From: Geminicoccus sp.
Lineage (GTDB): Bacteria; Pseudomonadota; Alphaproteobacteria; UBA7985
Reading direction: 5' to 3'
DNA length: 46,347 nucleotides
Assembly: GCA_002705565.1 (NCBI GenBank)
Contig: PAHJ01000096.1
Span: 1 to 46,347, forward strand
In this document: one piece after another, positions 1 to 46,347 of the stretch
How the letters are laid out: every line of letters starts with the position of its first letter
Position numbering within the stretch: position 1 is the stretch's first letter
Program-made: the position numbers and the translations under genes
The notes under the pieces: model-generated
Database searches by the model: none
Told to the model about the DNA's origin: nothing
The model's input: only the letters and a program-made list of their open reading frames with translations

Positions 1-1
1 A

Positions 2-415
2 GACTTTGTTGCCGGACGCGAACTCACCGTTTCCGTGCTTCAAACCAAGGGCGAAAAGCCACGCGCTTTGGCAGTGACTGAGTTGAAACCAAAAACGGCC
101 TTTTATGACTATGAAGCGAAATACAACGCTGAGGCCGAAACTGAGCACGTGGTCAATCCCAGCGATCTGCCGGCCGACGTACACCAGCAGCTGCTAGAAT
201 GGTCAGAGCGCGCGCACTTGGCTCTGGGTTGTCGCGGCGCGAGCAGGGCTGACTATAGATTTGATCCCGACTCTGGTCGAATCGCGATTCTTGAGGTAAA
301 TACACAGCCAGGACTGACACCACTCAGTCTTTTGCCCGAGCAAGCTTTAGCGACGGGAATGGATTTTAAGGCCCTTGTGGCATGGATGGTTGAAAACGCG
401 GAATGCGACGCCTGA
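2..415 (+). CDS. ddl: D-alanine--D-alanine ligase, C-terminal part
   Basis: The gene enters from the left edge in frame 2, so only about the last 137 residues are present. D-Ala-D-Ala ligase joins two D-alanines using ATP in the cytoplasm to make the dipeptide end of the peptidoglycan stem. The fragment begins with FVAGRELTVSVL, matching the ATP-grasp segment with the conserved GRE. It ends with the metal- and phosphate-binding segment ILEVNTQPGLTPLSLLP, in which E and N of the EVN triad are the Mg ligands known in the family. It overlaps the start of ftsQ by 13 nt, so the two are translationally coupled. The downstream ftsQ-ftsA-ftsZ order supports the ddlB identity over an isolated ATP-grasp enzyme. 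Confidence 0.93.
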   Translation, partial: DFVAGRELTVSVLQTKGEKPRALAVTELKPKTAFYDYEAKYNAEAETEHVVNPSDLPADVHQQLLEWSERAHLALGCRGASRADYRFDPDSGRIAILEVNTQPGLTPLSLLPEQALATGMDFKALVAWMVENAECDA

Positions 416-1443
416 TTGGATTTTGGCGGAAAGACGGACACGTCGAAGCCTCGAAAGAGACGCATAAGGTTGCGGGTCACGGCCCCAGCTTCGATAACGA
501 CGTTGAATTCGCAAGTGACAGCAAACGCGACAGAAGGTCTGCTCTGGACCAGCGTCGCCGACGGTTGAACCGTGAGTCCCGTCATCGACGGATCACGGGC
601 TTTTTGCGTGTGGCCGCGCCGCTGCTGCTGGCTGTTTCAGTGACGGCTGCGGCAGCCTGGAGCTGGTACAGTGGCCGCCTGGACATCGCCGGAATCCGTG
701 GCGCGCAGGCTGCACAAATCGCCGGTGCCGCGGTTGGACTGCGGATCGAAGAATTCTCGATTTCCGGTCGCCGCTACACACGCGAGTCTGACATTGTCGC
801 TGCCGTGGGTGCCTACTATGGCGATCCCATCCTCGGCATCGACCCCAACGACGCCAAACTCAGGATCGAGGGCCTACCCTGGGTGAACCGCGCCGAAGTT
901 GAGCGGATTCTGCCCAAAACCATCGCCGTCACCGTGGTCGAGCGGGTTCCCATGGCTATCTGGCAGAGCAATGACTTGCATCAGGTTATCGACACCGAAG
1001 GCAAAGTCATCATCGACCAGTCACCCTCTGACTTTCTCGACTTGCCAGTCGTATCGGGCGAAGGCGCAGCCGTATCGGCCGCCGAATTGGTGTCTGTACT
1101 GAGCATCGTTCCATCTATCCGCCAATATGTCGTCGCAGCTGAGCGACGCGGCGATCGCCGGTGGGACCTGTTTCTGACGCTAGGTATCAAAGTACAATTG
1201 CCCAGCACTGCCACCGACCTCGCCCTGCGCCGATTATCCGACGCTGAAGGACGATTTGGCCTGTTAAGTCGGGATATCGTTAACATCGATCTCCGTGTTG
1301 CCGACCGCATGATCGTGCGAAAGCGAAACGAATCTGATGATAATGGTCGTGATTTGTTCGCGACAGAAACACACGTTTCCACGTTTTTTCAAGATGGTAG
1401 CGAAAATAGCTTAACTCCTGATGTAGATTCGTTTACATTATAA
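403..1443 (+). CDS. ftsQ: Cell division protein FtsQ
   Basis: FtsQ is a bitopic inner-membrane divisome protein that links early cytoplasmic components to FtsB/FtsL. The 346-residue product has the expected plan. A basic cytoplasmic N-terminus (residues 1-65, many Arg) is followed by one membrane helix (about 66-89, rich in A/L/V). A periplasmic POTRA domain follows (about 115-185, starting IEEFSISGRRYT and containing GLPWVNRAEVERILPKT), then the FtsQ beta domain with the VVERVPMAIW segment. The long charged N-terminal extension is common in alphaproteobacteria. The ATG lies inside the end of ddl, giving a 13-nt overlap. Downstream there is a 128-nt gap before ftsA. Confidence 0.94.
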   Translation: MRRLIGFWRKDGHVEASKETHKVAGHGPSFDNDVEFASDSKRDRRSALDQRRRRLNRESRHRRITGFLRVAAPLLLAVSVTAAAAWSWYSGRLDIAGIRGAQAAQIAGAAVGLRIEEFSISGRRYTRESDIVAAVGAYYGDPILGIDPNDAKLRIEGLPWVNRAEVERILPKTIAVTVVERVPMAIWQSNDLHQVIDTEGKVIIDQSPSDFLDLPVVSGEGAAVSAAELVSVLSIVPSIRQYVVAAERRGDRRWDLFLTLGIKVQLPSTATDLALRRLSDAEGRFGLLSRDIVNIDLRVADRMIVRKRNESDDNGRDLFATETHVSTFFQDGSENSLTPDVDSFTL

Positions 1444-1454
1444 GCTCTAAGGGG

Positions 1455-1476
1455 ATGTCTCATATTTTTGAGACAT
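1455..1476 (+). other. Perfect 8-bp stem-loop between ftsQ and ftsA
   Basis: ATGTCTCA (1455-1462) and TGAGACAT (1469-1476) are perfect inverted repeats around a 6-nt loop, starting 12 nt after the ftsQ stop. No T-tract follows, so it is not a typical intrinsic terminator. It could be an mRNA processing or stabilising hairpin, or a protein site. The rest of the 128-nt gap is AT-richer than the genes and probably carries an ftsA promoter that I cannot pin down. Confidence 0.45.
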
Positions 1477-1571
1477 AATTCTGAACTGCTAGCCGCGTTT
1501 TTTCGGGTGGTGGTGATATTAATTTAAGCGCTCGGCAACGGGTGCGTATTTGATGGAATATATTTGAGCCT

Positions 1572-2855
1572 ATGCGAACGTTCCGTTCACATCGCGGCTT
1601 ATACGGGGTCTTAGACGTTGGATCGTCGAAGATTACATGCCTCGTCATAAACGCGACCAACCACCGAAACCCCAAAGTTCTTGGGATTGGTCACCGCGCG
1701 TCCAGAGGGATGCGGGGTGGTGAGGTTGTGGACATGGACGCGGCCAAGGATGCAATTCTGGCGACGGTAACGGACGCCGAAGAAGCCGCCGGGCTGACCA
1801 TCGAAGATATCTTTGTTTGCTACTCAGGCGGTAAACCCCGCAGCCAGCTGGTCGATCTGGAGATCGACGTCAGCGGCCATGCGGTGAACGATACGCACGT
1901 CAATGCGCTGATCAACTACGCGACGCAGCAACTGCCTTTCGAGCAGGAAAGCGTGCGCCCCATGCATCGCTTACACACGCTGCCCGTCGATTACCGCGTT
2001 GACCGCAACCACGGCATCAGCGATCCGCGCGGAATGACCGCCGATCGGCTAGGCTCCCGTCTGCTTGCAGTGTCGGTTTCACGGTCCAGTCTCGACAACA
2101 TTTTTGACGCGATCGACAAATGCCATCTGACCATTCGTGGCGTGATGGTGGGCGGTCTGGCCAGTCACTATGCGGTCATTACCGAAGAAGAGATGCAATT
2201 GGGCGCTTGCCTGGTCGAGATCGGAGCATCGATTTCCACGCTGGTGGTGTTCAACGGTGGCGGTCCCGTTCATCTGGAGACCCTGCCCATCGGTTCAGAT
2301 CACCTCACCAGAGATCTCGCTGCCGCCTTGAATTGCAACATAGCCGCGGCGGAGCGAATTAAGACACTTTACGGTTCCGCCTTGAGCAATCCCTCCGACA
2401 GTGACCGCGAGATCCGCTTGCCACAAAGCGCGTTGAACGGCGGCCTGGTCGGCAGTGACCGTATCACCAAGTCCTTCGTGGTCGGCATCATGCAACCGCG
2501 TCTCGATGAGATGCTGAGCATGCTGAAGAACCGCGTCGAGCACACAAATCTCAGAAAATTTGCTGGCCGCCGGGTGATTTTTACCGGCGGAGGCGCCAAC
2601 CTGACCGGGTTGCGCGACTACGCAACATTGGCGCTGGATCGCCAAATTAGAATAGGACGCCCTCGCGCTATGGCAGGATTACCTGCATCACGCGTTGGGT
2701 TTGAGCTGTCCGCCGCAATGGGCCTGGCGCATTTCAGCGCCACTGCGGGCTCCAAGGCGACGTACAGTTCTATGGGCGCAGCACCGCTGACCCAAAAATC
2801 CTTGCTTCAGTCCATACCGTTGGTGGGTGGACTTTTTTCAAAGAGGGCGGCGTAG
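1572..2855 (+). CDS. ftsA: Cell division protein FtsA
   Basis: FtsA is an actin-like ATPase that anchors FtsZ filaments to the inner membrane and recruits later divisome proteins. The 427-residue product has the actin-family phosphate-1 segment LDVGSSKITCLVI near residues 14-26, a SHS2/1C domain (about 95-175), and the phosphate-2 region CLVEIGASISTLVVFNGG. Near the C-terminus it has the adenosine motif VIFTGGGANLTGL. The last residues (LLQSIPLVGGLFSKRAA) form a short amphipathic basic tail in the place of the membrane-targeting helix. The Shine-Dalgarno is weak. It lies 75 nt upstream of ftsZ, the usual order. Confidence 0.95.
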   Translation: MRTFRSHRGLYGVLDVGSSKITCLVINATNHRNPKVLGIGHRASRGMRGGEVVDMDAAKDAILATVTDAEEAAGLTIEDIFVCYSGGKPRSQLVDLEIDVSGHAVNDTHVNALINYATQQLPFEQESVRPMHRLHTLPVDYRVDRNHGISDPRGMTADRLGSRLLAVSVSRSSLDNIFDAIDKCHLTIRGVMVGGLASHYAVITEEEMQLGACLVEIGASISTLVVFNGGGPVHLETLPIGSDHLTRDLAAALNCNIAAAERIKTLYGSALSNPSDSDREIRLPQSALNGGLVGSDRITKSFVVGIMQPRLDEMLSMLKNRVEHTNLRKFAGRRVIFTGGGANLTGLRDYATLALDRQIRIGRPRAMAGLPASRVGFELSAAMGLAHFSATAGSKATYSSMGAAPLTQKSLLQSIPLVGGLFSKRAA

Positions 2856-2894
2856 AACGACTGTCCTCACAAATAATGAGACCAAAAAGTATAG

Positions 2895-2907
2895 GCGACA
2901 AAGTCGC
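2895..2907 (+). other. Small stem-loop just upstream of the ftsZ ribosome site
   Basis: GCGAC-AAA-GTCGC forms a perfect 5-bp stem with a 3-nt loop, ending a few bases before the AAGG and GGAG ribosome-binding elements of ftsZ. It could modulate ftsZ translation or be a small operator. The sequence alone does not decide. Confidence 0.3.
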
Positions 2908-2930
2908 ATAAGGTACTAATGGAGAATTTT

Positions 2931-5015
2931 ATGTGTGCTCTACAATTGAGCGTTCCGGATCAGAAATCGGTATTTAAGCCGCGCATTCTGGTCCTCGGTG
3001 TTGGTGGCGCCGGCGGGAATGCGGTGAACAATATGATACAGGCAGATCTACAAGGCGTAGAATTTGCCGTTACAAATACAGATGCCCAAGCGCTGGAAAT
3101 GTCCTTGAGCGATCGCCGTGTCCGGCTGGGCACCATGGCGACGCAAGGCCTAGGTGCCGGGGCAAATCCCATGGTCGGTCGCGCCGCAGCAGAAGAATCG
3201 CTGCAAGACGTCCTGGACGAAATTGGTGAAGTCAACATGGTCTTCATCACCGCTGGCATGGGCGGTGGCACAGGCACAGGCGCCGCGCCGCTTATCGCTA
3301 AAGCGCTGAAAGAACGCGGTGTTTTGACCGTGGGCGTCGCAACCAAACCCTTTGGGTTTGAAGGGGTTGTGCGCATGCGCCAGGCAGAAGAAGGCATCGA
3401 CCTTTTCGCCTCCGCGGTCGACACTCTGATTGTCATTCCTAACGAAAACTTATTCCGGGTCGCCAATGAGCGCACGTCTTATGCCGATGCTCTGAAGATG
3501 GCAGATGAAGTCCTCTATGACGGTGTTCGGGCCATTTCTGACCTGATCGTTCGCCCGGGCAACATCAACCTCGACTTTGCCGATGTCCGTGCATTGATGA
3601 CCGTGATGGGTAAATCCATGATGGGGACAGGCGAAGCGGACGGTGAAAACCGGGCCGTTGAAGCCGCCGAACTGGCGATCTCTAACCCCCTGCTGGACGA
3701 TATTAATCTGAGCTCGGCCAAGGGTGTCCTGCTGAACATCTCAGGTGGTCCTGATTTGACCATGTATGAGGTCGATGAGGCCGCCAAGCGGATCACCCGC
3801 GAGGTCATGCATGACAGCAACATCATTACCGGCACATCGATTGATCCAAATCTTGAGGGCACGTTGCGGGTTTCTGTCGTTGCGACGGGCATTGACGAAG
3901 AAGCTTTGGCAAAAACCGGCGTAACCAGCGGTGCTTTTGCCCGTCCTGAACCCAAGGCGGCCAGCCCAGCACCGATCAAGCCGATGGCGCCAAAGCCATT
4001 GACCACGCCAAGCCTCATCAAATCCACAACAACGCCGGTTAACACGCAAACATCCTTCAGCGTGACCGGTGCCGGAGGTGTGGTCCACACCATCCAGGGA
4101 ACGCCGGGGACCATGGAGTTTGCGCGCTCGGTGGCTAATCCACCCAAGCGGACCTCCTCCTCGACATCAAGCGAAACCGCCACGCCTGAGGGCACCATCG
4201 CAGCAGCAGCTGCGGTGCAGAAACCGCGCAACCCGATTGCGCCTCTGCCGGAGTCTCTGCTGACCCCGCCGGCGCGCAATGAAATGATCGATATGCGCGA
4301 GCTTACGCCGTCTCAGACAGCAGCTACGGCGTCTTCCCAGCGCGAAGAGCCTGCTCCGCAAGCGATTCCCGGCTACCGGGAGGCACAGTCTTCGCCAGCG
4401 GCTATCGAGGCGCGTGAAAACAAGCTCTTACGGGCTCAGCACGAAGTCGCTCAACGTCCTGCGTCTGCCTTTGACGCGCCGCAGCACCAGCCGCAATATC
4501 AGCCACAGTTGGCGGATCCGGCACCGGTGATTCCGGCGCCGGCACCGCAGAGCTACGAGCAGCCAGCTCCTATGCCCCGTCGTGAGCCGGAGCCGCGCAC
4601 CTTGTTTGAGCCTCTGGTTGAACCCAAGGGTCCAGCATCCTTTGATACATCAGACGATCATCACGACTTGTTTGATGATACGGAAGGCCACCAGCGGCCA
4701 AACGGTCCTTTGGGCCGCTTGCTCGATTTGGCTCGCGGCGGCTTCTCGCACCGTCCTAGCGCGGATGATGTCCATGAAGCCGAACAGCGTCAAAGCATGC
4801 ACGAAAGTGGCTTTGATCGCCTTGGCTCCACGCCACCTTCTGCGGAGCAGCAATCCCGCCGTGACGGATCCAGCGCGGCCAGTCGTGGCCTGAACACTGG
4901 AGCACAGCGCCCAGCGCTCACCAGCATCTCAACGACCCCCATGGATGGTCCTGAAATGGATCTCGATGAGTCCGAGATGAACATCCCGGCGTTTCTGCGC
5001 CGACAGATGAATTAG
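2931..5015 (+). CDS. ftsZ: Cell division protein FtsZ with long C-terminal linker
   Basis: FtsZ is the tubulin-like GTPase that polymerises into the cytokinetic ring. The GTPase core shows [13 protein letters not shown], the tubulin signature [12 protein letters not shown], and the T7 synergy loop [11 protein letters not shown]. The extreme C-terminus has the conserved partner-binding peptide ending [11 protein letters not shown]. Between them lies an unusually long, Pro/Gln/Ala-rich, probably disordered linker of about 340 residues, long even for alphaproteobacteria. Two in-frame ATGs compete, at 2919 and 2931. I chose 2931 because GGAG sits 6 nt upstream and the N-terminus then fits the family length. 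The 2919 start (4 residues longer) has AAGG at 5 nt and cannot be excluded. A strong terminator follows at 5072. Confidence 0.97.
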
Positions 5016-5071
5016 AGGGCGACACACCCGCTAAATCATATTTCCACCGACTTACCACCAACATTCTCCAT

Positions 5072-5110
5072 AGGGCGGGGTGCTACAGCACTTCCGCCCT
5101 TTCCTTTTTG
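5072..5110 (+). terminator. Intrinsic terminator after ftsZ
   Basis: AGGGCGG (5072-5078) pairs with CCGCCCT (5094-5100). An inner GTGC/GCAC stem closes on a tetraloop, and the hairpin is followed directly by TTCCTTTTTG. It lies between the ftsZ stop and the lpxC start and shows that the longer lpxC frame beginning at 5080 is not the real start. Confidence 0.85.
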
Positions 5111-5157
5111 TTTGGGGTGGCGCAAACGATTTTGGAATCATTGGAACGGACGAGTCT

Positions 5158-6072
5158 GTGACGTATCAGAAGACCCTCGCACGCCCTGTGCGAATGGCAG
5201 GCCAAACATTGCATGCAGGGGTTCCGGTATCCTGCACGATCTCACCCGCACCCGTCGGACATGGGCTTGTATTCCGGCGACTGGACGCGTTGCCTGAAGT
5301 TTCTGACGTTCAGGTCAGTCACGAAAATATCGTGATAGCCCCGCTCTGCTCGCGGATCGCCAATGAGGGTGGAACTAGTGTTTCAACGCTCGAACACCTG
5401 ATGGCTGCGTTTCGTGTCTTTGGGGTGACCAATGCTCTCATTACACTCGATGGCCCCGAAGTCCCGATTCTGGACGGTTCCAGCCAACCGTGGGTCAGCG
5501 CACTGCAACAGGCCACGATTGTCGAACAAACTATGGCGGCTCCCGTGATCCGATTAACGCAGACGATCAGCGTTAGCCACGAAGATAGCCATGCTCTTCT
5601 GACCCCGCTAGAGCCCGGGGAAGAGCTCGGCACGTTTTCAGCCCATATTGACTTTGATGCACCCAGCATCGGCACGCAGTCCTATACTGGGACACCCGAC
5701 CTGGAAGAGTTTGAGCGCGAATTGGCCTCTTCTCGCAGTTTCGTCCTGGCACAGCACCTGCCGGAACTTCAGTCTAAGGGTCTGATCCGTGGTGGATCGC
5801 TGGCCAATGCCGTGGTCTTTGACACCCATGGGGTACGTAACCCAGAGGGTCTGCGGTTTGACAACGAGCCAGTCCGCCACAAGATCCTCGATGCGATTGG
5901 CGACATGTATTTGAGCGGCGTTTCGATCCTGGCGCACTACCACGGTACCAAGGCCGGTCATTCGCTGCATGCTGCTTTGCTACGCTGCTTATTTGCCGAC
6001 AATACGGCCTGGCACTGGCAGGATGAAGAAGCCAGTACCAAAGTAGTGGCCTTTCGGGCTTCGCAGCGGTAA
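5158..6072 (+). CDS. lpxC: UDP-3-O-acyl-N-acetylglucosamine deacetylase LpxC
   Basis: LpxC is the zinc amidase that commits UDP-acyl-GlcNAc to lipid A synthesis in the cytoplasm. The GTG at 5158 gives about 304 residues, matching the usual family length of about 305. The open frame continues upstream to 5080, but that would begin inside the ftsZ terminator. The start used has GGACGAG just upstream. Visible motifs are the QTLHAG substrate segment near the N-terminus, the zinc/catalytic TLEHLMAA (E79, H80), RHKILDAIGD (zinc His and Asp, about residue 240), and HYHGTKAGHSLH with the catalytic His of KAGHS. Position after ftsZ is the classic proteobacterial arrangement. Confidence 0.95.
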   Translation: MTYQKTLARPVRMAGQTLHAGVPVSCTISPAPVGHGLVFRRLDALPEVSDVQVSHENIVIAPLCSRIANEGGTSVSTLEHLMAAFRVFGVTNALITLDGPEVPILDGSSQPWVSALQQATIVEQTMAAPVIRLTQTISVSHEDSHALLTPLEPGEELGTFSAHIDFDAPSIGTQSYTGTPDLEEFERELASSRSFVLAQHLPELQSKGLIRGGSLANAVVFDTHGVRNPEGLRFDNEPVRHKILDAIGDMYLSGVSILAHYHGTKAGHSLHAALLRCLFADNTAWHWQDEEASTKVVAFRASQR

Positions 6073-6110
6073 AACGGCTGCAAAATTATGCGTATCAGGG
6101 CTGCGACCCC

Positions 6111-6965
6111 ATGCAGCCCCCCAAAGAGGATGGTTTCTGGACCGTGCGAGCGTTTTTACCCGTGCTAACAGCCTGTGTGGCCGCCGTGCTTTTGACCGCG
6201 TGCGAAGACCGGGAAGAGCGCATCGAACGCTTGCAGATTGACGCCGACACCATCGAAGAACTGTCCTTGGAGGCACAGCGTTCAGCGAATGACGGGCGGA
6301 TGGCCGAAGCTGCACGCTTGCTTGATGAAATCGATCGCCAGTTCCCGACCTCTCCGGAGGCCCCGCGCGCCTTGGTGCTGGCTGGCCGCTACTATTTTGA
6401 GGGTCAGGAATACGAGCTGGCGACCGCAATCCTCAGCCGCTTTATCCGCGACCATGGTGGACACCCTGACATCGCCTACGCCTATTATCTTCGCGGGGTT
6501 TCGTCCTACCGCTCGGTTTCAGACGTGGACAAGGACGAAGGTGACACGGCAAACGCAGAGAACCACCTGCTCGCCGTGATTACGCAGTTTTCCGGTACAG
6601 ACTACGCACTCGACGCCGGCGTAAAACTCAACGCCATCAAGAACCAGCGGGCCGCCAAAGAGCTGGTAACAGGCAAATTCTACCATCACCGGCGCGAATA
6701 TATGGCGGCGCTCAATCGCTACCAGAACATCGTCAGTGACTACCAAGATTCGACCTACGTCGAAGAAGCACTATACCGGATTATCGAGGTTTATCGAACG
6801 CTCGGGCTGAACTCTGAGGCAAAAAATACGGCTGTGCTGCTTGGCCACAACTTCCCAGACAGCCAGTGGTATTATAAAGCTTATGAGATTGTTGAAGGCC
6901 CCTTGCCCGACCATATCGAAGGAAGTGGTGGGAGTTTTTGGGGTAACCTGAACCCCTTCGGCTAG
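6111..6965 (+). CDS. bamD: Outer-membrane assembly lipoprotein BamD (ComL)
   Basis: BamD is the essential lipoprotein of the BAM complex, which folds beta-barrel proteins into the outer membrane. The 284-residue product has a signal peptide with lipobox LLTAC (acylated Cys about residue 31). Tetratricopeptide-like helices follow, including ARLLDEIDRQFPTSPEAPRA, the typical first TPR of the family. Later repeats cover the YALDAGVKLNAIKNQ and YQDSTYVEEALYRIIEVY segments. The ATG at 6111 has only a weak ribosome site, and an in-frame GTG at 6144 would give a signal peptide of more normal length. It lies 38 nt after lpxC and 48 nt before recN, the usual alphaproteobacterial order. Confidence 0.93.
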   Translation: MQPPKEDGFWTVRAFLPVLTACVAAVLLTACEDREERIERLQIDADTIEELSLEAQRSANDGRMAEAARLLDEIDRQFPTSPEAPRALVLAGRYYFEGQEYELATAILSRFIRDHGGHPDIAYAYYLRGVSSYRSVSDVDKDEGDTANAENHLLAVITQFSGTDYALDAGVKLNAIKNQRAAKELVTGKFYHHRREYMAALNRYQNIVSDYQDSTYVEEALYRIIEVYRTLGLNSEAKNTAVLLGHNFPDSQWYYKAYEIVEGPLPDHIEGSGGSFWGNLNPFG

Positions 6966-7013
6966 CACCCTCACCGCGTTCTTCCCGGTGTGGACCACAA
7001 AGAGGCGCCGCCC

Positions 7014-10768
<3,755 letters not shown>

Positions 10769-10775
10769 GCGTCTA

Positions 10776-11747
10776 TCAGTTGAAATCGATGGACTTTGAC
10801 CAGTCCTGACACCGCCGATTCAACTGTCGCGGCGCAGACGATCGCTGATTTCGCAACAACAGGATGGACCAGGGCCCCCGGCGAATAACCTTCACTCCGA
10901 TGAAGCCATGGGCCTGAAACGTCCGCGAAACACGCTGTTCCTGATCGCGCAGCAACCCGGCCAGAACCACCAGACCTTCCGGCTTCGTGACGGCGGCAAT
11001 GCTTGGCGCGAGGTTGATCAAGTGGCCCGAAAGAATGTTCGCCAAAACCACGTCATAGCGCGCGCGGGCGCGCACTTCACGATGGGCAATACCGGCCGCA
11101 AGGACAAACCGCGTGTAGTTACCTACCCGGTTCAGGTGCGCATTGACGTCGGCGACGCGCACAGCCTGCGGGTCGATATCTGAACCCAGCAGAGGCTGCT
11201 TGGTCGCCTTGCACCACGCCAAACCCAGCACCCCCGACCCTGTTCCCATATCGAGAATGTTAAGACGACGGCGCCCCTTTGTGCGGATGATCTCAGAGAC
11301 CATTTCCAGACACCCATGCGTGGTTTCGTGATGCCCCGTGCCAAAGGCGTTCTGAGCGTCGATCACCAATTCAAAACTGCCCGCCGGCGCGGAGGTATGA
11401 TCGTGGCTGCCGCGCAGGAAAAAGCGGCCTGCGTGGATGGCGGTCAGCAGCGACTGGCTCTCCGCGACCCAGTCGATATCGGGCAGAGTCTGAATCTGAA
11501 ACGGCGTGCCGTCCATACCCGTGATCTGATCGCCCAGCGTGACTAAGGGCTGAACATCCTCGGCATCAGGTCGCAGATCGAGGTAGGCGAGCACGTCCAG
11601 ATCATCGCTGTCGCGAAGATCAACCCCCGTGTCGATTAACGGTGCACGCCGGCCAACAACAGCACCCGGCAAACCACTGAGCAGCGCCTCATAGGTTTCA
11701 GCATGCGCCCGTGGGACAGAAACGGACACAAGGTAGGTTTCGGGCAT
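10776..11747 (-). CDS. prmA: Ribosomal protein L11 methyltransferase
   Basis: PrmA trimethylates lysines and the N-terminus of ribosomal protein L11 with S-adenosylmethionine. The 323-residue product has a small N-terminal substrate-recognition domain and a linker with the signature DAQNAFGTGHHETT (about 130-143). The class I methyltransferase core has motif I ILDMGTGSGVLG (about 164-175) and the VLANILSGHLINLAP catalytic loop. The C-terminus extends about 20 polar residues past the usual GPWSILLL end, which is slightly unusual. It begins 11 nt after the uvrD stop on the same strand, so the two likely share a transcript. Confidence 0.93.
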   Translation of the reverse strand: MPETYLVSVSVPRAHAETYEALLSGLPGAVVGRRAPLIDTGVDLRDSDDLDVLAYLDLRPDAEDVQPLVTLGDQITGMDGTPFQIQTLPDIDWVAESQSLLTAIHAGRFFLRGSHDHTSAPAGSFELVIDAQNAFGTGHHETTHGCLEMVSEIIRTKGRRRLNILDMGTGSGVLGLAWCKATKQPLLGSDIDPQAVRVADVNAHLNRVGNYTRFVLAAGIAHREVRARARYDVVLANILSGHLINLAPSIAAVTKPEGLVVLAGLLRDQEQRVSRTFQAHGFIGVKVIRRGPWSILLLRNQRSSAPRQLNRRCQDWSKSIDFN

Positions 11748-11758
11748 GGAGGAGGGTC

Positions 11759-14170
11759 CTAACTAGCTTCAGCGGCGTCTACAACGAACGATGCGATAAC
11801 ACGTTTTTCACCCGCTGCGTCGAAGCCAATGACGAGTTTCTCTCCCTCAACGGCCGAAATGATGCCGTAGCCAAACTTCCGATGGAACACGCGCTGCCCC
11901 GAGACAAAGCCGTGGCTAGCATCACGGCTGGCGAAGCCAACGGGGTCGAAGGTGCCATCGATGATGGGCGGGTTACCTCGTTTGACGGTATCAAGATTGG
12001 TCTTGAGCCGGTTCATACCTGGGCTGTCCTGCCCTCTGAATTGCCGCTTGTCCGCCCACTCCAGCGGCGGCAGCGCGCCAATATCGCGCGCGCCACTAGC
12101 CCCGACGCCATAGAGCGACCCCAGGCCACCAGAACGTCCCTCCGCGCTGAGGGATCCGGCAAACATGCTCGCACCGGAAATGTCGTCGATGTCGAGCAGG
12201 TCTTCTGGCAGCTCTTCGACAAACCGCGAAGGCCGCGAGTAGTTCCACTGACCGTGCAAGAACCGACTGCCGACGTACAGGATGTAAAGCTCCTGGCGCG
12301 CGCGCGTGATGCCAACGTAGGCGAGACGGCGCTCCTCTTCGAGCCCCTTATCGCCGCTTTCGGTCATGGCCCGCATATTTGGAAACGCGCCGTCTTCCCA
12401 GCCTGGGAGGAACACCACAGGAAACTCCATCCCCTTGGCCGCGTGCAACGTCATCAGCGACAGCTCGTCCCCGCCGGAGGCTGCGTTGGTATCCAGCACC
12501 AGTGAGATGTGTTCGAGGAATCCGGCTAGGTTCTCAAAATTGCCCATGGAGCCAACCAGCTCGTCAAGGTTCTCCAATCGCCCTCGTGCATCCGGCGTTT
12601 TCTCATTCCGCCACATGTCGCGATAGCCGCTGTCTTCGAGCACCTGCGCAGCCAGTTCAGTGTGCGGCATGGTGTTCATCAGCTCGCGCCACTGCCCGAT
12701 CATCTGCTGGAAAGCCACCAGTTTCTTGCGCGCCGCCGCGGGGAGCTCGTCGGTGTCGATCATCACGTCGATGGCGCGCATGGCGCTGATCCGACTCATT
12801 CGGGCAAAGCCCAGGACCTTGGCTACTGTGGTCTGACCGATCCCACGCTTGGGCACATTGATGATACGCTCAAAGGCCAGATCATCGTCCGGCTGGCGGA
12901 TCAGGCGAAGATAGGCGATGGCATCGCGGATTTCTTTGCGCTCATAGAACCGAGGACCGCCAAAAACCTTGTAGGGCAGACCGACATCGATCATCCGCTC
13001 CTCGATGGCGCGCATCATCGACGACGACCGCACCAGGATGGCAAAATCCCGATAATTCCGACCCTGCCGATGCAGGCTTTCGACTTCATCAGTGATGAAG
13101 CGGGCTTCCTCGTTCCCATCGGGCAGGCCGCGCACGTGCAGGGTCGAGCCGGGTGCGTCGTCGGTAAAAAGCGTCTTGCCCAGCCGTTCGCTGTTGTTGG
13201 CGATCAACGCGCTGGCGGCTGCGAGGATGTTGCCGGTGGAGCGGTAATTCTGCTCCAGCCGGATGGTTTTAGCGCTTTCGTAGTCGGTTTCGAACCGCAG
13301 GATGTTCCCCACCTCGGCCCCGCGCCAGCCGTAGATCGACTGATCATCGTCTCCCACACAAGCGATGTTCTGATACTTCGCGGCCAACAGGCGCAGCCAC
13401 AGGTACTGTGCGACGTTGGTATCCTGATACTCGTCCACCAGAATAAACCGGAACCGGTGTTGGTAAGTTTCCAGAATGGCGGAGTTGATGCGGAAGATTG
13501 TCAGATTGTGCAGCAGCAAATCGCCAAAATCACAGGCATTGAGTTCCAGCAAGCGGCTCTGATAGGCGTCATAGATCCGCCCAAGCTGGCCATCACACAA
13601 GCCACTGGGAATATCGTCCAACGGCACCTTCTCCGGCACCCAACCGCGATCTTTCCAACGGCTGATGGCGTTGGATACGGCGCGAGGGCTGTGCGCTTTG
13701 GGGTCGAGATTGTTGTCAATCAGTAACGTCTTGAGCAACCGCAGTTGGTCATCATCATCAAGGATCGTGAAGTTTTGATTGAAGCTGTCGGCACCCAGCG
13801 CGCTGGCATGGATGCGCAAGATCCGGGCGGCCAGACTGTGAAACGTGCCCAGCCACCACCCCGTGGTTGGCTGTCCGATCAGCGCTTCGACCCGCTCCCG
13901 CATTTCACCAGCGGCTTTGTTGGTGAAGGTTACGGCCAACACCTCCTGCGGGTGAGCGGTGCCGGTCATCAGCAAGTGCGCAATCCGGGTGGTCAGCGCT
14001 CGGGTCTTACCTGTGCCGGCACCCGCAAGAACCAGCACCGGACCTTCGAGGGTCTCGACGGCTTCGCGCTGAGGCGGGTTCAGGCCCTGCATGTAGGCCG
14101 GCGCCAAACGCGAGTTCTGCTCTGGCGCGCGAGCCCCTTCTGCGTCTACGGTAAACAAATCCTGTGTCAT
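11759..14170 (-). CDS. uvrD: UvrD/PcrA-type superfamily 1 DNA helicase
   Basis: UvrD/PcrA is a 3'-to-5' DNA helicase acting in nucleotide-excision and mismatch repair and in removing proteins from DNA. The sequence shows all SF1A motifs: Q-motif LNPPQREAV, Walker A LAGAGTGKT, motif Ia TFTNKAAGEM, motif II LVDEYQDTN, motif III GDDDQSIYGWRGA, motif IV LEQNYRS, motif V TLHAAKGMEF, and motif VI VGITRARQ. A C-terminal Tudor-like region (GQRVFHRKFGYGIIS to VIGFD) binds RNA polymerase in relatives. I chose the ATG at 14170 (803 residues, MTQDLF) because the 24 upstream residues look non-coding and lack a ribosome site. UvrD and PcrA cannot be separated from sequence alone. Confidence 0.94.
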   Translation of the reverse strand: MTQDLFTVDAEGARAPEQNSRLAPAYMQGLNPPQREAVETLEGPVLVLAGAGTGKTRALTTRIAHLLMTGTAHPQEVLAVTFTNKAAGEMRERVEALIGQPTTGWWLGTFHSLAARILRIHASALGADSFNQNFTILDDDDQLRLLKTLLIDNNLDPKAHSPRAVSNAISRWKDRGWVPEKVPLDDIPSGLCDGQLGRIYDAYQSRLLELNACDFGDLLLHNLTIFRINSAILETYQHRFRFILVDEYQDTNVAQYLWLRLLAAKYQNIACVGDDDQSIYGWRGAEVGNILRFETDYESAKTIRLEQNYRSTGNILAAASALIANNSERLGKTLFTDDAPGSTLHVRGLPDGNEEARFITDEVESLHRQGRNYRDFAILVRSSSMMRAIEERMIDVGLPYKVFGGPRFYERKEIRDAIAYLRLIRQPDDDLAFERIINVPKRGIGQTTVAKVLGFARMSRISAMRAIDVMIDTDELPAAARKKLVAFQQMIGQWRELMNTMPHTELAAQVLEDSGYRDMWRNEKTPDARGRLENLDELVGSMGNFENLAGFLEHISLVLDTNAASGGDELSLMTLHAAKGMEFPVVFLPGWEDGAFPNMRAMTESGDKGLEEERRLAYVGITRARQELYILYVGSRFLHGQWNYSRPSRFVEELPEDLLDIDDISGASMFAGSLSAEGRSGGLGSLYGVGASGARDIGALPPLEWADKRQFRGQDSPGMNRLKTNLDTVKRGNPPIIDGTFDPVGFASRDASHGFVSGQRVFHRKFGYGIISAVEGEKLVIGFDAAGEKRVIASFVVDAAEAS

Positions 14171-14262
14171 GGGACGAATGTAGAACATTGTCACTCCGCT
14201 CGCCATCGAGATTACGCGCTCAAATGGGGTTCTGGAGGACATCTGATGGGGAAAACCAGCCT

Positions 14263-15414
14263 GTGAAGAACGTCAGTGTTGAGAACCGTATCCTTAAGGG
14301 TGATTTCCAAGGGACATCTTATAACTTACGCGTGTTTCGCTTTGGTGCTTCCAAACCGGGAGCCCCCAAGGCCTACATGCACGCCGCCCTGCACGCAGAC
14401 GAAACCCCCGGCATGCTGATCCTGCACCACATGCTGCCGAAGCTGCAGGCGGCGGCGGAGGCCGGACTGATCCAGGGCGAGATCGTGGTCCTGCCACAGG
14501 CCAATCCTCTCGGCGGGGCGCAGGTGGTATTCAACGACACCCACATAGGTCGCTTTGACCTCGCGTCGGGCCAGAACCATAACCGCGGATGGGAGCTGCT
14601 GACCCCGGCCGTGGTGGCGGAAATCGAGACAGTTCTGAGTGATGATGCAACCGCCAACGTCGCCCATATCCGCCGGATTGTCGGTGCCGCCGTCGCCGCG
14701 CGGGAGCCTGCGACGGTGCTGGAGCAGTTTCGCAAGGAAATCCTGTTGCTCTCCCACGACGCTGACATCGTCTTTGACATCCATTGCGATGACGAAAGCG
14801 GCCGTCATCTGTTTATTATCCCTGAGCAATGGCCTGACTGGGAAGATATCGCACGCGCCAGCCGGTCTATGGTGGCCTTGACAGCTGCTGACAGTGGAGG
14901 GGGCTCCTATGACGAGTGCCTGTCCACGGTCTGGACCCGTCTCCAGGCGCGCTTCCCCGACCATCCCATCCCGCTGGCCTGCCCAGCGGCGACCTTCGAA
15001 TACGCAGGCCGAGGGGACGTGGAGGACGATGTTGCGGCCGAGGATGCGCAACATCTCTTCAGCGTGCTGTGTTCGCGCGGGTTCATCAACATGGCCCCCA
15101 CGCCGCTGCCAGATATCCAGGTTCCGGGCCTCCCGCTGGAGGCAACGGATATGCTGCGAACGTCCGTTCCGGGGATCCTCACCTACCGGGTAGCGGTGGG
15201 CGATCAGGTCATCAAAGGCCAGCACGTCGCGGATATTATCGACCCAACGGAACTCGACCCGGGCCAAGCCCGCACCCCAATACACGCGACCACCGATGGC
15301 TTTGTGCTGTCACGGCGCACACGAAAACTGATGTTCCCGGGCGAGAGCATTATGAAAATTGTCGGGCGCGTTGTTCTGGAAAACCGTCAGGGCGGTTATT
15401 TGCTCGAAGACTAG
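14263..15414 (+). CDS. Succinylglutamate desuccinylase/aspartoacylase-family zinc hydrolase
   Basis: This is a member of the AstE/AspA family, M14-carboxypeptidase-like zinc amidohydrolases. The first zinc site is HAALHADETPG (H44 and E47 of HxxE), and the third ligand is the His of DIVFDIHCDDE. The last 100 residues form a biotinyl/lipoyl-like beta domain (GILTYRVAVGDQVIKGQHVADIIDP), typical of the predicted-deacylase branch rather than of AstE in arginine succinylation. No ast or ectoine genes are nearby, so the substrate (an N-acyl amino acid or related amide) is unknown. The start is uncertain. I used the GTG at 14263, with GGGG at 14248, because a longer frame from 14164 would overlap the uvrD start and has no family match. 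It diverges from uvrD and converges on clcA. Confidence 0.82.
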   Translation: MKNVSVENRILKGDFQGTSYNLRVFRFGASKPGAPKAYMHAALHADETPGMLILHHMLPKLQAAAEAGLIQGEIVVLPQANPLGGAQVVFNDTHIGRFDLASGQNHNRGWELLTPAVVAEIETVLSDDATANVAHIRRIVGAAVAAREPATVLEQFRKEILLLSHDADIVFDIHCDDESGRHLFIIPEQWPDWEDIARASRSMVALTAADSGGGSYDECLSTVWTRLQARFPDHPIPLACPAATFEYAGRGDVEDDVAAEDAQHLFSVLCSRGFINMAPTPLPDIQVPGLPLEATDMLRTSVPGILTYRVAVGDQVIKGQHVADIIDPTELDPGQARTPIHATTDGFVLSRRTRKLMFPGESIMKIVGRVVLENRQGGYLLED

Positions 15415-15444
15415 AATCCGGAATGGACGGCACGTCTCGTCGGC

Positions 15445-17232
15445 CTAGTTCGGCTTCTCGCGACTCCATTCCGCGCTGGCAGGCAGGTCGTCCTGTCCCT
15501 CCGCAACCAGCATGGCGCGGTGATACGCATAGGATACGTCGAAGTCGTGGATCAGGCCAACGAGCGTGTTCGAACCGTCGTCCATAACCACCGGCACGTG
15601 TGCCTCCCCTTTCTCAACAAAACGCTTCATCGCCGTGGTCAAATCGCAGCTCGCGGTGACACTGAGCGCGTCCATCGCAACGTCCCCAGCGGTGTTTTCG
15701 GGATCCTTCAACGCCGAGCGTGAGGTTTCCAGCGTGATGAAGCCTTGTAACTGACCCGTATCGGACACCACAAACACCCGGCCCCAGCGGCTGGCAATCA
15801 GGCGTTCGAGAGCCTCTGGCGCGGGCGTGGACGGGGCGACGGTATCAACGTCGGTATCAAGAATCTCGGAAACCCGGGTGTTTTGCAGCAGGGAGACATC
15901 CTTGCCATCACGAATGTCCAGACCCAGCATTTGTAACTGCCGGGTGAAGAACGAATGACCTGTCAGCGCCCTGGACAGGCCTACAGCGATCACCACGGCA
16001 ACCATCGATCCCACCGCCATAGGATAAGATCCGGTCAGCTCGAAAACCATCAGCACCGTCGAAATCGGCGCGCCAAGAACGGCCGCAGCGGTGGCTCCCA
16101 TACCGACAATGGCGTAGGCCGCCGGGTCTGATGTGGTCCAAGGGGCTAGCGCAACGACCTGCCCAAAACTGGCACCTAGAGCGGCCCCAATCAGCAGCGA
16201 AGGCGAGAATACCCCGCCACCGAAGCCCAACCCCTGACACGCCGCCGCGCAGACGATTTTACCAGCCAGCACGGCAACCAGCAGAACCAGTCCATATTGC
16301 CCTGCCAACGTGAGTTGGGTTGCTTCATAGCCAATGCCCAGAACCTGCGGCAGCTGGATGGCGATGAGCCCGACAATCAGGCCCGCTACCGCCGGACGCG
16401 ACCACCAGGGCATGCTCAGGCGGTCTGCGACCCGGACAATGCGGAATGTCAGCACGATGAAGAGTACTGCAACCAGTCCGCTGGCCCCGCCCAGCAAGCC
16501 GAACAAAGGAAAATCAGCGGCGCCGGCCATAACGATTTCCGGCATGATGAAGGCGGGGTCGTCACCCCGGATGGCACGCCCAACCAAAGTCGCCGCGAGC
16601 GCAGCCAGAACGCAGGGCGCAAATAGCGAGAAAGCGTAGTGCCCCACGACCACTTCAAGCGCAAAGAACACGCCGGCCAATGGGGCGTTAAACGACGCTG
16701 CGACCGCTGCTGAAACCCCGCAGGCCAGCAGGGTACGGCGAATGCGCGGGTCGAGGCCCAGCATGCGAGCGCCCCACGCGCCAATGGTTGCGCCCCAGTG
16801 CACCATCGGGCCTTCGCGGCCAACCGAGGCACCAAAACCGAGGGAAATGGCATTGAGTGAGGCTGCCTTGATGCCGTCGCGAAAGCTCATGCGGCCGCGT
16901 CTGAGCGCAGAAGCGGCGATGACGTTGGCGACACCCGGCGGCCGCGGCAGGGTTGGATACAAGATCATCATCAAACCACCGACGATCACGCCACCAACCA
17001 CCGGACCGGCAAACCGACGCCACCAAGGTTGCTCAACCAGACCTGAGATCAATAGTTCTTCGCGGGTTCCAAGAGCCAGCCACTGGACCCAGGAAATAGC
17101 CTCGAGAAACACCACGGCGGCCAGCCCGACCAGCGTTCCAACCACCAGCGCCAGCAACGCTGCAACCAGCAGCCCTCGCTGGCGAAACGCCAACTGTGGA
17201 GACCCTGCGGTTCGGGTGGAGAGTTCGGGCAT
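15445..17232 (-). CDS. ClC-family chloride channel or H+/Cl- antiporter with CBS pair
   Basis: This is a 595-residue inner-membrane ClC protein. Key ClC elements are visible. GASVGREGPMVHWGA (about 135-149) carries the gating glutamate at about residue 140. SFNAPLAGVFFALE and the GFGGGVFSPSLLIGAALGA filter segment follow, and GAPISTVLMVFELTG comes near the last helices. The first filter motif, usually GSGIP, reads RPPGVANV, as in a known subset of bacterial ClCs. The C-terminus (about 445-575) holds two CBS domains, which often bind adenine nucleotides and gate transport. Whether it is a channel or an antiporter is not settled by sequence. It lies 37 nt after the thioesterase and is probably co-transcribed with it. 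Confidence 0.9.
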   Translation of the reverse strand: MPELSTRTAGSPQLAFRQRGLLVAALLALVVGTLVGLAAVVFLEAISWVQWLALGTREELLISGLVEQPWWRRFAGPVVGGVIVGGLMMILYPTLPRPPGVANVIAASALRRGRMSFRDGIKAASLNAISLGFGASVGREGPMVHWGATIGAWGARMLGLDPRIRRTLLACGVSAAVAASFNAPLAGVFFALEVVVGHYAFSLFAPCVLAALAATLVGRAIRGDDPAFIMPEIVMAGAADFPLFGLLGGASGLVAVLFIVLTFRIVRVADRLSMPWWSRPAVAGLIVGLIAIQLPQVLGIGYEATQLTLAGQYGLVLLVAVLAGKIVCAAACQGLGFGGGVFSPSLLIGAALGASFGQVVALAPWTTSDPAAYAIVGMGATAAAVLGAPISTVLMVFELTGSYPMAVGSMVAVVIAVGLSRALTGHSFFTRQLQMLGLDIRDGKDVSLLQNTRVSEILDTDVDTVAPSTPAPEALERLIASRWGRVFVVSDTGQLQGFITLETSRSALKDPENTAGDVAMDALSVTASCDLTTAMKRFVEKGEAHVPVVMDDGSNTLVGLIHDFDVSYAYHRAMLVAEGQDDLPASAEWSREKPN

Positions 17233-17269
17233 AGTACTTTGGAGCCTTCACGAGTGGATTTCGCGGTAA

Positions 17270-17800
17270 TTAGCGGACGAGTGACTTTCCTGGAGGCAGG
17301 CCGATAGACCGGCTGACAAAGCTGGGTCGTTCCCAGTCCTTGTGGACGTCCCAAACAACGGCAAAGGCTTCCAGCACTTCATCACGGAAAGGGGCAGAGC
17401 GACGGGTTTTGAGGGAAACGGAAAGCGACATCCATTCCATGGTCGCCGAGAGGAACTCGCTGCCGTCTTCGTTGATGCCGTACATGGTCTGAACGATGTG
17501 CATGCGCTTGCTGTCGTAATCGTAGAGCTGGTTTTGCAGTCGGTAAGACTGCCCTTCCATCAGCTCGCCCATATACTGAATATGACCTTCAAGCGTCATG
17601 GTCGTCATCTGGGTCCGCTTGCGCGCTTCTGCGTCGTACTTGAGGGTATCGACAAAGAAATCCAAACCAGAATCAAAGGCCACAAGATAATAGGCAACGT
17701 TCATGTGGCCGTTGTAATCGATCCACTCTGGCAGCACCGTTCCGCGCTGCTCGAATCCATTTTCAGCGGCTTTCCGCACCTCTACGGCATCAAAATCCAC
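17270..17800 (-). CDS. Hotdog-fold acyl-CoA thioesterase
   Basis: This is a 4-hydroxybenzoyl-CoA-type hotdog thioesterase of about 176 residues. The signature DYNGHMNVAYYL (about 28-39) contains the catalytic Asp and the conserved GHMN of the family. The second half matches the usual acyl-binding helix and strand region. I chose the GTG at 17800 because GGAGGA lies 7 nt upstream. The longer TTG frame (17815) would start on that ribosome site. Related proteins are seen next to carnitine/betaine catabolism genes as betainyl-CoA thioesterases, but no such genes are near here. It may instead be a general acyl-CoA hydrolase. The gene sits between gor and clcA on the same strand. Confidence 0.8.
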   Translation of the reverse strand: MDFDAVEVRKAAENGFEQRGTVLPEWIDYNGHMNVAYYLVAFDSGLDFFVDTLKYDAEARKRTQMTTMTLEGHIQYMGELMEGQSYRLQNQLYDYDSKRMHIVQTMYGINEDGSEFLSATMEWMSLSVSLKTRRSAPFRDEVLEAFAVVWDVHKDWERPSFVSRSIGLPPGKSLVR

Positions 17801-17923
17801 GGCAACGTCCTCCAAGCATGGATAGGAAGGCGTTATAAAGCCTGAAATTCTGTGCGCTAGGGGCTAAGGCCAGGAATGAGGTCCATAGTAGGCTTTTCGA
17901 GCGAAAAAAACGTCCTACGCGCT

Positions 17924-19297
17924 CTAAACGGGCGTTCTCATGGTGACCAGTTCTTCGGCGCTGCTGGGATGAATACCGACAGTCGCGTCGAAGTCCGCCT
18001 TCCGCGCACCCATTTTGAGCGCCACCGCGAAGCCTTGCATGATCTCCGCCGAATCACGCCCTGCGAGGTGCATGCCCAGAATGCGGTCCGAATCTCGATC
18101 AACGACCAGCTTCATGAAGCTCCGTCCGGGGTTGCCGGAAAGTGTGTTTTTCATGGGGCGGAAGGAGGAGCGGTAGATGTCTACGTTGGCACCCTGCTCC
18201 CGCGCCTGTTCCTCAGTCAAACCGCAAACAGCAATCTCCGGATTGGCAAATACCGCGGTCGCGATGTTGCTGTGGTCCATGCTGGTGGGCGTGTCTTGGA
18301 ATACTGTTTTCACGAAGGCCATGGCCTCGTGCAAGGCCACTGGCGTTAACTGGACCCGGTCGGTGACATCGCCAATGGCGTATACATTGGGCACGGCAGT
18401 CTGGCCAAACTCATCGATCTTCACAGCACCCTTTTCGGTTAACTCGATTTGACCATCCAGACAGATTTCAGCCGGCGTGTTGGGCGCGCGACCCGTCGCA
18501 AACATGGCCTGGTCGACCTGCAAGCTCCCACCTGAGCTCAGAGCGACGTTCAGCACGCCGTCAGGGGCGGTGCGCTCCAGCGAGGTAATGCTCTCCCCCA
18601 TGTGCAGAGTCAGGTTTTTGTGGTGATCGAGTTGCTCATAGAAGAACTGGCACAGATCGCCGTCAAAACCGCGCAAGGGCTTTTCACCGCGGTACACCAA
18701 ATGGGTCTGGGCACCCAAACCAGCGAAAATCGATGCAAACTCCACGGCGATATAACCACCGCCGTAGACAACCACGCGCTCGGGCAGGTCAGACAAATGG
18801 AAGGCTTCGTTTGAAGTGATGGCGAGGTTTTTGCCCGGCATGTCCGGCAGCGTCGGTGTTCCGCCAGTGGCCAGCAGGATCTTGTCCGCTGTCACCGTGC
18901 GTTCTTCACCGGTTTCAGGATCACGCAGAGCAACGGTGTGGGCATCAACCAGTCGCGCGCGCGCCTTAAACCATTCTACACCGGCCGAGTTCAGAGTGTT
19001 CTGATACGCATTCTCAAGGCGGGCAATGTCCTTGTCCTTGGCGGCGATCAGGCTTTCCCAACTGAAGCCATTGACGGTCACGTCGTAGCCGTAACCGGCC
19101 AGATCAGAGATATCCTCGAAGCCATGTGCGGCATAAGAAAGCAGCTTCTTGGGAACACAGCCCCGAATGACGCACGTGCCGCCCATCCGGTATTCTTCCG
19201 CCAAGCCAACTCGGAAACCTAACGGCGCCGTAAATCGCGCTGCGCGAACACCACCCGATCCCCCACCGACAACAAATAAATCGTAGTCGTACGCCAT
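17924..19297 (-). CDS. gor: Glutathione-disulfide reductase
   Basis: This flavoprotein reduces oxidised glutathione with NADPH in the cytoplasm. The 457-residue chain has FAD-binding VVGGGSGGVRAAR, redox-active disulfide GGTCVIRGCVPKK (C42, C47), NADPH-binding GGGYIAVE, and VYRGEKPLRGFD, whose arginines mark NADPH rather than NADH preference. It also has the second FAD motif YAIGDVTD and, at the dimer interface, GIHPSSAEE with the catalytic His-Glu pair. I chose the ATG at 19297 because GGAGAGGGAG lies just upstream. The longer frame to 19372 adds 25 residues with no family match. It diverges from the SRAP gene, sharing a 104-nt intergenic region. Confidence 0.94.
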   Translation of the reverse strand: MAYDYDLFVVGGGSGGVRAARFTAPLGFRVGLAEEYRMGGTCVIRGCVPKKLLSYAAHGFEDISDLAGYGYDVTVNGFSWESLIAAKDKDIARLENAYQNTLNSAGVEWFKARARLVDAHTVALRDPETGEERTVTADKILLATGGTPTLPDMPGKNLAITSNEAFHLSDLPERVVVYGGGYIAVEFASIFAGLGAQTHLVYRGEKPLRGFDGDLCQFFYEQLDHHKNLTLHMGESITSLERTAPDGVLNVALSSGGSLQVDQAMFATGRAPNTPAEICLDGQIELTEKGAVKIDEFGQTAVPNVYAIGDVTDRVQLTPVALHEAMAFVKTVFQDTPTSMDHSNIATAVFANPEIAVCGLTEEQAREQGANVDIYRSSFRPMKNTLSGNPGRSFMKLVVDRDSDRILGMHLAGRDSAEIMQGFAVALKMGARKADFDATVGIHPSSAEELVTMRTPV

Positions 19298-19401
19298 GAC
19301 TCTCCCTCTCCTAATATCAGGTGCTAAGATTGGGTGGAACCGACGGGAAGTTCCAGCGCTGATTCGGTGCATGAGATAACCAGAAAAAGAGGTACATTGA
19401 C

Positions 19402-20178
19402 GTGTGCGGCCGCTATCACATCACCAGACCGCTGGGCGCCATCGCCGATCTGTTTGACGCCAGCATCCCAGAGGAAATCCGGGACGCAGCCGCCGACGTC
19501 TTGCCCCGCTACAACATTGCTCCCACCCAAATGGTCCCCATCATCCGACATGAAGTTGAAGGGCCTGAACGGGGGCAAAGGATCGTGGATTTTGCCCATT
19601 GGGGTCTGGTTCCGTCCTGGGCCAAGGATACGTCTTTGGCCCCACGAATGATCAATGCGCGCAGCGAAACCGTCGCCGAAAAACCGTCGTTTCGCGGCGC
19701 ATTCCGTCATCGACGCTGCCTGATTCCGACCTGTGGCTTCTACGAATGGAAAACCGACACGACTTCCGCCAATAAGCCCTTCAAGCAGCCCTATCGCGTG
19801 CATTTCAGCGACGGGCGCATGATGGTGATGGCGGGCCTGTTTGAGGTTTGGCAGGCCGCCGACGGATCTGCGCTGGGATCCTGTTCCATGCTGACCACAG
19901 CGGCCAGCGACGCCATGCGTCAGCTGCACCCGCGGATGCCGGTGATCCTAGACAGCGAAGATGAATGGGACGCCTGGCTATCAACACGCGCTGAGCCTGA
20001 ACTGCTGCACGGGCTCTGTCAGGCTTATAGCGGCGACGATTTTGCCTTTCACCCCGTTGACCGGGCTGTCGGGCAGGTGCGTAACGAGGGTGCTTCGCTG
20101 CTCCAACCCATTGATCTCAATTCTGCTTCAGCTTTGCACGCGTCAGCCGCAAATGCGTCGCAGGGACGTCTATTATGA
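19402..20178 (+). CDS. SRAP-family abasic-site protein (YedK/HMCES)
   Basis: SRAP proteins form a covalent thiazolidine link with abasic sites in single-stranded DNA, protecting the fork. All known active residues are present: Cys2 exposed after removal of the initiator residue (start MCGRYH), the Asn of MINARSE (N85), the Glu of CGFYEWK (E115) and the His of LHPRMPVIL (H176). The length of 258 residues is normal. The start is GTG followed by TGC for Cys2, which fixes the start because Cys must be residue 2. It is transcribed away from gor and followed 93 nt later by glmU. Confidence 0.93.
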   Translation: MCGRYHITRPLGAIADLFDASIPEEIRDAAADVLPRYNIAPTQMVPIIRHEVEGPERGQRIVDFAHWGLVPSWAKDTSLAPRMINARSETVAEKPSFRGAFRHRRCLIPTCGFYEWKTDTTSANKPFKQPYRVHFSDGRMMVMAGLFEVWQAADGSALGSCSMLTTAASDAMRQLHPRMPVILDSEDEWDAWLSTRAEPELLHGLCQAYSGDDFAFHPVDRAVGQVRNEGASLLQPIDLNSASALHASAANASQGRLL

Positions 20179-20214
20179 ATTCCGTCCTTTATTCTCTCTG
20201 GCCCTCCGCCTAAG

Positions 20215-20237
20215 ACCTAGATCATAAAACCTAGATC
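20215..20237 (+). repeat. 9-bp direct repeat upstream of glmU
   Basis: ACCTAGATC occurs at 20215-20223 and again at 20229-20237, a 14-bp period, 35 nt before the glmU start. The positioning would suit a regulator site, but the repeat is short and could be chance. Confidence 0.3.
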
Positions 20238-20271
20238 TCAGGCCAATGAACCTCAACCAGCGTGCGCTACC

Positions 20272-21648
20272 ATGACTTCTTCTCTGCCCTTGAACGTCGT
20301 TATTCTTGCCGCTGGCAAAGGTACCCGCATGAAATCTGCGGTTCCCAAGGTTTTCCACGCGGCGGCCGGCCGGAGTTTGTTGGAGTGGGTGCTAGCAGCG
20401 GTGGAGGGGCTGGCGCCTGAGCGGTTGCACGTGGTCATCGGACCCGAAGGCGAGGACCATCTTGCAGGCCTCAGCGGCATGGAACGCGCCACCGTGTCGG
20501 TTCAACACGAGCGAAAAGGCACCGGTCACGCCGTCATGCAGGCACAAGACGCCCTGCGAGACGCCCTAGGCTACACGCTTGTACTCTACGCCGACACGCC
20601 GCTGGTGACGACACAAGCCCTGCGTGCCTTCGTCGATGATACGATGGCAGATGACGCTGATGTGGCCATGACCGTCTTTGAAACTGACCATCCGGCGCGC
20701 TACGGCCGGGTGATCCTAGACCCCGGTAACCGCCCCACCGCGATTATCGAAGCCAAGGACGCGACGCCCGAGCAACTGGCGGTACGCCTGTGTAATGGGG
20801 GGCTGATGCTGGCGCGATCTACCGTGCTGTTCGACCTGCTGGCACAGACCGATGACAAGAATGCCGCCGGTGAGTTCTACATCACCGATATCGTCAGCCT
20901 GGCCCGGGCCGCGAACCTGCGCACGCGGGCTTCCGTGTTTGATCAAAGCCTGCTGGCCGGGGTCAACAGCCGCGCTGAGTTGGCGGCGGTCGAAGGGGTT
21001 CTTCAAACCCGCTTGCGTTCGGCCCTGATGGACGCAGGCGTGACCATGACTGCGCCAGAAACCGTGACGCTCTGCCACGACACACGTATCGGCCAGGATA
21101 CGGTAATCGAACCCAACGTCTTTTTTGGCCCAGGGGTGACGGTTGGCACCAAATGCCGATTGCGTGCTGGTTCGTATTTTGAGGGCGCTCAGGTCGGTGA
21201 AGAGGTCATTGTTGGCCCTATGGCAAGACTGCGCGAAGGTACGGTTCTGGACGATGCGGTCAAGGTCGGCAACTTCGTAGAGATCAAGAAAGCTCACCTC
21301 GCTCCCGGGGCGAAAGCGCCCCACCTGACCTACGTCGGCGATGCAGAAGTCGGCGCGAAGGCTAACCTTGGCGCAGGCACCATTACCTGCAACTACGACG
21401 GCGTGAACAAGCATCAAACCGTCATCGGTGCCGGTGCTTTCATTGGGTCAAATTCCGCTCTGGTCGCACCGGTCAGCATTGGCGACGGGGCTTTGGTTGG
21501 TGCGGGTTCGACCATTACTGAAGACATCCCTGCTGACGCCATTGTCACCACGCGCGGCACGACAAAAATCAAACCAGGCGCTGCCGAACGCTATCGCGAA
21601 CGGCTGCGCTCCATCAAGGCGCGCAAAGACGCGTCATCCAAGCGATAA
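20272..21648 (+). CDS. glmU: Bifunctional GlmU (UDP-GlcNAc pyrophosphorylase / GlcN-1-P acetyltransferase)
   Basis: GlmU makes UDP-N-acetylglucosamine for peptidoglycan and lipid A. The N-terminal uridylyltransferase (1-230) has ILAAGKGTRMKS near residue 11 and LYADTPLV for nucleotide and metal binding. The C-terminal acetyltransferase is a left-handed beta helix of hexapeptide repeats (about 250-430) with GAGTITCNYDG and the catalytic-His region. The length of 458 residues is standard. It is followed 12 nt later by glmS, so substrate supply and use are co-expressed. Together with lpxC, ddl and the fts genes, it ties much of this window to envelope synthesis. Confidence 0.96.
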   Translation: MTSSLPLNVVILAAGKGTRMKSAVPKVFHAAAGRSLLEWVLAAVEGLAPERLHVVIGPEGEDHLAGLSGMERATVSVQHERKGTGHAVMQAQDALRDALGYTLVLYADTPLVTTQALRAFVDDTMADDADVAMTVFETDHPARYGRVILDPGNRPTAIIEAKDATPEQLAVRLCNGGLMLARSTVLFDLLAQTDDKNAAGEFYITDIVSLARAANLRTRASVFDQSLLAGVNSRAELAAVEGVLQTRLRSALMDAGVTMTAPETVTLCHDTRIGQDTVIEPNVFFGPGVTVGTKCRLRAGSYFEGAQVGEEVIVGPMARLREGTVLDDAVKVGNFVEIKKAHLAPGAKAPHLTYVGDAEVGAKANLGAGTITCNYDGVNKHQTVIGAGAFIGSNSALVAPVSIGDGALVGAGSTITEDIPADAIVTTRGTTKIKPGAAERYRERLRSIKARKDASSKR

Positions 21649-21660
21649 GGACAGCACTTC

Positions 21661-23484
21661 ATGTGTGGAATCATTGGCATCCTAGGCAATGAAGGCGTTG
21701 CAGAGGAACTGGTAGACGGCTTGAAACGCCTCGAATACCGGGGCTATGACAGCGCCGGGATTGCAAGCCTGGTTGAGGGCAAAATCGAGCGTCGGCGGGC
21801 TGAGGGCAAGCTGAAGAATCTTGCTGCCAAGGTCAGAGAATACCCACTGGGCGGTCGTAGCGGCATTGGACACACCCGCTGGGCAACCCACGGCGTCCCC
21901 AACGTTGCCAACGCCCATCCCCACGCTGACAACCGGGTTGCGGTTGTCCATAATGGCATCATCGAGAACTTCGATGCCTTGCGCGAGGAACTGCGTCCGC
22001 GTGGCATCGAGTGGACTTCAGACACGGATACAGAGACCATCGTGCACCTGATTTCAGCCGCGCTGAGTGATGGTCTGGACCCAGTCGAGGCCGTTAAGTC
22101 TGTCATCGGCCGGCTGCATGGAGCCTTCGCACTGGCGATTCTGTTTGCCGGCCACGACAATCTGATGATTGGTGCGCGCAAGGGGTCTCCTCTGGCCATC
22201 GGTTATGGTGATGGTGAAATGTATCTGGGCTCTGATGCCATCGCCTTAGCGCCGCTGACCAACACACTAAGCTACATCGAAGACGGCGACTGGTGTGTGC
22301 TGACCCGTGAGGGCGTGACGGTTTACGATGCCAGCAATCAGCCCGTGGAGCGCGCCGTTGTGAAAAGCCAGCTGAGCGGAGCGCTCATCGGCAAGGGCAA
22401 CTATCACCACTACATGCAAAAGGAAATTCATGAGCAGCCGTCCGTGGTCGGCGATACTTTGCATGCGCACTTCAACCCGGTCGAGAAACGCATCCACTTC
22501 GAAGACCTCAAGCTGGATTTCAAAGCGCTGGAACGGCTGACCATCACCGCGTGCGGAACCGCTTACTATGCGGGTTTTGTGGCCAAGTACTGGCTGGAGC
22601 AGTTGGCCCGGATCCCAGTGGAACTGGATATTGCATCCGAGTTTCGCTACCGCGAAGCCCCCATGCCCAAGAATGGCGCGACCATCGTCCTGTCGCAGTC
22701 AGGGGAAACCATCGATACGCTCGAAGCCCTGCGCTACTCCAAACGGCAGAACAATCCGGTTCTGTCGATCGTCAATGTAGCCGAAAGCGCGATTGCGCGG
22801 GAATCACAGGTGGTGCTGCAAACCCTAGCGGGACCGGAAATCGGCGTCGCATCGACCAAGGCCTTCACCACCCAGTTGACCGTGCTGGCCAGCTTATCGC
22901 TTTGGGCCGGTCGTCAGCGCGGGACCATTGACGCCGATACCGAAGCCCGACTTTCCCAGGCACTGGTCGAGGTGCCGGCATTGATGGCCGATGTTCTAAA
23001 CCATGACGGAGCCATTCGGCGGATCGCGGCGAAGGTTGCGGAGAGCCGCGATGTCCTCTATCTGGGCCGCGGTTCCATGTACCCGCTCGCCATGGAAGGC
23101 GCATTGAAGCTCAAGGAAATCTCCTACATCCATGCTGAGGGCTACGCCGCTGGCGAGATGAAGCACGGTCCCATTGCGCTGATCGATGATGCCGTTCCGG
23201 TTGTCGTCTGCGCGCCGTCTGGCCCACTGCTGGAGAAGACTGCGTCGAACGTCGAACAGGTCTCTGCGCGCGGGGGACGGTTGATACTGATTACCGATCA
23301 GAACGGCGCGGATCGGCTGGGCGAGGTTGCCGAGGACATTATTGTGATGCCCACAGTAGACAGCTTTGTCGCCCCCCTGCTTTATTCCATCCCCATTCAG
23401 CTGCTCGCCTATCACACCGCCGTGCTCAAGGGCACCGATGTGGACCAGCCCCGTAACCTGGCCAAATCCGTAACCGTGGAATAG
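21661..23484 (+). CDS. glmS: Glutamine--fructose-6-phosphate aminotransferase GlmS
   Basis: GlmS makes glucosamine-6-phosphate from fructose-6-phosphate and glutamine, the first step of the hexosamine pathway. The 607-residue product starts MCGIIG, with Cys1 as the nucleophile of the class II glutaminase domain (1-240, including HTRWATHG). Two SIS sugar-isomerase domains follow (about 285-460 and 460-607). ITACGTAYYAGFVAKYWLE and VLSQSGETIDTLEALR sit in the first, and the family-typical end NLAKSVTVE closes the second. It is in an operon with glmU. The 12-nt gap leaves no space for a glmS ribozyme or leader. Confidence 0.97.
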   Translation: MCGIIGILGNEGVAEELVDGLKRLEYRGYDSAGIASLVEGKIERRRAEGKLKNLAAKVREYPLGGRSGIGHTRWATHGVPNVANAHPHADNRVAVVHNGIIENFDALREELRPRGIEWTSDTDTETIVHLISAALSDGLDPVEAVKSVIGRLHGAFALAILFAGHDNLMIGARKGSPLAIGYGDGEMYLGSDAIALAPLTNTLSYIEDGDWCVLTREGVTVYDASNQPVERAVVKSQLSGALIGKGNYHHYMQKEIHEQPSVVGDTLHAHFNPVEKRIHFEDLKLDFKALERLTITACGTAYYAGFVAKYWLEQLARIPVELDIASEFRYREAPMPKNGATIVLSQSGETIDTLEALRYSKRQNNPVLSIVNVAESAIARESQVVLQTLAGPEIGVASTKAFTTQLTVLASLSLWAGRQRGTIDADTEARLSQALVEVPALMADVLNHDGAIRRIAAKVAESRDVLYLGRGSMYPLAMEGALKLKEISYIHAEGYAAGEMKHGPIALIDDAVPVVVCAPSGPLLEKTASNVEQVSARGGRLILITDQNGADRLGEVAEDIIVMPTVDSFVAPLLYSIPIQLLAYHTAVLKGTDVDQPRNLAKSVTVE

Positions 23485-23515
23485 GTCCCCTTCGCAGGGG
23501 AAACTGGCCCCCGGC

Positions 23516-23544
23516 ACGGTGAAGCGGTAAGACAGACTCACCGT
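23516..23544 (+). other. 7-bp inverted repeat between glmS and the tsaC-type gene
   Basis: ACGGTGA (23516-23522) and TCACCGT (23538-23544) are perfect complements around a 15-nt loop, 10 nt before the next start. No T-tract follows, so it is at most a weak terminator. A smaller TCCCC/GGGGA stem lies just upstream, at about 23486-23501. Either could attenuate read-through from glmS. Confidence 0.3.
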
Positions 23545-23553
23545 ACTTCCAGA

Positions 23554-24528
23554 GTGGATGAAAACACCGTGCTGCTGCCCGAAACGCCGGATAGCCTGAC
23601 TTTGGCCGCCGACCTTCTATCCGCTGGTAAGCTGGTGGCCTTTGCGACCGAGACGGTCTACGGCCTGGGCGCAGATGCAACCCAGGGGCAGGCAGTTGCG
23701 AGCATTTACAATGCCAAGGGCCGGCCGAGCTTCAATCCGCTGATCGCCCACTTCGCCGATGCCAGCAGCGCTTTTGCCGTTGTGAAAGCGGACGAGCGTG
23801 CGACGGCTTTGGCGGCGGCCTTCTGGCCCGGCCCACTGACGCTGGTTCTATCGCGAACCACCGACTGCCCTATTTCGTCCCTTGCCAGCGCCGGTTTATC
23901 GACGCAAGCGGTGCGGGTGCCGCTTGTGACCGATGGGTTTCGCGCTCTGCTACGCCGGTTCCCCGGCGGGATCGTCGCACCCAGCGCCAATCCTTCGGGC
24001 TACCTGTCCCCGACCACCGCCGAACATGTTGCCGCCGGTTTGGGTGAAGCCGTACCGCTGATCCTGGACGCTGGACCTTGTACGGCCGGTTTAGAGAGTG
24101 CTGTTGTGGACCTTAGCGGGCCTGACCCAAGGTTACTGCGTCACGGCGCTTTGCCTGTCTCAAGCATCGAGGCTGTCTTGCGGCAGCCTCTGACCCTGGA
24201 CGTGGATCCGGCGGTAAAGGCCTCGCCAGGTCAAATGACCCAGCACTACGCCCCCAACAAGCCCCTGTTCCTGGGCGCTAGCCGCGCCAATGCCGATCAG
24301 GCTGCACTCGTCTTTCAAAACGCGACCGGCTTTGAAGACGCCTCTGTGCTGGAAATACTCAGCCCTTCTGGCTCGACTATCGAAGCAGCAGCGAATCTGT
24401 TTTCGGCACTCCACCGGCTTGACGCTTCTAATGCACGCAGTATCGTCGTTAGTGACATTGCGTCCGAAGGCCTCGGCGCTGCCATTAATGATCGGTTAAG
24501 GCGGGCTGCCGCCAAACGAGAGGATTGA
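23554..24528 (+). CDS. L-threonylcarbamoyladenylate synthase (Sua5/YwlC type)
   Basis: This enzyme makes threonylcarbamoyl-AMP from threonine, bicarbonate and ATP for the t6A37 modification of ANN-decoding tRNAs. The YrdC domain (about 10-200) has the signature FATETVYGLGADA, KGRPSFNPLIAH and VAPSANPSGYLSPTTA. A C-terminal Sua5 domain follows (to residue 324, with SPGQMTQHYAPNKPLF at the linker). So this is the long Sua5 type rather than the short TsaC type. The start is GTG at 23554, 69 nt after glmS. It is followed by the FAD oxidase with a 1-nt gap, indicating a common transcript. Confidence 0.92.
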   Translation: MDENTVLLPETPDSLTLAADLLSAGKLVAFATETVYGLGADATQGQAVASIYNAKGRPSFNPLIAHFADASSAFAVVKADERATALAAAFWPGPLTLVLSRTTDCPISSLASAGLSTQAVRVPLVTDGFRALLRRFPGGIVAPSANPSGYLSPTTAEHVAAGLGEAVPLILDAGPCTAGLESAVVDLSGPDPRLLRHGALPVSSIEAVLRQPLTLDVDPAVKASPGQMTQHYAPNKPLFLGASRANADQAALVFQNATGFEDASVLEILSPSGSTIEAAANLFSALHRLDASNARSIVVSDIASEGLGAAINDRLRRAAAKRED

Positions 24529-24529
24529 C

Positions 24530-25957
24530 GTGGATCACGCCCTATTTCTGGACAGTCTGCGAGCGATCGTTGGAGAAGCCGGCCTCGTCTGTGACGCTGA
24601 GAAGCTGAGCCGCTACACTCGGGAATGGCGAGGCAAGTTTGCCAGTGGCGCCATCGCTGCCGTCCGCCCGGCCAGCACCGCAGAAGTCTCTGCCGTTGTC
24701 GCCACCTGCACCGAATACGGCATCGCCATCACGCCACAAGGCGGCAATACCGGCCTGGTTGGCGGCTCCGTGCCCATCGACATCAGCGGCGAAATCGTAC
24801 TGTCGCTGGAGCGGATGAACGCCATCGAAGATGTTGATCCCGATGGCAACACCATGGTTGTGCAAGCCGGTTGCATTCTGGCTCAGGCCCAGCAGGCGGC
24901 GGAGCAGGTTGACCGCATCTTTCCACTTTCGCTAGGCGCGGAAGGCTCATGCATGATCGGTGGCAACCTGTCCACCAATGCCGGGGGCATTAACGTCATT
25001 CGATACGGCAACATGCGGGACCTGGTCCTGGGTCTGGAAGTGGTGCTGGCCGATGGACGCGTCTGGAACGGCATGAACCGGCTGCGCAAAGACAACACCG
25101 GGTACGACCTCAAACACCTGTTTATTGGGGCTGAAGGCACGCTAGGGATCATCACGCGCGCGGTCCTCAAGACCTTTCCTAGACCCAAGGATCGCCTGAC
25201 AGCGTGGTTAGCCTGTCAGACACCAGAGCACTGCCTCGACGCGTTGAACATGATGCGCAACCGGTTGGGGGACGGGATCATAGCGGGCGAGATCATTCCG
25301 GCCATAGCCCTCGACCAGACCCTGAAGCAGACCCCCGACACAAAGGCACCGTTACAGCCCCTGCCCGCGTGGTCCCTGTTGGTTGAGGTCGGGGTTTTCG
25401 ATGAGGCAGGCGCCGTCCGCGATACGCTCGACTTTGTCCTGCAGGAGGCGATCTCCCAAGAGGTTATCTATGATGGCGTTGTGGCTCAGAACATGTCTCA
25501 GGCGCAGGATTTCTGGAAAATCCGTGAAGCCATTCCTTCCGCCGAAATAAAATCCGGCCCTTCGATCAAGCACGATGTATCTGTCCCGGTCCACCGCGTT
25601 GCCGAACTGATCACACGCGGCACCACCCTGCTTCAGGAGCTCTATCCCGGCTCACGTCCCGTGCCCTTCGGACATCTGGGCGATGGCAACTTGCACTTCA
25701 ATCTTTGTGCGCCCGTCGACGCTGTCGGCGATCCTGAGGCTGAGGCAAAATTCCTCGCAGCGTGGGAGCCAATAAACCGGGCTTTCCATGACCTGGTGCG
25801 CGAGATGAACGGCTCAATCTCCGCTGAACACGGAATTGGCCAGCTCAAGAAGGATGAGCTGGCGCGCACGGCTGACAGTGTCGGTCTGGACGTGATGCGG
25901 GCGGTCAAAGCGGCCCTGGACCCGGGTAACCTGTTGAACCCAGGAAAGATCTTCTAA
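24530..25957 (+). CDS. GlcD/D-2-hydroxyglutarate-dehydrogenase-like FAD oxidoreductase
   Basis: This is a 475-residue VAO/PCMH-family flavoprotein that oxidises a D-2-hydroxyacid. It has the FAD-binding PP-loop region TPQGGNTGLVGGSVP (about 82-96) and LGAEGSCMIGGNLSTNAGG. The C-terminal cap domain has FGHLGDGNLHFNL, whose His residues bind metal in relatives. EHGIGQLKKDEL and the terminal DPGNLLNPGKIF are typical of the family. The glycolate-oxidase partners GlcE and GlcF are absent nearby, so a stand-alone D-2-hydroxyglutarate or D-lactate dehydrogenase role is more likely than glycolate oxidase. It starts with GTG, one base after the preceding stop. Confidence 0.88.
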   Translation: MDHALFLDSLRAIVGEAGLVCDAEKLSRYTREWRGKFASGAIAAVRPASTAEVSAVVATCTEYGIAITPQGGNTGLVGGSVPIDISGEIVLSLERMNAIEDVDPDGNTMVVQAGCILAQAQQAAEQVDRIFPLSLGAEGSCMIGGNLSTNAGGINVIRYGNMRDLVLGLEVVLADGRVWNGMNRLRKDNTGYDLKHLFIGAEGTLGIITRAVLKTFPRPKDRLTAWLACQTPEHCLDALNMMRNRLGDGIIAGEIIPAIALDQTLKQTPDTKAPLQPLPAWSLLVEVGVFDEAGAVRDTLDFVLQEAISQEVIYDGVVAQNMSQAQDFWKIREAIPSAEIKSGPSIKHDVSVPVHRVAELITRGTTLLQELYPGSRPVPFGHLGDGNLHFNLCAPVDAVGDPEAEAKFLAAWEPINRAFHDLVREMNGSISAEHGIGQLKKDELARTADSVGLDVMRAVKAALDPGNLLNPGKIF

Positions 25958-25982
25958 ACCACCTAAGCCGCGACGCGATCCT

Positions 25983-26891
25983 TTACGGACGCTCCGGCAA
26001 CAGCGTTTCAACGCGATAGGTCAATTCCGGCCCTTGAGCAGGTTTGGACCGCTCCGACGGTGAAGACTGGTGCGCCGCCGCAAGCATCAGCGAGCGGTGG
26101 TTGTCTCTCAGCCCCGAGTCTCCGGTCCAGGCAAGTTCAGACTGCTGAGCCTGAATGGCTTCGGCCTGCTTGGCGGCGATCACACCCTGTTTCAAGCGTC
26201 GGATCAGGGTCAGTGGATCAATGGCATTGCCGTCATTACGTGCTTTGTGGGTGTCAGACGGCCCTGTCAAATGCACCGAATAGTGCAGGTGCGTCCGGCT
26301 GCCCCATTTGACCATTGTCCCCACGCGATACCCCCGGTCGAGCCAATCCCCGCGCTTCAGCCCTGGGGCCGGTTTGGTGTGCCAGAACGTGTGCTGTCGC
26401 TCACCATCAGTGATCACAACTCCGCTGTCTGTCCCTGCATGTTTAACGTAAAGCACGTGTCCGGGACCCGGGGTGTAAATGACGGTTCCCGCCGCTGCCG
26501 CAATATCGATGCCCGAGTGAAAGTCGCGCTTGTTGTAAAGGCCGCGCCAGCCAAAATCACTCGTCAGGATCGCTGTCACCTGCGGTGCCATGAGTGGCAG
26601 TTCCTTGCTCCATGTCTGCTGCTCGAAATCCTGCGGCACCTGAGATGGCCAGAGCTGTGGGTTGAATGAGACGTTGGTGGCCATCGCCTGCTCCCGCCAC
26701 CCCATCTGCAAAGTCAGCGACGGAAGGCCTAGATTTTCGCGGGATTGAGGCTGGGATTCTGCACTCTCGATCGAGCGCATATACACACGCCTGACATCTC
26801 CGGCATCAATGGAACCGCACCCGGATAATGTCATACCGAGCAAGGTTATTGGAATTATCGAAACTAGGAATTTGCTCGCAAGGCTAAACAA
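25983..26891 (-). CDS. M23-family (LytM/peptidase) lipoprotein
   Basis: This is a predicted envelope lipoprotein with a C-terminal M23 metallopeptidase domain that cleaves peptidoglycan cross-links. The signal peptide ends in lipobox LSGC (Cys25). The M23 domain (about 110-215) starts SDFGWRGLYNKRDFHSGIDI. It retains H125 and D129 of the HxxxD zinc site, a His near 171, and HLHY (H201/H203) of the HxH motif, so it is probably active and not a degenerate LytM activator. The start is TTG with a weak ribosome site. The gene lies alone between convergent and same-strand neighbours, and its substrate is inferred from family only. Confidence 0.87.
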   Translation of the reverse strand: MFSLASKFLVSIIPITLLGMTLSGCGSIDAGDVRRVYMRSIESAESQPQSRENLGLPSLTLQMGWREQAMATNVSFNPQLWPSQVPQDFEQQTWSKELPLMAPQVTAILTSDFGWRGLYNKRDFHSGIDIAAAAGTVIYTPGPGHVLYVKHAGTDSGVVITDGERQHTFWHTKPAPGLKRGDWLDRGYRVGTMVKWGSRTHLHYSVHLTGPSDTHKARNDGNAIDPLTLIRRLKQGVIAAKQAEAIQAQQSELAWTGDSGLRDNHRSLMLAAAHQSSPSERSKPAQGPELTYRVETLLPERP

Positions 26892-26996
26892 GGGCGCACT
26901 CTCAATATGCTCGTCTTAGGGATCACGCCTAAGGAATTGCAACGAAAGTGCCAGAAGTTTTATTGACTATAATTATGCGATTACCAGGACAATCAA

Positions 26997-28067
26997 TCAG
27001 TCCAAAGTGTCTACATCGCTATATTGCGCTTGAACCTCGAGATACTGCTGCAATCCGCGATGTTGCGGCGCAACCAAGCCCGCTCGCAAAGCCGCCTCTT
27101 GGTCCAAAAATTGTAATGCAGGATGCATAGATTTGAAGAATTCAAAGTCTGAATAGGCTGATTGTAGGAGCTCAATCACACGGCCATGCGGCACGTCTTC
27201 GCGGGTCACCAGCGTCACGGCCAGCCCGATTGTTTCGACCGCCTCGCTCGAGTTATACGCCTCTGCCGGAATGACAATCGGCTCAAAGAACGGGTTTGAG
27301 TCGACCAGAACTTCGATCCCGTCACTGGCCAGCGGCGCCAAACGCGCCCCGCACTCGGTCAAGGCGATTTCAGCTGACTGCGAAGGTAGAACCGTCGGGA
27401 AAATGACGGCGTCCAATCGTCCGTTGCAAAGCCCGTCAAGTTGAACGGGCAGTTTGCCTTCTTCAACGTACTCCATCTTTGAAATGGCGACTTCGGAGGC
27501 GAACAAAGCCGCCTGCGACAACGTCCGCTGAGAACTGCCAAGCGGACCCAATCCAACCCTTCCACTCTCCAGGTCGCGTAGGGTCACAGCGGACGAAAGC
27601 GGGCTGAGCAGAACGTGCAGGGGCAGAATGCCGAAGGAAAATACGGCTCGCAGGTCTTCAATCGCGTCTTCACCCGCATAGTCCGCTTGTCCACTATAGG
27701 CGAAATATTGCCGGTCAGATTGCACCACGGCGAAATCAACATAGCGATCCGCCATCAGGGCGAGGTTTTCCTCAGAACCGGTCGTCGCCCGCACCAGGCA
27801 GGTCGGCGTATCAGGATCAGCGACCACGTTATAAACCGTGCACATGGCCCCGGCCATGGCGTAACCCAGCCCATTAGCCGGCCCCGCAGCAATGATGAAG
27901 GCATTGCCACCCGCTCCAGCCGCAGCCGCAGGAGCCAGCGTCAGGGACGGCTGGCCCGAGAGGCTGTTGGCGGCTTCATCATCACTCAATTGAGCCCCTG
28001 CGGGCATAGCCGCCCCCAAGCTCAAAGCAATCGCGACCCGCGAGACAATCCGACGCACAGCGTTCAT
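26997..28067 (-). CDS. TAXI-family TRAP transporter solute-binding protein
   Basis: This is a periplasmic binding protein of the TAXI family (TRAP-associated extracytoplasmic immunogenic). It has a 26-residue signal peptide ending AMPAGAQ. The family start (ITIGTGG..GG-like, here FIIAAGPANGLGYAMAGAMC) is followed by VRATTGSEENLALMADRYVDFAVVQSDRQYFAYSG, a recognisable TAXI segment. TAXI proteins normally work with a fused DctQM permease encoded next door. No such permease is in this window, so the partner is elsewhere or the protein has another role. The ligand is unknown (glutamate or other carboxylates in some relatives). The gene is preceded on the same strand by the methyltransferase, 46 nt away. 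Confidence 0.86.
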   Translation of the reverse strand: MNAVRRIVSRVAIALSLGAAMPAGAQLSDDEAANSLSGQPSLTLAPAAAAGAGGNAFIIAAGPANGLGYAMAGAMCTVYNVVADPDTPTCLVRATTGSEENLALMADRYVDFAVVQSDRQYFAYSGQADYAGEDAIEDLRAVFSFGILPLHVLLSPLSSAVTLRDLESGRVGLGPLGSSQRTLSQAALFASEVAISKMEYVEEGKLPVQLDGLCNGRLDAVIFPTVLPSQSAEIALTECGARLAPLASDGIEVLVDSNPFFEPIVIPAEAYNSSEAVETIGLAVTLVTREDVPHGRVIELLQSAYSDFEFFKSMHPALQFLDQEAALRAGLVAPQHRGLQQYLEVQAQYSDVDTLD

Positions 28068-28113
28068 TTAAAATGGCTCCGAAATTCCACGGGATGTTAT
28101 ACGCCCAGAAGGC

Positions 28114-28866
28114 TTAGAAATCCAAGCCATGACCGTAGCGTTGAATGCGTTCCATTTCCGGCGTCACGCGATCGTCCTGATCGCGAACGGTAATACCCGG
28201 CAGCAGCGATAATCCTGCTTTGGCTTCCCGGCGTCCCTGAACCACAACGCGATTGGCTTCGCGGCCCGGTTTGGGCCAGACCGGACAGACCCGCAGCCCC
28301 CCGATCCGCGGTGTCAGCGCCTCGATGATTTCATGCAAACGATCAGCCCGGTGAATGATGGTGATGTGTCCGCGCTCCTTCACCCAGTAGAGCATCGCCT
28401 CGATCCATTCGGCGAGCGTGACCTCAGATTCCCGCTTGGACAGGTCAGCGTGCTGTGATCCGGATCGTCGCCCACTGGTTTCTGCGATATAGGGGGGATT
28501 GCTGATAACGTGATCAAAACTGCGCGCGGGCAGCACCCCACCCTTGCGGCTCACATCGCCTCGCACGAACGTAACCCGCTGGTCGAGGCCGTTGTTGACC
28601 GCGTTCTGGGTTGCCAGTTCATGTAAAGCGGGTTGCAGCTCCAGCCCTGTCACACTGACATCTCCAATGCGGCGTGCCAGGCACAAACTGGCCGTGCCCA
28701 CACCGCACCCAACGTCCAGGACCCGCTGGCCCGTTGTCGCCGAAACGCTGGCCCCCAGCAGAACAGCATCCATCCCGGCCCGATACCCCGTCCGTGGTTG
28801 GAGCACGTGCAAGGCTCCACCCAAAAAACTGTCTTCAGAGATTGCCAGCGTGTCTGGAGTTCTCAT
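28114..28866 (-). CDS. TrmN6-like tRNA1(Val) adenine-N6 methyltransferase
   Basis: This is a class I methyltransferase of about 250 residues in the COG4123 branch. Its best-known member, TrmN6 (YfiC), methylates A37 of tRNA1(Val). The SAM-binding motif I is VLDVGCGVGTASLC (about 49-62), and the catalytic adenine-N6 motif is NPPY (123-126), preceded by FDHVIS. The N-terminal half contains GALHVLQPRTGYRAGMDAVLL, also typical (QPKxGYRxxxDxxLL). I chose the ATG at 28866; the longer frame to 28920 has no conserved residues. The methylated position is inferred from the family, not shown. Confidence 0.85.
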   Translation of the reverse strand: MRTPDTLAISEDSFLGGALHVLQPRTGYRAGMDAVLLGASVSATTGQRVLDVGCGVGTASLCLARRIGDVSVTGLELQPALHELATQNAVNNGLDQRVTFVRGDVSRKGGVLPARSFDHVISNPPYIAETSGRRSGSQHADLSKRESEVTLAEWIEAMLYWVKERGHITIIHRADRLHEIIEALTPRIGGLRVCPVWPKPGREANRVVVQGRREAKAGLSLLPGITVRDQDDRVTPEMERIQRYGHGLDF

Positions 28867-28977
28867 GACTCGTGCTCGGTTTTGATGGAATGGGAGCCAA
28901 GGCATGCAGCACCAGTCCACCGCCTCGTTGCAGAGGTCTTGAATTCAGCGTCGGAAAAGAACCGGCCTGACCTTTCC

Positions 28978-29424
28978 CTAGGCCTTTTGAAAGCCATCGG
29001 CTGCGTCGATGAGTGCATCACACAGAGAGTCATCCCCACGGACTTTCAGATGATTGTTCCCCAGGGCGCGATCCACCAGAATGATGAAGGCGTTCCACCG
29101 GGTTTGCTCCATCTGGGCCTCGTTCAACTTGCCCATGCCAATTTTGACCGCGCGGTGCAGAGTCTTTTCTGTTTTTCTCAGGATCGCTTTGCGATGATTG
29201 GACTTGATATCCGATTGATCGACCATCTCTGTCTTGATCAGTGACCGCCACACGTCAAAGGAAATGGACTGACCCATCACCGTGTGGGCCACCGTCCAAA
29301 CCGGCTCGTCCGTGGGAGCATCGGGGAACAGACGTTGGGGCTCTTGCTGGGCAGTTGGATCGAGTGTGGGATCGACGGCGTTGTCTTCGGTCATGACCAT
29401 GATGCTTTCTGTGAATCCGGGCAC
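28978..29424 (-). CDS. Hypothetical protein, 148 residues
   Basis: I do not recognise this protein. It is acidic at its N-terminus and helical-looking throughout. It has a conserved-looking core from residue 42 (VWTVAHTVMGQSISFDVWRS), a basic middle (NHRKAILRKTEKTLHRAVKI) and a C-terminal WNAFIILVDRALGN segment. There is no signal peptide, membrane helix or metal motif. The start is uncertain: GTG 29424, ATG 29400 or ATG 29394, with MTEDNAVDP for the last. The frame has the orientation and spacing expected of a gene between msrA (21 nt upstream) and the trmN6-like gene, and an opposite-strand frame here looks like its shadow. Function is unknown. Confidence 0.55.
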   Translation of the reverse strand: MPGFTESIMVMTEDNAVDPTLDPTAQQEPQRLFPDAPTDEPVWTVAHTVMGQSISFDVWRSLIKTEMVDQSDIKSNHRKAILRKTEKTLHRAVKIGMGKLNEAQMEQTRWNAFIILVDRALGNNHLKVRGDDSLCDALIDAADGFQKA

Positions 29425-29445
29425 AAGGCCCGCCTACCCCAGTCT

Positions 29446-29904
29446 TTAATGGCTAAAGCCGCGCTTTTCAAAGTATCGCTGATGGTAGTCTTCTGCAGGG
29501 TAGAATTCGGAGGCTTCTGTGACTTCTGTTGCAACCGTTCCGCGGCGCGAAGAGATTGCCTCCTTCGCCCCCTCCGCTGTCTCACGCTGCGTCTGGTCCT
29601 TGTAGAAGACGCCCGAGCGGTACTGCGTGCCAACGTCTGGCCCCTGCCGGTTGACTTGCGTCGGGTCGTGCATTTCGAAGAAGGCATTCAATAGCGTTCC
29701 ATAGTCGATTTTCTCGTCATCAAAGACGACCCGCACGGCCTCCGCATGCCCTGTCGTACCGGTACAAATCTGCTGATAGGTGGGATTGACAGTGGTGCCG
29801 CCGGTGTAGCCGCTGATGGCGTCTTTAACACCAGGCATTTTGCGGAAGGTATCTTCGATGCTCCAAAAACAGCCCGCCGCAAAAATCGCTTCTTTTTCAG
29901 CCAT
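29446..29904 (-). CDS. msrA: Peptide methionine-S-sulfoxide reductase MsrA
   Basis: MsrA reduces the S-epimer of methionine sulfoxide in proteins, using thioredoxin. The 152-residue product has the family signature AAGCFWSIED with the catalytic Cys of GCFWS (residues 11-15). GHAEAVRVVFD and FFEMHDPTQVNRQGPDVGTQYRSG follow, then YHQRYFEKRG near the end. The ATG has AAGGAG at 8 nt, a strong ribosome site. It lies 85 nt after the Lrp/AsnC gene on the same strand. No C-terminal MsrB domain is present. Confidence 0.95.
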   Translation of the reverse strand: MAEKEAIFAAGCFWSIEDTFRKMPGVKDAISGYTGGTTVNPTYQQICTGTTGHAEAVRVVFDDEKIDYGTLLNAFFEMHDPTQVNRQGPDVGTQYRSGVFYKDQTQRETAEGAKEAISSRRGTVATEVTEASEFYPAEDYHQRYFEKRGFSH

Positions 29905-29989
29905 GGTCCCTGCTCCTTTTCATGAGTGTCAGGCACCTGAAATAAGGTCCCTCACGCCCACCGACAAGCCACAGCGTCGGGACAAATCG

Positions 29990-30460
29990 TTACAGCCGGT
30001 CGATATGGGCGTTGGCGACAAACTCAGTCTCGTAGCTGCCAACAGCCGGATGCGATGACAATTGGGTTTTCAGGAGATCGGAGATCGATCCGACCGATTG
30101 GCCCAGAACCTTCATCCGCAGCTTGGGCTGACCCGCAATTTCAGCCACTTCCAGCACCTGCTGGTTGGCAGAAAGACGTGTGATCAGATCGCCGAGGTCT
30201 GCACGATCGTCGCCCTTGACCATAATCGTCGCATAGGCGGTCTGCCGAAAGCCGAGCACGCCGCGGTCAACACGAGCGTGGTAACCCAGGACGACACCAG
30301 TTCGCTCAAGCTTGCGCACGCGCTCGTAGCACGGCGTCGGTGAAAGGTTGACGCGCTTAGCGAGTTCAACGTTAGAAATCCGCGCATTTTCCTGGAGTTC
30401 AGCGACGATCAGGCGATCAGTCTCATCCAATCCGTCTTCGCGGCGGCGGGCTTGTACCAT
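29990..30460 (-). CDS. Lrp/AsnC-family transcriptional regulator
   Basis: This is a small regulator of amino-acid-responsive genes. The N-terminal winged helix-turn-helix spans about residues 11-65 (LDETDRLIVAELQENARISNVELAKRV then LSPTPCYERVRKLE, typical of Lrp/AsnC). A C-terminal RAM effector-binding domain follows (about 72-150, with the GYHARVDRGVLGF linker and VLEVAEIAGQPKLRMKVL). The length of 156 residues is standard. The ATG has AAGGA upstream. The next gene on its strand is msrA. Effector and targets are unknown. Confidence 0.9.
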   Translation of the reverse strand: MVQARRREDGLDETDRLIVAELQENARISNVELAKRVNLSPTPCYERVRKLERTGVVLGYHARVDRGVLGFRQTAYATIMVKGDDRADLGDLITRLSANQQVLEVAEIAGQPKLRMKVLGQSVGSISDLLKTQLSSHPAVGSYETEFVANAHIDRL

Positions 30461-30737
30461 ATTGCTTTTCCTTGCCTTCAGCTCAGGGGCCTAGTCACGA
30501 CCTATACCGCAGTCAAAAGACGCTCATCGTGAATTGCTTCTGTTTTATTTCGAATTCTATTCTTTTCCCGTCTATCACGACGCCTTTAGACTGTCACCCT
30601 TGAGTTCAACGGTTTCCGTGGAGAAAATCTGCTCATCGGCGTAAGCTTGCAGAGCCTTACACTTCGGAGCGGTATGTTTGGCGATCTCAAACTGGTTATG
30701 ACCGAGCAATTCGTCGTGATTACCTAAGGAAGAATTA
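30461..30737. other. 277-bp intergenic region with protein-like remnant
   Basis: This gap separates the Lrp/AsnC gene (minus) and the LptF/G-like gene (plus). On the minus strand between 30575 and 30737 a readable frame gives a plausible polar sequence, LGHNQFEIAKHTAPKC then KALQAYADEQI, ending with a TGA stop. It has no convincing start codon or ribosome site. It may be a truncated gene remnant or chance. The promoters of the flanking genes must also lie here, but I see no clear -35/-10 pair. Confidence 0.3.
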
Positions 30738-31700
30738 TTGCTACAAAAACGCGTATTTGGTTCACTTGCAAGATATTTTAGCCTCTTGGCGCTCATTTTT
30801 ACGTCAATGATGCTAATTCCGGGTGTAAGTGAAGGCATTTTCGCCACACCCTCAGGGTTTGCCGCCCTGTTGTCCAGGCTTTTTGAACCCCTTCCGCATC
30901 TCTGGTCGACGCTCCTTCCCACAGTTTTCATGGTTTCGGTCCTGCTCGCATTCTCCCGTTTGAGCTTGAAGGGAGAAGTCAAAATCTGGCGTTCAGCCGG
31001 TGCGTCCGCCTGGCCATTTGTGCGGGTTACGAGTGTTTTTGGCCTGGCTCTTGGCGCCCTAATGACGGGACTTCTTTGGCCCCTAACACAACCAGAAAGT
31101 GGTGCGGCGGGCGGCGGCAGCATCGATAGCTATGAGACCCGTGATGGCACCATATGGATGCGCACCCAAGCGCCTTTGCTCTCCGACGCACAGACCAAAG
31201 TCCAATTTATCAGCGTGGGGGGGCAAGTTCTGCAAGGAACGCTCACCCTGCCAGAAGGCACCGCCAACCTGGCAAACACCAAACCGCTGGAACTCCGCTC
31301 CGGCTGGATAAGTGATGGCAGCACGATTGCGACCTTTGAACGCCTGATACTTGACCCAAGTAGCGGCGACACTCTCAGCCCGGCCACGTTGGCGATAGGG
31401 CAGATTATCAATGGATCGGCCACGGATCTCGCCTATCGCCTGTCGTATCCAATCCTGTTGATCGGCGTGGGGCTGCTGATCCTGCCGCTGGCGTTAAGCA
31501 TTGATGGTCAGAGGCTGACACTCGTCAAAATCACGGCAACCTGTCTGCTTGCCTTGAATACGCTCTTTTTGCTGCTGATGACCGATGCCATGGCTCAAGC
31601 CAATCTGTGGGACGGCGTCCTGTTCTACCCCTTGCGGGCCATCGCCGTTCTCGCCTGCGGGCTCCTCGCCATATTGCTGTTCGAGGAAAGAGCCGCCTAA
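30738..31700 (+). CDS. LptF/LptG-family (YjgP/YjgQ) permease-like membrane protein
   Basis: A 320-residue protein with the LptF/LptG topology. Three membrane helices lie near 13-31, 55-73 and 94-116, then a periplasmic region of about 115 residues (117-230), then three helices near 232-254, 263-288 and 296-316. The cytoplasmic loop after helix 2 (SRLSLKGEVKIWRSAGAS) matches the LptF/G coupling segment (R/K..E...R.AG.S). LptF and LptG form the membrane part of the ABC machine that moves lipopolysaccharide to the outer membrane. Normally they are an adjacent pair, but here only one copy is present and it is shorter than the usual 350-390 residues. The start is TTG at 30738 with AAGGA 7 nt upstream. 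It could be a divergent paralog rather than the true LptF or LptG. Confidence 0.7.
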   Translation: MLQKRVFGSLARYFSLLALIFTSMMLIPGVSEGIFATPSGFAALLSRLFEPLPHLWSTLLPTVFMVSVLLAFSRLSLKGEVKIWRSAGASAWPFVRVTSVFGLALGALMTGLLWPLTQPESGAAGGGSIDSYETRDGTIWMRTQAPLLSDAQTKVQFISVGGQVLQGTLTLPEGTANLANTKPLELRSGWISDGSTIATFERLILDPSSGDTLSPATLAIGQIINGSATDLAYRLSYPILLIGVGLLILPLALSIDGQRLTLVKITATCLLALNTLFLLLMTDAMAQANLWDGVLFYPLRAIAVLACGLLAILLFEERAA

Positions 31701-31822
31701 CGTCTTCCGATCGGCCGACCTGAGACTGCCCAGCATTCCGTCCTTTTACTGCGACATTTGATCGCATATTGACGTTGCTGTACATATTATGAGGTTTTTC
31801 TCTCAAAAAAGGTCAAGATATA

Positions 31823-32236
31823 ATGCCAATAGTCTCAATTCTCATCGGCGCGGTCGCTGCCTATGCCCTCGGTGTCCTTTGGTACATGCTTCTTTCCGGC
31901 CCATGGATGAAAGCGGCGAAGTTAACGCGGGACGATATCGGCGGTGGATCCAGTGGCGGCATGGGTGCCGGGATGATGATCACCTATGGCGCGACCTTCA
32001 TCATGTGGCTTGTGGCATCCTTTGTTCTTCAAACCCACCTGCTGCCGTTGGTTGATTCTGCGGGCGTGAATCCGTTTAGAGCGGTCGTCGGCATGTGGCT
32101 CACCTTTGGGCTGCTCTCAACTGTACTTTCCACGCTCTACGGCATGCGCGGCAGAAACCTGATTTGGATCGATGGTGGGTACATCCTGTGTGGATCCCTG
32201 CTGATTACGGCAGCCTATACCTTTATTGGCCGCTAA
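31823..32236 (+). CDS. DUF1761 membrane protein
   Basis: A 137-residue integral membrane protein of the DUF1761 family. It has four predicted helices: one at the N-terminus (SILIGAVAAYALGVLWYML), one at about 50-68 (MITYGATFIMWLVASFVLQ), one at about 83-102 and a C-terminal one. A short Gly-rich loop (GGGSSGGMGAG) precedes helix 2. The family has no assigned function; members are small proteins of bacterial inner membranes. The ATG has AAGG about 10 nt upstream. It ends just before a strong bidirectional terminator shared with the rpoC operon. Confidence 0.75.
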   Translation: MPIVSILIGAVAAYALGVLWYMLLSGPWMKAAKLTRDDIGGGSSGGMGAGMMITYGATFIMWLVASFVLQTHLLPLVDSAGVNPFRAVVGMWLTFGLLSTVLSTLYGMRGRNLIWIDGGYILCGSLLITAAYTFIGR

Positions 32237-32260
32237 GCGTCAGGCACGCCCCCCACAAAG

Positions 32261-32295
32261 AAAAAGCCTCCCTGCGATGCAGGAAGGCTTTTTTT
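32261..32295. terminator. Bidirectional intrinsic terminator between DUF1761 gene and rpoC
   Basis: AAAAAGCCT (32261-32269) pairs with AGGCTTTTT (32285-32293). An inner CCTGC/GCAGG stem closes on GAT. A-tracts and T-tracts on the two sides make it work in both directions, ending the DUF1761 transcript (plus) and the rpoBC transcript (minus). Confidence 0.92.
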
Positions 32296-32317
32296 GGTTT
32301 CAAACCAAGACCCAAGC

Positions 32318-32349
32318 GGCGGTTTCAGCAACAGTGACTGGAAACCGCC
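32318..32349 (-). other. 9-bp stem-loop in the rpoC 3' region
   Basis: GGCGGTTTC (32318-32326) and GAAACCGCC (32341-32349) are perfect inverted repeats with a 14-nt loop, 24 nt past the rpoC stop and upstream of the terminator on the minus strand. No T-tract follows, so it is probably a 3'-end stabilising or pausing hairpin. Confidence 0.5.
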
Positions 32350-32373
32350 CGCTCAATCAGGCGCTTGATCGGC

Positions 32374-36669
<4,296 letters not shown>

Positions 36670-36732
36670 GTCAGGCTCCCATAGACGGGTGAATTCTGCT
36701 GGCTATGCCCGCAAGCGGGCGGCGGGGTGAGT

Positions 36733-36756
36733 GGGGAGTACCACCAGGCACTCCCC
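36733..36756 (-). other. Stem-loop in the rpoB-rpoC spacer
   Basis: GGGGAGT (36733-36739) pairs with ACTCCCC (36750-36756) around a 10-nt loop. A flanking T-A pair and a G-T wobble extend it. Just beside it is a second hairpin, CCCGC-AA-GCGGG at about 36708-36719. The 113-nt spacer between rpoB and rpoC is therefore highly structured in the mRNA. No T-tract follows, so processing or pausing is likelier than termination. Confidence 0.5.
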
Positions 36757-36782
36757 ATCCCGCTTCGCGACAAGGTTCGCGG

Positions 36783-39700
36783 TTATTCGAACGGGTTGAT
36801 GTCTTCGGGTGGTCGCTGGCTTGGCGCACGGGCGCTTTCACCAAAGACGGACTGAAGCGTCGGCTCTTCGCCCATCCCTCCGTTTTCGATCACGGTGCTT
36901 TGGCGCAGGTCGACGTTCAGACACAGCGCGCGCAGCTCTTTGATCAAGACGTTGAAGGACTCAGGAATACCGGCTTCGAAGTTGTCGTCACCCCGAACAA
37001 TAGACTCGTAAACCTTGGTCCGGCCTGCCACGTCATCCGACTTCACTGTCAGCATTTCCTGAAGCGTGTAGGCGGCGCCATAGGCTTGCAGGGCCCAAAC
37101 TTCCATCTCACCGAAGCGCTGGCCACCGAACTGCGCCTTACCACCCAGCGGCTGCTGGGTCACAAGCGAGTAAGGACCGATGGAACGAGCGTGGATCTTG
37201 TCATCCACCAGGTGATGAAGCTTGAGCAGGTATTTGTAGCCCACAGTCACCGGACGATCGAAAGGATCACCTGAGCGACCATCATAGAGCTGTACCTGAC
37301 CAGAACCGTCCAAGCCGGCTTGCTCCAGCATCCTCACGATGTCGGATTCCTTGGCACCATCAAACACAGGCGTTGCGAATGGTACGCCCGAGGTGACGTT
37401 GCTGGCGACTTCCAGCTTGTCGCTCTCAGCCAAACCTTCCAGCTCCTCCGGATCATAGACATCCGCAAGGCGCTGGTTGATCTCAGCCATGGCACCTTCG
37501 CGCCCCATCTTGTAGGCCCGCAGTGCATCGCCAATCTGGCGACCAATACCGCGTGCAGCCCAGCCCAGGTGGGTTTCGAGGATTTGACCAATGTTCATTC
37601 GCGACGGCACGCCCAACGGGTTGAGCACGATGTCAACGGGGGTTCCGTCTTCGAGGAACGGCATGTCTTCGGACGGGTTGATCTTGGAGATCACACCTTT
37701 GTTGCCGTGACGGCCAGCCATTTTGTCACCGGGCTGCAGCTTACGCTTCACCGCGACGTAGACCTTAACCATCTTGAGAACACCCGGCGGCAGCTCATCA
37801 CCACGCTGGATTTTCTCAACCTTGTCTTCGAACCAGCGCTGGATCACGTCGACCTTATCGCCGAACTCCTGACGCAGGTTCTCCAGAACCTTCATGGCTT
37901 CGTCATTCTCAACGGCGATCTGGCGCCACTGGCCTGGGGTGAACTGACCGAGAATGCTCTCGTCAATCGCAACACCCTTCTGGATGCCTTCCGGACCATC
38001 CTGAACAACCTGCCCCATCAGCACGTCTTTGAGACGGGAGTAGAAGGAACGCTCGATAATCGCGCGTTCGTCGTCCCTGTCCTTTGCCAGCGTTTCAATT
38101 TCCAGACGCTCAATCGCCAGAGCACGCTCGTCCTTGTCCACGCCACGACGTGAGAATACGCGCACGTCAACGACGGTACCGACAGCGCCCGGAGGCAGAC
38201 GAAGGGAACTGTCGCGCACGTCAGAGGCCTTTTCGCCAAAGATCGCCCGAAGCAGCTTTTCTTCCGGCGTCATCGGGCTTTCGCCCTTTGGCGTCACTTT
38301 GCCGATCAGAATGTCGCTCGGCTGCACCTCAGCCCCGACGTACACGATGCCAGCCTCATCGAGGTTGCGCAGCGCGTCTTCGCCAACGTTTGGAATATCG
38401 CGGGTGATTTCCTCGGGTCCAAGCTTGGTATCCCGCGCCATCACTTCGTATTCGTCGATATGAATCGAGGTGAATACGTCATCGCGCACGATGCGCTCGT
38501 TGATCAGGATCGAATCTTCGAAGTTGTAACCCTGCCATGGCATAAAGGCCACGAGCACGTTCCGGCCCAGCGCCAATTCACCAAGGTGCGTGGACGGGCC
38601 ATCGGCGATGATGTCGCCCTTTTCAACCTTGTCACCCACTTGAACCAGCGGACGCTGGATGATGCAGGTGGACTGGTTGGAACGCTGGAACTTGGACAGT
38701 CGGTAGATTTCAACACCAGTTTCAGTGTCGGTCGCGAAGTCCATTTCACGGATCACGATACGGCCGGCATCGACCTGATCGATCACACCTGAGCGGCGCG
38801 CAATCACGGTTGCCCCAGAGTCCCGCGCAACCGTTGCCTCCATGCCGGTGCCCACGAATGGCGCCTCAGCTCGGATCAGCGGAACCGCCTGACGCATCAT
38901 GTTCGAGCCCATCAGAGCACGGTTTGCATCATCGTTTTGCAGGAACGGTACAAGAGATGCGGCAACGGATACCAACTGCTTTGGCGAAACGTCGATCAGG
39001 TCAACGTCGGTTGGCAGAGCCACCACGAATTCACCGTTTGACCGCGCTGTCACCAAATCTTCAGTCAGGAAGTTCTTGCCATCAATCGGCGCGTTTGCCT
39101 GCGCCACGGTGTAGCGCTGCTCCTCCATCGCGGAGAGGTAGACCACCTCATCGGTAACCTGACCCTTCTCAACCTTCCGGTAAGGCGATTCAATGAAGCC
39201 GTACTGGTTCACCCGCGCGTACGTCGCCAGCGAGTTGATCAGACCAATGTTTGGACCTTCCGGCGTTTCAATCGGACAGATACGACCGTAATGCGTCGGG
39301 TGCACGTCACGGACTTCAAAGCCCGCACGCTCGCGCGTCAGACCACCTGGGCCAAGCGCCGAAAGACGACGCTTGTGGGTGATTTCTGACAGCGGGTTGG
39401 TCTGGTCCATAAACTGCGACAGCTGAGACGAACCAAAGAACTCGCGCACCGCAGCGGCAGCAGGCTTAGCGTTGATCACGTCCTGAGGCATCACCGTATC
39501 AATATCGACCGACGACATCCGCTCCTTAATCGCCCGCTCCATACGCAGCAGGCCAACGCGGTACTGGTTTTCCATCAGCTCGCCCACGGAGCGGACACGA
39601 CGGTTACCCAGGTTATCGATGTCATCAATATCGCCGCGACCGTCTTTCATTTCTGACAGGTTACGAACGATTTCAAGGATGTCTTCTTTGCGCAGCACGC

Positions 39701-41069
39701 GCAGAGTGTCCTCGGTATCAAACAGCCCCTGCTCGCCCTCACGAGCGGTTGCAGCCAGGCGCATGTTCATCTTCACGCGGCCCACGGCAGAGAGATCGAA
39801 GCGCTCGTCATCGAAGAACAGACCCGAAAACAGCGCTTCAGCGGTTTCGAGGGTTGGTGGCTCGCCCGGCCGCATGACGCGGTAGATATCGATCAGCGCT
39901 TCTTCACGCGTGGCGTTCTTATCAACTGCCAGCGTGTTGCGGATATACGCGCCCCGGTTCAGGTGGTCGATGTCCAGGGTTTCAATCGCTGTAATGCCCT
40001 TGTCGAGCAGCTCTTCAAGAAGGGCCTCAGACAGCTCATCGCCGGCTTCCGCCCATACCAGGCCTGATTTTTTGTCGAACGCATCTCTGGCGATATAGCG
40101 GCCAATGAGATCTTCGCGGCTGACGAGCAGCTGCGTTACCGTTTCCGCAAGCTTCTTGGCTTTGCGCGGGGTGATCTTGTCTCCTGCCTTAGCGACGACT
40201 TCGCCGTCGGCGGCGTTGACTAGGTCGTCAACCAGCTTCTTGCCCGAGTATTGAGACGCATCGAAAGCCGTACGGAACTGACCATCGCCCGCAGCCTCGA
40301 AGGTGATGCGGCCGTAAATCATGCTCAGGATTTCTTCTCGGCTCATCCCCGTCGCCTGGAACGGCGCCAAGCTCTTGCCCTCTGCTGCGGCTTCCGTGCG
40401 TTCCTGCGCGGTGAAACTGGAATCCAGCGCCATCAGCAAAGTGGTTGCAGGCAACTTACGGCGGCGGTCGATGCGGACGTACAGCAAGTCCTTGGCGTCA
40501 AACTCAAAGTCGAGCCAGGAGCCGCGATACGGGATCACGCGGGCGGAGAACAGCAGCTTGCCGGAGGAATGTGACTTGCCGCGGTCGTGGTCAAAGAACA
40601 CGCCTGGCGAGCGGTGCATCTGGGAGACGATGACTCGCTCCGTGCCGTTCACGATAAATGTACCGTGATCGGTCATCAGTGGCATATCGCCCATGTAGAC
40701 GTCTTGCTCTTTGATGTCGCGGACCGAGCGCGAGCCCGTGTCTTCGTCAACGTCCCAGACAACCAGGCGCAGCGTCACCTTGAGCGGTGCCGCATAGGTC
40801 AGACCACGAGACATGCACTCGTCTTCGTCGTACTTCGGCGACTCAAGCTCATAGCGCACAAACTGCAGCTCGGAGCGGTCGGAGAAGTCCTTGATCGGGA
40901 AGACCGACTTGAACACTTCCTCGAGACCGGACGTGCCGGTATCAGGTTTTTGCAAAAAACCGTCATAAGAGGCGCGTTGCACCTCAATGAGGTTTGGCAT
41001 CTGGACCGCTTCGCGAATACGGCCAAAGGACTTCCGGACGCGTTTCCGCTCGGTAAACGACTTACCCAT
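36783..41069 (-). CDS. rpoB: DNA-directed RNA polymerase subunit beta
   Basis: RpoB forms the other half of the RNA polymerase active centre. The 1428-residue chain begins [17 protein letters not shown]. The rifampicin-binding region (about 39390-39445) reads [17 protein letters not shown] then [18 protein letters not shown], the usual alphaproteobacterial form with T rather than N at the position matching E. coli 518. It carries no classic resistance substitution at the S, D, H or second S positions. [17 protein letters not shown] and the C-terminal switch regions are present. It is preceded by a 281-nt leader instead of following rplL directly. Confidence 0.98.
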
Positions 41070-41350
41070 CGATATAGGGCCCCCTTGTCTGGGTCATTTC
41101 TGCCAGCGTTTAGACACTCACAACAACGTGGATGGTCGGGGGCTGTCCCTGCGTTAGAGGGTACAGAAGCCGCTTTGATCCAAGGCGAAAAACGCCTGGA
41201 CCGCCTGTTCGGAGCTATTGCTGCCGGAATTTTGTATTGAGTGTGCGCTGACAACCATCACTGTCAGCGTGCAGAGATACGCTGGTCGGACCAATTCCGC
41301 AAGGCTGGGAGACGTTGCGAATTGTCAAGGCTGCTGTGTGCAAGCACGGG
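41070..41350 (-). promoter_or_regulatory. Structured rpoB 5' leader region
   Basis: This 281-nt stretch lies upstream of rpoB and contains no gene. It holds a perfect 8-bp hairpin, CGCTGACA (41246-41253) with TGTCAGCG (41262-41269), and a 7-bp hairpin with one bulged A, CC-AGGCG/CGCCTGG, at 41180-41199. Read on the minus strand these fall in the rpoB leader. Because a terminator follows rplL and accessory genes intervene, a dedicated rpoBC promoter must lie here or in the neighbouring gene. A TTGACA element at 41323-41328 (minus) has no good -10 at normal spacing. Confidence 0.5.
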
Positions 41351-42454
41351 TCAGTTCAACCCCGATCTAGGCCCCTTGGAATTCCGTCCAAATGACGGTG
41401 CGCGATGGGGTCTCTTTGATTGAGGTGTTTGGTGGCTCTTTGACCTGTGTGCCGGACGATCCCGCCCTGGCCCGTCGCGTTTGCGGCCGGCAAAAGGTGC
41501 GCGGGGCCGCTTGGGCGAGCTGGGTCCGCCGAGCGGGCGTGCATCCCGCCCCGAAAACGCGAAACGCCCATGGATCCTACCTTCAACCCCTGCCAAGGAT
41601 GGGTCTTTGCGAGACTGTGTGCCCGGCAAACTGAAGGAAACGCCGTCCACGTACAGCGTTCCGTCCTGCTCACCCGGTAGACCGGACAGCACAGCCCCCT
41701 TCAACCGTGTCGGATCAAAAATCGTCCGTGGTCGCGTGACGGCTTCACGCACCACCAAGCGTGGCTCAGCTTCCTGTGACAGATACCCTCTGACCGTCGC
41801 GCGCGTGTTGGCGTAGAGCTGTACGCCGTCGAGCAGCACGACAGGCACACCGGCAACACGACCATTCCGCGTCACCGGTCCGGTCACGATCGCTTCCCGG
41901 CTGGTGGTTTGCTGCACATTGGCGGCTTGAATAATGCCGCGATGATCGCGCAGACCGGTGACCACAACCCAATCACCGCTGCGCAGCGTCATGGTTTCGG
42001 TGAAAGACGGCAGGATGACGTACTGACCCAAGACCTTCAAAATCCAAAGACCCTGGCTTTTACCAATCTGACTGATGGGACCGAGCAGCGCGAAGGTTGC
42101 ATCGATCCGGCTGGCAGTGAACGTGCCGTCTGCCGCCTGAACAGCTTCGACAGCCACAGTCTGCCCCAAGCTCAACTCGCTTTCGCTCGCAGGACGACCA
42201 TTCAGCGTTATCGTTGCGGTATTGGGAATCTCGATGCGCACGTCATTCACCCAGATCGATGAAAACCCTTCGATCAGGCCATAGATGCCCGTACCGCCAA
42301 TGCCGGAATCCAGCCCTGTTCCGCCAATACCGGCATCAATGCCGGTCCCGCCAATGCCGCTCCCGCCCTGCCCCCAACCATGAGTGGGTAGGGTAAGGGC
42401 GGATCCAGCCAACAGTGTAAGCGTTGAGCGCCGGGTCAGGCGGTCACGGTTCAT
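41351..42454 (-). CDS. Exported DUF5666-domain protein with GIGGTG repeats
   Basis: A 367-residue predicted exported protein. The N-terminus (DRLTRRSTLTLLAGSALTLP) is a Tat-like twin-Arg signal. The mature start carries three GIGGTG copies on a 9-residue period (33-38, 42-47, 51-56). DUF5666-type beta domains follow (WVNDVRIEIPNTATITLNGR and the next strands: SLGQTVAVEAVQ; later GDWVVVTGLRD). The last 65 residues are Arg/Pro/Lys/Ser-rich and likely disordered, as in other DUF5666 proteins. Function is unknown. Its ATG overlaps the stop of the DUF6502 gene by 4 nt, a translational-coupling arrangement, so the pair probably acts together. Confidence 0.72.
   Translation of the reverse strand: MNRDRLTRRSTLTLLAGSALTLPTHGWGQGGSGIGGTGIDAGIGGTGLDSGIGGTGIYGLIEGFSSIWVNDVRIEIPNTATITLNGRPASESELSLGQTVAVEAVQAADGTFTASRIDATFALLGPISQIGKSQGLWILKVLGQYVILPSFTETMTLRSGDWVVVTGLRDHRGIIQAANVQQTTSREAIVTGPVTRNGRVAGVPVVLLDGVQLYANTRATVRGYLSQEAEPRLVVREAVTRPRTIFDPTRLKGAVLSGLPGEQDGTLYVDGVSFSLPGTQSRKDPSLAGVEGRIHGRFAFSGRDARPLGGPSSPKRPRAPFAGRKRDGPGRDRPAHRSKSHQTPQSKRPHRAPSFGRNSKGPRSGLN
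42284..42367 (-). repeat. 27-nt imperfect tandem repeat encoding GIGGTG units
   Basis: About three copies of a 27-nt unit encode the 9-residue repeats of the DUF5666 protein (GIGGTG plus a variable triplet such as IDA or LDS). Synonymous changes between copies show it is not a fresh duplication. Confidence 0.7.
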
Positions 42455-43275
42455 ACGTCGACCTCATCTTGATAGAAGTAAACGCCGATACGAACACGCC
42501 GTGCGGCTTCGTTGGGCACCTCGGCCTCGTCGGGCGTCTTCTCAGACAGCTCACCCATGTCAGCCAAAAGCGCCATAGCTGATACGGACAGGGCATCGCG
42601 CAATACCTGCACCTGCGCCGGCGATACTTCCGGATTGAACATGGCGCGCTCGAAGTAGCGGTGGTCGGGCGCCGCAGAAATATTGTGGATGGCCGCGCTC
42701 AAGTGGTCTCCGACGTTAGCAGACAGAAATTCAATGCTTTCCCTCGAATTTGCTTCGGGAAGAAAGGCGGCTGACTTCAGCCGATACGTGCCGTCCTGCA
42801 AGTTTTCGACCAGTCCGGCCGCTATTAATCCCTCAAGGACTGATTTAGCCCGAACTTCTGGGCCGATTTCTTCTACAAGTTGGGCAAAGCTGGGGCCATC
42901 GCTGTGCTTAGCCATGGGAAGCACCAAAGGCTGCCCCTGTGGATCGCGATAGCGCCGGTTAGACGACCAGCGCGTCACAACGCGGGCGGAAGGGCTGTCG
43001 GTGGTGGGCCGCACGGTATTGGGTTCGTGTGCACGCTCCTTGATCCAGCGTGAGATTTCACGGCGATGGATGCCGGTGGCTACGTGCAGTGATGACACCG
43101 TTACTTTGGCACCTGATCGCTCAAACTGCGAAAACGCCGCCTCCAACGTTGCGTCCCGCAACGCAGTTTCAAGCATGCCGTGTGACAGCCCCATGCGTAG
43201 TCCGCCTGCCGCTATCTCCTGCATCAATCGATGCGCTGCCGAGAGATAAGCCGCCTTTGTATCCTGATCGGTCAT
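42451..43275 (-). CDS. DUF6502-family helix-turn-helix protein
   Basis: A 274-residue cytoplasmic protein that matches the DUF6502 pattern. An N-terminal domain ends in a helix-turn-helix, VTVSSLHVATGIHRREISRWI (about 58-78), which looks DNA-binding. A linker carries RVVTRWSSNRRYRDPQGQPLVLPM. A second domain follows (SFAQLVEEIGPEVRAKSVLEGLIAAGLVE). The C-terminal helical part ends YFYQDEVDV. No catalytic motif is seen. The combination suggests a transcription factor of unknown effector. The stop overlaps the ATG of the DUF5666 gene, and the start faces a region with strong palindromes (43325-43430), so autoregulation is plausible. Confidence 0.75.
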   Translation of the reverse strand: MTDQDTKAAYLSAAHRLMQEIAAGGLRMGLSHGMLETALRDATLEAAFSQFERSGAKVTVSSLHVATGIHRREISRWIKERAHEPNTVRPTTDSPSARVVTRWSSNRRYRDPQGQPLVLPMAKHSDGPSFAQLVEEIGPEVRAKSVLEGLIAAGLVENLQDGTYRLKSAAFLPEANSRESIEFLSANVGDHLSAAIHNISAAPDHRYFERAMFNPEVSPAQVQVLRDALSVSAMALLADMGELSEKTPDEAEVPNEAARRVRIGVYFYQDEVDV

Positions 43276-43347
43276 TGGTCTTCAGTCATTGTTGCCCTGT
43301 GCATGGTCTGCAGACGCCACGCTTTTCCTAGGAATGCTTTGTATCGC

Positions 43348-43363
43348 CTTTTTGCGCAAAAAG
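43348..43363. repeat. Perfect 16-bp palindrome CTTTTTGCGCAAAAAG
   Basis: The sequence reads identically on both strands with no loop, so it is better as a dimeric-protein site than an RNA hairpin. It lies 15 bp upstream of the -35 element of the small-protein promoter. Confidence 0.6.
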
Positions 43364-43377
43364 CTCACGTTTTTTTA

Positions 43378-43406
43378 TTGACGTGCGCGTTGCGCTCACG
43401 TATCTG
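43378..43406 (+). promoter_or_regulatory. Sigma-70-type promoter for the small secreted protein
   Basis: TTGACG (43378-43383) and TATCTG (43401-43406) are 17 bp apart, the ideal spacing. The -35 is near consensus and the -10 only half so. The predicted start of transcription falls near 43413, about 100 nt before the TTG start. The left arm of the large inverted repeat lies across the spacer. Confidence 0.55.
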
Positions 43407-43430
43407 TGGTTTTGTGAGCACAACGCACAC
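43383..43430. repeat. 17-bp-arm inverted repeat overlapping a promoter (operator-like)
   Basis: Left arm 43383-43399 (gtgcgcgttgcgctcac) and right arm 43414-43430 (gtgagcacaacgcacac) match as inverted repeats at 15 of 17 positions, with a 14-nt centre that contains the -10. This layout suits binding by a dimer that blocks RNA polymerase, or an RNA hairpin at the transcript's 5' end. Confidence 0.65.
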
Positions 43431-43512
43431 ACAGCATGTACCCGCAGCAACCTGCAACCCGCCAAAGGGAAGCAGCAAAAAACAACGCCCTAAGCCCTAA
43501 AGGACCATCGCT

Positions 43513-43872
43513 TTGAAAACTCTCATTCTCTCAACCATCACCGCATCCGCCATCAGCCTTTGCATGGTCACGTCCGCCCACGCTGTTGATTGTAGCCGTT
43601 TCGAAGACCGCTCCGCGTTCTTCACATCGATTGGCCTGACCGACTCAGCCAGCTTCTGGGATGAAGTTGCGACCGAATGTGCCGCGAGCGACTGGTCCAG
43701 CAGCGACCGCAAAACGGTTCGGGACAACATTCGCACGCTCACCACTGAAAACGCCTATGAGCGGCCGGACCGTGAGACCGTAAGAGACGCAGCGGAAGCA
43801 GCCGGTGTTGAGGTTCGTGACGCACGTCACGGCAAGCGTAAGAAGGGATCACGCAGCAAGCGTTCCGATTAA
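43513..43872 (+). CDS. Small secreted protein with internal DR(K/E)TVRD repeat
   Basis: This 119-residue protein is not recognised. It has a clear signal peptide (about 1-24, cleavage AHA-VD), and the mature part has two Cys (C27, C56) that could form a disulfide. Two related segments, SDRKTVRDNI (64-73) and PDRETVRDAA (85-94), are spaced 21 residues apart. The C-terminus is strongly basic (HGKRKKGSRSKRSD). The start is TTG at 43513 with AAAGGA 8 nt upstream. It is driven by the promoter at 43378 and followed by a strong terminator at 43956. It is divergent from the DUF6502-DUF5666 pair, sharing their control region, which suggests a common function. Confidence 0.65.
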   Translation: MKTLILSTITASAISLCMVTSAHAVDCSRFEDRSAFFTSIGLTDSASFWDEVATECAASDWSSSDRKTVRDNIRTLTTENAYERPDRETVRDAAEAAGVEVRDARHGKRKKGSRSKRSD

Positions 43873-43955
43873 TTTAATCGCCGCGAGCTTATCGAACACA
43901 GGGAACGCTAACCCACGGCTCCTTCCCCATGATGTGGATCAGGCTTCCTTGCGTG

Positions 43956-43991
43956 AGGGTCACCGAACTTGATTTGGTGACCCTTTCTTTT
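43956..43991 (+). terminator. Intrinsic terminator after the small secreted protein
   Basis: AGGGTCACC (43956-43964) and GGTGACCCT (43976-43984) form a perfect 9-bp stem with an 11-nt loop, followed by TTCTTTT. It ends the plus-strand transcript 84 nt after the small gene's stop. On the minus strand there is no T-tract on the correct side. Confidence 0.88.
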
Positions 43992-44019
43992 GACGCGAAA
44001 CTGGCGTGCTTGAGGTGGT

Positions 44020-45174
44020 TTAATCCTTTGGGATTGAAGGCCGCATGGCGCCTGCAATCAGGCTCATCAGAACTGCGAGAACAATCAGCAGTCCAAAGGC
44101 CAGCCGGATTGATGTCAGCTCAGCCAAACCGCCAATAATCGGCGGCCCCAACAACAGCCCCCCATACCCAAGAGTGGCCACACTCGCAATCGCCTGTCCT
44201 GCTGATACCCCGTCTTCCCGGGCTGCGCGGGAGAACGCCATGGGAATGATCGTGGCATAGCCAATGCCCATAAGAGCGAAGCCGAGAAGGCTCATCCAGT
44301 AGGTTCCTGCTACCACGGCCAAAAGCCCGCCCAGCGCAGCAATTCCCCCGCTTAATCGGGTTACCAATACCGGCCCCAGCGCCGCGATCACCCGGTCGCC
44401 CAACAGGCGGGTTACGACCATCAGAACGGAAAAGGCGGTAAAGCCAAGCGCGGCCCGGGCTTCGTTGACTTGTGTGACCTCAATCAGGAACGTGGCACTC
44501 CAGTCCACCATCCCGCCTTCACCAATCGTGGTACAAAAGCCAACCAACCCGACGAGAATCAGCATGCCTCGAGGGAGGTTGAATAGGGGTGCGCCGCCAT
44601 GGCTCACCGTTCTTTCAGAGGTCCACTGGATGGTCGCAAAGGGCAGGCAAAGCATCGAGAAGAGTGCAGCGGCGAGCAAAAAATGCAGGCCGGACCCCAG
44701 GCCAGCGACCCCGGCGAAATACCCACTGAGCGCACCCAGCCCTGTCCCGAAAGACCAGGTTGCGTGGAAGGATGACATGATCGGACGTCCAGCGCGCTTT
44801 TCGACCTCGGTTGCCCACGAGTTCATGGTCACATCCATGCCGCCATGGGTTGCGCCGAAAAAGAACATCGCAGCCCCCAAAGCCAGGATCGACACGGGCG
44901 CCAGCGCAATACCAACCAGCGATGCGCCGTAAAGCACCGCCAGAATCCGCGTTATACGCGCGGCGCCAAATCGGTCAGCCAAACGGCCCGCAATAGGAAA
45001 ACTGATCAGCGCCCCGATGGCCATGACCAGCAGCAAAATCCCAAACTGCCCTTTATCGAGCCCCTGTACATCCCGGATCGAGGGTATTCGAGACGCCCAG
45101 ATGCCCAGAAATGCGCCGTTAAGAACGAACATCGCTGAAACAGCACGCCAGGGCGTAAACAAGGTTGCAGTCAA
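44020..45174 (-). CDS. MFS transporter (YbjJ-like)
   Basis: A major facilitator superfamily transporter of about 384 residues with 12 predicted membrane helices. The N-terminal FLGIWASRIPSIRDVQGLDKGQFG and the loop GRLADRFGAARITR between helices 2 and 3 (MFS motif A type) are typical of the YbjJ branch. MDVTMNSWATEVEKRAGRPIMSSFHATWSFG is also characteristic. The substrate is unknown. I chose TTG at 45174 with AGGAG 10 nt upstream because the extra 22 residues from the GTG at 45240 look non-membrane and lack a ribosome site. The gene lies between rplL and the accessory genes but is cut off from rplL by a terminator, and converges with the small secreted-protein gene. Confidence 0.85.
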   Translation of the reverse strand: MTATLFTPWRAVSAMFVLNGAFLGIWASRIPSIRDVQGLDKGQFGILLLVMAIGALISFPIAGRLADRFGAARITRILAVLYGASLVGIALAPVSILALGAAMFFFGATHGGMDVTMNSWATEVEKRAGRPIMSSFHATWSFGTGLGALSGYFAGVAGLGSGLHFLLAAALFSMLCLPFATIQWTSERTVSHGGAPLFNLPRGMLILVGLVGFCTTIGEGGMVDWSATFLIEVTQVNEARAALGFTAFSVLMVVTRLLGDRVIAALGPVLVTRLSGGIAALGGLLAVVAGTYWMSLLGFALMGIGYATIIPMAFSRAAREDGVSAGQAIASVATLGYGGLLLGPPIIGGLAELTSIRLAFGLLIVLAVLMSLIAGAMRPSIPKD

Positions 45175-45280
45175 AACACCAAGTCTCCTGAGGGGTCCGG
45201 GCCAAGGGCGACCACCGAACAATCGGACCGATTCAGGCACTGTTTGTGCGGAACGTCCTGGTGGTCAAGATTGAGAGAAC

Positions 45281-45325
45281 AAAAAAGGGGGCGCGGCATC
45301 CCAAATGAGCCGCACCCCCCTTTTC
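45281..45325 (-). terminator. Strong intrinsic terminator after rplL
   Basis: On the minus strand a G-rich arm (rc of 45315-45320) and GCGGC (rc of 45309-45313) pair with GCCGC (rc of 45293-45297) and CCCCC (rc of 45287-45291). The stem is two blocks separated by one mismatch, followed by TTTTTT. It lies 32-76 nt past the rplL stop and should end the rplJL transcript before the MFS gene. Confidence 0.9.
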
Positions 45326-45356
45326 TAAAAAGTTCCACTGGTAACAGTGGCGCGTC

Positions 45357-45740
45357 TTACTTGAGTTCGACTTCTGCGCCAACTTCTTCCAGCTTCTTTT
45401 TGATTTCTTCAGCTTCGTCCTTGGACGCGCCTTCCTTAACAGGCTTTGGAGCACCTTCTACAAGGTCCTTCGCTTCCTTCAGGCCCAGACCAGTGATGGC
45501 ACGGACTTCCTTAATCACGTTAATCTTCTTCTCGCCAGCGGCTTTGAGGATCACGTCAAATTCAGTCTGTTCTTCAGCAGCAGCTGCGCCGGCGTCACCA
45601 CCAGGTGCAGCCATCATCATGCCAGCAGCAGGAGCAGCAGCGGATACGCCCCACTCGTCTTCTAGCTTAGTTGCAAGTTCAGCAGCTTCCAGAACGGTAA
45701 GCTTGCCCAGTTCGGCTACGAGAGCGTCGAGATCAGCCAT
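45357..45740 (-). CDS. rplL: 50S ribosomal protein L7/L12
   Basis: L7/L12 forms the flexible stalk that recruits translation factors. The 127-residue product has the N-terminal dimerisation helices ([23 protein letters not shown]). An Ala/Gly/Met-rich hinge follows (about 34-58), then the globular C-terminal domain ([32 protein letters not shown] and the terminal [10 protein letters not shown]). It lies 60 nt after rplJ. Unlike in most bacteria, it is followed by a strong terminator and accessory genes, not by rpoB. Confidence 0.97.
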
Positions 45741-45800
45741 TTTCTTAGTTCCAATCTTTCAGGATAATACAGAGTTAAGTTCAGTGTGAGGGTCGCCGTT

Positions 45801-46316
45801 CTAGGCGTCTTCCTTCGCGCCGTAAGCAGCGAAAACGCGAGCCAGCTTGGCAGCTGGTGCGTCCACAACGCCTACGATCTTGGATGCAGGTGCATTGAGC
45901 AGACCGATGATCTGGGCGCGCAGCTGGTCGAGTGATGGCAGCTTGGCCAACTGTTCAACCTCAGCGGCAGACAGCACTTTCCCATCCATGGCACCGCCAA
46001 GGATTTCGATCTTGTCGATGTCCTTGGCAAACTCAGCCAGCGCCTTTGCCGGACCAACGGGATCATCGGAGTACGAGATCGACGTTGGGCCCGTCAGCAT
46101 GTCACGAATGTCGTCAAAAGCGCCGCCTTCAGCGGCAATCTTGACCAGACGGTTCTTCACAACACGGTGCTTGGCACCCGCTTCACGCATCCGCGCACGC
46201 AGGTTCTGAGCTTCAGTTACGGTCATACCGGACTGGCGAGAAACCAGAACGATAGCGCTTTCTTCGAAGGCCGACTTAAGTTCGGCGACGAGGGCTTCCT
46301 TTTCAGAACGATCCAA
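45801..46316 (-). CDS. rplJ: 50S ribosomal protein L10
   Basis: L10 anchors L7/L12 dimers on the ribosomal stalk base. The 171-residue product begins MDRSEKEALVAELKSAFEES and has the conserved GMTVTEAQNLRARMREAG and VVKNRLVKIA. The C-terminal helix that binds L7/L12 (PAAKLARVFAAYGAKEDA) closes it. The start is TTG with AAGGAGG 7 nt upstream, an excellent ribosome site that fixes it. In other bacteria L10(L12)4 binds the leader to repress its own operon. A palindrome at 46338-46347 lies in that leader but the window ends there. Confidence 0.96.
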   Translation of the reverse strand: MDRSEKEALVAELKSAFEESAIVLVSRQSGMTVTEAQNLRARMREAGAKHRVVKNRLVKIAAEGGAFDDIRDMLTGPTSISYSDDPVGPAKALAEFAKDIDKIEILGGAMDGKVLSAAEVEQLAKLPSLDQLRAQIIGLLNAPASKIVGVVDAPAAKLARVFAAYGAKEDA

Positions 46317-46337
46317 GGGAACGCCTCCTTCATTGTT

Positions 46338-46347
46338 GAGCCGGCTC
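46338..46347. other. 10-bp palindrome in the rplJ leader at window edge
   Basis: GAGCCGGCTC is a perfect palindrome 21 nt upstream of the rplJ start. It is cut by the window edge and may be part of a larger leader hairpin. Confidence 0.35.

Follow-up and report, generated by a model that had tools for sequence, protein, structure and literature searches.

The window, i.e., the whole stretch of 46,347 nucleotides analyzed here (contig PAHJ01000096.1 of Geminicoccus sp.), contains a three-gene locus flanked by rpoB (36783-41069, - strand) and a gene for an MFS transporter (44020-45240, - strand). Its genes and features are the following:

41351-42454, - strand: exported GIGGTG-repeat protein with DUF5666, 367 aa (Pfam PF18914, E 4e-11)
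42288-42304, 42315-42331 and 42342-42358, - strand: three GIGGTG motifs, within 42288-42358
42451-43275, - strand: DUF6502 protein, 274 aa (Pfam PF20112, E 2.7e-21)
43352-43368, no strand: operator-like dyad 1, the nearest to DUF6502, with the core TGCGCAAAAAGCTCA at 43353-43367
43378-43406, + strand: predicted promoter of the secreted gene, with TTGACG (43378-43383), 17 bp and TATCTG (43401-43406)
43383-43399, no strand: operator-like dyad 2, GTGCGCGTTGCGCTCAC (core 43384-43398), within the spacer of the secreted gene's promoter
43414-43430, no strand: operator-like dyad 3, GTGAGCACAACGCACAC (core 43415-43429), 31 bp from dyad 2
43513-43872, + strand: secreted protein of 119 aa, with a TTG start at 43513, divergent from the DUF6502 operon

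Both family assignments exceed the curated cut-off of 27 bits, with scores of 76.1 for PF20112 and 43.5 for PF18914, while the 119-aa protein matches no family in Pfam or NCBIfam. The original prediction described a DUF6502 gene and an exported Gly-repeat gene overlapping by 4 nt, with a small secreted gene divergent from the pair. This layout is confirmed by the Pfam matches, by the stop/start overlap (TCAT at 42451-42454 on the + strand, that is, ATGA on the coding strand), and by the orientation and signal-like N-terminus of the 119-aa protein. The N-terminus of the DUF5666 protein is signal-like as well.

The association between DUF6502 and an exported partner is found across Proteobacteria. 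DUF6502 is present in 15 of 385 genomes in our sample of the class and in 21 of 399 in that of the phylum, and a scan of named genomes contributed another 80 loci, found in alpha-, beta-, gamma- and delta-proteobacterial records. Conservation of the two genes as neighbors was one of two points on which the original prediction had staked itself, and it holds: in 105 of 117 loci, DUF6502 is followed on its own strand by a gene for an exported protein that contains a GxxGTG motif. Since the motif is itself the criterion of this count, the weight is carried by the controls, where it occurs in 6 of 116 divergent upstream regions (three of these being real GIGGTG lipoproteins) and in 3 of 109 antisense regions. 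Some of the loci come from close relatives, among them many Nitrosomonas, so the locus counts are not independent. At the level of genomes of the class, DUF5666 is present in 9 of the 15 with DUF6502 and in 7 of the 370 without it (Fisher p 1e-10), and the two genes are adjacent by coordinates in all 9 genomes of this sample that have both. Among the downstream partners scanned at other DUF6502 loci, 58 of 65 match DUF5666. The overlap of 4 nt is frequent elsewhere: in 39 of the 105 loci, the downstream gene has a possible start 4 nt within DUF6502.

The motif is more constant than DUF5666 in the exported partner. DUF5666 is missing in three lineages (L016, L077/L080 and L119/L121), where the small exported partner has about 90-125 aa and contains GIGGTG once. 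Other proteins have up to nine repeats. Hence, the predicted neighborhood of a regulator and an exported DUF5666 effector is supported, but DUF5666 is not its invariant part, and GIGGTG may be the functional core of the exported partner, by analogy with RGTGR in PatX. A nucleotide pattern for GIGGTG does not on its own separate genomes with DUF6502 from those without it; the motif is thus specific only by its position beside DUF6502. GIGGTG is also present in divergent lipoproteins, encoded across the shared promoter region, in gammaproteobacterial loci (L070:4150-4875, L072:4242-4880 and L122:4238-4873). Genome G470 has a second protein of the GIGGTG-DUF5666 type (L240:2721-4619, 632 aa, several motifs), with neither a DUF6502 neighbor nor a recognizable dyad; upstream of it, on the opposite strand, lies a gene that by eye resembles those of ECF sigma factors.

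The divergent position is more variable. Orthologs of the 119-aa protein (50-55% identity) are divergent from DUF6502 in three of the five other genomes of the genus (G310, G747 and G748), and the protein was found only in the genus, which was the widest range searched. Elsewhere other genes occupy its place. Across loci they often encode exported proteins, many of them repetitive or charged and mostly unrelated in sequence, with recognizable domains of the fasciclin, cytochrome and pentapeptide types.

The region between the divergent genes had been described as a shared, palindrome-rich control region. Its palindromes exceed chance, judging by the phasing of the dyads and their conservation in the genus, and this predicted control region carries a conserved operator. 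The three dyads of the window are spaced by exactly 31 and 31 bp. In this genus they take the form GTGMGC-N5-GCKCAC, which has diverged half-sites and the same geometry as the GTGGGA-N5-TCCCAC found more widely (see below). Dyad 1 is invariant in 16 of 16 columns among four genomes of the genus. Box 1 together with TTGAC and box 2 has 34 invariant columns out of 39 in the four genomes, whereas only 27 of the 181 remaining intergenic columns are invariant (p 4e-18, for columns that are not independent). Dyad 3 is present in G747 and G748 and absent in G310. The TTGACG and the TAT of the promoter of the secreted gene are conserved in the four genomes, although a strict consensus scan did not call this promoter because its -10 is weak. 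Within the window alone the short dyad pattern is weakly enriched (21 matches for 12.9 expected), and the evidence for these dyads therefore lies in their regular spacing and conservation. A search of the window's own genome for a genus regulon with a one-mismatch pattern was too noisy to be used, giving 47 matches and 34 in the reversed control. The same genome (G000) has a perfect GTGAGCAAAAAGCTCAC site of the window's operator type on contig C47 (10469-10485; L164:4470-4486), upstream of a gene for an exported YHYH-domain protein (PF14240, E 1.6e-61) and with a gene resembling HupE/UreJ by eye on its other side. The YHYH gene is a candidate second target of the window's DUF6502; its dyad is unsupported by relatives because a YHYH match is found in just one further genome of the genus (G745).

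Comparing the regions upstream of DUF6502 across loci revealed a 17-bp dyad, GTGGGA-N5-TCCCAC. Allowing at most one mismatch to TGGGA-N5-TCCCA, with a spacing of exactly 5 bp, there are 129 sites in 77 of the 117 loci and none in 117 controls (equal-sized stretches inside the DUF6502 gene). With at most two mismatches there are 190 sites in 101 loci and 14 sites in 13 controls. Other spacings between the half-sites remain at background level at one mismatch or less. The profile of dyad positions over loci is GTGGGAAWWTTCCCAC. The exact GTGGGA-N5-TCCCAC occurs in 8 of the 15 genomes of the class with DUF6502, compared with 12 of the 370 lacking it (p 6e-8). The sequence GTCAA follows the end of the dyad in 43 of the 117 loci, including those of the window and of G310, and in none of the controls. 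Read on the other strand this is TTGAC, the -35 of the divergent gene, and the dyad therefore sits in the promoter spacer. The dyad at one mismatch or less is absent from 40 of the 117 loci, and L030, L031 and L037 have no recognized dyad. Apart from the DUF6502 promoters, operator-like GTGGGA-N5-TCCCAC sites lie at L169:3037 (G327) and L166:3702 (G014); downstream of these are genes for RTX-type or large secreted repeat proteins in both genomes. In G014 a gene for a small membrane protein also has an operator-like site upstream.

The type of operator varies with the recognition helix of DUF6502. When the helix has R72 together with S, A or T at position 75, the GGG operator is found in 0 of 7 loci, whereas with other helices it is found in 83 of 110, a covariation that covers few independent lineages. 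Six of these seven loci have dyads of the TGMGC or TGTG type instead. Yet four of the five loci with R72 and K or R at position 75 keep the GGG operator, so that the code of the recognition helix is incomplete. Genome G605 has four DUF6502 genes (L017, L036, L037 and L038) with differing recognition helices, for example TRKDV in L017 and NRREV in L037. The dyads of L017 and L018 have a spacing of 6 instead of 5 and may mark other operator specificities.

The structure of the window's DUF6502 protein was predicted as a monomer with AlphaFold2 from 77 homologs (mean pLDDT 88), a single-sequence model being unusable (pLDDT 43). The model has two long N-terminal helices, a helix-turn-helix (HTH) with predicted helices at residues 60-67 and 71-83 and HRREISRW as recognition helix, a central winged-helix-like part and two C-terminal helices. 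In a Foldseek search of the PDB, HetR was the only fold at E <= 0.005, the next target having an E of 0.027. Its matches were 4j00 (E 4.1e-4, probability 1.00, over the whole length), 4yrv (E 2.7e-3, probability 0.99) and 3qod (E 3.6e-3, probability 0.97). The TM-score of 0.37 for 4j00 implies that domain orientations differ between the model and HetR. HetR regulates heterocyst patterning in cyanobacteria. It was reported to be a transcription factor of a new kind, whose flap and hood folds are novel (PMC4649674). Like the DUF6502 model, it has long N-terminal helices followed by an HTH at about residues 60-85, and its target is a 17-bp inverted repeat. A profile comparison of DUF6502 with HetR, using HetR chain sequences from the PDB, was null (hhalign probability 0.1), and the HetR family is not among the best 25 of the 38 Pfam families listed for 77 DUF6502 proteins. 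The resemblance therefore concerns the fold and the DNA target and not detectable sequence descent. PDB sequence searches with either window protein or with the DUF6502 profile gave no informative relative, no HetR relatives were found in plasmids, phages and viral contigs, and a fold search against viral proteins gave nothing significant.

The DNA targets can be compared base by base. In HetR, R62 contacts g3, K73 contacts g5/g6 and E71 contacts c15/c16 of gcgaGGGGtctaaCCCCtcat (PMC4649674). When centered on their dyads, the hetP site GAGGGGTCTAACCCCTC of HetR and the DUF6502 operator GTGGGAnnnnnTCCCAC agree at -8, -6, -5, -4 and the mirror positions, which include all the bases contacted by HetR R62, K73 and E71 (PMC4649674, PMC4192349). 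By our own estimate, chance would produce such agreement in roughly a few per cent of cases. The likeness of the operators therefore supports the link with HetR and does not prove it. The two targets also differ, as HetR needs GGG-N5-CCC whereas DUF6502 sites have A/T at -3/+3 (GGG-N7-CCC), and the dyads of the window's genus lack the GGG triplet. DUF6502 appears to combine a HetR-like predicted fold with a HetR-like reading of DNA.

The computed gene neighborhood, operator conservation, covariation and fold resemblance make it probable that DUF6502 is a dedicated local transcription factor, presumably dimeric, which acts on a 17-bp inverted repeat and controls the secreted gene divergent from it as well as its own operon. 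A DUF6502 dimer would bind GTGGGA-N5-TCCCAC in general and GTGMGC-N5-GCKCAC in the window's genus. In the window its most likely sites are the three dyads of the divergent intergenic region, set at intervals of 31 bp, through which it would control both the secreted gene and its own operon (DUF6502 and the exported GIGGTG-DUF5666 protein). Repression would be its simplest mode of action, since dyad 2 takes up the space between the -35 and the -10 of the secreted gene's promoter; DUF6502 may instead activate, and another factor could be the one that binds the dyads. The switch presumably responds to an inducing signal and may serve the envelope.

Several other readings bear on this interpretation. 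DUF6502 could be an ordinary winged-helix sensor of small molecules, akin to MarR, whose likeness to HetR is superficial. We regard this as possible though rather doubtful: the null profile comparison with HetR and a weak phmmer match of residues 117-197 to the MarR-type PA3341 (E 0.043) point this way, but MarR structures reach a Foldseek E of only about 0.3, far below HetR (4e-4), and the best-conserved HTH of DUF6502 lies near the N-terminus (residues 60-83) and not in the winged part. MarR also gave no Pfam match among the best 25 of the 38 families listed. It is highly unlikely that the dyads are the sites of an unrelated global regulator, with DUF6502 acting otherwise, e.g., as an anti-sigma factor or an RNA-binding protein. 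The 12 genomes that have exact dyads and lack DUF6502 would fit such a regulator, but they have little more than one site each, while in most of the lineages examined the dyads cluster at DUF6502 genes, and their type covaries with the recognition helix. That the neighborhood reflects inheritance only, with no regulatory link between DUF6502 and the exported protein, is extremely improbable: seven genomes of the class do have the DUF5666 protein and lack DUF6502, but the two genes stay adjacent in alpha-, beta-, gamma- and delta-proteobacterial records, together with a conserved operator and a frequent stop/start overlap.

The resemblance to HetR also raises the speculative and, in our view, unlikely scenario of peptide signaling as in HetR/PatX. 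Hexapeptides that bind the hood domain of HetR free it from DNA (PMC4649674), and PatX is an exported precursor that matures into the HetR inhibitor HRGTGR (PMC12756182). By analogy, the exported protein, or its minimal version, would be a precursor whose GIGGTG peptides re-enter the cell, bind the C-terminal part of DUF6502 and release it from DNA. This would fit the restriction of significant fold matches to HetR, the retention of GIGGTG by the partners devoid of DUF5666, its presence in the divergent lipoproteins and its repetition up to nine times per protein. Like PatX and PatS, the partner can be small, exported and linked to a regulator, and it contains a short motif of Gly and Thr; it differs in that its motif is GIGGTG, usually internal, repeated and followed by DUF5666, and its processing and binding are putative. 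Against this scenario, GIGGTG-DUF5666 proteins also occur without a DUF6502 neighbor (L240), and no gene for an RGSGR/RGTGR inhibitor peptide is recognizable in the DUF6502 loci or in positions 40001-45500 of the window, the matches in the loci looking antisense or in unrelated frames. HetR is cyanobacterial, with PatS and HetN as partners, while DUF6502 is not cyanobacterial and has GIGGTG-DUF5666 as its partner. It is equally improbable that the loci form a widespread proteobacterial module of the HetR type, where a HetR-fold regulator would control an exported precursor and be released from DNA by returning GIGGTG peptides. If true, it would mean density- or position-dependent control of secreted proteins, and the logic of heterocyst patterning outside cyanobacteria.

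The preferred reading, DUF6502 as a local regulator of its own locus, resembles the divergent autoregulated operons of the TetR/LysR style, with a regulator beside its target, a shared operator region and an operator in the promoter spacer. It differs from them by its protein family and operator, and by its regulated products, which are exported proteins lacking an assigned function. We found no mention of DUF6502 in the open-licence literature, a scope in which subscription work could be missed, and no relevant open-licence paper on GIGGTG; among the open-licence papers naming DUF5666, those consulted do so only in gene lists. Both families lack an assigned function, and what we propose here, from sequence comparisons, is a putative role and operator for DUF6502. 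The locus is most likely a conserved, undescribed regulator-effector module, in which a HetR-like DNA-binding protein works as an autoregulated local switch. A family spread over Proteobacteria thereby gains a testable function and operator. If DUF6502 shares the fold of HetR, then HetR-type regulation would be older or wider than cyanobacterial development, and the likely link of DUF6502 to exported proteins with short motifs would become directly testable.

What the first reader, a model, noticed from the sequence alone, without database searches (positions are those of the whole stretch)
43383..43430. Large inverted repeat spanning the promoter of the small secreted gene
Arms of 17 bp match at 15 positions around a centre that contains the -10 element, with the -35 end at its left edge. 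Such a long repeat placed over a promoter is unlikely by chance and is typical of an operator. It may alternatively fold as an RNA hairpin at the very start of the message.
Basis: seen in the sequence. Interest (0 to 1): 0.66.

Follow-up and report, generated by a model that had tools for sequence, protein, structure and literature searches.

The report
Repeated operators of a DUF6502 regulator
The inverted repeat is two of three evenly spaced copies of a 17-base DNA-binding site on a two-way promoter, and matching sites beside the same gene across Proteobacteria suggest that DUF6502, a protein family with no known function, is a self-regulating gene switch.

Summary
In detail: arms 43383-43399 and 43414-43430 match at 15 of 17 positions (2 of 1000 shuffles give as much). 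The unit, however, is not the long repeat. Each arm is itself a 17-bp near-palindrome, (K)TGNGC-N5-GCNCA(M), and a third copy lies at 43352-43368; the three are exactly 31 bp apart (about three helical turns). Three same-genus genomes keep copies 1 and 2 between the divergent DUF6502 and small secreted genes; one has lost copy 3, and with it the inverted repeat.

In other families the DUF6502 gene has a palindrome of the same layout just upstream, usually TGGGA-N5-TCCCA (25 of 39 loci, 5- or 6-bp centre). A promoter with the operator in its 17-bp spacer occurs in 15 of 39 loci; among 385 Alphaproteobacteria its strict TGGGA form occurs five times, always beside DUF6502. A DUF5666 gene is adjacent in all 28 DUF6502 genomes where one was detected.

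Best reading: DUF6502 is a dimeric helix-turn-helix autoregulator, probably a repressor, controlling itself, DUF5666 and a divergent secreted protein. Binding, repression and start sites are inferred. No paper in the library names DUF6502. The RNA-hairpin alternative is unlikely.

The parts
43352..43368 (.). operator copy S1, TTGCGCAAAAAGCTCAC; over the likely -35 region of the leftward (DUF6502) promoter
   Evidence: TGCGCAAAAAGCTCAC identical in all four genus members
43378..43383 (+). -35 element TTGACG of the rightward promoter
   Evidence: conserved in four genus members and 11 loci of other families
43383..43399 (.). operator copy S2, GTGCGCGTTGCGCTCAC (left arm of the reported repeat), filling the spacer of the rightward promoter
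43401..43406 (+). -10 element TATCTG of the rightward promoter (17-bp spacer)
   Evidence: TA conserved at this place in 15 loci; not a strong consensus match
43414..43430 (.). operator copy S3, GTGAGCACAACGCACAC (right arm), at the expected start of the rightward transcript
   Evidence: kept in G005 and G001, lost in G004
43338..43343 (-). possible -10 (TACAAA) of the leftward DUF6502 promoter
   Evidence: read by eye; inference, not conserved clearly in relatives
42451..43275 (-). DUF6502 gene (PF20112), proposed regulator with N-terminal HTH
   Evidence: Pfam 76.1 bits, cut-off 27
41351..42454 (-). DUF5666 gene (PF18914), overlapping the end of DUF6502; exported protein with GIGGTG repeats
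43513..43872 (+). small secreted gene, TTG start (ATG in relatives), 119 aa, genus-only, no Pfam match

Best explanation
The region is the shared control region of a divergent gene pair. It carries three phased copies of the 17-bp operator of the neighbouring DUF6502 protein. DUF6502 most likely binds each copy as a dimer through an N-terminal helix-turn-helix. S2, between -35 and -10, and S3, over the start site, would block rightward transcription of the small secreted gene. S1, over the leftward -35 region, would make DUF6502 and DUF5666 autoregulated. The 31-bp spacing puts all three copies on one face of the helix, which favours cooperative binding; an unknown envelope or external signal would release it. 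Shown here: the sites, their conservation and spacing, and their specific linkage to DUF6502. Inferred: that DUF6502 is the binder, dimerisation, repression rather than activation, cooperativity and the signal.
For: Three 17-bp pseudo-palindromes at exactly 31-bp steps; S1, S2 and the promoter conserved in three relatives with the same divergent pair. TGGGA-N5-TCCCA with at most one mismatch upstream of DUF6502 in 22 of 35 non-genus loci, 36 sites against 0.26 in shuffles; 25 of 39 loci with a 5- or 6-bp centre. Operator-in-spacer promoter in 15 of 39 loci, 0 in 500 shuffles, with further copies 29-36 bp away in several. Its strict form occurs in 5 of 385 class genomes, all five at DUF6502 although only 16 of the 385 have that gene. 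No site at two DUF5666 genes far from DUF6502. Conserved HTH-like motif TxSRxSxxTGxHRKDVxRL, with S61, G68, R71 invariant. Difference at residue 72 (K or R) goes with the difference in site.
Against: No binding or expression data. The HTH is read from sequence: the model is poor, no PDB relative, only one sub-threshold HTH match. S3 is lost in G004. The genus half-site (TGNGC) differs from the family's TGGGA, so the link rests on layout and position. Some DUF6502 genes (L133, L138, L139, L145) show no clear site. The K72/R72 pattern is not strict (f3 genes) and the loci are not phylogenetically independent.
Confidence: 0.8

Rival explanations
1. The sites are operators of a different regulator, encoded elsewhere, that happens to control DUF6502 loci.
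For: Binding is untested, and the HTH in DUF6502 is inferred. A few DUF6502 genomes have the site at other genes too.
Against: The strict promoter is found only in genomes with DUF6502 and only beside it, over large distances and with different divergent genes; the site differs where the DUF6502 helix differs.
Confidence: 0.1
2. DUF6502 binds here but as an activator, not a repressor.
For: The -10 elements are weak (TATCTG, TATTGC and others), and S1 at about -53 of the rightward start could serve activation.
Against: S2 fills the space between -35 and -10 with a normal 17-bp spacer, and S3 lies on the start; both positions usually block polymerase. MerR-type activation from such a position needs a 19-20 bp spacer (general knowledge).
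Confidence: 0.15
3. The repeat is an RNA hairpin in the 5' end of a message: the small gene's on the + strand, or a long DUF6502 leader on the - strand.
For: The - strand folds well (-32.6 kcal/mol, z -5.0).
Against: Any inverted repeat folds. The pairing is lost in G004 while the single units stay. In other families the copies are short palindromes at varied distances, not a long stem. A + transcript would carry only the right arm. No Rfam match, and no terminator-like site at the repeat.
Confidence: 0.04

Closest known systems
Autoregulated divergent operators of small dimeric repressors (TetR- or MarR-type layout; general knowledge)
   Same: Regulator gene divergent from a target, palindromic operators of about 17 bp over both promoters, one of them between -35 and -10.
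   Different: The protein belongs to PF20112 (DUF6502), with no detected match to those families; three phased copies; constant DUF5666 neighbour and varied exported targets.
MerR-type operators between -35 and -10 (general knowledge)
   Same: A palindromic operator fills the promoter spacer.
   Different: The spacer is 17 bp, not 19-20; unrelated protein; additional phased copies.
DUF6502 (PF20112), Pfam family of unknown function
   Same: The neighbouring regulator candidate is a clear member, and its relatives carry upstream palindromes of the same layout.
   Different: The window's genus has half-site TGNGC and R72 where most relatives have TGGGA and K72.

Membership tests
DUF6502 (PF20112) | Pfam score over the curated cut-off | tested here: met
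   76.1 bits, cut-off 27, residues 11-269
DUF6502-type operator as described here | 17-bp palindrome, 6-5-6 layout, upstream of DUF6502 | tested here: met
   S1, S2, S3
DUF6502-type operator as described here | half-site TGGGA | tested here: not met
   genus half-sites are TGCGC, TGAGC, TGTGC; best TGGGA match has 3-4 mismatches; hence a variant
DUF6502-type operator as described here | operator in the spacer of a TTGAC[AG]-N17-TA divergent promoter | tested here: met
   all four genus members, 15 of 39 loci
Autoregulatory repressor operator | DUF6502 binds the site and lowers transcription of its own promoter | not testable with these tools
   needs gel shift and reporter assays
Helix-turn-helix DNA-binding protein | HTH fold in the N-terminal part | tested here: inconclusive
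   conserved HTH-like motif; model helices 60-67 and 71-82 but mean pLDDT 41; no PDB relative; sub-threshold HTH_29 in L008
MerR-type promoter | 19-20 bp spacer | tested here: not met
   17-bp spacer in 15 loci
Known structured RNA or intrinsic terminator | Rfam match, or stem followed by a T run | tested here: not met
   no Rfam match up to E 1; no terminator-like site at the repeat

The most novel reading that the evidence does not exclude
DUF6502 is an unrecognised, Proteobacteria-wide family of autoregulatory DNA-binding proteins with a readable operator code: TGGGA-N5-TCCCA, often built into a TTGAC-N17-TA promoter. It governs DUF5666 and varied secreted or surface proteins. In the window's genus, and in a few other lineages, the putative recognition helix (K72 to R72) and the operator half-site (TGGGA to TGNGC or TGTGC) have changed together.
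Probability: 0.65. Interest if true: 0.7.

Novelty: new variant of a known kind. Interest (0 to 1): 0.6.

Why it matters
It gives a testable function and a binding site to a protein family of unknown function found across Proteobacteria, and a search pattern for its targets. So far these look like exported proteins (a fasciclin lipoprotein, a calcium-binding repeat protein, small charged secreted proteins) and a polysaccharide exporter. The shift of site and recognition helix in the window's genus may be a natural case of a regulator and its operators changing specificity together.

Tried and rejected
RNA hairpin: rejected, see rivals. Relatives of the small secreted protein outside the genus: none in genome contigs or viral contigs. 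Single window-type sites elsewhere in the genus: a few scattered copies, mostly with G+C-rich centres, no second tandem. Tandem GTGGG...CCCAC in 399 phylum genomes: mostly unrelated hairpins, but one true second target in G736. A strict K72/R72 site rule: 25 of 27 against 0 of 12 within 250 bp, softened because the f3 genes keep a one-mismatch site further upstream and the loci are not independent. Structure: the model from four sequences is poor and was not used for a fold search. The tool accepted it, but I did not collect or use the result. A regular expression was one base too long and found nothing; one search is the corrected run.

Full report
Observation. The reported repeat is real: arms 43383-43399 and 43414-43430 pair at 15 of 17 positions with a 14-nt gap. 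It is one of two of that quality in the window, and 2 of 1000 shuffles of the intergenic region contain one. It lies between a leftward DUF6502 gene (42451-43275), followed by an overlapping DUF5666 gene (41351-42454), and a rightward small secreted gene (43513-43872, TTG start). TTGACG at 43378-43383 and TATCTG at 43401-43406 are 17 bp apart.

The unit. Aligning the intergenic regions of three same-genus genomes (G004, G005, G001), which keep the same divergent pair, shows that the conserved part is TGCGCAAAAAGCTCAC...TTGACGTGCGC.TTTTGCTCA..TAT (window itself slightly diverged in the second A/T run), not the 48-bp repeat. Each arm is itself a near-palindrome, (K)TGNGC-N5-GCNCA(M). There are three copies: S1 43352-43368, S2 43383-43399 and S3 43414-43430, at steps of exactly 31 bp. 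S1-S2 spacing is 30-32 bp in relatives; S3 is 31 bp from S2 in two and lost in G004. A scan of 84,980 species for the S1-S2 pair found 49 stretches; three are these same relatives (records titled MED803, SP156 and an uncultured alphaproteobacterium), the only ones that also encode DUF6502 and the small protein. The rest I judge from their sequence to be coding or simple repeats.

The wider family. DUF6502 homologues in other alphaproteobacterial families (about 25-32% identity) and in other proteobacterial classes were collected. Their upstream regions carry palindromes of the same 17-bp layout, usually GTGGGA-N5-TCCCAC, in one to three copies. In 35 non-genus loci, 36 sites with at most one mismatch to TGGGA-N5-TCCCA occur in 22 loci within 250 bp; shuffles give 0.26 sites on average, maximum 3. 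With a 6-bp centre allowed (L123-L125), 25 of 39 loci have one. In 15 of 39 loci the operator fills the spacer of a divergent promoter, TTGAC[AG]TG-N11-CA[CT]-N-TA, never seen in 500 shuffles. Other copies lie 29-32 or 39-52 bp away on the DUF6502 side and, in several loci, 34-36 bp on the other side. L113, from another family, has the full three-site layout of the window.

Specificity. The promoter TTGACRTGGGAN5TCCCA occurs in 5 of 385 class genomes. All five hits lie at the DUF6502 gene, and only 16 of the 385 have DUF6502. Two DUF5666 genes far from DUF6502 have no such site. DUF5666 is nevertheless the constant neighbour: it is adjacent in all 28 DUF6502 genomes in which it was detected.

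The binder. The most conserved part of DUF6502 includes TxSRxSxxTGxHRKDVxRL, with S61, G68 and R71 invariant in 39 sequences. It reads as a helix-turn-helix. Support from structure is weak, the PDB has no sequence relative, and one homologue has a sub-threshold HTH_29 match over this stretch. Residue 72 is K in 27 proteins, 25 of them with a TGGGA site within 250 bp, and R in 12, none with such a site. Sites of R72 types include TGNGC in the window genus, ATGTGCGTTTTGCACAT in L140 and ATGTG-N7-CACAT in L141 and L142. The rule is not strict: the f3 genes (R72) keep a one-mismatch site further upstream, and related loci are not independent.

Mechanism. S2 between -35 and -10, and S3 over the expected start, would block the rightward promoter; S1 would cover the -35 region of a leftward promoter with a possible -10 at 43338-43343. 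Equal 31-bp steps put the dimers on one side of the helix. Repression and cooperativity are inference. Divergent genes in other families are unrelated in sequence but mostly exported by the look of their N-termini: small charged proteins (L206, L204, L210, L211) and a fasciclin lipoprotein (L205). The same operator-in-spacer promoter with a second copy also occurs toward a polysaccharide-exporter permease gene 5 kb away in G736 and at another gene 2.3 kb away in G024; two sites precede an exported protein in G255, and one precedes a calcium-binding repeat protein in G334. Gene functions here, apart from fasciclin, were read by eye. This suggests an envelope or surface regulon.

What is known. 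No paper in the library mentions DUF6502 or PF20112, and the operator string was not found. The four papers naming DUF5666 do so once or twice and were not read further. The architecture is of a known kind (autoregulated divergent operator); the protein family and its operator appear to be newly linked here. On that ground: new variant of a known kind.

Noticed in passing
41351-42454 (-), and L204, L206, L207, L208, L209, L210, L211: The DUF5666 proteins beside DUF6502 all begin with an export signal followed by GIGGTG (or GMGGTG) repeats, also in distant families.
   Followed up: no
L206:1568-2104, L211:930-1718, L204:2523-2921: The divergent exported proteins are highly charged and repetitive (RRxDxRDFR, RQENR or acidic runs), unrelated in sequence but alike in kind; the window's protein ends in a basic tail.
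   Followed up: partly
L007 and L114, upstream of DUF6502 on the opposite strand: In f12 genomes no divergent protein gene follows the operator-in-spacer promoter closely; instead a conserved stretch of about 190 bases ends in a strong G+C hairpin followed by T's, so the target there may be a small RNA.
   Followed up: no
L009, L010, L011 upstream of DUF6502: The f3 genomes of the same order have a far-spaced conserved inverted pair, ATAAATTCCCATTTAC and GTAAATGGGAATTTAT, about 200 bases apart, unlike the 17-bp layout.
   Followed up: partly
43955-43985 (+): Terminator-like hairpin GAGGGTCACCGAACTTGATTTGGTGACCCTT with a T-rich tail downstream of the small secreted gene.
   Followed up: no
32259-32295: The only other inverted repeat of similar quality in the window: AGAAAAAGCCTCCCTGC / GCAGGAAGGCTTTTTTT, 3-nt loop, probably an ordinary terminator.
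   Followed up: no
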